This document shows positions 1 to 43,380 of a stretch of DNA of 43,380 bases, piece after piece. The translations under genes were made by a program, and so were the position numbers. The notes beneath the pieces were generated by a model. The model was not told the origin of the DNA and did no database searches. It saw only the letters and a program-made list of their open reading frames with translations. Source of the stretch: Xanthobacter autotrophicus (GTDB taxonomy: Bacteria; Pseudomonadota; Alphaproteobacteria; Rhizobiales; Xanthobacteraceae); NCBI RefSeq assembly GCF_030015065.1, contig NZ_JAIVFN010000026.1, positions 1-43,380 of the forward strand, in the 5' to 3' direction. Positions within the stretch are counted from its first letter, which is position 1. Each line of letters starts with the position of its first letter.

Positions 1-6
1 CCCCCA

Positions 7-23
7 CCCTCCCCGCAAGCGGA
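7..23. repeat. GC-rich CCCTCCCCGCAAGCGG intergenic repeat, copy 1
   Basis: The core CCCTCCCCGCAAGCGGA recurs almost exactly (one extra C) at 34383-34400, 34 kb away in another intergenic gap. Both copies are followed by G-rich sequence, so each can fold as CCCTCC...GGAGGG-type stem. It is probably a dispersed intergenic palindromic element of this genome. The rest of positions 1-165 shows no gene that I can support. Confidence 0.4.
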
Positions 24-165
24 AGAAGGGGAGCCTTGCGAAGGGAAGGGGACAATCGCGCCCCGTTTCAAACGGCCCCACGCCCGCGACGCTTCCCTTT
101 ATGGCGCCCGCCCGGATCATCCGATAAGGTCCCGGCCCGAAACAACAGCGTGCGGCCAGATCCCC

Positions 166-978
166 ATGACGGACCCGAATACGGACCCGACGACGGACCC
201 GAATCGCGAGCCCGGCGCCGGCGAGGCCCGGACCGAGACCCATTTCGGCTTCCGCACGGTTCCGCTCACCGAGAAGCAGTCGCTGGTGGACGACGTGTTC
301 CACAAGGTGGCGCGCCGCTACGACATCATGAACGATTTCATGTCCGGCGGTCTCCACCGGGTGTGGAAGGACGCGCTGGTCTCCAAGGTGCGCCCGCCCC
401 AGGGGGCGCGGCCGTTCGAGCTGCTGGATCTGGCCGGCGGCACCGGCGACGTGTCGTTCCGTGTGGTGAAGGCGGGCGGCGAGGGCACCCGTGCCACCGT
501 GGCCGACATCAACGCCGAGATGCTGGCGGTGGGCCGCGAGCGGGCGGACAAGCGCGGCCTCGGCGACAAGGTCACCTTCACCGAAGCCAATGCCGAGGCG
601 TTGCCCTTCCCCGACCGCTCGTTCGATGCGGTCACCATCGCCTTTGGCATCCGCAATGTGCCGCGCATCCCGCTCGCGCTCACCGAGATGCGGCGGGTGC
701 TGAAGCCCGGCGGCCGCGCCTTCGTGCTGGAATTCTCCAAGGTGGACGTGCCGTTCCTGGACAAGATCTACGAGACCTATTCCTTCAAGGTCATCCCCGA
801 GCTCGGCAAGCGGGTCGCCGGGGATGCGGAACCCTACCAATATCTGGTGGAATCCATCCGCCGCTTCCCCAACGCCGACGTGTTCGCCCGCATGATGCGC
901 GATGCCGGCTTCTCCCGCGTGGACTTCACGCGCATGACCGGTGGCGTGGTGGCCCTGCACTGGGGCTGGCGCATCTGA
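166..978 (+). CDS. ubiE: Demethylmenaquinone/2-methoxy-6-polyprenyl-benzoquinol methyltransferase UbiE
   Basis: This 270-residue SAM-dependent C-methyltransferase carries out the C-methylation of the quinone ring in ubiquinone (and, where present, menaquinone) biosynthesis, acting at the cytoplasmic membrane face. The N-terminal half has the UbiE signature region ([20 protein letters not shown]) followed by SAM motif [11 protein letters not shown] at about residues 87-96, and the family block FGIRNVP further on; the protein ends in the characteristic [12 protein letters not shown]. Length matches the family (about 250-270). The first residues contain three TDP repeats ([13 protein letters not shown]) caused by a short reiterated ACGGACCCGA sequence; they precede the conserved fold and are probably disordered. 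There is no strong Shine-Dalgarno sequence at this ATG. ubiB starts 19 bases downstream on the same strand, so the two are very likely co-transcribed. Confidence 0.96.
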
Positions 979-997
979 TGGCGCGCGGCATTTGACC

Positions 998-2569
998 ATG
1001 ATCTTCTTCCTCGCCGCCGACGCGACGCGGCTCGCCCGCGCCGGCTACGTGCTCGCCCGCGAGGGCGTGCTCTCCCTCATCTCCCCGGCCGCGGCGCCGC
1101 CTCTGGCGCGCCCGCTGCTGCGCATCGCCCGGCTGATCGCCCGCAAGGATGCCGGCAGCCGCCCGGCGCGCTTCTCGGCGGCCCTGTCCCGGCTCGGCCC
1201 GTCCTATGTGAAGCTCGGCCAGTTCCTTGCCACCCGGCCCGACGTGGTGGGCGCCTCCGTCGCCCGCGACCTGGAGGTGCTGCAGGACCGCATGCCCATC
1301 ATCGGGCAGGAGGTGGCGGAGGCCACCGTCGCCGATGCCTTCGAGCGACCGGTGGGCGAGGTCTATGCGGCGTTCGGCCCGGCGGTGGCCGCCGCCTCTA
1401 TCGCTGAGGTGCACAAGGGGGAGGTGGCGGACAAGGACGGCGCGCGCCATCAGGTGGCGGTGAAGATCCTGCGGCCCGGCGTGGAGCGGCGCTTCTCCTC
1501 CGACATGGGCTCGTTCCGCCGCATCGCCCGCTTCGCCGAGCAGAACGTGGCCGAGGCCCGGCGGCTGCGGCTGGAGACGGTGGTGGATACGCTGGCCCGC
1601 TCGGTGTCCATGGAGATGGACCTGCGCCTCGAGGCCGCCGCCTATGCGGAGCTGGCGGAGAACACAAGCCAGGACAAGGAGATCCATGTCCCCCGCGTGG
1701 ACTGGGACCGCTCCGGGCGCGAGGTGCTCACCACCGAATGGATCGACGGCATCAAGCTCTCCGACAAGGAGGCGCTCATCGCGGCCGGGCACGACCTGAA
1801 GGAGATCGCCCGCGTCGTCATGCAGTCGTTCCTGAAGCAGGCCATGCGCGACGGCTTCTTCCACGCCGACATGCATCCGGGCAACCTGTTCGTGGACGCG
1901 CAGGGCCGCCTCGTCATCGTGGATTGCGGCATCATGGGCCGGCTCGGCCTGAAGGAGCGGCGCTTCCTCGCCGAGATCCTGTACGGCTTCATCACCCGCA
2001 ACTGGCGGCGCACGGCGGAAGTGCATTTCGAGGCCGGCTACGTGCCGCTGCATCATTCCGTGGACGATTTCGCCCTCGCCATCCGCGCCATCGGCGAGCC
2101 CATCCACTCGCGCACCGCCGACCAGATCTCCATGGCGCGCCTGCTCGCCCTGCTGCTGGAGGTGACCGCTTTGTTCGACATGCAGACGCGGCCCGAGCTG
2201 CTGCTCTTGCAGAAGACCATGGTGGTGGTGGAGGGCGTAGCCCGCTCCCTCGATCCGCAGCTCGACATGTGGAAGACGGCGCGGCCCGTGGTGGAGGACT
2301 GGATCGCCGGCAATCTCGGCCCGGTGGGCCAGCTCCAACGTGCCGGCGGCGGGCTTTCCGAGATGGCCCATTTCGCCACCACCGTGCCGGGGCTCCTCAC
2401 CCGCACCGCGCGGGTGATGGAGCAGCTCGACGTGGCGACGCGGGACGGGCTGAGCCTGTCGCCCGCGTCCCTGGAGGGCATCGGCCGGGCCGAGGCCAAG
2501 CGCGCCTTCTGGGGCAATCTCGCGCTGTGGGTCATCGCCGCCGCATTGCTGGGCATCTGGCTGGGGTAG
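998..2569 (+). CDS. ubiB: UbiB/ABC1 (ADCK) family atypical kinase, ubiquinone biosynthesis
   Basis: This 523-residue member of the UbiB/ADCK family is an atypical protein-kinase-like ATPase needed for the ubiquinone pathway; family members are thought to use ATPase activity to extract or organise lipid intermediates at the membrane. Visible hallmarks are the KxGQ motif (K72-L-G-Q75), the alanine-rich loop AAAS (131-134) replacing the usual P-loop, the catalytic-loop block FFHADMHPGNLFVD and the metal-binding block IVDCGIMGRL. A C-terminal hydrophobic segment (about 505-522, ALWVIAAALLGIWLG) fits the family's membrane anchor. The chosen start is the ATG that opens MIFFLAADATRLARAGY; an in-frame upstream extension would run into ubiE. 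It lies 19 bases after ubiE, consistent with a ubiE-ubiB operon. Confidence 0.95.
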   Translation: MIFFLAADATRLARAGYVLAREGVLSLISPAAAPPLARPLLRIARLIARKDAGSRPARFSAALSRLGPSYVKLGQFLATRPDVVGASVARDLEVLQDRMPIIGQEVAEATVADAFERPVGEVYAAFGPAVAAASIAEVHKGEVADKDGARHQVAVKILRPGVERRFSSDMGSFRRIARFAEQNVAEARRLRLETVVDTLARSVSMEMDLRLEAAAYAELAENTSQDKEIHVPRVDWDRSGREVLTTEWIDGIKLSDKEALIAAGHDLKEIARVVMQSFLKQAMRDGFFHADMHPGNLFVDAQGRLVIVDCGIMGRLGLKERRFLAEILYGFITRNWRRTAEVHFEAGYVPLHHSVDDFALAIRAIGEPIHSRTADQISMARLLALLLEVTALFDMQTRPELLLLQKTMVVVEGVARSLDPQLDMWKTARPVVEDWIAGNLGPVGQLQRAGGGLSEMAHFATTVPGLLTRTARVMEQLDVATRDGLSLSPASLEGIGRAEAKRAFWGNLALWVIAAALLGIWLG

Positions 2570-2681
2570 GGGGCTCGTGCCCGGGCCGACTGACGCGTGA
2601 GCGGAAGGAGAGCCGGGCTCCAGCGAGGAGTCCGCCGCAGGCGCTTGTGTCCCATAGGCTCGTCATGCCCCGGCGGTGTGC

Positions 2682-2707
2682 CCGAAGTCGGCTGTTGCCG
2701 ACTTCGG
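2682..2707. repeat. Perfect 11-bp hairpin with TGTT loop
   Basis: CCGAAGTCGGC and its exact complement GCCGACTTCGG flank a four-base TGTT loop. It lies about 110 bases downstream of the ubiB stop and is not followed by a T-run, so it is either a Rho-assisted 3' end structure or, more likely, part of a dispersed palindromic repeat. Confidence 0.55.
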
Positions 2708-2709
2708 TT

Positions 2710-2746
2710 CCCGGAAGCCGGGACTCGGGAACAGCAGGCTTCCGGG
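2710..2746. repeat. Second perfect palindrome next to the hairpin
   Basis: CCCGGAAGCC (2710-2719) is exactly complementary to GGCTTCCGGG (2737-2746) with a 17-base loop. It begins three bases after the 11-bp hairpin, giving a double-hairpin cassette as in REP/BIME-like elements. Confidence 0.5.
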
Positions 2747-2916
2747 ACAAGTCCGGGCAGTCCGGGAGCGTCCCGGAGGGCGCGGCGGCGCTCGGCCGGG
2801 AGACCCCGGCCCCGTTCTTGCTATGGCCGCTTCAAACCCTCGTTCGATGCCAGGGGTTGTCACAGCCCGACTGTTTTTGTCGGAACCCGGACATCGTTCG
2901 TCACCGTGAGGCGGTC

Positions 2917-4629
2917 ATGAAGCTCATCGTCGAACGTCTGGTCGTCGAATCCCTCGTCGAAGCCTTTCCCGATCAGGCGCACCTTCTGGCCCAGCCGCGC
3001 CTTTCGAGCCGCATGGAACTGGGGCTCGACACGCTCAAGCCCGACGAGCTGGCGCATCTGCATGATTTGGTGCTGAAGAATGGCGGCACCGCCGTGCGCG
3101 GGCAGGAGGAGCAGCTCGCCAACCTCGTCGGCGTGTTCAAGGACGAGGGCCGGCGCTTCGCGCCGGAGGAGCTGGAAGACCTCGCGGGCGAGCTCGCCCT
3201 CTATTTCGTGAATGCCTCCATCCGCGGCTGGCTGTTCCGCATGAATCCCGGCGGCAAGCCGGAGCCCTACCTCATCACCCGGCTCGACTACACGCCCCCC
3301 GGCGAGGAAGAGGCCGGCCGCGTCATCATCGAGCTGAAGGCCAACAATCGCGGCAAGATCCATGTGGAGAATTTGCTGATCCGCTCCAAGGACCTGCGCG
3401 GCCTCACCATTCCCGGTACGCTGGCGGCCAAGGGCTGGCTGATGGAGGACGAGGGGCTGCTCGCCTCCTTCGACGACCAGATGGTGCGCTATTTCGAGTG
3501 GCGCGCGCGCTACGGCCACCAGTTTTCCGCTACCGGCACCGGCATCTTCGCCGAGGACCCCACCGCCAACCGCCGCGACACCGACTGGGCCCGCAAGTCC
3601 GTCATCGTCCTGTCCTCCTCGGGCTCCGAGGCGCGCCTCGTGAACGACGAGGAACTGCTGGGCGAGCGCACCCTGGGCAACGAGACCTCGGGCTTCTTTC
3701 TCGACAAGATCGTGAAGAAGGCGGACAAGCAGAACCTCTTCCACATGGCGGTGGACGAGGCGCTGAAGGCGGCGCAGGCGAACGTCCGCAAGGGCTCGTT
3801 CACCGACATGCCGGTGCATCCCCTGATCCTCATGTTCCACCTGGAGTTGCACCACCACGTCTGGGTGCACGTGGACGACATCCGTCCCTACGAATACCAC
3901 CCCGAGCTGAAACAGAAGCTGGTGCTGCCCCCCGAGCAGACCGACCTGATCGACATCCTCACCGCCGAGATGAACACGCTCATGGACGACGTGGTGGCGG
4001 GCAAGTCCGGCGGCACCACGGTCTTGTGCGCCGGCCCGCCCGGCGTCGGCAAGACGCTGACCGCCGAGGTCTATTCGGAGATCATCCAGCGCCCGCTCTA
4101 CCGCGTGCATTCCGGCCAGCTCGGCCTCGACGTGGCGCACATGGAGCAGGCGCTGAAGGATGCCCTCACCCGCGCCCAGCGCTGGGGCGCGGTGATGCTC
4201 ATCGACGAGGCGGACGTCTACATCAAGCGCCGGCAGGACAACCTCACCATGAACGCGGTGGTGGGCGTGTTCCTGCGCGTGCTCGAATACTTCAATGGCC
4301 TGCTCTTCCTCACCACCAACCGGGTGGACGACATCGACGAGGCCATCATCTCGCGCTGCATCGCGCTCATCAAATACCATTCGCCTGGCCCGGACGACCG
4401 GCGCAAGATCTGGCGGGTGATGGCGGACCAGTTCGGCCTCGCCCTCACCGACGAGCTGATCGGCAAGCTGGTGGTGATGTTCCCGGAGACCTCCGGGCGC
4501 GACATCAAGGGCCTCGCCAAGCTGGTGGCGAAATATTGCTCCCAGAAGAACGAGCCGCCCACCATTGACGCGTTCCGTCGCTGCGCCATCTTCCGCGCCC
4601 TCGACGTTCCGCCGCTGGAAGCCGCTTGA
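2917..4629 (+). CDS. AAA+ ATPase with large uncharacterised N-terminal domain, next to mosAB
   Basis: This 570-residue protein has a C-terminal AAA+ module and an N-terminal region of about 340 residues that I do not recognise. In the AAA part I see Walker A GPPGVGKT (373-380), Walker B VMLIDEAD with D430/E431, a sensor-1-like TTNRVDD and an arginine in AIISRCIAL. The AAA core most resembles proteins that carry the LTTNRV and RWGAV(L/M)L(L/I)DEAD signatures and are best known from fungi and scattered bacteria; their substrate is generally unknown. No signal peptide or membrane segment is evident, so it is likely cytoplasmic. The start has a reasonable ribosome-binding site (GTGAGGCGG). It converges on mosA with a 303-base gap. 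A role in loading, unloading or remodelling the molybdenum storage complex is possible but is inference from position only. Confidence 0.85.
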   Translation: MKLIVERLVVESLVEAFPDQAHLLAQPRLSSRMELGLDTLKPDELAHLHDLVLKNGGTAVRGQEEQLANLVGVFKDEGRRFAPEELEDLAGELALYFVNASIRGWLFRMNPGGKPEPYLITRLDYTPPGEEEAGRVIIELKANNRGKIHVENLLIRSKDLRGLTIPGTLAAKGWLMEDEGLLASFDDQMVRYFEWRARYGHQFSATGTGIFAEDPTANRRDTDWARKSVIVLSSSGSEARLVNDEELLGERTLGNETSGFFLDKIVKKADKQNLFHMAVDEALKAAQANVRKGSFTDMPVHPLILMFHLELHHHVWVHVDDIRPYEYHPELKQKLVLPPEQTDLIDILTAEMNTLMDDVVAGKSGGTTVLCAGPPGVGKTLTAEVYSEIIQRPLYRVHSGQLGLDVAHMEQALKDALTRAQRWGAVMLIDEADVYIKRRQDNLTMNAVVGVFLRVLEYFNGLLFLTTNRVDDIDEAIISRCIALIKYHSPGPDDRRKIWRVMADQFGLALTDELIGKLVVMFPETSGRDIKGLAKLVAKYCSQKNEPPTIDAFRRCAIFRALDVPPLEAA

Positions 4630-4932
4630 GCTTTCGGGGGCTCATCCGGCCGGCATCATCCGGCCGGCAATGGAACGCTGGCGCGGATCGGGGCTTCCTG
4701 TCCGGGAAGGCTCGTGCGCGTCGCAGGTCCAAGCACGCATGGCAGACGCCCGTCACCCCTCGTCGCAAGGCCGGGCATGACGACGCGCAGGGGAGCGCGG
4801 GGCGAATTATCGGCCGCGCTTTTTAGAGCGCGATCAGATCAGATCGCGTGCTCTTGCCGTTGAGCGACAGGCTCGCCGATCAGGCTGACCCAGCCTGATC
4901 GGCTCCGGCCCTGGGAAAGGGCGTGCCTGCGC
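4630..4932. other. Convergent intergenic region between AAA ATPase and mosA
   Basis: No gene is supported. From left to right it contains a direct repeat of CATCCGGCCGGC (4643-4654 and 4657-4668), an inverted copy of the GTCATGCCCGGC core (4770-4781), an imperfect stem GCGATC/GATCGC around 4830-4847 with GAGC/GCTC flanks, and a strong 12-bp hairpin at 4875-4903. This is where transcripts from both sides should end. Confidence 0.5.
4875..4903. terminator. 12-bp perfect hairpin between convergent genes, candidate bidirectional 3' end
   Basis: GCCGATCAGGCT (4875-4886) pairs exactly with AGCCTGATCGGC (4892-4903) around a GACCC loop. It sits 29 bases beyond the mosA stop and 245 bases beyond the ATPase stop. 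No T-run follows on either strand, so Rho-independent termination is not proven; it may act as an RNA 3'-end stabiliser. Confidence 0.45.
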
Positions 4933-5766
4933 TCAGTTGCGGCGGGCGCCGGTGTGGACGATGGTGCCCACATGCTCGCCGCGCAGGGCAGAGGTGAGCC
5001 GGCCCGGTACCAGGCCGTTCACCACCTGCACCCGCTCGATGTGGCGCGCGGTGGCCATCACATCGAGAAGCGCGCGGTCGAAAGGCAGCGTGCCTTCGCC
5101 GGTGGCGAGGTCGGCGGCGCTGACCTCGGGCAGGAACTTCGCTGCCGCGCCCTCGGGGCCGTTCGGATCGGCGGAATAGACGCCGTCCACGTCCTCCACG
5201 ATGGTCAGGCCCGCCGCGCCCATCGCATCGGCCAGCAGGAAGGCGCCGGTATCGGCCCGGTGGACCGGGATGCGCGAGCCCGGGAATTCGTGGTGGTGGT
5301 AGGGCGGAAAGGCGCTGCCCACCACGGCGCGGGCGGCGGACAGGTGGATGGCGAGCTGGCTCGCGATGGTCGGGTGCTCCACGTAGGAGACGCCTTCCGG
5401 CGCCAGAAGCGAGGCCAGGATATGGCCGTTCTGGCCGGCCTCGCTGGCGGCGAGCGGGGCGAGCGAGCCCACCGGCAGGCCGAGGTCGAGGCCGACGCCA
5501 TAGAGGTGGCGGGCGCGGATGCCGGCGCCGGTGAGGATGAGCAGGCGGTGCTCCGGCAGCAGCTTGCGGATCTCGTCCACGATGGGGAGGATCGCCTTCG
5601 GGCCGCGATCCATGATGGATCGGCCGCCGATCTTCACCACCTGCAGCCAGGGCAGGAGGCGGATCGGACGCACCCCGGCGACGGGGCGGGTGAGCTGGCC
5701 GTCGAGGAGGGTCTGGCGCGCGAGGGGCGAGGCGACGTGCTTGATGTCGTTGGTGGTATCAGACAT
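4933..5766 (-). CDS. mosA: Molybdenum storage protein subunit alpha (MosA)
   Basis: This 277-residue protein is one of the two subunits of the cytoplasmic molybdenum storage protein, an alpha3beta3 cage that in Azotobacter vinelandii deposits about a hundred Mo atoms as polyoxomolybdate clusters using ATP. It has the amino-acid-kinase/UMP-kinase fold: glycine loop VVKIGGR (43-49), GAGIRARH (80-87), DTGAFLLAD (172-180) and [12 protein letters not shown] (190-201). The MoSto-specific sequence HHHEFPGSR (157-165) is intact. By my recollection of the A. vinelandii sequence (276 residues, one residue shorter before this region) the cluster-binding residues Glu129, His140 and His156 would be Glu130, His141 and His157 here, all present. 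It follows mosB by 12 bases on the same strand, so the two are made from one mRNA, in keeping with the heterohexamer. Confidence 0.95.
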
Positions 5767-5778
5767 GGCCGTTCTTTT

Positions 5779-6591
5779 TCAGCTCGCGGTGATGATGGTG
5801 CCGACATGCTCGCCGGCGAGCGCGCGGGTCAGATTGCCGGGGATGAGGCCGTTCACGACCTGCACCTCGCGCACATGGCGGGCCTTCTTGAGCAGGTCGA
5901 GCATCGGGAACTCGAGGATCGAGTCGGCGAGGCCCCGCGCCAGCATCTCGTCCACCGAGATTTTGGGGATGAAGGTGGCGTTCTTGTCCGTCTTCGGGTT
6001 GGCGGTGTAGAGGCCGTCCTCGTCCTTCACGAAGATCATCGCCTTGCAGCCGAACTGCTCGGCCAAAAGGAAGCAGCCGGCGTCGGTGCGGTAGGGCGGG
6101 ATGACGCCCTCGGCGGCGGGGCGCGTCCACAGCGAGTAGGGTGGCATTCCGCCGAACACGACGGCGTTGACTTCCGCAAGGTAGAGCGGCACCGCCGAGA
6201 GCCCGGCGCCGTCCACCTTGGAGATGCCGTGCTTCGCCAGGAGCTGCCCCAGCATCTCGGCGTTCTGGTCGGCCACCGACGCGCCGAGCTGGGCGAGCAC
6301 GCCCGCCGGCAGGTTCAGCTCCGCCGCGATGGAATAAAGGTGCCGGGCGCGGGTGCCGGCGCCGGTCCCGATCAGCAGCTTGTGGGTCTTGCGGGCGGCG
6401 ACGATCTCGTCGATGAGCGGGTACACTGCGGCGCGGCCGCGGTCGATGACGCTCTGGCCGCCGATCTTGAGCACCGTCGCGCCCGGTAGGATGCGGAAGT
6501 CCGCCGCCGCGTCCGCCGCCGCCAGAAGCTGCGGGTCGGTCAGGGATCGCTGCGAGAGGAGCGTTTCGAGCTCCGCCGTCGTGTTGGCCAT
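5779..6591 (-). CDS. mosB: Molybdenum storage protein subunit beta (MosB)
   Basis: This 270-residue subunit is the partner of MosA and has exactly the length of the Azotobacter beta subunit. It shares the amino-acid-kinase fold with the glycine loop VLKIGGQSVIDRG near residues 40-52, GTGAGTRARHLYS near 75-87, the segment RTDAGCFLLAEQFGCKAM and the nucleotide-site block FVKDEDGLYTANPKT. The C-terminal part (VREVQVVNGLIPGNLTRALAGEHVGT) resembles the corresponding end of MosA, showing common ancestry of the two subunits. The ribosome-binding site GAAAGG lies about 8 bases before the ATG. It is the first gene of the mosB-mosA pair and is preceded by a 236-base gap that carries two perfect dyads, so this is where the pair's promoter and operator should be. 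Confidence 0.95.
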   Translation of the reverse strand: MANTTAELETLLSQRSLTDPQLLAAADAAADFRILPGATVLKIGGQSVIDRGRAAVYPLIDEIVAARKTHKLLIGTGAGTRARHLYSIAAELNLPAGVLAQLGASVADQNAEMLGQLLAKHGISKVDGAGLSAVPLYLAEVNAVVFGGMPPYSLWTRPAAEGVIPPYRTDAGCFLLAEQFGCKAMIFVKDEDGLYTANPKTDKNATFIPKISVDEMLARGLADSILEFPMLDLLKKARHVREVQVVNGLIPGNLTRALAGEHVGTIITAS

Positions 6592-6662
6592 GGATCTGCC
6601 TTTCGTCGTTTCGGTTTGTTGCTTTTGCTTTGAGCGTCTCGATACGTCCCAGGGAATCGAGC

Positions 6663-6682
6663 CGCAATATGTGGAGATTGCG
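6663..6682. promoter_or_regulatory. Perfect dyad CGCAAT-N8-ATTGCG in the mosB leader
   Basis: CGCAAT (6663-6668) and its exact complement ATTGCG (6677-6682) form a 20-bp symmetrical site about 72-92 bases upstream of the mosB start codon. It is immediately adjacent to a second perfect dyad. The size fits a dimeric helix-turn-helix protein. Which protein binds is unknown; the HTH/molybdate-binding-like regulator encoded just upstream is the obvious candidate. Confidence 0.4.
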
Positions 6683-6686
6683 CGCC

Positions 6687-6705
6687 TTTTCCCGGACAGG
6701 GAAAA
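6687..6705. promoter_or_regulatory. Perfect palindrome TTTTCCC-N5-GGGAAAA in the mosB leader
   Basis: TTTTCCC (6687-6693) and GGGAAAA (6699-6705) are exact complements around GGACA. It lies four bases from the CGCAAT dyad. It could be read as a hairpin terminator of the upstream regulator gene, but on that (minus) strand the 3' arm runs into A's rather than T's, so an operator or promoter element is the better reading. Confidence 0.4.
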
Positions 6706-6827
6706 AACGACTGAAAATGCACAGGTAGTATTTCTGGTCGACGACGTTTCGGGGGTGTCGAAGATCAGTCATCGCGGAGTAAAACGGTGGGGATCGTGAG
6801 CGGAATGCTGCCGGCGGGCCCTGCCTG

Positions 6828-7718
6828 TCAGCAGCAATTGTAGCGCACCGTCCCGAAGCCCGAGATGTCGTAGCCACCGAGATCCGCGGCGCGGGCGGCG
6901 AAGGCCGGCGCGTGGCAGAAGGTCACGAGCTTCTGGAACGGCGGATCGAAATAGGATTTGCGCCAGACGAGGAGGTCGAACCGCTCCTCCAGCAGCGGCA
7001 GGAAGCGTAGATTGTGCAGGCGCGCGGCCGCCTCGATGCCCAGCCCCACGTCCGCCCGCCCGGTTGAGATGGCCAGCGCCAGATCGGTTTCCGTGCGTTC
7101 GATGGCCTTCACCGGGCGCAGGTCCGCGCGTTTCATCTTTTCCTCGGACAGGAGGCGGTCCAGCACCAGCTCGCTGCCCGCTTCCGGCTGCCGTGACTGG
7201 AAGCGCAGGCCCCGCACGTCCTTCAGGCATGACGGCGGCCTCGCAATGTCCGGCCGGTAGATGAGGCCGCGCACCCGTCGCGCCCACTCGATCAGCACCC
7301 ATGGCTCGCGGCGGAAGCGGCCTTCCACCGCGCCCACGTTCCAGCCATCGGGCTCGGGCACGTGCAGGCCCACGGCGATGCATTCCCCCCGCTCGGCTCG
7401 CTGCAGCCCGTCGAGTGCGCCATCGAAGAAGGCGGCGATGCCGGAGCGTGACTCGCGCAGCGCCCATTCCAGCAGCGGGTCGTGTCCGCCGGCGAGGATC
7501 AGGGGCGGCTGCGAATGCTCGCTCGCCGCAGGCGCGTCCTCCGCTGCGCGCGCCTCGCCGGCGCCGCCGATCCAGCTTTCGATTTCCTTGCGCGGAAACA
7601 GGAGCTTGCCGGTCACCCGCCGTACCGGAAGGCTGCCCGCGGCAACGAGGTCGTAGACCTTGCGCTCCTTGACGCGAAGCAGCGCCGCCAGCTCGCGGGT
7701 GGTTAGGAAGTCCGACAT
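6828..7718 (-). CDS. One-component regulator: excisionase-type HTH plus molybdate-binding-protein-like domain
   Basis: This 296-residue protein begins with an excisionase-family winged HTH (about 4-50: LTTRELAALLRVKERKVYDL ... RKEIESW), then a short linker, then a domain of about 215 residues that resembles the periplasmic molybdate-binding-protein fold without signal peptide (the cytoplasmic PBP-like domain family, COG1910 type). Such fusions are commonly proposed to sense molybdate or tungstate directly and control molybdenum genes. It ends unusually in two adjacent cysteines (YNCC). The ATG at 7718 gives a protein starting right at the HTH; a GTG at 7736 in frame would add six residues, and neither start has an ideal ribosome-binding site. 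It lies upstream of mosB-mosA on the same strand and diverges from the mogA homologue, so it probably regulates one or both. Ligand and targets are inferred. Confidence 0.82.
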   Translation of the reverse strand: MSDFLTTRELAALLRVKERKVYDLVAAGSLPVRRVTGKLLFPRKEIESWIGGAGEARAAEDAPAASEHSQPPLILAGGHDPLLEWALRESRSGIAAFFDGALDGLQRAERGECIAVGLHVPEPDGWNVGAVEGRFRREPWVLIEWARRVRGLIYRPDIARPPSCLKDVRGLRFQSRQPEAGSELVLDRLLSEEKMKRADLRPVKAIERTETDLALAISTGRADVGLGIEAAARLHNLRFLPLLEERFDLLVWRKSYFDPPFQKLVTFCHAPAFAARAADLGGYDISGFGTVRYNCC

Positions 7719-7743
7719 GCTCCGGTGCACCGTCACGGCGAGA

Positions 7744-7796
7744 TCCGTAGAAAAAAGCGTGTTTCACATATATTTGCACGTATACAGTTCTGCGGA
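7744..7796. promoter_or_regulatory. Divergent regulatory region between regulator and mogA with imperfect dyads
   Basis: The 192-base gap between the two divergent genes holds an AT-rich island in otherwise GC-rich DNA. TCCGTAGAA (7744-7752) is an 8/9 inverted match to TTCTGCGGA (7788-7796), and between them CATATA-N8-TATAC resembles the TATA-spaced symmetry of ModE-type sites. It should contain promoters for both genes; exact elements are not resolved. Confidence 0.35.
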
Positions 7797-7910
7797 AAGA
7801 GCAACTCGGTCGCGGCGTGCGCCCCCGACGGGCCGGGAGTGGATGCGGGCTTGCATTTGGGCGCGGGTCGCGCCAGCACAGGTCGATCCTTTTCCGCCGG
7901 AACGCACCCC

Positions 7911-8444
7911 ATGGCACCTGCACGCATCGGCATCGTCACCATTTCGGACCGCGCCAGCTCCGGCGGCTATGCGGATCTTTCGGGCCCGGCCATCGAGGCG
8001 TGGCTGAGGCATGCCATCACCACCCCTTGGAGCGCCGACGCCCGTATCATCCCGGACGGCTTCGAGAGCGTCCGCGATACCCTGATCGACATGTGCGACA
8101 CTGCGGGCCTCGATCTCATCTGCACCACCGGCGGCACTGGCCCCGCCCCCCGCGACCTCACCCCGGAGGCCATGGCGGCGGTGATCGAGAAGCCCTTGCC
8201 CGGCTTTGGCGAGCAGATGCGCCGCATCAGCCTCCAGGAGGTGCCCACCGCCATCCTGTCGCGGCAGGAGGCGGGCGTGCGCGGCAGGACCCTGATCGTG
8301 AACCTGCCGGGCAAGCCGGCATCCATCGCGGTGTGCCTCGCGGCCGTGTTCCCGGCCATCCCCTATTGCCTCGACCTCATCGGCGCCCGGCGCATCGAGA
8401 CCGACCCGGCGGTGTGCGCCGCGTTCCGCCCCAAGGGGGCGTGA
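7911..8444 (+). CDS. mogA: Molybdopterin adenylyltransferase (MogA type)
   Basis: This 177-residue cytoplasmic enzyme adenylylates molybdopterin to prepare it for metal insertion in molybdenum cofactor synthesis. It shows the MoCF-biosynthesis fold motifs: GIVTISDRAS (7-16), IIPDG with Asp49, the signature TTGGTGPAPRD (72-82, ending in Asp82), and near the end SRQEAGVRGRTLIVNLPGKP. Asp49 and Asp82 coincide with the numbering I recall for functionally important aspartates of E. coli MogA. The chosen ATG gives the family length (about 180-195); longer in-frame starts upstream would run through the AT-rich regulatory region. It diverges from the HTH/PBP-like regulator and sits close to mosBA, so the neighbourhood couples molybdenum storage with its use in cofactor. 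Confidence 0.92.
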   Translation: MAPARIGIVTISDRASSGGYADLSGPAIEAWLRHAITTPWSADARIIPDGFESVRDTLIDMCDTAGLDLICTTGGTGPAPRDLTPEAMAAVIEKPLPGFGEQMRRISLQEVPTAILSRQEAGVRGRTLIVNLPGKPASIAVCLAAVFPAIPYCLDLIGARRIETDPAVCAAFRPKGA

Positions 8445-8591
8445 TGCCCACGGCCGAGGTCCGGCCGGAAATCACAAAACATGCTCTAGGCGCGACGCGG
8501 ATTGTTCGCCTACATTGACCATCTCTGCATTCCCTTCCGCAGTCGCTCCCTTGGCGCGGCTTTCCGGGCGGGTGGGAGGAAGAGCGGCGCG

Positions 8592-8610
8592 CCCCGGCAT
8601 GAGTCCGGGG
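8592..8610 (+). other. CCCCGG/CCGGGG leader hairpin upstream of the porin
   Basis: CCCCGG (8592-8597) pairs with CCGGGG (8605-8610) around a seven-base loop in the 191-base gap before the porin gene, ending about 15 bases before its purine-rich ribosome-binding site. It may stabilise the 5' end of a highly expressed mRNA; that role is inference. Confidence 0.3.
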
Positions 8611-8635
8611 AAAGACCGAACGAGGGGGAGGGGGA

Positions 8636-10111
8636 ATGTCCACGGGATCTTCGGCGCCGAAAGGCGTCTTCGGCTTTGCTTGCCTCGCCACGCTGCTGCT
8701 GCCGTGGACATCTGTCGCCGCCGATCTTCCGCTGAAGGCGCAGCCGGCCGAGCACGTGAAGGTCTGCGCCGCCTATGGTCCCGGTTTCTACTATATCCCG
8801 GGAACCGATACCTGCCTGAGGGTCGGCGGGTGGGCCCGGATGGACACCTACCTGAATGTCGCCGCGATCTTCTCGCAGGGCTCTGCCTTCAGTGGGCCGG
8901 GCTATTCGCCCTTCGCGTTTCCGTTTCGGGACAAGCACGACGCCGATTATTTCACCCAGGGGCGCGGCGTCGCGGAAATTGATGCGCGGACGCAGACCGA
9001 TTACGGCACGCTGCGCTCCTATTTCCGGGGCGGCATGGAATGGGATTCCCAGACCGGTCCGGCGGCGGGTCCCGGCGCAGCTCTTTATGTGGAACGCGCC
9101 TTCATTCAGTTCGGGGGGCTCACGTTCGGCTATACCCAGTCGTTCTTCGACACGGGCATCGGCTATTCCATCGCGACATTGTTCGCGGGGTCGAACACCT
9201 GGAACACCACGGCGGCCTATACGGCCGAGTTCGGCAACGGGCTATCCGCCTCGCTCGCCCTCGAGGATGCCGCCAACCGCACGACGGGTGTCCAGGCCAC
9301 GGGCGTGAGGATCACCGGCGTGAGCTCGCCGTCCGACTTCCCGTTCGTGACCGGCGGCACCGGCGCCCCCTTGCTCTATGCCAATTACCAGGGCGGACAG
9401 CAGGCGCCGGACGTGGTGGCCAACCTGCGCGCCGAAGGCGCGTGGGGGCTGGTGCAACTGGCTGGAGCCCTGCACGAGGTGATGGCGGTGACGCCCAGCT
9501 ATCTCGGCGCGGCCATTCCCGGCATCGTGGATACCGGCCAGTGGGGATATGCTCTGGGCGCTTACGCCGAGATCCGGCTGCCCTTCATCGCGGCGGGCGA
9601 CAGCCTCTATCTTCAGGCCAACTATTCCGACGGCGCCCTCAATTATGCGGGCCTTGCGGCCGGCAACCAGAATCGCCTGCAAGCCATCGGCTATATCCAG
9701 CTCAACGGCGCCGGACTGATGAACGGCGCCTATTACCCGCTCGCCGACGCGGTCATGGGATCGAGCGGATCCTATGAGATGGTGGGGGCGTGGGCGGTCC
9801 AGGCCCAGTTCCGGCATTTCTGGACGCCAGGGCTGCGTTCGGCCGTGTTCGGCGGCTATGTGAGCGTGGATGTGCCCGACAATATCGTCGGGGCGGAGAG
9901 CTTCGCCATGTGGCAGGCTGGCGTGAATACCTTCTGGTCGCCGGTGCGTAATCTCGATATCGGCGTGGAGGCGGTTTACACCGCCGTGGACGGACGCCAG
10001 CCCTTGGGGATCGTCAACGCGGTGGCGGCCAATGGCAGCGCCATTCCCACCCTGGTGGGCGGTTCCGCCGATGCCTTGTCCGGAGCGGTGCGTCTCCAGC
10101 GCAACTTCTGA
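8636..10111 (+). CDS. Alphaproteobacterial outer-membrane porin (porin_2 family)
   Basis: This 491-residue protein is predicted to form a trimeric beta-barrel channel in the outer membrane. It has a signal peptide with probable cleavage after VAA (residue 29, mature protein starting DLPLKAQ), then the family's N-terminal block with two cysteines (VCAAYGPGFYYIPGTDTC) followed by LRVGGWARMDT, and alternating aromatic/polar strand patterns to the final VRLQRNF, whose terminal phenylalanine is the usual barrel-assembly signal. The size is typical of the family (about 450-520). A strong ribosome-binding site (GAGGGGGAGGGGGA) precedes the ATG, fitting high expression. It is probably transcribed alone: mogA upstream is separated by 191 bases and coaA converges downstream. 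Confidence 0.93.
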   Translation: MSTGSSAPKGVFGFACLATLLLPWTSVAADLPLKAQPAEHVKVCAAYGPGFYYIPGTDTCLRVGGWARMDTYLNVAAIFSQGSAFSGPGYSPFAFPFRDKHDADYFTQGRGVAEIDARTQTDYGTLRSYFRGGMEWDSQTGPAAGPGAALYVERAFIQFGGLTFGYTQSFFDTGIGYSIATLFAGSNTWNTTAAYTAEFGNGLSASLALEDAANRTTGVQATGVRITGVSSPSDFPFVTGGTGAPLLYANYQGGQQAPDVVANLRAEGAWGLVQLAGALHEVMAVTPSYLGAAIPGIVDTGQWGYALGAYAEIRLPFIAAGDSLYLQANYSDGALNYAGLAAGNQNRLQAIGYIQLNGAGLMNGAYYPLADAVMGSSGSYEMVGAWAVQAQFRHFWTPGLRSAVFGGYVSVDVPDNIVGAESFAMWQAGVNTFWSPVRNLDIGVEAVYTAVDGRQPLGIVNAVAANGSAIPTLVGGSADALSGAVRLQRNF

Positions 10112-10179
10112 GGTATTGAGCCCGCGCGGCGACGGGGCGGAGCCCTGCCGGCATCGGCCAAAGGCCCATCGTTGGTGTT

Positions 10180-10197
10180 GCAGGGCAATCGCCCTGC
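10180..10197. terminator. GCAGGGC/GCCCTGC hairpin between porin and coaA
   Basis: A perfect 7-bp stem with AATC loop lies four bases from the coaA stop and 69 bases after the porin stop, between the two convergent genes. No T-run follows, so termination is only suggested by position. Confidence 0.3.
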
Positions 10198-10201
10198 GCC
10201 C

Positions 10202-11173
10202 CTACAGGCGGCGCAGGCTCACCTCCGCCACCTCGTGCTCGCCGGTCTTGCGTAGGATGAGGTCGGCGCGCTGGCGGGTGGGCAGCACGTTGTCCATGAG
10301 GTTGGGCAGGTTGATGCGGCGCCAGATGGACAAGGCGGTGGCGCGCGCCTCGTCCTCGGTGAGCTGCGAGTAGCGGTGGAAGTAGGACAAAGGGTCCTTG
10401 AAGGCGGTGGCGCGCAGCCGCATGAAGCGCTCCACGTACCAGCGCTCGATCACGTCCTCGTCGCCGTCGATATAGACGGAGAAGTCGAAGAAGTCGGAGA
10501 CGAAGGGGATGGCCTTGCCGTCCTTCGGCGGACGGGTGGTCTGAAGCACGTTGAGGCCTTCGACGATCAGGATGTCCGGCCGGTCGATCTCCACATACTG
10601 GTCGGGCATCACGTCGTAGAAGAAGTGGGAGTAGAGCGGCGCGCGCACCGGCCGCCGGCCCGCCTTGATGTCGGTGAGGAAGCGCAGCAGCAGCGGCAGG
10701 TCGTAGCTCTCGGGGAAGCCCTTCTTCTCCATCAGCCCCTCGCGCTCCAGGATGGCGTTGGGCAGGAGGAAGCCGTCGGTGGTGACGAGATCCACCTTCG
10801 GCGTGTTGGGCCAGCGCGCCAAAAGCGCCTGGAGCACGCGGGCGGTGGTGGACTTGCCCACCGCCACCGAGCCGGCGACGCCGATGATGTAGGGCATCTT
10901 GCCATCCCCGTTCGCCTCGCTGTCGCGTTGGTCGAGGAAGTGGCTCATGGCGCGGAAGAGCTTTTGGGTTGCCGCAACGTAAAGTGAAAGCAGGCGGGAC
11001 AGCGGGAGGTAGATCTCCTCCACCTCCTGCATGGAGAGATGGACGCCGAGGCCCTCCAGCCGGGTGATCTCGTCCGGCCGCAGGGTCATGGGAGTGTCCC
11101 GCCTCAGCGCGGCCCATTCGGCGCGCGAGAAGGTGCGGTAGGGCGAGAGGCCTGGGTCGAGCCGGCGATCCAT
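10202..11173 (-). CDS. coaA: Type I pantothenate kinase
   Basis: This 323-residue cytoplasmic kinase phosphorylates pantothenate, the first step of coenzyme A synthesis. The P-loop [11 protein letters not shown] is at residues 98-108, followed by the type I PanK blocks [11 protein letters not shown] and KGFPESYD, and [25 protein letters not shown] split across the active-site region; the C-terminal part contains the YFHRYSQL and W(R)RINLPNL segments. Its length agrees with E. coli CoaA (316). The ATG at [15 protein letters not shown] is chosen because the conserved N terminus starts there and AGG precedes it; longer frames would overlap hisE. It is the last gene of the histidine operon, 19 bases after hisE, a linkage frequent in Hyphomicrobiales. 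Confidence 0.96.
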
Positions 11174-11192
11174 CTTGTGCCTCGTGCTCTGC

Positions 11193-11519
11193 TCAGCCGT
11201 GCTGCCGGGCGGCTTTTTCGGCGAGGCCGGACTGGCCGGTGCGTCGCGCCAGCTCCGCATGGACATCGGCCAGCGGCACCCCGCGCGCCTTCAGCAGCAC
11301 GAGCAGATGGTAGAGCAGATCGCTGGTTTCCGCGACGAGGTCCTTCTCGTCGCCGGAAAGGGCGGCAATCACCGTCTCCACCGCCTCCTCGCCCAGCTTC
11401 TGGGCGCATTTCTCGATGCCCTTGTCGAGCAGCGAGCGGGTATAGGACGCCCCCGCATCCGCCGAGGCGCGCGCCGCGACGATGGCTTCGAGGTCGGCGA
11501 GGGTGAAGCTGTCGCTCAT
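11193..11519 (-). CDS. hisE: Phosphoribosyl-ATP pyrophosphatase
   Basis: This 108-residue enzyme hydrolyses phosphoribosyl-ATP to phosphoribosyl-AMP, the second step of histidine synthesis. It has the all-alpha MazG-like fold signature: [10 protein letters not shown], then [13 protein letters not shown] with the acidic metal ligands, and [16 protein letters not shown]. The protein is a stand-alone HisE rather than a HisIE fusion; hisI is not in this window. It lies between hisF (51 bases upstream) and coaA (19 bases downstream) in the same operon. Confidence 0.96.
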
Positions 11520-11570
11520 CAGGGGTAGCCCGGAAACGGAGGGCGGGGAGGAGGCGTTAAGGCGCGCGGC

Positions 11571-12347
11571 CTAGACGTCGAGGCGGACCGGCAGCCCCGC
11601 TTCCGCAAGGCGTTCCTTGGCCTCGCGGATGGTGAAGGTGCCGAAATGGAAGATGGAGGCCGCCAGCACCGCCGAGGCGCCGCCCTCGCGGATGCCGTCC
11701 ACCAGATGGTCGAGGGTGCCGACGCCGCCGGAGGCGATCACCGGCACGTGCACCGCGTCCGCCACCGCGCGGGTGAGGGCGCAGTCGAAGCCCTGGCCGG
11801 TGCCGTCCCGGTCCATGGAGGTGAGCAGGATCTCGCCGGCGCCGAGATCCACAACTTCGCGGGCGAACTGGATGGCGTCGATGCCGGTGGGGGTACGCCC
11901 GCCATGGGTGAAGATCTCCCAGCGGTTCTCCTCGCCCTCTTGGCTCACCTTCTTGGCGTCGATGGCCACCACGATGCACTGCTCGCCGAACTTCTCCGCC
12001 GCCTCGCCCACGAAGGCGCGGCGGTTCACGGCGGCGGTGTTGATGGAGACCTTGTCCGCGCCGGCATGGAGCAGGGTGCGCACGTCGTCCACGGTGCGCA
12101 CGCCGCCGCCGACGGTGAGCGGCATGAAGCACTGCTCGGCGGTGCGGCGCACCACGTCGAGGATGGTGCCCCGGTTCTCGTGGCTGGCGGTGATGTCGAG
12201 GAAGGTCAGCTCGTCCGCGCCGGCGAGGTCATAGGCCCGCGCGGCCTCCACCGGATCGCCGGCGTCGCGCAGGTCCACGAACTGGACGCCTTTCACCACG
12301 CGGCCGTCCTTCACGTCGAGGCAGGGGATGACGCGGACTTTCAGCAT
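11571..12347 (-). CDS. hisF: Imidazole glycerol phosphate synthase, cyclase subunit
   Basis: This 258-residue (beta/alpha)8-barrel uses ammonia delivered by HisH to convert PRFAR into IGP and AICAR. Catalytic Asp11 ([10 protein letters not shown]) and Asp130 (VVAIDAKK) are both present, as are the phosphate-binding VGGGVRT (79-85) and ASGGVGT loops. The start is the ATG of [12 protein letters not shown]; a longer frame upstream exists but overlaps the hisA end and lacks conservation. It follows hisA with a seven-base gap and pairs functionally with hisH encoded two genes upstream. Confidence 0.97.
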
Positions 12348-12354
12348 GGCACAC

Positions 12355-13092
12355 CTATCGTCCCGCCACCAGCGCCAGCGCCTCGCGGGCATCGAGCCGG
12401 CCGTCATAGAGGGCGCGGCCGGTAATGGCGCCTTCCAGCTTCTGCGCGCGCGGGGTGAGCAGCGCCTCGATGTCGGCGAGCGAGGCGAGGCCCCCGGAGG
12501 CGATCACCGGCAGCGCCACCGCCTCGGCCAGCGCCACGGTGGCGTCGAGGTTCAGCCCCTTGAGCAGGCCGTCGCGGGCAATGTCGGTGTAGATGATGGC
12601 GGTGACCCCGGCATCCTCGAACCTCCTGGCGATGTCCACGGCGGCGATGTCCGAGGTCTCGGCCCAGCCCTCCACGGCCACGCGGCCGTCGCGGGCGTCG
12701 AGGCCCACCACGATGCGGCCGGGATGGGCCTTCGCGGCCGCCTTCACGAAGTCCGGGTCGCGCACCGCGGCGGTGCCGAGGATGACGCGGGTCACCCCCT
12801 TCTCCAGCCAGGCTTCGACGGTCCTGAGGTCGCGGATGCCGCCACCGAGCTGCACGGGGATGGAGACGGTCTCCAGGATCCGCTCCACCGCCGCCGCATT
12901 GACCGGCTTGCCGGCGAAGGCGCCGTCGAGGTCCACGAGATGGAGATAGCGGAAGCCGAGGGTCTCGAACTCCGCCGCCTGGGCGGCGGGATCGCGGTTG
13001 AACACGGTGGCCCGCGCCATGTCGCCCTGTTCGAGGCGCACGGCGAGGCCGTCCTTGAGGTCGATGGCCGGAAAAAGGATCACGGATGCCAC
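12355..13092 (-). CDS. hisA: Phosphoribosyl-formimino-AICAR ribotide isomerase
   Basis: This 245-residue (beta/alpha)8-barrel carries out the Amadori rearrangement of ProFAR to PRFAR. Acid/base aspartates are visible as Asp11 (FPAIDLKDG) and Asp132 (VVGLDARDG), with phosphate-binding LGGGIRD and ASGGLAS loops. The start codon is GTG, and it lies inside the 3' end of hisH: the two genes overlap by 13 bases. No ATG is available before the conserved first strand, so the GTG is required. The overlap implies translational coupling of HisH and HisA. Confidence 0.96.
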
Positions 13093-13727
13093 TTCAGGAA
13101 ATTCGCGAGGAGCGCGAGGCCCAGCCTCTGGCTCTTCTCGGGATGGAACTGGGTGCCGGCCACGTTGTCGCGCGCCACCATGGCGGTGATGGTGCTGCCA
13201 TAGTCCGTGGTGGCGACGAGGTCGATGCCGTCCGCCGGCTTGAGGTGGTAGGAATGCACGAAATAGGCGTGCAGCCCGCTTTCGCCGGTGTGAATGCCGG
13301 CGAGCAGCGGGTGTTCGCGCGCGGTCTGGAGGGTGTTCCAGCCCATGTGCGGGATCTTGAGTTCGGGGTCGGCCGGGGCGATGCGCTCCACCTCGCCGCG
13401 GATCCAGCCGAGGCCGGCCGTCACGCCGTGCTCCAGCCCGCGCTCGGCCAGCAGCTGGAGGCCGACGCAGATGCCGAGGAAGGGGCGGCCCCGTTCCTTC
13501 ACGGCCTCGGTCATGGCCTCCACCATGCCGGGGACGGCGTCGAGGCCGGCGCGGCAGTCGGCGAAGGCACCGACGCCCGGCAGCACCACCCGGTCGGCGG
13601 TGCGCACCACGTCGGGATCGCTGGTGACGACCACCCGCTCCGCGCCCACATCGAGCGCGGCGCGCTCCATGGCCTTGGCGGCGGAGTGCAGGTTGCCGGA
13701 ATTATAGTCGATGATCGCGACGCTCAT
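13080..13727 (-). CDS. hisH: Imidazole glycerol phosphate synthase, glutamine amidotransferase subunit
   Basis: This 215-residue class I glutamine amidotransferase releases ammonia from glutamine and channels it to HisF. The catalytic triad is visible: Cys87 in [11 protein letters not shown], and His195 and Glu197 in GTQFHPEKS. The oxyanion region GVGAFADC near residue 51 is also typical. The gene overlaps hisA at its 3' end by 13 bases and starts four bases after the end of the DUF2628 gene. Confidence 0.97.
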
Positions 13728-13730
13728 CGC

Positions 13731-14222
13731 TCAGGTTCCCGGAAAGGCGCCGATGACGCCGGACTGTCCGCCCGCGAAGGCGGGGGGCGCCATGGGGCGG
13801 ATGGCCGGCAGGTCGGCGCGTGCCAGGGGCGCGGGGCGGGCCCCGGTCCATTCCGCGAAGAAGCGGTGCTCCGCCTCTTCCCGATCGTGGGCGATCACCA
13901 CGGCGGCCTCCTCGAAGCCCTGCCGCGCGAGCTTGCGCTGGCGCAGGGCCGGCAGCTCGAAGGCGAGGAGGATGTGGAAGCCCGCCATCACCACGTCCCC
14001 CACCGGCCGGGCGAGCCCGCCGAAGCTCTCGGCCAGCTGGAGGAGCACCACCACCGCCACATAGGCGATGAGCGGCAGCCACAGGCGAAAGCGCGCCAGC
14101 ACGAACGGCGCGAGGAACAGCGTCGCCCACGAGAATTTCTCCCGCACGAACACGGTGCGGGCGGCCGCCGCCTCCGCCGTTTCGCCGGGGACGTGCTTGG
14201 TCAGGACCGTCCAGATGCCCAT
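13731..14222 (-). CDS. DUF2628 small membrane protein within the his operon
   Basis: This 163-residue protein begins with a conserved MGIWTVLTKH-like segment typical of the DUF2628 family and has two or more hydrophobic stretches between about residues 32 and 65 (LFLAPFVLARF and WLPLIAYVAVVVLLQL) and another around 78-92, so it is likely an inner-membrane protein. The C-terminal third is Pro/Ala/Gly-rich and probably cytoplasmic. Function is unknown. It is wedged between hisB (11-base gap) and hisH (three-base gap) with its own good ribosome-binding site (TGAGGAG), so it is co-transcribed with histidine genes. The same insertion is frequent in Hyphomicrobiales his operons as far as I recall, which suggests conserved co-expression rather than accident. 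Confidence 0.85.
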   Translation of the reverse strand: MGIWTVLTKHVPGETAEAAAARTVFVREKFSWATLFLAPFVLARFRLWLPLIAYVAVVVLLQLAESFGGLARPVGDVVMAGFHILLAFELPALRQRKLARQGFEEAAVVIAHDREEAEHRFFAEWTGARPAPLARADLPAIRPMAPPAFAGGQSGVIGAFPGT

Positions 14223-14233
14223 CGTCCGGCTCC

Positions 14234-14827
14234 TCAGGTTCCCAGCGCGCCCTTGGTGGAGGGGATCTCCCCCACCGCCGCCGGGTCCACCGCCACCGCC
14301 GCCCGCAGCACCCGGGCAAGGCCCTTGAAGCAGCTTTCCGCGATGTGGTGGGCGTTCACGCCGTACAGCGTCTCCACATGCAGGGTCACCCCGGCGCTGG
14401 AGGCGAAGGCCTGGAAGAACTCGCGCACCAGCTCGGTGTCGAACTCGCCGATCTTGGGCACCGCGAATTCGGTGCGGAATACCAGGAACGGGCGGCCCGA
14501 AATGTCGAGGGCGACGCGGGTCAGCGTCTCGTCCATGGGCAGCAGCACGTCGGCGTAGCGGGTGATGCCGCGCATGTCGCCGAGCGCCTTCTTGACCGCC
14601 TGGCCGAGCACGATGCCCACATCCTCGGTGGTGTGGTGGAAATCCACGTGCAGGTCGCCCGCGGCTTTGATGTCGAGGTCGAAGCGGGCATGCCGGGCCA
14701 GAAGGTCCAGCATGTGGTCCAGGAAGCCGATCCCCGTGGAGATGGCAGAGCGGCCCGTTCCGTCGAGATCGACGGTGAGGGCGACGCGGGTCTCCTTGGT
14801 TTCGCGGACGATGTCGGCCTTGCGCAT
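14234..14827 (-). CDS. hisB: Imidazoleglycerol-phosphate dehydratase
   Basis: This 197-residue manganese enzyme dehydrates IGP to imidazole-acetol phosphate. The paired metal-binding histidine motifs are present: [13 protein letters not shown], then [10 protein letters not shown], and in the second half-repeat [11 protein letters not shown]. It is the monofunctional form without the histidinol-phosphatase domain found in enterics. A strong ribosome-binding site (GGAGGAG) precedes the ATG. It is the first gene of the hisB-DUF2628-hisH-hisA-hisF-hisE-coaA operon, and the 146-base gap to the divergent hydrolase gene should contain the operon promoter. Confidence 0.97.
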
Positions 14828-14872
14828 GGAACTCCTCCAAGGCCGCGGGTTCTATCAGCAACCTCGCTGCGA

Positions 14873-14884
14873 CGCCATATGGCG
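14873..14884. promoter_or_regulatory. 12-bp perfect palindrome CGCCATATGGCG in the hisB/hydrolase divergent gap
   Basis: The palindrome lies 46 bases upstream of the hisB ATG and about 90 bases upstream of the hydrolase start. It may be an operator or promoter-overlapping site; there is no independent support. Confidence 0.3.
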
Positions 14885-14973
14885 AAGAGATGACGTTTTC
14901 CGGCGTCCGATCGTCCCCTCGCCGCGCCTGGGCGGATGTGGCATAGCACCGGCGCCAGCACATGGGGGCGCCG

Positions 14974-15765
14974 ATGCCGACGACGCAGAATGACGGGCTC
15001 GAACTCGCCTATCAGGTGAGCGGGGAGGGGCCGCCGGTCCTCATCATTTCCGGCCTGTCCGCCGAGCGCTCCTTCTGGGCGCTGGCGCGGCCGCTGCTCG
15101 CGGGCTTCACCCTCATCGAGTTCGACAACCGCGACATCGGCAAGAGCGCGCGCGCCAAGGGGCCGTATGACGCCGCCGACATGGCGCGGGACGCCCTCGC
15201 CGTGCTCGACGCGGCGGGTATCCCGAAGGCGCACGTCATCGGCCATTCCATGGGCGGCATGATCGCCCAGGAGCTCGCCTTGATGGCGCCCGGGCGGGTG
15301 GACCGGCTGGTGCTCTCCAACACCATCGCCCGCAACGACCTCTACACCACGGAAATCCTGCGCCTGCTCAGGGAGCTGCGGCTCCAGCTCGACAATGAGC
15401 TGACCTTCGGCGCGGCGCTCACCAGCTTCGTGCTGGGCATGAAGACCCTGAAGAAGATCCCACTCTTTGCTTCAGTGCAGCAATCGCTGGATGCCGGGCT
15501 CTACCAGGAGAAGGACGCCTTCCTGCGCCAGCTCGACGTGTGCGCCAAGGTGGACACCATCGCGCGGCTCGGCCGCATCTCGGCCCCGACGCTGGCCATC
15601 TATTGCGACGACGACCGCCTGTTCTCGCCTCACATGGTGCGGGAGATCGCGGACGGCATCAACGGCGCGGCGCTGGATGAGATCCTCGACAGCGGCCACT
15701 GCCCCATGGTGGAGGCCCCCGCGAACTTCGCGACCACCGTCCGCGCCTTCCTGAAGGGAAGCTGA
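14974..15765 (+). CDS. Alpha/beta hydrolase
   Basis: This 263-residue protein is a classical alpha/beta-hydrolase. The nucleophile elbow GHSMGG places the catalytic serine at Ser92, an acidic residue candidate lies in [11 protein letters not shown], and the histidine is in [11 protein letters not shown]. An oxyanion-hole-like region [11 protein letters not shown] follows the first strand. It resembles 3-oxoadipate enol-lactonase/pimeloyl-ester-type hydrolases, but the substrate cannot be fixed from sequence. The ATG at 14974 has GGGGGCG just upstream; an in-frame ATG at 14962 would add four residues. The gene diverges from the his operon and is 72 bases upstream of hslV. Confidence 0.85.
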
Positions 15766-15837
15766 CTGGCGAGAATGGTGCCGCTCGGTTGCGTCCGCGC
15801 CGGAACGCCCTAAGTAAGGGCCCGAGCGGAGCGTTTC

Positions 15838-16386
15838 ATGCAGCATTCCCCGGATACCATTTACGGCACCACCATCGTCACTGTCCGCAAGGGCAACCGT
15901 GTCGCCATCGCGGGCGACGGACAGGTCACCCTGGGCCAGACCGTCCTCAAGTCCAACGCCCGCAAGGTGCGTCGGCTGGGCCGGGGGGACGTGATCGGCG
16001 GCTTCGCCGGCGCGACGGCGGATGCCTTCACCCTGTTCGAGCGCCTGGAAGCCAAGCTGGAGCAATATCCCGGGCAGCTCCAGCGCGCCGCCGTGGAACT
16101 CGCCAAGGACTGGCGCACCGACCGCTACCTGCGCCGGCTGGAAGCCATGATGATCGTGGCCGACGCCTCGGTGTCGCTGGTGCTCACCGGGACCGGCGAC
16201 GTGCTGGAGCCGGAGGCGGGGGTGGCCGGCATCGGTTCGGGCGGCATGTTCGCGCTGGCCGCCGCGCGGGCGCTGCTCGACCGCGAGGAGGATCCGGAGG
16301 CCATCGTGCGCCGCTCGCTGGAGATCGCCGCCGACATCTGCGTCTACACCAATCGCAACATCGTGGTGGAAACCATCGGCGCCTGA
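15838..16386 (+). CDS. hslV: ATP-dependent protease HslVU, peptidase subunit HslV (ClpQ)
   Basis: This 182-residue subunit forms the proteolytic dodecamer of the HslVU (ClpYQ) protease, degrading misfolded and specific regulatory proteins in the cytoplasm. The propeptide [10 protein letters not shown] is expected to be cleaved before Thr11-Thr12, exposing the catalytic N-terminal threonine in [22 protein letters not shown] and the sodium-site region [16 protein letters not shown] are typical. The gene is followed by hslU after 89 bases, with which it forms the protease. Confidence 0.97.
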
Positions 16387-16424
16387 CGCGCCGGCCGCGC
16401 TTTCATTGGCGCGACCGACCGCGT

Positions 16425-16488
16425 CCCCAAGACACCAGCGCCCCCAAAGACACCAGACCCCATGAGCGACCTTTCATGAGCGACTTTT
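16425..16488 (+). repeat. Two short tandem duplications in the hslV-hslU gap, one covering the hslU start codon
   Basis: CCCCAAGACACCAG (16425-16438) is repeated with one extra A at 16442-16456. Directly afterwards CATGAGCGACCTTT (16461-16474) is repeated as CATGAGCGACTTTT (16475-16488). The first ATG of the second duplication (16462) is out of frame with hslU and opens a five-codon frame whose TGA overlaps the real hslU ATG (TCATGA). This may couple or tune initiation of hslU, or may be a neutral duplication. Confidence 0.6.
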
Positions 16489-17786
16489 CCCCCCGCGAGA
16501 TCGTCTCCGAGCTGGACCGCCACATCGTCGGCCAGGCCAAGGCGAAGAGGGCGGTGGCCATCGCCCTGCGCAACCGCTGGCGGCGCCAGCAGCTGGACGA
16601 CAAGCTGCGCGAGGAGGTGCTGCCCAAGAACATCCTGATGATCGGCCCCACCGGCGTCGGCAAGACCGAGATTTCCCGCCGCCTCGCCCGGCTTGCCGGC
16701 GCGCCCTTCCTCAAGGTGGAAGCCACCAAGTTCACGGAAGTGGGCTATGTGGGCCGCGACGTGGAGCAGATCGTGCGCGACCTCGTGGAGGTGGGCATCG
16801 GCCTCGTGCGCGAGGCGCGGCGCAAGGACGTGCAGGCGAAGGCCCATCTCGCCGCCGAGGAGCGGGTGCTCGACGCCCTGGTGGGCGCCACCGCTTCGCC
16901 CTCTACCCGCGAATCGTTCCGCAAGCGCCTGCGCGCGGGCGAACTCGACGACAAGGAAGTGGAGATCGAGGTTCAGGGCGGCGGCGGACAGGGGATGCCC
17001 ATGTTCGAGATCCCCGGCATGCCCGGCGCGCAGATGGGCGCCATATCCCTGGGCGACATGCTGGGCAAGGCCTTCGGCGGCCGCTCCAAGCCGCGCCGCG
17101 TCACCGTGAAGGAGGCCCATCCCCTCCTCCTCGCGGAGGAGGCGGACAAGCTCATCGACCAGGACGCCATCGTGCAGGATGCCATCCACCAGGTGGAGAA
17201 CAACGGCATCGTCTTCCTCGACGAGATCGACAAGATCGCCGGCCGCGAGGGCCGCTCGGGCGCCGACGTCTCCCGCGAGGGCGTGCAGCGCGACCTGCTC
17301 CCCCTCATCGAGGGCACCACGGTCTCCACCAAGCACGGTTCGGTGAAGACCGACCACATCCTGTTCATCGCCTCCGGCGCCTTCCACGTCTCCAAGCCCT
17401 CCGACCTGCTGCCGGAGCTGCAGGGCCGCCTGCCCATCCGCGTGGAGCTGGAGGCGCTGACGCGGGCCGATTTCGTGCGCATCCTCACCGAGACCGAGGC
17501 GAGCCTCGTCAAGCAGTCGGTGGCGCTCATGGGCACCGAGGGCGTGACGCTCACCATCACCGCCGACGCGGTGGAGGCCATCGCCGACGCGGCGGTGGAG
17601 GTGAATTCCAATGTGGAGAATATCGGCGCCCGGCGGCTCCAGACGGTCATGGAGCGGGTGCTGGACGATCTGTCCTTCTCCGCCCCCGACCGCTCCGGGG
17701 AGACGGTGGTGGTGGATGCGGACTACGTGCGCTCGCGCGTCGCCGACCTTGCCCGCAACGCCGACCTGAGCCGCTTCATCCTCTGA
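16476..17786 (+). CDS. hslU: HslU (ClpY) ATPase subunit of the HslVU protease
   Basis: This 436-residue AAA+ unfoldase recognises substrates and feeds them to HslV. Motifs include Walker A GPTGVGKT (57-64), the pore-loop region with GYVGRDVE, Walker [13 protein letters not shown] with Asp249-Glu250, the I-domain insertion rich in Gly/Met, and the sensor-2 region [15 protein letters not shown]; the C terminus DLSRFIL is the conserved tail that inserts into HslV pockets. The start is the second of two duplicated ATGAGCGAC sequences because only that one is in frame. Length is normal for the family. Confidence 0.97.
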
Positions 17787-17813
17787 GGGGGAGCGGCGCG
17801 CCGGTCTCCGGGA

Positions 17814-19202
17814 TCACGAGAGCCGGCGCCGCTCCTGCCAGGCGAGCTTCTTGCGGTAGAGGGTCGAGGGGCTGAGGTCGAGGGCGGCCGCGGCGAGCGG
17901 GATGTTGCCGTCGAACGCCGCGATGGCCGCCTCGATCACCCGCCGCTCAATGATGGCGAAGGGCTCGACCTGGCCGATCATGCCCCCATGCCCCGAACCG
18001 GACAGCATGGCATGGGCGTGCAGGCTCGGTGCTTCGGCGTGGTGCGTCGGCTCGGGCTCCTCGAACAGTTCCGGTCCCAGCTCGCCGCCGTCGCCGAGAA
18101 TCACCGCGCGCCGCATCAGGTTCTGAAGTTCCCGGACATTACCGCGGAACGGCCGGGCGCGCAGCACGTCGGCGGCGCCGGGGCCAAGCCGCGAAATGGG
18201 CCGCCCTTCCTCGCCGGCGAAGCGGGCGAGGAAGGCTTCCGCCAGCAGGATCACGTCGTCGTCGCGCTCGCGCAGCGGGGGCAGGGACAATGTGAGAACG
18301 TTCAGACGGTAGAAAAGGTCCTCGCGCAGGCGCCCGGACGCCACGTCGTCCTGCGGATCGCGGCTGGTGGCGCAGACGAGGCGCACGTCGCTGGTGCGCT
18401 CGTCGGTCTCGCCGGCCCGGCGGAAGCGACCTTTCTCCAGGAAGTTCAGCAGCTTGCTCTGGGTGACGGCGTTCAGCTCCGCCACCTCGTCGAGCAGCAG
18501 CGTGCCGCCGTGGGCGCGTTCGATGGCGCCGGGGCCGGTCAGGCCGAACACCGCCTGTTCCATATAGCTGGCGGGGATGGCGGAACAGTTGAGGGCATTG
18601 AAGGGGCCCTGCTGCCGCGTCGAGGCCATGTGCAGGGCGGCGGCCGCGAGCGCCTTTCCGGTTCCGCTTTCCCCGGTCACGAAGACCGGCGCCCGCGATG
18701 CGGCAAGACGCTCGATCTGCGCATAGACCGCCTGCATGGCGCGCGAGCGGCCGAGAAAGCCGCAGAAGTCGCCGTTGCGCGGCAGCTGCGGACGGTCGCG
18801 CCGCCGCCGCTCCGGCCGGCGGGCCGGCGTGGCGGCGAGAAGGCGGTCCACCACGTCCTCGGGACCGATGGGCTTGATTACGACGTCGTCGGCTCCGGCG
18901 CGCATGGCGGCCACGGCTTCCGTCACCGAGGAGCCTCGCGCCAGCGCCACCACCAGCGTGCCGGCAAAGCCGGACGCGCGCAGCCGGCGGGTCGCGTCCT
19001 CGGGATGTTCCGCGGCCAGCAGCGCCGCCGAACACCGCACGGCAAGGGGCATGGCTGCCGCAAGGTCCTCCGCCTCCAGCACGTGCAAAGCATCGCGCCG
19101 GGCGAACGCGGCACGCATCATGTTGCGCACGTCCGTTTCCGGATCACAGACCAGAACGCAGGTGCGCCGGTCGGTCTGGGGGGGTGAAGAGAGTCCTGTC
19201 AT
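17814..19202 (-). CDS. NtrC-family AAA+ regulator with degenerate receiver domain and no GAFTGA loop
   Basis: This 462-residue protein has the layout of a bacterial enhancer-binding protein: N-terminal receiver-like domain (about 13-123), AAA+ domain (about 147-375) and C-terminal Fis-type HTH (about 430-455, NIPLAAAALDLSPSTLYRKK). The AAA part retains Walker A GESGTGK (177-183) and Walker B LLLDEV (235-240). However, between AVFG (217-220) and the AHGGTLLLDE stretch the segment that normally carries GAFTGA is shortened to LTGPGAIER, so the sigma-54 contact loop is missing. In the receiver domain only Asp20 of the acidic pair remains, and no Asp lies between residues 46 and 69, where the phospho-acceptor should be; Lys110 is kept. 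It is therefore probably not phosphorylated normally nor a sigma-54 activator. It converges on hslU with 27 bases between stops. The ATG at 19202 is chosen; a longer TTG-initiated form from 19250 is possible. Confidence 0.88.
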   Translation of the reverse strand: MTGLSSPPQTDRRTCVLVCDPETDVRNMMRAAFARRDALHVLEAEDLAAAMPLAVRCSAALLAAEHPEDATRRLRASGFAGTLVVALARGSSVTEAVAAMRAGADDVVIKPIGPEDVVDRLLAATPARRPERRRRDRPQLPRNGDFCGFLGRSRAMQAVYAQIERLAASRAPVFVTGESGTGKALAAAALHMASTRQQGPFNALNCSAIPASYMEQAVFGLTGPGAIERAHGGTLLLDEVAELNAVTQSKLLNFLEKGRFRRAGETDERTSDVRLVCATSRDPQDDVASGRLREDLFYRLNVLTLSLPPLRERDDDVILLAEAFLARFAGEEGRPISRLGPGAADVLRARPFRGNVRELQNLMRRAVILGDGGELGPELFEEPEPTHHAEAPSLHAHAMLSGSGHGGMIGQVEPFAIIERRVIEAAIAAFDGNIPLAAAALDLSPSTLYRKKLAWQERRRLS

Positions 19203-19210
19203 GGCATGCG

Positions 19211-19292
19211 TTCTAGGTAAAAAGCTAGGGATGGAACGCTCGGGCTTCAACCTAAACCAAGCCGGCGGCGGGGTCTCTAGGCCGTTTTAGGC
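19211..19292 (-). promoter_or_regulatory. Promoter region of the NtrC-like gene with four TAGG half-sites
   Basis: In the 242-base gap upstream of the regulator gene, TAGG occurs at 19214, 19226, 19278 and 19288, in the contexts TTCTAGGT, GCTAGGG, CTCTAGGCC and TTTTAGGC, as two pairs spaced 12 and 10 bases. In DNA this GC-rich the clustering of the rare CTAG-type words is notable and could mark repeated binding sites, for instance for autoregulation. This is a weak, position-based suggestion. Confidence 0.25.
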
Positions 19293-19444
19293 AAGAGTGG
19301 TTACCGATACTGCACGGTCAAGGCAGGCAAACACAAGAATATGCGGTGCTGCCGGGGGGACGGTGCCTAACATTTGGGCGCGCAGGTATCAGGTGCCGCC
19401 GGTGGCGTTCCCGCGGGGATCACGGGCGTCGAGTCAAGGCCCGG

Positions 19445-21316
19445 CTAGCCGCGCGGCGGCTTGCCGGCCACCGCCTCGCGGGAGAGGCCGGCGGTCTCGA
19501 GCGCGGCAAGGGCCTTGTCGGCCACCGTCTGCGCCGGCAGCAGGCGATGGACGAGGCGGCGCACGCCTTCCGCGCCGTCGGGCATGCGATGGATCAGGGC
19601 GCCCACCACCTCCCGTTCATCGCTGACACGGCCGAGGGTGTTGAGGCAGAGCGCCAGGGCCAGCTTGTTCTCGATGTTGGAATGCAGCGTGAGCTGTGGC
19701 AGCAGGGCCTGGGCCGCGAACGCATCCCCCCGCATGAAGGCGGCAAAGCCCAGGAAAGCATCCTGGAGATGTGTGCGGACCGCGCCCTCGCGCCGGGCGC
19801 GCAGGAGCAGGGCCTCGCCGTCCTCGACGCGGCCGGCGCCGATGAACACGGTGGCCACCGCCGCCGCCACGTCGAAATCGAGAGGATTGAGCTTCAGCGC
19901 CTTCTCCGCGGTGGCGATGGCATCGTTCGGCTCGCCGGCGAAGAGCTGCACCAGGGCGAGGGTGCGCGCCGCATAGGCGCTCGCCGGCGCCAGCTCCGCA
20001 GCGCGCTCGGCCTCGTCCAGAACGTCCCCCATTTCCGCGGGGGTGGGGTCGGGGGTGTCATCGTGGAGGGTCGCGTAGAGCTGCGTCGTGGCCCGCACCG
20101 CATAGCCGAGGGCGAAATCCGGCTCCTGACGGGTGAGCTCGGCCAGGCAGGCGGCGCCATTGCCGCGCTGGCCCTGGGGATCGCCGCGCAGATAGGCGAA
20201 GGCGGAAGCAATGCAGCCGTAGCCGGATTTCGGCGCCTTGGCCAGGGCCTGCGCCCGCGCGCGGACCGGAATGACCCCGTAGCTCTCCATCACGGCGGCT
20301 GAAATGTCGTGCACCACGCGTCGCTCGCTTTCCGCAAGGGCGGAGCCCTGCGCTAGGCTGTCGAGGGAGGCCGACCAGACGATGGAGCCGTCGCAGCGGT
20401 CCGTCAGTCGCACGATGAGGGAGAAGGTGCCGTCGTTGCGGCCCTCGGCGAGGCCCGCCAGGGAGAAGACGGACCGCGATTGCGGTCCGGCGCAGGCCTC
20501 GGCGATCCCCGTGGCGCTCAGGTCGCCGCCGGCGGCCTTCACCTCGACGAAATCGAAGCGGGCGAAGGCGTCCCGCATCTGCTCCTCGATCGCGCGCAGC
20601 TCCGTTGGCGGCGGGGCGCCGGCGCCCGAGGCCTCGAACGCGCGCACCTCCACCACCGGCAGGCGGATGCGGTCGGCCATGGCGGTCCCGCGCTCGGGCC
20701 GGAACGGGCTGATTTTCGGCGCGAGCGCCGCCAGCCCGGCCACGAGCAGCACCGCCGCGGCCGCGGCGCCGATCCAGGCTCCCGGTCGACGCCAGACGGA
20801 CCCGGCGCGCGGCGCGCCAGGCGCCGGCGGCATCGCCCGGGGCTCGGGCGGGGCGGCGGCCTCCGGCTCGGCCGGCGCATCGGAGCGCGGCCGGAACTGG
20901 GGCACGTAGCCACCCTTGGGGATGTCGATGATCAGCGGGTCGTCGATGCCGGCCGTGGTGTAATACCGCTCCAGCGCCCGCCGGAGCCGCGTCGCCTCCA
21001 CGCGGACGATGGGGTCGGACTGGGGATCGAAGGATGGCGGGCGGCCCAGGGCTTCCACAGCGATGGTGTAGCCCTTGATCTCGTCGGCGCGCCCCTCAAG
21101 GGTCGCTTCCACGACGAAACGCAGGAACGCCGCAAGGCGTGGCGAGGCCGTGAAGTCCGGCGCCGCGAGCACACGCTCCAGCGCGGCGCGAACAAGCTGC
21201 GTCGTGTCACCGGCCGGCGGCGCGGTCTCGACACGGGCTGGTGCGTCGAGATCCATGATGGCGTGCAGGTCGCCAGCCGCTGGAGCTTTCTCTACCAAAC
21301 TACCATCCTTACGCAC
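19445..21316 (-). CDS. Membrane-anchored protein with N-terminal wHTH-like domain and C-terminal TPR-like region
   Basis: This 623-residue protein has three parts. Residues about 38-142 form a domain (AALERVLAAPDF...RLAAFLRFVVEATLEGR...KGYTIAVEALGR...YVPQF) that I know from the N termini of rhizobial proteins usually annotated as adenylate-cyclase-like or TolB-like TPR proteins; it is basic and resembles a winged-helix DNA-binding domain. A Pro/Ala-rich linker leads to a single membrane helix near residues 178-200 (AWIGAAAAAVLLVAGLAAL). The C-terminal 350 residues are Ala-rich helices with TPR-like periodicity (ALGYAVRATTQLYA, AIATAEKALKLNPLDFDVA). No cyclase catalytic domain is present. A GTG start at 21316 with AAAGG upstream is preferred; an ATG at 21256 has no ribosome-binding site. 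Function is unknown; a membrane-tethered regulator is one possibility. Confidence 0.75.
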   Translation of the reverse strand: MRKDGSLVEKAPAAGDLHAIMDLDAPARVETAPPAGDTTQLVRAALERVLAAPDFTASPRLAAFLRFVVEATLEGRADEIKGYTIAVEALGRPPSFDPQSDPIVRVEATRLRRALERYYTTAGIDDPLIIDIPKGGYVPQFRPRSDAPAEPEAAAPPEPRAMPPAPGAPRAGSVWRRPGAWIGAAAAAVLLVAGLAALAPKISPFRPERGTAMADRIRLPVVEVRAFEASGAGAPPPTELRAIEEQMRDAFARFDFVEVKAAGGDLSATGIAEACAGPQSRSVFSLAGLAEGRNDGTFSLIVRLTDRCDGSIVWSASLDSLAQGSALAESERRVVHDISAAVMESYGVIPVRARAQALAKAPKSGYGCIASAFAYLRGDPQGQRGNGAACLAELTRQEPDFALGYAVRATTQLYATLHDDTPDPTPAEMGDVLDEAERAAELAPASAYAARTLALVQLFAGEPNDAIATAEKALKLNPLDFDVAAAVATVFIGAGRVEDGEALLLRARREGAVRTHLQDAFLGFAAFMRGDAFAAQALLPQLTLHSNIENKLALALCLNTLGRVSDEREVVGALIHRMPDGAEGVRRLVHRLLPAQTVADKALAALETAGLSREAVAGKPPRG

Positions 21317-21525
21317 GGTCAGAGCCTTTGTCGGTCAGAACACATGCGCGTGCAAGAGGGCGGAGCGGGGGTGGTCCGCGGGTGCCGGTGTTCCCAGCGG
21401 CCACGAGCGCTGATAGCTTCCCCACCGACGCGGCCGAAGAATGGCAGCCCACGGGATCGAGGCTCACCTAAGGGCCTCACCTGATGTCTGGTCTGGAGCT
21501 GCCGGCGCGTGGGAAAGGTCTCATC

Positions 21526-22887
21526 ATGGCTCTGGATGATCTGGTCACCGAAGGCGCGGGCGTGCGGGCGGACGTTGTCCCCAACGATCTTGACGCGTTC
21601 TGGATGCCGTTTACCTCCAACCGTTCGTTCAAGAAGCGACCGCGGCTCGTCTCCCGCGCCAAGGACATGCACTATTACACGCCGGAAGGCCGCGCCATTC
21701 TCGATGGCTGCGCCGGGCTGTGGTGCGTCAATCCGGGCCATAACCGCGAGCCCATCGTCGAGGCCATCCGGCATGCGGCGACCGATCTGGATTTCGCTCC
21801 CACCTTCCAGTACGGCCACCCGCAGGCGTTCCGCCTGGCGAACCGCATCGCCGATCTGGCGCCGGGCGACCTCGACCATGTCTTCTTCTGCAATTCCGGC
21901 TCGGAAGCGGTGGACACCGCGCTGAAGATCGCGCTCGCCTACCACCAGACCTGCGGCGCCGGCTCCCGCACCCGCCTCATCGGCCGCGAGCGCGGCTATC
22001 ACGGGGTGGGCTTCGGCGGCATCTCGGTGGGCGGCATCGTGTCGAACCGCCGCACCTTCGGCACCATGCTCACCGGCGTCGATCACCTGCGCTCCACCTA
22101 CGATCGGGAGAACCAGGCCTTTACCAAGGGCGAGCCCGATTTCGGCGCGCACTTCGCCGACGAGCTGGAGCGCATCGTCGGCCTGCACGACGCCTCGACC
22201 ATCGCGGCGGTGATCGTGGAGCCCATGGGCGGGTCCACCGGCGTGCTACCGGCGCCGAAGGGCTATCTCAAGCGGCTGCGCGAGATCTGCGACAAATACG
22301 GCATCCTGCTGATCTTCGACGAGGTCATCACCGGCTTCGGCCGCCTCGGCCACGCCTTCGCCGCCGAGCGCTATGGCGTGATCCCGGACATGATCACCTT
22401 CGCCAAGGGCGTCACCGCCGGCGCGGTGCCCATGGGCGGCGTGCTGGTGCGCAAGGGCATCTACGATGCCTTCATGAAGGGCCCGGAGCATGTGATCGAG
22501 CTGTTCCACGGCTACACCTATTCGGCGCATCCGCTGGCCTGCGCGGCGGCCCTTGCAACCCTCGATCTCTACGCGAAGGAGCACATCTTCACCCATGCCC
22601 GTGCGCTGGAGCCCTCCTTCGCCGATGCGATGATGACCCTGAAGGACAAGCCCGGCGTGCTCGATATCCGCACCGTGGGCATCACGGGGGCCGTGGACCT
22701 CGCGCCCAAGGACGGCACGCCGGGCCTGAAGGGCTATGAGGCGCTGGAGCGGGCGTTCCACGAGGACGGCCTGATGATGCGCATCTCCGGCGACACGCTG
22801 GTGGTGACGCCGCCGCTCATCATCACCAAGGAGCAGGTGGGCGAGCTGGTGGACAAGCTGGGCCGGGTCATCGAGAAGGTGGCGTGA
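21526..22887 (+). CDS. Omega-amino acid (beta-alanine):pyruvate aminotransferase
   Basis: This 453-residue class III PLP aminotransferase is predicted to move the amino group of beta-alanine or other omega-amino acids to pyruvate. It shows the subgroup's N-terminal AFWMPFTSNRSFK, GLWCVNPGHNR and the glycine-serine PLP phosphate site NSGSEAVDTALK, the Asp of FDEVITGFGR, and the Schiff-base lysine Lys294 in TFAKGVTAGAVPMGG. It resembles the Pseudomonas putida omega-amino-acid:pyruvate enzyme along its whole length by my recollection. The ATG at 21526 (ribosome-binding site GGGAAAGG) gives the standard N terminus; an ATG at 21484, also preceded by AAGGG, would add 14 residues. It diverges from the TPR-type gene and converges with the aminopeptidase gene. 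Confidence 0.92.
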   Translation: MALDDLVTEGAGVRADVVPNDLDAFWMPFTSNRSFKKRPRLVSRAKDMHYYTPEGRAILDGCAGLWCVNPGHNREPIVEAIRHAATDLDFAPTFQYGHPQAFRLANRIADLAPGDLDHVFFCNSGSEAVDTALKIALAYHQTCGAGSRTRLIGRERGYHGVGFGGISVGGIVSNRRTFGTMLTGVDHLRSTYDRENQAFTKGEPDFGAHFADELERIVGLHDASTIAAVIVEPMGGSTGVLPAPKGYLKRLREICDKYGILLIFDEVITGFGRLGHAFAAERYGVIPDMITFAKGVTAGAVPMGGVLVRKGIYDAFMKGPEHVIELFHGYTYSAHPLACAAALATLDLYAKEHIFTHARALEPSFADAMMTLKDKPGVLDIRTVGITGAVDLAPKDGTPGLKGYEALERAFHEDGLMMRISGDTLVVTPPLIITKEQVGELVDKLGRVIEKVA

Positions 22888-22925
22888 GCCCGATCCGGCG
22901 TCGGCCGTGGGCCGGCGCCATCATG

Positions 22926-22957
22926 CGGTCATGCCCGGGCAGAGCGGGACATGACCG
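22926..22957. repeat. Palindromic GTCATGCCCGGG element between convergent genes
   Basis: CGGTCATG (22926-22933) pairs exactly with CATGACCG (22950-22957), and the stem continues with CCCG/CGGG after a single bulged A, giving a 12-bp hairpin around a seven-base loop. The GTCATGCCCGGGC core also occurs near 2662 and, inverted, near 4770. It lies in the 85-base gap where the aminotransferase and aminopeptidase transcripts converge and may serve as their 3' end. Confidence 0.5.
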
Positions 22958-22972
22958 GCGGGGCCGGGCGGG

Positions 22973-24820
22973 TCAGAGCGGCGCGGTGGCCTGCGCCAGC
23001 CAGTCCCGCGACGCCTCGTCGAGGTCGGCGGCAAGCGCCTGCGCCACCAGCAGGTGATAGGCATCCACCTGTGCCCGCTCGGCGCCGTCGAGCAGGCAGA
23101 GGTCGATGAGCCGGCGATCGTAGGGCACGAGGGTGAGGGTCGAGAAGCCGAGGCACGGCTTCTCCGCCCCCTCCACGGCGCGCTTTTCGACGAGAATGAG
23201 ATTCTCGATGCGGATGCCGTAGGCGCTGGTGCGGTAGTAGCCGGGCTCGTTGGAGAGGATCATGCCCTCCGCCAGCGCCAGGTGCCCGAGCTGGGAGATG
23301 CGCGCCGGCCCTTCGTGCACCGAGAGCCCCGCGCCCACGCCATGGCCGGTGCCGTGGTCGAAGTCGAGCCCCGCCGCCCACAGGAACTGCCGCGCCAAAG
23401 GATCGAGCTGGGCGCCGGTGATGCCATCGGGAAACACCGCGCGGCTCAGCGCCAGATGGCCCTTCAGCACCAGCGTGTAGTGGCGGCGCATCTCGGCCGT
23501 GGGCGTGCCTACGGCGAGGGTGCGGGTGATGTCGGTGGTGCCGTCCGGATACTGGGCTCCGGAATCCAGCAGGAACAGTTCGCCGGGATGGATGGCCCGG
23601 TTGGTCTTGCGGGTGACGCGATAATGCACGATCGCCCCGTTCTCCCCCGCCCCCGCAATGGTGGGGAAGGAGATGTCGGTGAGGTTTCCGGTGCTGCGCC
23701 GGAAGGTTTCCAGCGCCTCCACCGCCTCGATCTCGGTGAGATGGCCTTTCGGCGCCTCGTCGTCGAACCAGGCGAGGAAGCGCACGAGGGCGAGGCCGTC
23801 GCGCACATGGGCGGCGCGCATGCCGGCGATCTCGGCCGGGTTCTTGGAGGCCTTCAGCAAGGCGATGGGGTCGGTGCCCTTGTCCACGATGCCGCCAGCC
23901 GCCTCCATGAGGGCGGCGAGCCGTACCGGGGCGGTGGCCTGGTCCAGGCGGACCTTACGGTCCTTGGCGAAGGCGGAGAGCACCGTGTCGAGGTCGCCGG
24001 TGCCGTGGAGGCGGGCGTGGCCGGCCAGCGCCGCGCGCACCTCGTGGGAGAGCTTCAGCGGCTCAAGGAACAGATCGGGCAGCCCTTCGCGCGGCACGAT
24101 GCACCAGGCGAGCGGCAGCGGCGTGTGGGCCACGTCGCCGCCGCGCATGTTGAACAGCCAGGCCGCGCCGTGGGGATCGGAGATCAGCGCCCCGTCGAGC
24201 TTGTCGGCCGCAAGCTTCTCCTGCACGCGCCTCAGCTTGGCCGCGGTGTCCTCGCCGGCCACGGAGAGGTCGAGCAGGCGCACCGGCGCGCGGGGCGGCT
24301 CGGGCCGGTCGGGCCAGATGGCGGTGAAGGGGTCGGCGTCCAGCGGCGCGAGGATGCCGCCGGCCGCCCCCACGGCCTTGGCCAGCTTGTCGCGGCCGTC
24401 GATGGTGGTGCGCCAGGGGTCGTAGGCGAGCCGCGCCCCGCGGGGCAGGTTCGCCTCGACCCAGGCATCCGGCCGCATCTGGGAGAGGGGCACCACCGTG
24501 AAGGCCCCCGTATCCACCTGGGCCGGGGCCTGGAGGGTGTAGCGCCCGTCCACGAACAGGGCGGCCTTGTCCTGAAGCACCACCACCGTGCCGGCCGAGC
24601 CGGTGAAGCCGGTGAGGAAGGCGAGGCGCTCCTCGCAGGGCGGCACATATTCGTTCTGGTGCGCGTCGGCGCGCGGCACCACATAGCCGTCGACGCCGAG
24701 CCGGGCGAGTTCGGCCCGCAGCGCGGCGAGCCGCGCGGGTCCGGCGGCGCCGTCGGCGAGGTCGTCGAAGGTCTGGAACACGGCCTTGAAGCCATGGGGG
24801 GTCTTGTGGTGCACGGTCAT
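22973..24820 (-). CDS. Xaa-Pro aminopeptidase (M24B, long form)
   Basis: This 615-residue metallopeptidase removes N-terminal residues preceding proline. It is of the long three-domain type (two creatinase-N domains then the pita-bread catalytic domain, as in eukaryotic XPNPEP1) rather than the 440-residue E. coli PepP. Metal ligands are in LLDSGAQYPDGTTDITRT (two Asp), the GTGHGVG-type segment DHGTGHGVGAGLSVHEGP (His) and ILSNEPGYY (Glu), with a further Glu or related ligand near the C-terminal VEKRAVEG region. The N-terminal domain includes VPRADAHQNEYVP, typical of the family. The ATG at MTVHHKTPHGFKAVF is chosen because the conserved fold starts shortly after; its ribosome-binding site is weak. 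No signal peptide, so cytoplasmic. Confidence 0.93.
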   Translation of the reverse strand: MTVHHKTPHGFKAVFQTFDDLADGAAGPARLAALRAELARLGVDGYVVPRADAHQNEYVPPCEERLAFLTGFTGSAGTVVVLQDKAALFVDGRYTLQAPAQVDTGAFTVVPLSQMRPDAWVEANLPRGARLAYDPWRTTIDGRDKLAKAVGAAGGILAPLDADPFTAIWPDRPEPPRAPVRLLDLSVAGEDTAAKLRRVQEKLAADKLDGALISDPHGAAWLFNMRGGDVAHTPLPLAWCIVPREGLPDLFLEPLKLSHEVRAALAGHARLHGTGDLDTVLSAFAKDRKVRLDQATAPVRLAALMEAAGGIVDKGTDPIALLKASKNPAEIAGMRAAHVRDGLALVRFLAWFDDEAPKGHLTEIEAVEALETFRRSTGNLTDISFPTIAGAGENGAIVHYRVTRKTNRAIHPGELFLLDSGAQYPDGTTDITRTLAVGTPTAEMRRHYTLVLKGHLALSRAVFPDGITGAQLDPLARQFLWAAGLDFDHGTGHGVGAGLSVHEGPARISQLGHLALAEGMILSNEPGYYRTSAYGIRIENLILVEKRAVEGAEKPCLGFSTLTLVPYDRRLIDLCLLDGAERAQVDAYHLLVAQALAADLDEASRDWLAQATAPL

Positions 24821-25105
24821 GGCGGGGCGGCCGAAGCTGGGAAAGGGGATGTTTCGCCAACCATAGAGCCGGATCGGCTTCGGTGAAATCACCCGAGCGG
24901 TAAATCGGTCTTTCACATGCGGGAAAGGGGATTCCTCGGCCGTTCCCCCCGGCGCGGGCGACGATCCGGCCGGACGTATCGGCGGGCTCCATGGCACATT
25001 GGGTACAGATTCGCGGGGGAGCGCCGGCATCCCCGTCCAGACGGTGGGTATTTCGCGCAACGCCCTTGATGGGGGAGGGCGCCTGCGATTATGGTCGCCC
25101 GGCGC

Positions 25106-25180
25106 GCGGGCGTAGTTCAGTGGTAGAACGACAGCTTCCCAAGCTGTATGTCGTGGGTTCGATTCCCATCGCCCGCTCCA
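25106..25180 (+). tRNA. tRNA-Gly (anticodon CCC)
   Basis: The sequence folds as a complete cloverleaf: acceptor GCGGGCG/CGCCCGC (25106-25112 with 25170-25176), D stem GTTC/GAAC, anticodon stem ACAGC/GCTGT with loop TTCCCAA giving anticodon CCC, and T arm GTGGG-TTCGATT-CCCAT. Discriminator T and an encoded CCA (25178-25180) follow. It decodes GGG glycine codons. It stands alone, between the divergent aminopeptidase gene and the convergent YhaN-like gene; no attachment-site duplication was noticed next to it. Confidence 0.97.
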
Positions 25181-25185
25181 TCCCC

Positions 25186-25214
25186 TTCCTTCTCGGCGCT
25201 TTCCTTCTCGGCGC
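25186..25214. repeat. 15-bp-period tandem repeat just downstream of the tRNA
   Basis: TTCCTTCTCGGCGC occurs twice, at 25186-25199 and 25201-25214, separated by one T. It lies immediately after the tRNA 3' end and ten bases from the stop codon of the convergent ATPase gene, probably a small replication-slippage duplication. Confidence 0.6.
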
Positions 25215-25223
25215 CTTGCGATC

Positions 25224-27866
25224 CTACCGCCCCTCGCGGATGGCGAGTCGCGTCGCTTCCACGCCGCGATAGGCGGAGGCGCGGCAGCTCAGGATCACCA
25301 CCTGCATGCGGGTCGCCGCCTCGGTGAGGATCTCCATCATGGTGTCGAAGCGGTCGTCGTCGGCGAAGACGAGGGCGTCGTCGAGCACCAGGGAGGCCGG
25401 CTTGCCCTTGGCGATCAGCAGGTCCGCGAACGCGATGCGGGTGAGAATGGCGATCTGCTCCTGGGTGCCCTTGCTCAGCAGCTCCGCCGCTTCCTCCCGC
25501 CCGCCGCGGCTCAGCGCCTCGGGCCGCAGGGTTTCGCCGAAAGCAAGGCTGGCATTGGGCAGAAGCCGGCGCACATAGGGCTCGATGCGGCGGGTCACAG
25601 GTTCCAGATAGCGCCGCGCCGCCTCCTGCTGGGTCTCCCTGAGCACCTTGAGGAGGAGCGCCAGCGTATCCGCCTCCTGCTTCAGGCGCTGGAAGGCGGC
25701 CTCGGCGGCCTCGGCTTCTTCGGTCGCGGCGGCGGCGCGGCTGGCGGGGCCTTCGCCACCCAGCGTCTTGGCCTGCTCCTCCAGTCGCGCCACCTCGCCG
25801 GCGAGGGCGGGCAACTGGCCCTGCAGGGTCTCGCGGCGCTTGCGGAGCGCATCGCGCTTGCGGACGAGGGATGCCTCGTCCAGCACCTCGGCGGCGCGCT
25901 GGGCGGCATTGCGATCCATGAGGGCGCGGCCCTCCGAGGTGCGCGCGGCGTCGAGGGCGGCAGCGAGATCGGCGTCCATGAGGTCGCCGGTTTCGGCGTC
26001 GAGGTCGTCGGCGAGCCGGCGCCGGTCGCCCTCCATGCGTTCCAGCGTGGTGGCGAGGGCCATTTCCCGTTGCTGGGCGCTCTTCAGCCCCTCCAGCATG
26101 GCCTCGCGCCGCGCCGCCGCCTCGGTCTCGGCGGTGCGCAGGGCGCGGGTGCGGGTTTCGAGGTCGGCAAGGCCGGCCGGGGCTTCCTTCGTTTCCGGCG
26201 CGGGGGGCGCGAGGCCGGCCAGCGCCCCGCGCAGCGGGTCCAGCCCGGCCGGGATGCCGAGGGCGGCATCGGCGGGGCATTCGGCCTTCAGCCGGGTGCG
26301 CAGACCCAGAAGCTCCGTTTCGTCGTTGGCCCGAACCCGTGCGGCGGCCCGCGCCTCGGCCGCAGTGGCGTGGCCGGACGCGACGAGGAAATCGGCGAGC
26401 TTGCGCCGGGCGTCTTCAAGCGCGGCGAGGGCCGGCGCGCCGCTCGCGGGCGGGGTGAGGGTGAAGCTGCCGACGCCGGGAACGGCGAGCACCATGGGGC
26501 GGCTGAGGCGCACCGTGCTCCCGTCGACGAGGGGGGCGCCATCCATGAGGATGGCCGGCGCGCCCGGCTCCAGCGCCACCTGCAACGTGGCCGCGCCCGC
26601 CTCGACCGCGGCGCGGGCGGCGCCGGCAGTGTCTTCCAGCTGGCGCAGGCGGTTCACCGCCGCCTCGTCCATGCGCTCGGCAGCGATGCGGGCCTCGCGG
26701 GTGCGGATCTCGGCGGCGAGGGCCTCGGCCCGCTCCAGCCGGGCGAAGGCGGCGGCGTGGATGCGGCGCCGCTCGGCGGCATCGCGTTCCGTGCGGGCGG
26801 CATCGCGCGCATCCTCGGCGGCGCGCAAGTCGGCGCGGGCGCGCTCAAGGGCGGTGGCGGCCTGCTGCTCGGCACTCCGGGCGCGGGCCATGGCCTCGGC
26901 GTGGGCGGCGACATCGGCGGCGGCCTTGTGTGCGGCCGCCTCGGCCCTGGCGAGGGCATCGCGCATCTGGGCGCGCGCCGCCGTGCGGGTCTCCAATGCC
27001 GAGCGCTCGCCGGAGGCCTTCTGCAGGGCGAGTTCGGCGATACGCAGGGCCTGTCCCGCCGCCTTGGCGCGGTCGATGTCCTCGCCGAGCCGCTTCAGGT
27101 CGGCGTCGATCTCCGGGTCTTCCATGTCGCGGACGAGCCGGCGCTGCTCGTTGCGCCTGGCTTCGAGGCGTTCCAGCAGGCCCTCGAACTGGGTCAGCTC
27201 GCGCCGGGCGTCCTCGGCCCGGACGCGGGCGGTCTCCGCCGCCTCCTGTGCCTGCCTCAGGCGTCCGGTGGTGCGCCCGGTGGCGGTGTAGAAATCGCCG
27301 AGGCTCTTTTCCACCTGCTGGACCACGGCCTTCGCCCGCCGCCCGCCGGTCACCGCGCCCACCTCGCCGGCCAAAGCCTCCTCCAGTGAGCGCCGGGCGG
27401 TCTCGGCGGGGGCGCCGAGCTGGAAGGACAGGCCCTGTTCCACCCACAAAAGGCCCAGGGCGCCGCGGCTTTCATCGTCGGCGCCGCGATTGCCGGCGCG
27501 GTTGAAGCCGAGCAGCGCCTGGAGCTTTTCCTCCGCCGCGTCCGACGAAAAGCGCCCGTCCGGACCTTCCAGCGTCACCTGCGGCGCGGCCAGGAAGCGC
27601 TTGGACAGGTACCATTCCCCGCCGCCCACGTCGAAGGCGAGATCCACCGTCGGCGCCACCTCGTCCCCCTGCGGGCGGAAGGAGCGGATGCGGTCGCTCC
27701 TGGCGCTGTGGCGCTCGAACAGGGCGGCGCGCAGGGCGTCGAGCACCGTGGACTTGCCGGTCTCGTTGGGCTCGCAGACGAGGTTGAGCCCGTCGGCAAA
27801 GCCGTCCAGCACCACGGGCGCGCGGAACTTGCGGAAATTCTCGATGGTCAGGCGGCGGATGCGCAT
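25224..27866 (-). CDS. YhaN-like SMC/Rad50-type ATPase
   Basis: This 880-residue protein has split ATPase halves at the two ends joined by long Ala/Arg/Glu-rich coiled coils, as in SbcC/Rad50 and the YhaN family. At the N terminus MRIRRLTIENFRKF leads to Walker A EPNETGKST (32-40). At the C terminus the ABC signature is LSKGTQEQIAILTRIAFADL and Walker B is LVLDDALVFAD, followed by the conserved His-replacing segment VVILSCRAS. Between them are two coiled-coil arms interrupted near the middle; no CxxC zinc hook is visible, unlike Rad50/SbcC. It probably works with the nuclease encoded just upstream in processing DNA ends, by analogy with SbcCD and YhaMN/YhaO. Its ATG overlaps the nuclease stop by one base (TGATG), implying translational coupling and a fixed stoichiometry. 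Confidence 0.9.
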   Translation of the reverse strand: MRIRRLTIENFRKFRAPVVLDGFADGLNLVCEPNETGKSTVLDALRAALFERHSARSDRIRSFRPQGDEVAPTVDLAFDVGGGEWYLSKRFLAAPQVTLEGPDGRFSSDAAEEKLQALLGFNRAGNRGADDESRGALGLLWVEQGLSFQLGAPAETARRSLEEALAGEVGAVTGGRRAKAVVQQVEKSLGDFYTATGRTTGRLRQAQEAAETARVRAEDARRELTQFEGLLERLEARRNEQRRLVRDMEDPEIDADLKRLGEDIDRAKAAGQALRIAELALQKASGERSALETRTAARAQMRDALARAEAAAHKAAADVAAHAEAMARARSAEQQAATALERARADLRAAEDARDAARTERDAAERRRIHAAAFARLERAEALAAEIRTREARIAAERMDEAAVNRLRQLEDTAGAARAAVEAGAATLQVALEPGAPAILMDGAPLVDGSTVRLSRPMVLAVPGVGSFTLTPPASGAPALAALEDARRKLADFLVASGHATAAEARAAARVRANDETELLGLRTRLKAECPADAALGIPAGLDPLRGALAGLAPPAPETKEAPAGLADLETRTRALRTAETEAAARREAMLEGLKSAQQREMALATTLERMEGDRRRLADDLDAETGDLMDADLAAALDAARTSEGRALMDRNAAQRAAEVLDEASLVRKRDALRKRRETLQGQLPALAGEVARLEEQAKTLGGEGPASRAAAATEEAEAAEAAFQRLKQEADTLALLLKVLRETQQEAARRYLEPVTRRIEPYVRRLLPNASLAFGETLRPEALSRGGREEAAELLSKGTQEQIAILTRIAFADLLIAKGKPASLVLDDALVFADDDRFDTMMEILTEAATRMQVVILSCRASAYRGVEATRLAIREGR

Positions 27867-28987
27867 CAGGCCTCTCCCGGCCGCTGGGCCCGATGATGCT
27901 CCACGTAAAGCCGCTCCAGCGCGGCGGCGGCGAGGCGCCCCTCGGCTCCGCCTTCGGCCGCCATGGCGTTGAGGCGCTCGGCGGCGGCGCGCAAATCGCC
28001 GAAGGCGTCGATCTCGGCGAGGTCGGTGTCGGTGGGCCGGGTGACGAGGCCGGCGAGGTCGAGGTCCAGCCAGCGCAGCTCGTGGGCGAGGCCATCCTCC
28101 AGCCGGCGGCGCACCGCCACCTTGTCACCGAGGGAGACGAGGCCGTTCAAATGCAGGCGCGCCACCACGTTCTGCCGCGCAATCCCGGGGGCAAGGCCCG
28201 CCATGAGGGCGTCGAGGTCGGCTGCGGCGGCGAGGCTCCAGTCGGCCTCGATCCAGTGGTGGCGGCCGATGGCAAGGTCGGTGACCTGCGGCGGCGCGCC
28301 GGGGCCGGCGATGTCCACCAAAAGGGCAAGGCCGGTGGCCTCGCGGCCGAAATCGTCGGGCTCGGGGGTGCCGCTGTAATGGGTGCGCTCGTCGATGCGC
28401 AGCCGCCCGTGCCAGTCGCCCAGCGCCAGATAGGCGAGGCCGGCACGGCGGGCGCGGTCGGGGGCGAGCAGGTTGGTGTCGGGATCGGAGCCGAAAGCCT
28501 GCACCGAGCCATGGGCCAGCCCGATGCGCAGCGCGCCGGGCGGCGTCTGCGCCGCATCGAACCACGCCGTAGGATCGGAGAGGCTGCGCTTGTGGGTGAG
28601 CGGGGCCGGCAGCAGCACGGCGGTTTCGCCGATGGCGATGGGCTCCGGTGTCGTGGCGGCGATGACGTTGGGCGGCGTCTCGGCCTTGAGGCGGGTCCAC
28701 AGGCCGTCGGCGCGCAGGGGATCGTGATTGCCGGGCAGCAGCACCCAGGTGACGTTCGCGGCCTCCCGCATGCGCGAGAGCGCCTGCCGGTAGACGCGGT
28801 CGCCGGGCTCGGGGCTGTCGAACACGTCGCCGGCCACCAGCACCAGCGGCGCGCTGTGGTCCTGCGCGGCGCGGGCGAGGCTGTCGATGGCGCCGAGGCG
28901 GGCCTCCTGCAAAGCCGCGCGGGCGTCTTCCTGCGCGCGCCCGAACGGCTTGCCGAGCTGCCAGTCGGATGTGTGGATGAAACGCAT
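27866..28987 (-). CDS. SbcD/YhaO-like metallophosphoesterase (DNA exonuclease subunit)
   Basis: This 373-residue protein is a calcineurin-like metallophosphoesterase of the SbcD/Mre11 type, expected to be the nuclease partner of the YhaN-like ATPase. Metal-ligand motifs are Asp8 in IHTSDWQLGK, Asp54 in AGDVFDS, GNHDP (86-90), a later LAHGS histidine and LGDWHGR. The C-terminal third is helical and less conserved, as in the capping region that binds the ATPase. The ATG before RFIHTSDW has a strong ribosome-binding site (GGGGAGGG). It is the first gene of the two-gene operon. Confidence 0.9.
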   Translation of the reverse strand: MRFIHTSDWQLGKPFGRAQEDARAALQEARLGAIDSLARAAQDHSAPLVLVAGDVFDSPEPGDRVYRQALSRMREAANVTWVLLPGNHDPLRADGLWTRLKAETPPNVIAATTPEPIAIGETAVLLPAPLTHKRSLSDPTAWFDAAQTPPGALRIGLAHGSVQAFGSDPDTNLLAPDRARRAGLAYLALGDWHGRLRIDERTHYSGTPEPDDFGREATGLALLVDIAGPGAPPQVTDLAIGRHHWIEADWSLAAAADLDALMAGLAPGIARQNVVARLHLNGLVSLGDKVAVRRRLEDGLAHELRWLDLDLAGLVTRPTDTDLAEIDAFGDLRAAAERLNAMAAEGGAEGRLAAAALERLYVEHHRAQRPGEA

Positions 28988-29291
28988 GCGGCCCTCCCCG
29001 GCCGGGAGGTTAGACGCCCGCGCCGCCGGCAAGGCAAGGCCGCTGCGGACCGGCGCCGGAAAACCGCCGCTGGCACGGCCGGTTGTGCGAAATGGCGGCG
29101 GGGCGGGGTTCCGGCCTCGTGGCGCGGCAGGGGCGGGAATGGCGAATCACCACGGATTGCGCCCCGGTCGAGCGTGAGCCCCGGCCATCAGGAACCCTGC
29201 GCCCCCTCACCATGAGGCGCGCGCCGCATCAGGGGACGCGCGGCGTCGCCATCCATGCGGCGCCGCGCGCGGGGGCCCGCCGGTGCGCCCC
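28988..29291. other. Intergenic region between dadA and the SbcD-like gene
   Basis: These 304 bases separate two genes on the minus strand. I see no supported gene. A GC-rich tract at about 29245-29285 (GGCGCCGCGCGCG-like) could form structure downstream of dadA. The promoter of the nuclease/ATPase operon should lie in the part nearest 28990-29080. Confidence 0.35.
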
Positions 29292-30557
29292 TCAGGCCGC
29301 CTCGGCGTAGCGCGCGACGGAGAGGTCGGCGGTGTCGATGTCGGGGGAGCGGCCGCCGATCAGGTCGGCGAGCACCCGGCCGGAGCCGCAGGCCATGGTC
29401 CAGCCCAGGGTGCCGTGGCCGGTATTGGTGAAGAGATTGGCCATCTTCGTCGGGCCGATGATGGGTGTGCCGTCCGGGGTCATGGGCCGCAGCCCGGTCC
29501 AGAACGAGGCCTTCGAGATGTCGCCGCCGGCGGGGAACAGGTCGCCCACCGAGAAGGCGAGTGTCGCCCGGCGCGGTTCCCGCAGGCTCAGGTCGAAGCC
29601 GGCGAGTTCCGCCGTTCCGCCCACCCGGATGCGCTCGCCGAGGCGGGTGATGGCCACCTTGTAGGTCTCGTCCATCACGGTGGAGCGCGGCGCCGCGTCC
29701 GGGTCCACGACGGGCAGGGTGAGGGAATAGCCCTTCACCGGATAGACCGGCAGCCGGATGCCGAGAGGCGCGAGCAGGGCCGGGGTATAGCTGCCCATGG
29801 CGGCCACATAGGTGTCGGCGGTGATCACCTCTCCGCCGGCCAGCGTCACGCCGGTGACGCGCCCGCCTTCGTGCCGAAGTCCCTCCACGGTGGTGCCATA
29901 GCGGAACGCGACGCCCTGCCGGGCGCAGATCTCGGCTAGGCGCTGGGTGAAGATGTGGGCGTCGCCGGTCTCGTCCCCCGGCAGGCGCAGGCCGCCGACA
30001 AACTTGTCCCGCACCCGGGCGAGCGCCGGCTCGGCGCGGATGCAGCCCGCAGGATCGAGCAGCTCGTAGCGCACATTGTGGGCATCCAGCACCTCGGTGT
30101 CGGAATGCACGTGGTCGAGCTGCTTCTGGGTGCGGAACAGCTGGAGGGTGCCCAGCATGCGCTCGTCATAGGCGATGCCGGTCTCGGCCCGCAGCGCGTC
30201 GAGGGCGTCGCGGCTGTATTCGGCGAGGGCGACCATGCGCGCCTTGTTGCGGCGGTAGGCGGCCTCGGTGCAGTTGGCCAGCAGTTGGGCCAGCCACAGA
30301 TAGAGCTTGGGGTCGAGGCTCGGCCACAGCACCAGCGGACGGTGGTGCATGAGCAGCCACTTGATGGCCTTCACCGGAACGCCCGGCCCGGCCCAGGGCG
30401 CGGAATAGCCGGGGGAGACCTGGCCCGCATTGGCGAAGGAAGTCTCCATGCCCGCCGCGTTCTGGCGGTCAATCACGGTTACTTCATGCCCGGCCTTGGA
30501 CAGGTAATAGGCCGATGCCGTTCCCACGACTCCGCTGCCCAAAATCAGTATGCGCAT
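29292..30557 (-). CDS. dadA: D-amino acid dehydrogenase small subunit (DadA)
   Basis: This 421-residue FAD-dependent oxidoreductase oxidises D-amino acids (notably D-alanine) to 2-oxo acids and passes electrons to the respiratory quinone pool at the inner membrane. The dinucleotide-binding motif is at the very N terminus, [10 protein letters not shown] with Gly7, Gly9 and Gly12, then VIDRQ at the end of strand 2. Family blocks include [20 protein letters not shown], the WLLMHHRPL segment and, near the C terminus, [16 protein letters not shown] and the FAD-contacting [16 protein letters not shown]. The ATG at 30557 has GGAGGGG upstream. No alanine racemase or Lrp-type regulator is adjacent. 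Confidence 0.94.
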
Positions 30558-30987
30558 GGCGAAGACCCCTCCGGCCCCACCCCTTCCGGTTCGCGCCGGA
30601 CCGGCCCGGCGCCCCGGAGCGGGGCAGCAAGTAGACATGGTGCGCCGAACCCGGCGCCATCCCGCTCTGTTCAAGCAATTTTTGCGCCTTGTCGGGATCA
30701 CGATTTCTCGTGCGCCGGTCGGCATGCGACCGCCTGTCGCGCGGGTATCGAGAGGCCATCGCCCAAGGATTGATCGTGATCAAAGAATGATCTTTCGCCG
30801 CCTCCTAGCCTTTCTCCGTTGACGGGGCCTTCGGGCATGCCCGGCGGAGCGCGAGGTTTGCGCTTTTCCGGCAGAAGCTCGCACGAGGCCGCAGGGCAGG
30901 CGTTTCCCCAGTGTTTTCAAGGGAGCGCGGCCGCATTCCAGGGGCTCCGTCGTGAATTTCTTGATCTCTTCCAGAGGAGACGATGTG
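30558..30987. other. 430-base divergent intergenic region between dadA and the 81-residue gene
   Basis: No protein gene is convincing here. The region is less GC-rich in its middle, carries a perfect FNR/FixK-type box at 30770-30783, and ends with a good ribosome-binding site (AGAGGAGA) for the small gene. About 170 bases remain between the box and that start codon, leaving room for a long 5' leader if transcription begins about 40 bases after the box. Confidence 0.5.
30770..30783. promoter_or_regulatory. Perfect FNR/FixK/Anr-type box TTGATCGTGATCAA
   Basis: The site matches the TTGAT-N4-ATCAA consensus of FNR/FixK-type oxygen-responsive activators at every defined position and is also fully symmetrical. 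It lies 187 bases upstream of dadA (minus strand) and 204 bases upstream of the 81-residue gene (plus strand). If used as a class II site (centred near -41) toward the right, transcription would begin near 30818. It suggests microaerobic control of the small gene, of dadA, or of both. Confidence 0.6.
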
Positions 30988-31233
30988 ATGAGTGCCCTTG
31001 CCAAGCGCATTGAGCTGCCGGTTGAATCTCCCGTCCAGAAGGCCGACGACGTGCTGATCCACGTCCGCTTCAACCCCAACGCGGACGTCTTCACCATCGA
31101 CCGCCTCCCCGAGGGCGTTGCCCCCAAGGCCTGGTTCGAGCGTCTTTACCTGGGCGCCGCCCCCTATTACCGCACGATGGCCAATGGCCGCGGTTTCTTC
31201 CGCATTCCGGCCGAGGTCTTCGCGACCATCTGA
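30988..31233 (+). CDS. Small protein of unknown function (81 residues)
   Basis: I do not recognise this protein. It is 81 residues long, soluble, with a patch HVRFNPNADVFTIDRLPEG followed by a tyrosine- and aromatic-rich stretch (AWFERLYLGAAPYYRTMANGR split by an alanine run) and the end FFRIPAEVFATI. Coding is supported by strong codon-position bias, a good ribosome-binding site (AGAGGAGA, eight bases before the ATG) and a textbook terminator 26 bases after the stop. It is thus a stand-alone transcription unit with a perfect FNR/FixK-type box upstream. A role in microaerobic or stress adaptation is a guess from that context. Confidence 0.75.
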   Translation: MSALAKRIELPVESPVQKADDVLIHVRFNPNADVFTIDRLPEGVAPKAWFERLYLGAAPYYRTMANGRGFFRIPAEVFATI

Positions 31234-31258
31234 TCGCCGTCTCCCCGGCTTTGCACAG

Positions 31259-31292
31259 ACCGGCGCCGGCCTTCTGGCCGCGCCGGTTTTTT
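31259..31292 (+). terminator. Rho-independent terminator of the 81-residue gene
   Basis: ACCGGCG pairs with CGCCGGT and, after one bulged C, CGGCC pairs with GGCCG around a TTCT loop, followed by TTTTT. This is a 12-bp GC-rich stem with a U-run, starting 26 bases after the stop codon; the clearest intrinsic terminator in the window. Confidence 0.9.
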
Positions 31293-31458
31293 GTTGTCCG
31301 GCTCGCGCGCTGCGATGACACCCTCGTGGACTGCGTTTTCCGGGCCTGGTCTTTATTCTCGGATCAGGAAGGTGTTGATATTGGACAATGACGAGGCGCG
31401 GAGCCTGTCGAAACTGGCGCCGAACATGCCCATATGAGGCCATAAGAGGGAGAAAGCC

Positions 31459-31950
31459 ATGTCGGACACAGCGGCGTCGAACCAAACCCATTCGAAGCTC
31501 GGCGACGAGACCTTCATGACGGCCGACGATCTCAAGGCCTACATGCAGGAGGTCGAGCAGTCGAAGCTGTCGAAGGAACTCGCTGCCATGGACCGCGCCG
31601 ACAAGGCGCGCGAGGAACTGGTGAAGACCCTGTCGCAGCCGGTGAACCTCACCCCCGAAAGGCTGCACGAGATCAGCACCAACCTCCAGACCAAGATGCG
31701 CCTCGCCGCCCAGAGGGGCGAGACTGAGATCATGGTGATGCGTTTCCCCAACACCCTCTGCACGGACAAGGGCCGCGCCATCAACAACGCGGAGGAGGGC
31801 TGGCCCGATACCCTCACCGGGCGTCCCCGCCAGGCCTACGAGCTGTGGCGCGACCATCTGCGCCCGGGCCACTATAAGCTGAAGGCCATGGTCATCGACT
31901 GGCCGAACGGCATGCCGGGCGACATCGGCTTCTTCCTCAGCTGGGCCTGA
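31459..31950 (+). CDS. Uncharacterised 163-residue protein upstream of ppk2
   Basis: I do not recognise a named family. The N-terminal 25 residues are polar, then comes a charged helical region (about 20-75: DDLKAYMQEVEQSKLSKELA and following) that could form a coiled coil or helical bundle. The C-terminal half is compact with MVMRFPNTLCTDKGRAINN, a GWPDTLTGRPRQAYELWRD segment and the end GDIGFFLSWA. No signal peptide or membrane helix. A strong ribosome-binding site (AGAGGGAGA) precedes the ATG. It lies 47 bases upstream of the polyphosphate kinase 2 gene on the same strand, so the two are probably co-transcribed and a link to polyphosphate or stress physiology is plausible but unproven. Confidence 0.82.
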   Translation: MSDTAASNQTHSKLGDETFMTADDLKAYMQEVEQSKLSKELAAMDRADKAREELVKTLSQPVNLTPERLHEISTNLQTKMRLAAQRGETEIMVMRFPNTLCTDKGRAINNAEEGWPDTLTGRPRQAYELWRDHLRPGHYKLKAMVIDWPNGMPGDIGFFLSWA

Positions 31951-31997
31951 CGCCAGGCCGGCGCCACCGCAAGCAGAACAACAAACGGGAGGAAGCC

Positions 31998-32810
31998 ATG
32001 GGCAATTCGGAGGATGGGGAGAAGGGCGACAAGCAGGAACCGCTCAAGCGCAAGGCGTACGAGAGCGAGCTGAAGGAGCTTCATGCCGAGCTCGTGAAGG
32101 TTCAGCTTTGGGCCAAGCATACCGGCGCCAAGGTCTGCGTGATCTTCGAAGGGCGCGATGGCGCCGGCAAGGGAGGCGTCATCAAGGCCATCACCGAGCG
32201 GGTGAGCCCGCGCATCTTCCGGGTGATGGCGCTGCCGCCACCCACGGAGCGCGAGAAATCGCAGATGTTCATCCAGCGCTACCTGCCGCTGTTGCCGGCG
32301 GCGGGGGAGATCGTGATCTTCGACCGCTCCTGGTACAACCGCGCCGGGGTCGACCGCGTCATGGGCTTCTGCGGGGAGGAGGAGGCGAAGAAGTTTCTTG
32401 CCGCTACGCCCTTCGTGGAAAAGGCCATCGTCGAGTCGGGCGTCCTCCTCCTCAAATACTGGCTCGAGGTCTCCGAGGAGGAGCAGACGCGGCGCATGGA
32501 AAGCCGCATCGACGATCCGCGCAAGATCTGGAAGCTCTCGCCCATGGACCTCGAATCCTATTCGCGCTGGTATGATTATTCCCGCGCGCGGGACGAGATG
32601 TTCGAGGCGACCGACACCCAGTGGGCGCCCTGGTTCGTCGCCCAGTCGGACGACAAGAAGCGGGCGCGCCTCAACATCATTTCGCACCTGCTTTCGCGGA
32701 TCCCCTACGAGGAGGTGCCGCGGGAGAAGATCAAGCTTCCCAAGCGGCAGAAGCCCCACGGCTATGTCGAGGCGGATTACGCCCGCCACCGGGTGCCGGC
32801 CCGGTTCTGA
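31998..32810 (+). CDS. ppk2: Polyphosphate kinase 2 (PPK2 family)
   Basis: This 270-residue protein is a single-domain PPK2, using polyphosphate to phosphorylate nucleoside mono- or diphosphates (or the reverse). Walker A is GRDGAGKGG (52-60), Walker B is VIFDRSWYNRAG with Asp109 and Arg110, and the lid-module block VDRVMGFCG follows. The C-terminal signature SRARDEMFEATDTQWAPW is intact. Whether it prefers NMP or NDP substrates cannot be told from this reading. The ribosome-binding site GGGAGGAA is strong. It forms a likely two-gene unit with the 163-residue protein. Confidence 0.93.
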   Translation: MGNSEDGEKGDKQEPLKRKAYESELKELHAELVKVQLWAKHTGAKVCVIFEGRDGAGKGGVIKAITERVSPRIFRVMALPPPTEREKSQMFIQRYLPLLPAAGEIVIFDRSWYNRAGVDRVMGFCGEEEAKKFLAATPFVEKAIVESGVLLLKYWLEVSEEEQTRRMESRIDDPRKIWKLSPMDLESYSRWYDYSRARDEMFEATDTQWAPWFVAQSDDKKRARLNIISHLLSRIPYEEVPREKIKLPKRQKPHGYVEADYARHRVPARF

Positions 32811-32844
32811 GCCTGCGCCCGGGCGGCGGCGTCCGTGCGCCAGG

Positions 32845-34083
32845 TCAGGGACGCCCTGCCGCCGGGGCCGCATCGGTCGCGGCGTCGCGCTGCGCCTTCA
32901 GGTCCAGGGCGTAGGACAGGACCGCGAGGGCAAGGCCCGCCACGGCGATGGCGGCGCCCATGAAGGGCAGGTCCGCGTAGGGTAGCCCGGCAGTGAGCGC
33001 CAGGCCGCCGGCCCAGGCGCCGATGGCGTTGCCGAAGTTGAATGCGCCCTGGTTCAGGGTCGAGGCGAGGTTGGGGGCTTTCGCCGCCTCGGTCACCACC
33101 CGCGTCTGGAGCGGTGCGATGAGGGCGAAGGCGAGCACGCCCCAGATGAACAGGGTGAGCGCCGCCGGCACCACCGCGTGGCTCGTCGCGGCGAAGGACG
33201 CCAGCAGCGGGACGATCACCGCCATGATGCCGATCACCGACGGCATCAGCCGCCAGTCCGCCAGCCGGCCGCCGAGGAAGTTGCCGCAGGTGAGGCCGAC
33301 GCCGAACAGGAGCAGCATCAGCGTCACGCCCTGGGTGCTGATGCCGGTCACGTTCTGGAGGATCGGCGTGATGTAGGTGAAGACGCTGAACAGGCTGGCC
33401 GACGAGACGATGCTCAAGGCCATGGCAAGCATCACCTGCGGGCTGCCGAGGGATTTGGCCTCCCGCTTGAGGTTCATGGGCGGAACCTCGATGGTGCGCG
33501 GCAGGAAGGCGGCCAGCGCCAGCGCGGCGGCGATGCCGATGGCGACCACCACGAAGAAGGGGCTGCGCCAGCCCAGTGCCTCGCCCAGCGCCGTCCCCGC
33601 GGGCACGCCGAGCACGTTGGCGAGGGTGAGGCCGGCGAACATCATGGCGATAGCCTGCGCCTTGCGCCCCGGCAGGACGAGGGCGGATGCCACCACCGCG
33701 CCGAGGCCGAAGAACGCGCCGTGGCACAGGGCGGTGAGCACCCGCGCCCCCATGAGCAGCCAGTAGGACGGCGCGAGCGCGCACATGAGGTTGCCGAGGA
33801 TGAAGACGCCCATCAGCACCAGAAGGGCGCGCCGCCGGTCCATGCGCGCCGTCGCCACCGCGAGGAAGGGTGAGCCGAAGGTCACCGAGAGGGCATAGCC
33901 CGTCACCAGCAGGCCGGCTTCGGGAATGGTGACGTGAAGGTCGCCGGCCACCTGGGGCAACAGGCCCATGATGACGAACTCGGTGGTGCCGATGCCGAAG
34001 GCGGCAGCGCCCAGCGCGAGCAGGGGGAGGCGGGGATTGCCGTGCGCCGGAGCGGGCGACGGTGCGGAAGGCTGTGCGGCCAT
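32845..34083 (-). CDS. AraJ-like MFS exporter (DHA1 family)
   Basis: This 412-residue protein has the 12-helix pattern of major facilitator drug/sugar exporters. The AraJ/NepI-type N-terminal signature ALGAAAFGIGTTEFVIMGLL is in helix 1, the motif A equivalent is ATARMDRRRAL between helices 2 and 3, and RVLTALCHGAFFGLGAV in helix 4 closely resembles AraJ-type transporters. A proline/alanine-rich N-terminal leader precedes helix 1. The substrate is unknown. The ATG at 34083 is chosen; an extension to a TTG at 34131 is possible. It converges with ppk2 and appears to be transcribed alone. Confidence 0.9.
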   Translation of the reverse strand: MAAQPSAPSPAPAHGNPRLPLLALGAAAFGIGTTEFVIMGLLPQVAGDLHVTIPEAGLLVTGYALSVTFGSPFLAVATARMDRRRALLVLMGVFILGNLMCALAPSYWLLMGARVLTALCHGAFFGLGAVVASALVLPGRKAQAIAMMFAGLTLANVLGVPAGTALGEALGWRSPFFVVVAIGIAAALALAAFLPRTIEVPPMNLKREAKSLGSPQVMLAMALSIVSSASLFSVFTYITPILQNVTGISTQGVTLMLLLFGVGLTCGNFLGGRLADWRLMPSVIGIMAVIVPLLASFAATSHAVVPAALTLFIWGVLAFALIAPLQTRVVTEAAKAPNLASTLNQGAFNFGNAIGAWAGGLALTAGLPYADLPFMGAAIAVAGLALAVLSYALDLKAQRDAATDAAPAAGRP

Positions 34084-34382
34084 GACGATCACCGGATGGG
34101 GCGGGAGCCGGTTCAGGCGCTGCGCGCCCAATGATGAACGTCAGTTTATGCCGCAGTGCAGCAAAAATCCAAATGCATTTAAGGCTGGAGGGGTGCTCGC
34201 CAGATGCATGGGCGCTCTATGGATGGCGCCGCTTGGCGGTGCCCGAATTTGAAGTTCTGCGGCTTCGACCCTGGCACGGCCCCGGAGCCTTCTTCCGCTG
34301 GCGTGGGGAGGGCAGTGTGGGGGCTGTCGGTTCTTTTCCATCGCGCCGGCGGTGCCTGTTGGCACGGGGCCGCCCTTTCCAG

Positions 34383-34405
34383 CCCTCCCCCGCAAGCGGA
34401 GGGGG
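34383..34405. repeat. GC-rich CCCTCCCCCGCAAGCGG intergenic repeat, copy 2
   Basis: CCCTCCCCCGCAAGCGGA followed by GGGGG matches the element at the left end of the window with one extra C. CCCTCC and GGAGGG form the arms of a small stem around CCCGCAAGC. Confidence 0.4.
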
Positions 34406-34426
34406 CCGAACGGCACTTCTGGGGCA

Positions 34427-34473
34427 CGGAAAACCCCGCCGGTGGTCGCGTGCCTCAGGCGGGGCGTTTTCCG
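34427..34473 (-). terminator. Candidate terminator of the DUF982 gene
   Basis: On the minus strand CCCCGCC pairs with GGCGGGG across a 17-base loop and is followed directly by TTTT; flanking CGGAAAA and TTTTCCG extend the stem after a two-base bulge. It lies 22 bases beyond the DUF982 stop codon. Confidence 0.6.
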
Positions 34474-34494
34474 GCCGGGCCGGGGTCGCACGGA

Positions 34495-34737
34495 TCACAT
34501 CAGCCGGCGCGGGGCGTCCGGAACCAGCTTCATGGCGTCGGCGAAGGTCTCGAAGGCCACCCAGGCCCGGCGCTGGAGTTCAGGCAGGCGGGCGGCTTCC
34601 ATCTGGTCGAGCAGCATTTCGGCGTGCTCGCGCACGGGGTGCGAGCGGACAAAGCCGATGGCATCGTCCAGCGAACGCAGGACAATGCAGGAACCATCGA
34701 CACAGATCTTCAGCGGGCGACGGGCAGCTTCGAACAT
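34495..34737 (-). CDS. DUF982 family small protein
   Basis: This 80-residue protein matches the pattern of DUF982, small proteins largely confined to Hyphomicrobiales: an N-terminal strand pair (LKICVDGSCIVLRSLDDAI), a central helix with EHAEMLLDQM and a C-terminal helix with RRAWVAFETFADAMKLV. Function is unknown; members often occur as several paralogues and are linked in some species to plant association or stress. The ATG has a strong ribosome-binding site (GGAGGATCG). It is a single-gene unit with a candidate terminator downstream. Confidence 0.85.
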   Translation of the reverse strand: MFEAARRPLKICVDGSCIVLRSLDDAIGFVRSHPVREHAEMLLDQMEAARLPELQRRAWVAFETFADAMKLVPDAPRRLM

Positions 34738-35270
34738 TGGCGATCCTCCGTGTGAATTGCAGCGCGGTGGCTGCTTCTTCTTGTGTCGGCCAGCGCCGCT
34801 CCGCGCGTCCCGCATTCGGGGGAGGCGCCCGTCTTTTAAAGCATGGCCGGAGAGCGGGCACGGAGGCTCCCGGAGCCCGCTCGACCGTCAAAACGCGGGA
34901 GCCGCGTCCCGGTTCCCGCCGGGTGCGAATTTTTTTGTGACGCGCCGCGGCGAATATCCGGCGCATCCTCCAAATTCGGGATGTCCGCGCGACAGCTTCC
35001 GCTAGAAAGACCCTGCGCAGGCGATGCCCGCTCGGCAAAGCGCGCCAGCCGGACGGCATTCCCCCGCATGCCGTCCGGCTGCCCCATTTCTGGGGTTTTC
35101 TTCCGGCTCCACCATCGCACCGGCAACGGAACCGCCAAGCTTCAGCAGAGTTGCATGAAGCGTGGCCTCCCAGGTCCTGCCGAAACGCGACGGTTCAAGG
35201 ATTGCCGTGCCCTTCTTCCAGATTTCCCGCACTTGCCGCCCGACCCCGCTCCCTCAAGGGAGGTGCCCTC
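34738..35270. other. 533-base intergenic region between the DUF982 gene and treS
   Basis: This is the longest gap in the window. It separates divergent genes and should hold both promoters. It contains a perfect 8-bp stem GAGCGGGC/GCCCGCTC (34852-34859 with 34875-34882), an AT-rich patch GAATTTTTTTGTGACG near 34925 and a pyrimidine-rich stretch before treS. No open frame with convincing coding character or ribosome-binding site was found, and no known riboswitch was recognised. Confidence 0.45.
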
Positions 35271-38567
<3,297 letters not shown>

Positions 38568-38669
38568 GGCCGGAAGGCGAACGAGCTGTGGCGGGGCGGA
38601 ACGGACAGCGGCTGTTGCGCGTTGATTTCCAAATGTGGGAGGGGGCTCCGCGAGCTGGAGGATCTTATC

Positions 38670-38984
38670 GTGAACAACAGGCCATCCGTGACGCCGGCCA
38701 AAGCCGGCGAGGCCCAGTCCCGTCAGGTCGACGACCGCCTCGACGAGGCGCTGGAGGAGAGCTTCCCGGCCAGCGATCCGCCGGCCATCTCGCGCCCCCG
38801 ACCCGCGTCCGCGCCGGTGGACGAGGCGGCCCGCGCCGCCGCATGCGAGCACAAGGCTCATGATTCCGGGACGCTCGACGAGGCGCTCGACGAGAGCTTC
38901 CCGGCGAGCGATCCCCCCGCCATCGTGCAGCCGCACGGCGCGGACGACAGCGACGAGGCTGCCGAAAGCTGTCCGATGCCGTGA
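38670..38984 (+). CDS. Small protein with two ESFPASDPPA motifs
   Basis: This 104-residue acidic, Pro/Ala-rich protein contains the block LDEAL(E/D)ESFPASDPPAI twice, at about residues 26-42 and 70-86. A single ESFPASDPPA-type motif is common in small proteobacterial proteins of unknown function and in tails of larger ones; I know no proven role. The two DNA copies (38740-38790 and 38874-38924) are about 85% identical with mostly third-position differences, which indicates an old internal duplication held by selection. The GTG start at 38670 is preferred because GGAGGATC lies just before it. The gene follows treS by 102 bases and may be co-transcribed with it. Likely intrinsically disordered. 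Confidence 0.78.
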   Translation: MNNRPSVTPAKAGEAQSRQVDDRLDEALEESFPASDPPAISRPRPASAPVDEAARAAACEHKAHDSGTLDEALDESFPASDPPAIVQPHGADDSDEAAESCPMP

Positions 38985-39012
38985 CCCGGCGGTTGCCGTT
39001 GCGTGCAACGGG

Positions 39013-39969
39013 TCAGGGGCGCGGGGCCTGTGCGCGCGGCCGGCCGGCACCATCCTCGGGGGCGGGGATGAACTCGTCGTGATCGGTGGGGATGAGGTCG
39101 AAGCGCCCTTCCCGCCAGGCCGCCTTGGCGGCGTCGAGCCGATCGAGGCTCGACGACACGAAATTCCACCAGATGTAGCGGGGGCCCTCCAGCGGCTCGC
39201 CGCCCATGAGCATGAGCCGCGCCGTCGTCACCGCCCGGGCGCTGGTGGCGAGCCCCCTGCGGATGACCAGCATGCGCCCCGGCTCGAAGGCCACGCCGTC
39301 CACTTCCACCTCTCCCTCCAGCGTGAACACCGCCCGGTCCTCGTGGGTGGGGTCGATGGGCAGCCGCGCGCCGGGCGCGAGCCGGATCTCGGCATAGGTG
39401 GCGGGCGAGGCCAGCGCCACCGGTGACGACGCCCCGAAGGCGCTGCCGAGGATGATCCGGGCTGTGAGCCCGCCGTCGCTCACCACGGGAAGCGTTTCGG
39501 CGTCCGCGTGCAGAAAGGCCGGGCTGTCCTCCTCCCGTGCCTTGGGCAGGGCGATCCAGCTCTGGATGCCGAACAGCGGCCCGCCGCGCGCCTTCACCGT
39601 GGCGTCGTGCCGCTCGGAATGGACGATGCCGCGCCCGGCGGTCATCAGGTTCACCGCGCCGGGCTCGATCACCCGCTCGGAGCCGAGGCTGTCGCGGTGG
39701 ATCATGCTGCCGTCGAACAGATAGGTGACGGTGGCGAGCCCGATATGGGGATGGGGCCGCACATCCTGGGCCTGCCGGGCGGAAAAGCGCACCGGCCCCA
39801 TCCGGTCGAAGAAGATGAATGGCCCGATCATCTGCCCCTGAGCCGAAGGCAGCACCCGGGCCACCTCCATGCCGCCGATGTCGTGGGCGCGAGGGACGAT
39901 CACCGTCTCCACCGCGTCGCAGCTGCGGGTGTCGCCGGGAGTCGGGTCGGGGCAGGGGGCAAAGCTCAT
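39013..39969 (-). CDS. Pirin family protein
   Basis: This 318-residue protein is a pirin-type double cupin. The metal ligands of the N-terminal cupin are all visible: His73 and His75 in RPHPHIGLAT, and His117 and Glu119 in GRGIVHSER. The C-terminal half has the second cupin without ligands and the pirin block PRYIWWNFVSSS. Bacterial pirins act variously as quercetin dioxygenases or redox-linked regulators; the substrate here is unknown. The ATG at 39969 has a strong ribosome-binding site (GAGGAGGA). It converges on the ESFPASDPPA gene with 28 bases between stops. Confidence 0.92.
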   Translation of the reverse strand: MSFAPCPDPTPGDTRSCDAVETVIVPRAHDIGGMEVARVLPSAQGQMIGPFIFFDRMGPVRFSARQAQDVRPHPHIGLATVTYLFDGSMIHRDSLGSERVIEPGAVNLMTAGRGIVHSERHDATVKARGGPLFGIQSWIALPKAREEDSPAFLHADAETLPVVSDGGLTARIILGSAFGASSPVALASPATYAEIRLAPGARLPIDPTHEDRAVFTLEGEVEVDGVAFEPGRMLVIRRGLATSARAVTTARLMLMGGEPLEGPRYIWWNFVSSSLDRLDAAKAAWREGRFDLIPTDHDEFIPAPEDGAGRPRAQAPRP

Positions 39970-40190
39970 GGGGTCCTCCTCACCGAAGACTGCCCCCATG
40001 GCGGGGCGTGGTCAAAGCCCATTCCGGGCGCGTCCCGCGCCGGCCGCACGGGAGGGGAGCGTTAACCCTCAGAGCAGCCGGCTCCCCCATCGGAGCCGCC
40101 TCGGGAGCGTTCTTTACTTCCCTGCAAGGGGCCGACCCTAGCGTCGGTTCCACCGCGGCACGTCGGCCCGGCGCATCGGATTTTCAAGCC
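39970..40190. promoter_or_regulatory. Pirin/flp divergent region with repeated GGGAGCGTT
   Basis: GGGAGCGTT occurs at 40055-40063 and 40103-40111, 48 bases apart, the first continuing into GTTAACC, which contains a TTAACC half-site similar to that of CtrA boxes (TTAA-N7-TTAA) although the second half is absent. The region must carry the flp promoter; the ribosome-binding site before flp is poor. Regulator assignment is speculative. Confidence 0.25.
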
Positions 40191-40355
40191 ATGAAGCTAT
40201 TGTTCTGGCGCTTCATCAGGGAGGAAGAGGGCTCCACCGCCCTCGAATACGGGCTCATCGCCGCGGGCCTCTCCATCGCCATCGTCACCGTGCTGGTCCA
40301 GATCGCCTCCACCTTCGCCCGGCTCCAGGCCTCCTCGGCGGCGGCCGGGAACTGA
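40191..40355 (+). CDS. flp: Flp/Fap-type pilin
   Basis: This 54-residue protein is a type IVb Flp pilin precursor. The short basic leader ends at EEEG, with prepilin cleavage predicted between Gly15 and Ser16; the mature protein starts STALEYGLIAAG, with the conserved Glu at +5 and the adjacent Tyr, followed by the hydrophobic helix LSIAIVTVLVQIA. It would assemble into adhesive Flp pili through a Tad apparatus. cpaA, the processing peptidase, follows after 14 bases. Confidence 0.93.
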   Translation: MKLLFWRFIREEEGSTALEYGLIAAGLSIAIVTVLVQIASTFARLQASSAAAGN

Positions 40356-40369
40356 CGGGCAGCGGGCCG

Positions 40370-40849
40370 ATGCACGCCGCCGAACTCCTCCTTCTCGGGC
40401 TCTATCCGGTGGCCCTGTGCGTGTGCATCGGAACCGACATCGCCCGACGCATCATTCCCAATGTCGTGATTGCGGCCCTGCTCTTCGGATTTGCCGTCCT
40501 CGCCGTCCTGAGCCCGCTGCCCGATCTGCCCCTGCGCCTCCTGCTGGCGGGGGTGGTCACGGCATTCGGCTTCTCGCTGTTCGCCGAGAACGTGGTCGGG
40601 GCCGGCGACGCCAAGCTCGCCGGTGTGCTCATGCTGTGGGTGGACCCGGTGCAGGTGCCGCTGTTCGTGCTCGCCTGCGGTCTCCTCGGCGCGCTCCTTA
40701 CCCTCGTCGCCGTCGCCGGGCGGCGCCGGAACGGGCTTCATCCGGGCGTGGCCGCCGCAGCGCGCGCCCGCACGCTGCCTTATGGTGTCGCCCTGGCGGG
40801 CGCCGGGCTGCTCCTGCATCCCTTTTCCAGCCTGCTCGGCCACGGCTGA
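40370..40849 (+). CDS. cpaA: CpaA/TadV-type prepilin peptidase
   Basis: This 159-residue integral membrane aspartyl protease cleaves the Flp pilin leader. The two catalytic aspartates are Asp23 in CIGTDIARRIIPN and Asp80 in the GxGD motif VGAGDAKL. Four to six hydrophobic segments are visible (for example 32-48, 57-72, 92-116 and 137-152). It lacks the N-terminal methyltransferase domain of PilD-type peptidases, as expected for the A24 short form. It is adjacent to flp, but no other tad/cpa genes are in the window. Confidence 0.92.
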   Translation: MHAAELLLLGLYPVALCVCIGTDIARRIIPNVVIAALLFGFAVLAVLSPLPDLPLRLLLAGVVTAFGFSLFAENVVGAGDAKLAGVLMLWVDPVQVPLFVLACGLLGALLTLVAVAGRRRNGLHPGVAAAARARTLPYGVALAGAGLLLHPFSSLLGHG

Positions 40850-40928
40850 CCGGTCCTTGCCACCGCGTCGGCGATGACGGACGGGCGCAGCGCATGTTAG
40901 GCAATGGACCAACGGTCCTTTCGCGTGC

Positions 40929-40963
40929 CGCGCCGCCGCATCACCCCGGCTGGCGGCGGCGCG
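40929..40963 (+). other. 11-bp GC hairpin abutting the ribosome-binding site of the leucyl aminopeptidase gene
   Basis: CGCGCCGCCGC (40929-40939) pairs perfectly with GCGGCGGCGCG (40953-40963) around a 13-base loop. The AGGAG ribosome-binding site begins two bases later (40965). Such a stable stem next to the ribosome-binding site could affect initiation or mRNA stability; no regulator is implied by the sequence. Confidence 0.5.
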
Positions 40964-40976
40964 CAGGAGTTCATTC

Positions 40977-42344
40977 ATGCTCGATTGCATTGCGCCTGCC
41001 TCGTCCCTGAGCCTCCCCGTCTGGTGCGTCACGAAGGAAACCTTCGCGTCCGCTGCCCTGCCGGAAGCGGCCCGCCGCTTCGCCGAGGCCGCGGGCTTCG
41101 GCGGCGAGGCAGGAAAGCTGCTGCTGGTGCCGGCCGCCGAGGGGGGGCTTGCCGGCGCACTGTTCGGCATCGCTGCGGGCGCTCGTGCGGATGCCTTTGC
41201 CGCCGGGGCGCTGCCGGGGCTTCTGCCCGAAGGCGCGTGGCGGCTGGACGGCGAGGTGGCGAGCCCGCGCCTCGCCGCGCTGGCCTTCGCGCTGGGCACC
41301 TACCGCTTCACCCGCTACAAGGCCGTGCCCCGCCGCGACGTGCGTCTCGTGCTCCCCGAAGGCGTCGATGCAGACGCCCTGGCCCGCACCGTCGAGGCGG
41401 TGACCCTCACCCGCGACCTCGTGAACACGCCGGCCAACGACCTTGGCCCGCCCGAGCTGGAAGATGCCGCCCGCGCGCTGGCGGCGCGCCACGGCGCCGC
41501 CTTCCGCTCGGTGACCGGCGAGCGGCTGCTGGCGGAGAACTTCCCCATGATCCATGCGGTGGGCCGCGCCGCCGACCGTGCGCCGCGCCTCATCGAGATC
41601 CGAACCGGAGATCCCGCCCACCCCAAGGTGACGCTGGTAGGCAAGGGCGTGGCATTCGACACCGGCGGGCTCGACATCAAGCCCTCCTCGGCCATGCTGC
41701 TGATGAAGAAGGACATGGGCGGCGCGGCGAACGCGCTGGGCCTCGCCCATCTCCTGCTGTCGCGCGGCGCCAAGGTGAACCTGCGGGTGCTGATTCCCGC
41801 GGTGGAAAATTCGGTCTCGGCCTCGGCCTTCCGGCCGGGCGACATCCTGAAGAGCCGCAAGGGCCTCTCCGTGGAGGTGGGCAATACCGACGCGGAGGGC
41901 CGGCTTGTGCTCGCCGACGCCCTCGCCCTCGCCGACGAGGAGGGCCCCGACCTCGTCATTGATTTCGCCACCCTTACCGGCGCGGCGCGGGTGGCGCTGG
42001 GCCCGCAGCTGCCGGCGGCCTTCACCCAGGACGAGGACCTTGCCGCCGACCTCGCCCGCCACGCCATGGTGGAGGCCGACCCGCTGTGGCGGCTGCCGCT
42101 GTGGGCGCCCTACCAGGGCATGCTCGACTCCAAGATCGCCGATACCAACAACGTCTCGTCCGGGGGCTTCGCCGGAGCCATCACCGCCGCCTTGTTCCTG
42201 GAGAAGTTCGTGGGCGCCGCCCGCTCCTGGCTGCATCTCGACATCTTCGCCTGGAACCCCGGCGCCCGTCCGGGCCGGCCCGAAGGCGGCGAGGCCCAGA
42301 CCATCCGCGCCCTCGATGCCCTCATTGCCGAGCGCTACGGCTGA
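40977..42344 (+). CDS. pepA: Leucyl aminopeptidase (M17 family)
   Basis: This 455-residue cytosolic metallopeptidase removes N-terminal residues from peptides using two metal ions. Ligands and catalytic residues are all in place: Lys223 and Asp228 in GKGVAFDTGG, Lys235 in LDIKPSS, Asp246 in KKDMGGAA, and Asp305, Glu307 and Arg309 in the M17 signature NTDAEGRL. The N-terminal regulatory domain (about 1-140) is shorter and less conserved than in E. coli PepA. AGGAG precedes the ATG, directly after a strong hairpin. The NlpC/P60 gene follows after eight bases, so the two form an operon. Confidence 0.95.
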   Translation: MLDCIAPASSLSLPVWCVTKETFASAALPEAARRFAEAAGFGGEAGKLLLVPAAEGGLAGALFGIAAGARADAFAAGALPGLLPEGAWRLDGEVASPRLAALAFALGTYRFTRYKAVPRRDVRLVLPEGVDADALARTVEAVTLTRDLVNTPANDLGPPELEDAARALAARHGAAFRSVTGERLLAENFPMIHAVGRAADRAPRLIEIRTGDPAHPKVTLVGKGVAFDTGGLDIKPSSAMLLMKKDMGGAANALGLAHLLLSRGAKVNLRVLIPAVENSVSASAFRPGDILKSRKGLSVEVGNTDAEGRLVLADALALADEEGPDLVIDFATLTGAARVALGPQLPAAFTQDEDLAADLARHAMVEADPLWRLPLWAPYQGMLDSKIADTNNVSSGGFAGAITAALFLEKFVGAARSWLHLDIFAWNPGARPGRPEGGEAQTIRALDALIAERYG

Positions 42345-42352
42345 GCTTTGCA

Positions 42353-43216
42353 ATGTCCCAGAACTCCCCTTTCGACAACCGCCTCGATGCGCGCCTGACG
42401 CCGGCCCGCCCCGACCTCGCCGCTGCCGCCCTGAAGGGGCAGGTGGAGGCCGCGCGCTACGTGGACGGCGAGATGCGTCGCGTGGCGATGCCGGTGGCGC
42501 CGCTGCGGCGCCGGCCCGCCGGCGATGCCCCGCTGGATACGCAGGCGCTGTTCGGCGAGACCGTGCGGGTGTTCGAGGACGATGCGGAGGGCTGGTCCTG
42601 GGTCCAGCTGGAGGCCGACCGCTATGTGGGCTACGTGCCCACGGACGCGCTCGCCGCGCCGGGCCCGGAGCCCACCCATAAGGTGCGCGCGCTGCGAACC
42701 TTCGTGTTCCCCGGCCCGGACATCAAGCTGCCGCCGCGCGAGGCGCTGGTGCTCGGCAGCAGGGTGGCGGTGACGGACATCCGTGGCGGTTTCGCCGTGA
42801 CGCCGGATGGCTTCCTGCCCGCGGTGCATCTGGCCGAGCGCGCGGAGCGGGAGGGCGACTTCGTTGCCGTGGCGGGGCGTTTCCTGGGCGTGCCCTATCT
42901 CTGGGGCGGCCGTTCCAGCCTGGGTCTCGACTGCTCCGGGCTGGTGCAGACCGCGCTGGCGGCGACCGGCTTCTGCGCCCCGCGCGACAGCGACATGCAG
43001 GAGGCGGCCCTCGGCGCCCCGGTGGCGCTCGATGCAACGCCGCGGCGGGGCGACCTCTTCTTCTGGCCCGGCCACGTGGCCGTCGCCGAATCCGAGGATA
43101 GCCTCCTTCACGCCAACGCCTTCCACATGGCGGTGGCGCGCGAGCCCATCTCCGAGGCGCTGTCACGCATCGCTGCCGCGGGCCTGGCCCTGCGCAGCAT
43201 CCGCCGGTTTGCCTGA
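42353..43216 (+). CDS. NlpC/P60 family peptidase with SH3-like domains
   Basis: This 287-residue protein has two SH3b-like segments (about 40-100 and 110-160) followed by an NlpC/P60 catalytic domain with Cys194 (LDCSGLVQ), His241 (PGHVAVA) and a third polar residue His253 (LLHANAF). Such enzymes cleave gamma-glutamyl-diaminopimelate or related bonds in peptidoglycan peptides. No signal peptide is visible, which fits a cytoplasmic enzyme that recycles murein peptides, for example together with the leucyl aminopeptidase encoded eight bases upstream. The start has only a weak ribosome-binding site, so translation may be coupled to pepA. Confidence 0.92.
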   Translation: MSQNSPFDNRLDARLTPARPDLAAAALKGQVEAARYVDGEMRRVAMPVAPLRRRPAGDAPLDTQALFGETVRVFEDDAEGWSWVQLEADRYVGYVPTDALAAPGPEPTHKVRALRTFVFPGPDIKLPPREALVLGSRVAVTDIRGGFAVTPDGFLPAVHLAERAEREGDFVAVAGRFLGVPYLWGGRSSLGLDCSGLVQTALAATGFCAPRDSDMQEAALGAPVALDATPRRGDLFFWPGHVAVAESEDSLLHANAFHMAVAREPISEALSRIAAAGLALRSIRRFA

Positions 43217-43252
43217 GGCCTCCCGCCGGGGCTCTCCTTCTTGAATCGCCCT

Positions 43253-43380
43253 CTAGGCAGTGTGGACGGATTTGATGAGGATGAAGCTCAAGGCGAGGGC
43301 GACGATGGCAGCGAAGCCGCATTCGGTCTTCTCGCAGCGCAGGGCGACGCGCTTGAACCGCTTCAGTTTTCCGAAGCACT
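43253..43380 (-). mobile_element. 3' end of an IS5-family transposase gene, cut by the window edge
   Basis: Read on the minus strand, the last 42 codons encode a C terminus with FGKLKRFKRVALRCEKTE followed by a hydrophobic helix (FAAIVALALSFILIK) and a stop at 43253. The K(R)F(K)R(V/I)A(L/T)R..KT pattern is the end of the DDE transposase of IS5-type elements. Most of the element lies beyond the window, so intactness cannot be judged. It stops only 36 bases from the NlpC/P60 stop codon; the element's terminal inverted repeat should lie in 43217-43252, but its edge could not be fixed without the other end. Confidence 0.75.

Follow-up and report, generated by a model that had tools for sequence, protein, structure and literature searches.

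The window, i.e., the whole analysed stretch of 43,380 nt from Xanthobacter autotrophicus, carries five genes of interest. An AAA ATPase gene (2917-4629, plus strand; Pfam AAA, E 1.5e-16) converges on mosA (4933-5766, minus strand), which is preceded by mosB (5779-6591, minus strand). Both encode subunits of the molybdenum-storage protein MoSto and match the alpha and beta subunits of Azotobacter vinelandii MoSto over nearly their full length (E 2.3e-149 and E 4.2e-152, respectively). That is, two paralogous subunits of amino-acid-kinase fold lie in tandem. Next comes the gene of a TaoR-like regulator with an HTH_17 and a COG1910-type PBP_like domain (6828-7736, minus strand; PF12728, E 1.3e-11 and PF12727, E 1.7e-47), starting with GTG at 7736 (alternative ATG at 7718). 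It is divergent from mogA, the molybdopterin adenylyltransferase gene (7911-8444, plus strand; NCBIfam, 259 bits vs. a cut-off of 158), with 174 bp between the two. Gene matches of such strength are not chance, and the profile and homology matches bear out all five gene calls and positions of an earlier sequence-only reading of this DNA.

The regulator joins an excisionase-like HTH to a cytoplasmic PBP domain that probably binds molybdate and/or tungstate. Its AlphaFold model (mean pLDDT 90) has a PBP-like fold. Here, the structural matches are PBP folds in general and the tungstate-binding 3lr1 appears only at rank 42; the fold is therefore silent on the regulator's ligand. By sequence, no relative of the regulator was found in the PDB at E ≤ 10.

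The sequence-only reading had also suggested a storage/release module that combines a sensor, the storage cage, cofactor insertion and perhaps a remodelling ATPase; in evolutionary terms, these would have arisen as a single unit. We compared gene neighbourhoods in 80 mosB loci outside the window and in 14 genomes of the genus. Neither the ATPase nor mogA was found near mosB in any of the 80 loci, which span 3-20.8 kb each and often end at contig edges, such that absences are lower bounds. Outside the genus, a family sample of 149 yielded 7 AAA orthologues, 5 of them in genomes without mosB; one orthologue lies about 480 kb from mosB (G013) and another on a different contig (G114). Within the genus, ATPase and mogA mostly remain together and it is mosBA that moves. 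The ATPase directly adjoins the regulator in 6/14 genomes, with mosBA elsewhere, and mosBA occupies the window's slot in 2/14 (the window's own genome, G000, and G152). A four-gene unit is hardly conceivable given these counts, even though all its genes cluster in the window and AAA and mogA flank mosBA in G152 as well. We rejected a conserved storage module, since AAA, regulator and mogA are not kept beside mosBA in other genomes. The ATPase is judged to be a bystander, i.e., a genus-level neighbour of the regulator, and mogA likewise looks like a bystander-like neighbour of the regulator in the genus and not like part of a module. The neighbourhood comparison thus speaks against the ATPase and mogA part of the earlier proposal. 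Its candidate sensor survives, given co-occurrence within one regulator clade, recurrent placement next to mosBA or mop, and a box in the promoter that accompanies the regulator.

In the regulator tree, the window's regulator falls into a clade of its own (20 rows; support 100/100), apart from TaoR-like relatives that are mostly linked to tungstate transporters. Using a 'near tup' label assigned by hand from the neighbourhood listing, we find tup genes within about 4 kb for 32/40 rows outside the clade and for 0/20 rows inside it. Together with G501, 21 clade members are known, 19 of which reside in mosB-bearing genomes; this raw co-occurrence is biased, since 8 of the 19 regulator-plus genomes with mosB came from a search confined to genomes that carry mosB. 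For 8/21 clade members, a molybdate-storage gene is the next neighbour, namely mosBA in three (G000, G185, G474) and mop in five (G149, G153, G154, G352, G501). Among the five genomes of G185's genus, mosB is present only in G185, the regulator is present only in G185, and the two are adjacent. A mosB search of G352's family, run without a positive control, gave no match.

Together with 132 bp 5' of mosB, mosBA (4923-6723, minus strand) is kept as a unit elsewhere in sister genomes, with the best match at G151:C1:716354-718154 (91%). It would be a cassette that relocates within the genus and carries its own promoter region. In the window, it occupies the slot beside the TaoR-family regulator, where several sister species have the molybdate-binding mop. 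Such mobility is also what one would see if chance alone had placed mosBA next to a Mo-related regulator and no regulatory link existed: within the genus, mosBA occupies three sites that recur between genomes, its flanks are unlike any other in four further genomes, and regulator and mosBA lie apart in the window's four nearest relatives on the regulator tree (G041, G113, G130, G151). Physical linkage of the two is indeed rare, i.e., limited to the window, G185 and G474. However, the adjacency is seen on three separate branches, mop sits in the same slot elsewhere, and regulator and promoter box co-occur, which makes a neutral insertion very unlikely.

This box, a candidate operator termed box B (ATCTCCACATATTGCGGC; 6661-6678, minus strand), is 18 bp long, of TTTTCGCATATTGC type, and located about 85 bp upstream of mosB. 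Its leave-lineage-out score is 16.3, and it is the sole match scoring at least 11 in the 43-kb window. Box B was initially spotted by eye, and the score cut-off of 12 was fixed after the scores were known. In 19 regulator-plus genomes, the mosB promoter contains the box with held-out scores of 12.2-27.9, where the lowest value belongs to the marginal case G469, for which the full model chooses another position. It is missing in 49/50 tested regulator-minus mosB promoters (scores ≤ 10.3), i.e., those with no regulator match at E ≤ 1e-40, with a tup-type relative only (L013, L031), or with distant or no matches only. The exception is G094 with a weak site (score 13.1). The presence of the regulator was checked in 50/73 non-Xanthobacter mosB loci, hand-picked to spread over taxa. 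The mosB promoters of G150 and G152 score 19.6 and 14.8, respectively, and a DNA search found no regulator in these two genomes. Read as a strict direct repeat, the box gives a weak signal, with matches in 3/19 mosB and 3/17 family-level tupB promoters. Autoregulation of the regulator via box B was rejected for the window, since there is no match upstream of regulator or mogA in the interval between them.

Within the box-bearing set, the mosB promoters are similar over more than the box. A further conserved block, box A (TGCATTTTCAGTCGTTTTTTCC; 6700-6721, minus strand), was fitted on 17 mosB upstream sequences and scores at least 17 in 15 of the same 17, at -124 to -149. At the regulator's own promoter, the box A signal is weak (p ≤ 0.05 in 9/20) and not seen in the window. 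Using coordinates derived from the position of box B, a tentative promoter (6639-6667, minus strand) can be composed of TTGCGG (6667-6662), a 17-bp spacer and TATCGA (6644-6639), such that the 3' end of box B may form the -35 element. This reading is weak: the mean agreement with TATAAT is 2.22/6 at a spacing of 17 bp, compared to 2.48 at 15 and 2.22 at 19. A sigma-54 promoter for mosB was rejected, given a single near match (L068) far upstream.

The extended promoter similarity and the possible -35 element also suit a different account, in which some other factor, e.g., ModE, binds the box, or in which the box is a promoter element that a single lineage of mosBA cassettes has passed on, while the regulator merely shares these lineages. 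Proteins with LysR-type HTH and TOBE domains (ModE-type) are present at L057 and L304, and ModE-type genes lie nearby in G474 and G453. Inheritance within one lineage can be compared with the history of the combined regulator and box trait. On the best mosB tree (60 tested rows), the trait changes 5 times (4-7 in bootstraps), and a history with one change is found in 0/200 bootstrap trees, which argues against this account. On the other hand, the strongly supported branches of this tree alone force only 1 change, so they are compatible with a single origin of the trait. Further counter-evidence comes from mop, which is unrelated to mosB: the box model trained on mosB promoters scores 26.7, 22.2 and 20.0 upstream of mop in G473, G501 and G149, respectively. 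Within 280 kb of control loci there is no match of 17 or more, and the mop upstream regions of G153, G154 and G352 score at most 9.5. Given also that one match in 43 kb does not fit a general promoter element, we consider another binding factor or an inherited element rather unlikely. Upstream of tupB, the core GCATAW is enriched in family-level relatives (13/17 vs. 2.75 in shuffles) and not enriched at the order level (3/13).

Co-occurrence within the clade, a position next to mosBA or mop that recurs, and a box that tracks the regulator point to control of storage genes by the candidate sensor. We thus favour, as the likely reading, a TaoR-family regulator of molybdenum storage with mosBA as a relocating cassette and the box as its candidate target, while ATPase and MogA are not parts of the system. 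In the window, the regulator would act in cis on the box before mosB, and most sister genomes would rely on action in trans. In some genomes, the same box ahead of mop would be a further target. Binding of this protein to the box is an inference, as are its ligand and the sign of control. Concerning the sign, the possible -35 element at the 3' end of the box makes us lean slightly towards activation under oxyanion surplus, with repression nearly as probable. On the evolutionary scale, our proposal is more tentative, with a chance we put somewhat below even: a TaoR-family lineage may have left tungstate transport to become a dedicated regulator of Mo storage, with its operator placed before the unrelated mosBA and mop, with joint gains or losses of regulator and operator on more than one occasion, and with storage genes repeatedly settling alongside.

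With regard to known systems, both subunits are shared with A. vinelandii MoSto (PDB 2ogx and others) over nearly their full length. The A. vinelandii mosB promoter differs in that the box is absent (best score 5.1), and a search of the A. vinelandii genome at E ≤ 1e-40 gave no relative of the regulator. The available sections of PMC6448029 describe the A. vinelandii MoSto level as unchanged with Mo, which is no test of the sensor idea because no regulator relative turned up there at this threshold. Our literature searches, as far as they reached, brought up no account of a transcriptional regulator for MoSto. With a candidate regulator, an 18-bp box of defined sequence, and genomes with and without both, the control of MoSto becomes testable in a tractable Xanthobacter.

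ModE is a cytoplasmic molybdate-responsive DNA-binding protein that controls Mo genes. It combines a LysR-type HTH with TOBE, while the window's regulator has neither of them and shows HTH_17 and PBP_like only (Pfam). The TaoR family, in turn, reportedly comprises tungstate/molybdate regulators. Its architecture is given as HTH_17 plus PBP-like domains in the accessible sections of PMC11980592, and the excisionase-like HTH_17 and PBP_like domains of the window's regulator agree with it as far as domain architecture is described there. A genomic association with Mo/W is shared as well, via tup genes outside the clade (32/40) and via mosBA or mop within it (8/21). The two differ in the genes concerned. 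Loci of the tungstate transporter TupABC are flanked by many regulator relatives outside the clade and by none of its 20 rows, whereas the clade of the window's regulator adjoins storage genes, such that two molybdenum stores, MoSto and Mop, would be tied to one candidate switch.

The genes named in the sequence-only reading are present as described. An AAA ATPase gene (2917-4629, +) and mogA (7911-8444, +) were identified by domain/family search, and between them lie mosA (4933-5766, -), mosB (5779-6591, -) and the gene of a 302-aa TaoR-like protein that combines an HTH_17 with a PBP_like domain (6828-7736, -), hereafter the regulator. Compared with the A. vinelandii MoSto subunits of solved structure, MosA and MosB match at E 2.3e-149 and 4.2e-152, respectively. 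The window also holds ubiB, named by its Pfam ABC1 domain, a gene we take to be ubiE, and a tRNA gene (25106-25177), which is the sole Rfam match.

That reading had suggested that sensor (regulator), storage cage (mosBA), cofactor step (mogA) and perhaps a remodelling ATPase form one storage/release module. Our module survey covered 80 mosB loci of named genomes, seven of them from the same genomes as congeners in the genus comparison, with 3-20.8 kb of DNA each, so that absences are lower bounds. Within this DNA, the ATPase is near mosB in 0/80 loci and so is mogA (0/80); one locus (L057, 59%) has a good regulator match, and L012 has one at 26%. Among the 14 genomes of the genus, ATPase, regulator and mogA usually stay grouped. 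In six (G041, G073, G113, G130, G145, G151), the ATPase gene adjoins that of the regulator (zero genes between) and mosBA is at another site; in G150 and G155 neither ATPase nor regulator was found. Only the window's genome (G000) and G152 carry mosBA within the slot between both genes, and the regulator is absent from the slot of G152. The conserved mosBA cassette, for which empty sites were aligned as well, spans 4923-6723, i.e., it includes 132 bp upstream of mosB. Three mosBA sites are common to several genus genomes (G041/G113/G130/G151; G073/G145/G094, downstream of ubiB; G000/G152), while the flanks in G149, G150, G153 and G155 have no counterpart in any other genome (G154 left out). 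Given the absences at mosB loci, the genus grouping without mosBA and the varying place of the cassette, we read ATPase and MogA as bystanders. That is, they are neighbours through site inheritance, not parts of the storage unit, and should be dropped from the storage model.

The HTH/PBP protein is probably a sensor for molybdenum storage, as had been proposed, but the sequence comparisons that point to this role come from outside the window. Its relatives occur in 86/149 family genomes at E <= 1e-3, distant PBP proteins counted, and in 57/297 order genomes at E <= 1e-70. Outside the genus, they mostly neighbour tungstate transporter (tup) genes, for which the NCBIfam TupA call is below cut-off (237 bits vs. 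400). In a tree of 60 relatives, the window protein falls into a 20-row clade (support 100/100, stem 0.46). Ten of its rows are from the genus, one each is from G185 and G352, and eight turned up when mosB carriers were searched. The DNA around these rows shows tupA/tupB in 0/20 cases; tup genes lie within about 4 kb for 32/40 rows outside the clade. A further member (G501, 65% identity) was found later and is absent from the tree. Overall, 19/21 clade members are in mosB genomes, a figure biased by the eight members found because of carrying mosB. The 297 order genomes are a less biased sample; here, mosB is present in two (the window's own and G185), both with the regulator adjacent, and missing from all 54 further genomes whose relative is more distant. 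Among the 5 genomes of its genus, G185 alone carries either mosB or this regulator, and there the two are divergent neighbours. G352 is a clade member without mosB, and its family (20 genomes) has a clade member in 2 genomes and mosB in none. The regulator is not required by mosB, since 40 of 50 screened mosB genomes are without a relative at E <= 1e-40 and 2 have the tup type only. On plasmids, mosB was found in 10/72,556 records (E <= 1e-40; H1-H10), all Azospirillum.

For 8/21 clade members, a molybdate-storage gene is next to the regulator. This neighbour is mosBA in G000, G185 and G474, and mop, a molybdate-binding gene whose product is a TOBE protein (about 68 aa), in G352 and G501, which lack mosB. 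Furthermore, the slot between ATPase and regulator is filled by two mop copies in G149, three in G153 and one in G154; the three genes of G153 (L202:9291-10178) stand in tandem, with the ATPase on one side and the regulator on the other. In G473, mop is about 3 kb from the regulator, in G094 it occupies the slot with no clade regulator, and it is also found at some tup-type loci (e.g., L254, L258, L265, L285). In two Rhodoblastus genomes (G457, G459; Pfam run on G459 alone), class-V aminotransferase (nifS-like) and homocitrate-synthase-like genes flank the regulator on one side, and we read the other flank as glutamate synthase, named without a family call; the cluster (L301:5197-8949, L302:5500-9197) resembles a nitrogen-fixation-related one. 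At L263, L267, L272, L286 and L288, tupABC and a TaoR-like relative are grouped with further genes, presumably formate-dehydrogenase-like (matched to one representative ORF), which suggests tungsten enzyme islands.

The mosB upstream regions of regulator-bearing genomes have ATTTTCGCATATTGCGGG in common, initially spotted by eye; we refer to this 18-bp candidate operator as the box. Leave-lineage-out scores, from a model fitted without the lineage being scored, range from 12.2 to 27.9 in 19 regulator-bearing genomes, with the box at -81 to -92 from the mosB ATG in 17 genomes and near -173 in G145 and G073. The weakest is G469 (12.2), where the full model picks a different place. Screened mosB genomes without clade regulator reach 10.3 at most (41 rows whose upstream DNA sufficed); in the family sample, 8 more regulator-minus loci stay at <= 10.2, four others being excluded as repeats of counted ones. 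Box and regulator are thus both present in 19 cases and both absent in 49, with 1 disagreement (G094). Seven duplicate Xanthobacter loci and G094 were set aside before the initial box counts, and two rows were short of upstream DNA. The regulator-minus G094 retains a box-like site (13.1); its mosB match consists of two overlapping pieces (L213:8665-9771) and its mosA match is limited to the last part, i.e., mosBA is possibly decaying in this congener without clade regulator. Rows of unscreened regulator status comprise 22 without and 3 with box (G150 19.6, G152 14.8, Beggiatoa MAG L082 14.1, the last 167 bp upstream of mosB). At the regulator-minus L144 (G060), a degenerate site resembling the box (10.2) stands where the box usually does, 85 bp before mosB; L058/L145 carries a weaker site (4.2), as though decayed.

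The window contains a single box (6661-6678, -). Applied to the DNA preceding mop, the same model, trained on mosB alone, gives 26.7 for G473, 22.2 for G501 and 20.0 for G149; values are low for G153 (9.2, best of three genes), G154 (9.5) and G352 (4.2), and G094 has no match upstream of mop. Control loci (280 kb) yield 5 matches >= 13 and none >= 17. The GCATAW core precedes tupB in 13/17 family-level relatives vs. 2.75 in shuffles (0/500), with no enrichment in order-level relatives (3/13; 98/500 shuffles).

On the mosB tree (60 tested rows; G094 excluded for its broken mosB), the box/regulator trait takes 5 changes vs. 16.3 in shuffles. Bootstrap trees give 4-7 changes, and a single one in 0/200. 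Since strongly supported branches by themselves force just 1 change, a badly resolved single origin is possible, as is one gain followed by losses. In 11/20 mosB promoters, TATC(A/C/G)A stands 17 bp after the TTG that ends the box, with the first T kept in 17/20 and the A in 16/20. We tentatively read this as a sigma-70 promoter that has its -35 at the box, given that TATAAT agreement at 17-bp spacing is no better than at 15 or 19. Such a geometry would be compatible with activation as well as with repression. The mosB promoters resemble each other beyond the box, so that some conservation is explained by descent; mop promoters are without that rest.

The pivotal step of the model would be a putative contact between regulator and box. 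The AlphaFold model of the regulator is confident (mean pLDDT 90) and shows a small HTH N-terminus and a periplasmic-binding-protein-like domain. Foldseek matches (LysR regulators, assorted binding proteins, tungstate-binding protein 3lr1 at rank 42) are so mixed that the ligand cannot be told from the fold. Parts of the proposed regulon may already be in print, because the founding TaoR paper reportedly predicted targets in several proteobacteria. The portions available to us of the literature on MoSto and its regulation (including PMC6448029 and PMC10581106) name no regulator of MoSto. For A. vinelandii, PMC6448029 gives similar MoSto levels across all Mo concentrations tested. The genome of this species has no regulator relative at E <= 1e-40, and its mosB promoter is without box. 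In its architecture, the window regulator is like TaoR, which is described in PMC11980592 as HTH plus PBP-like.
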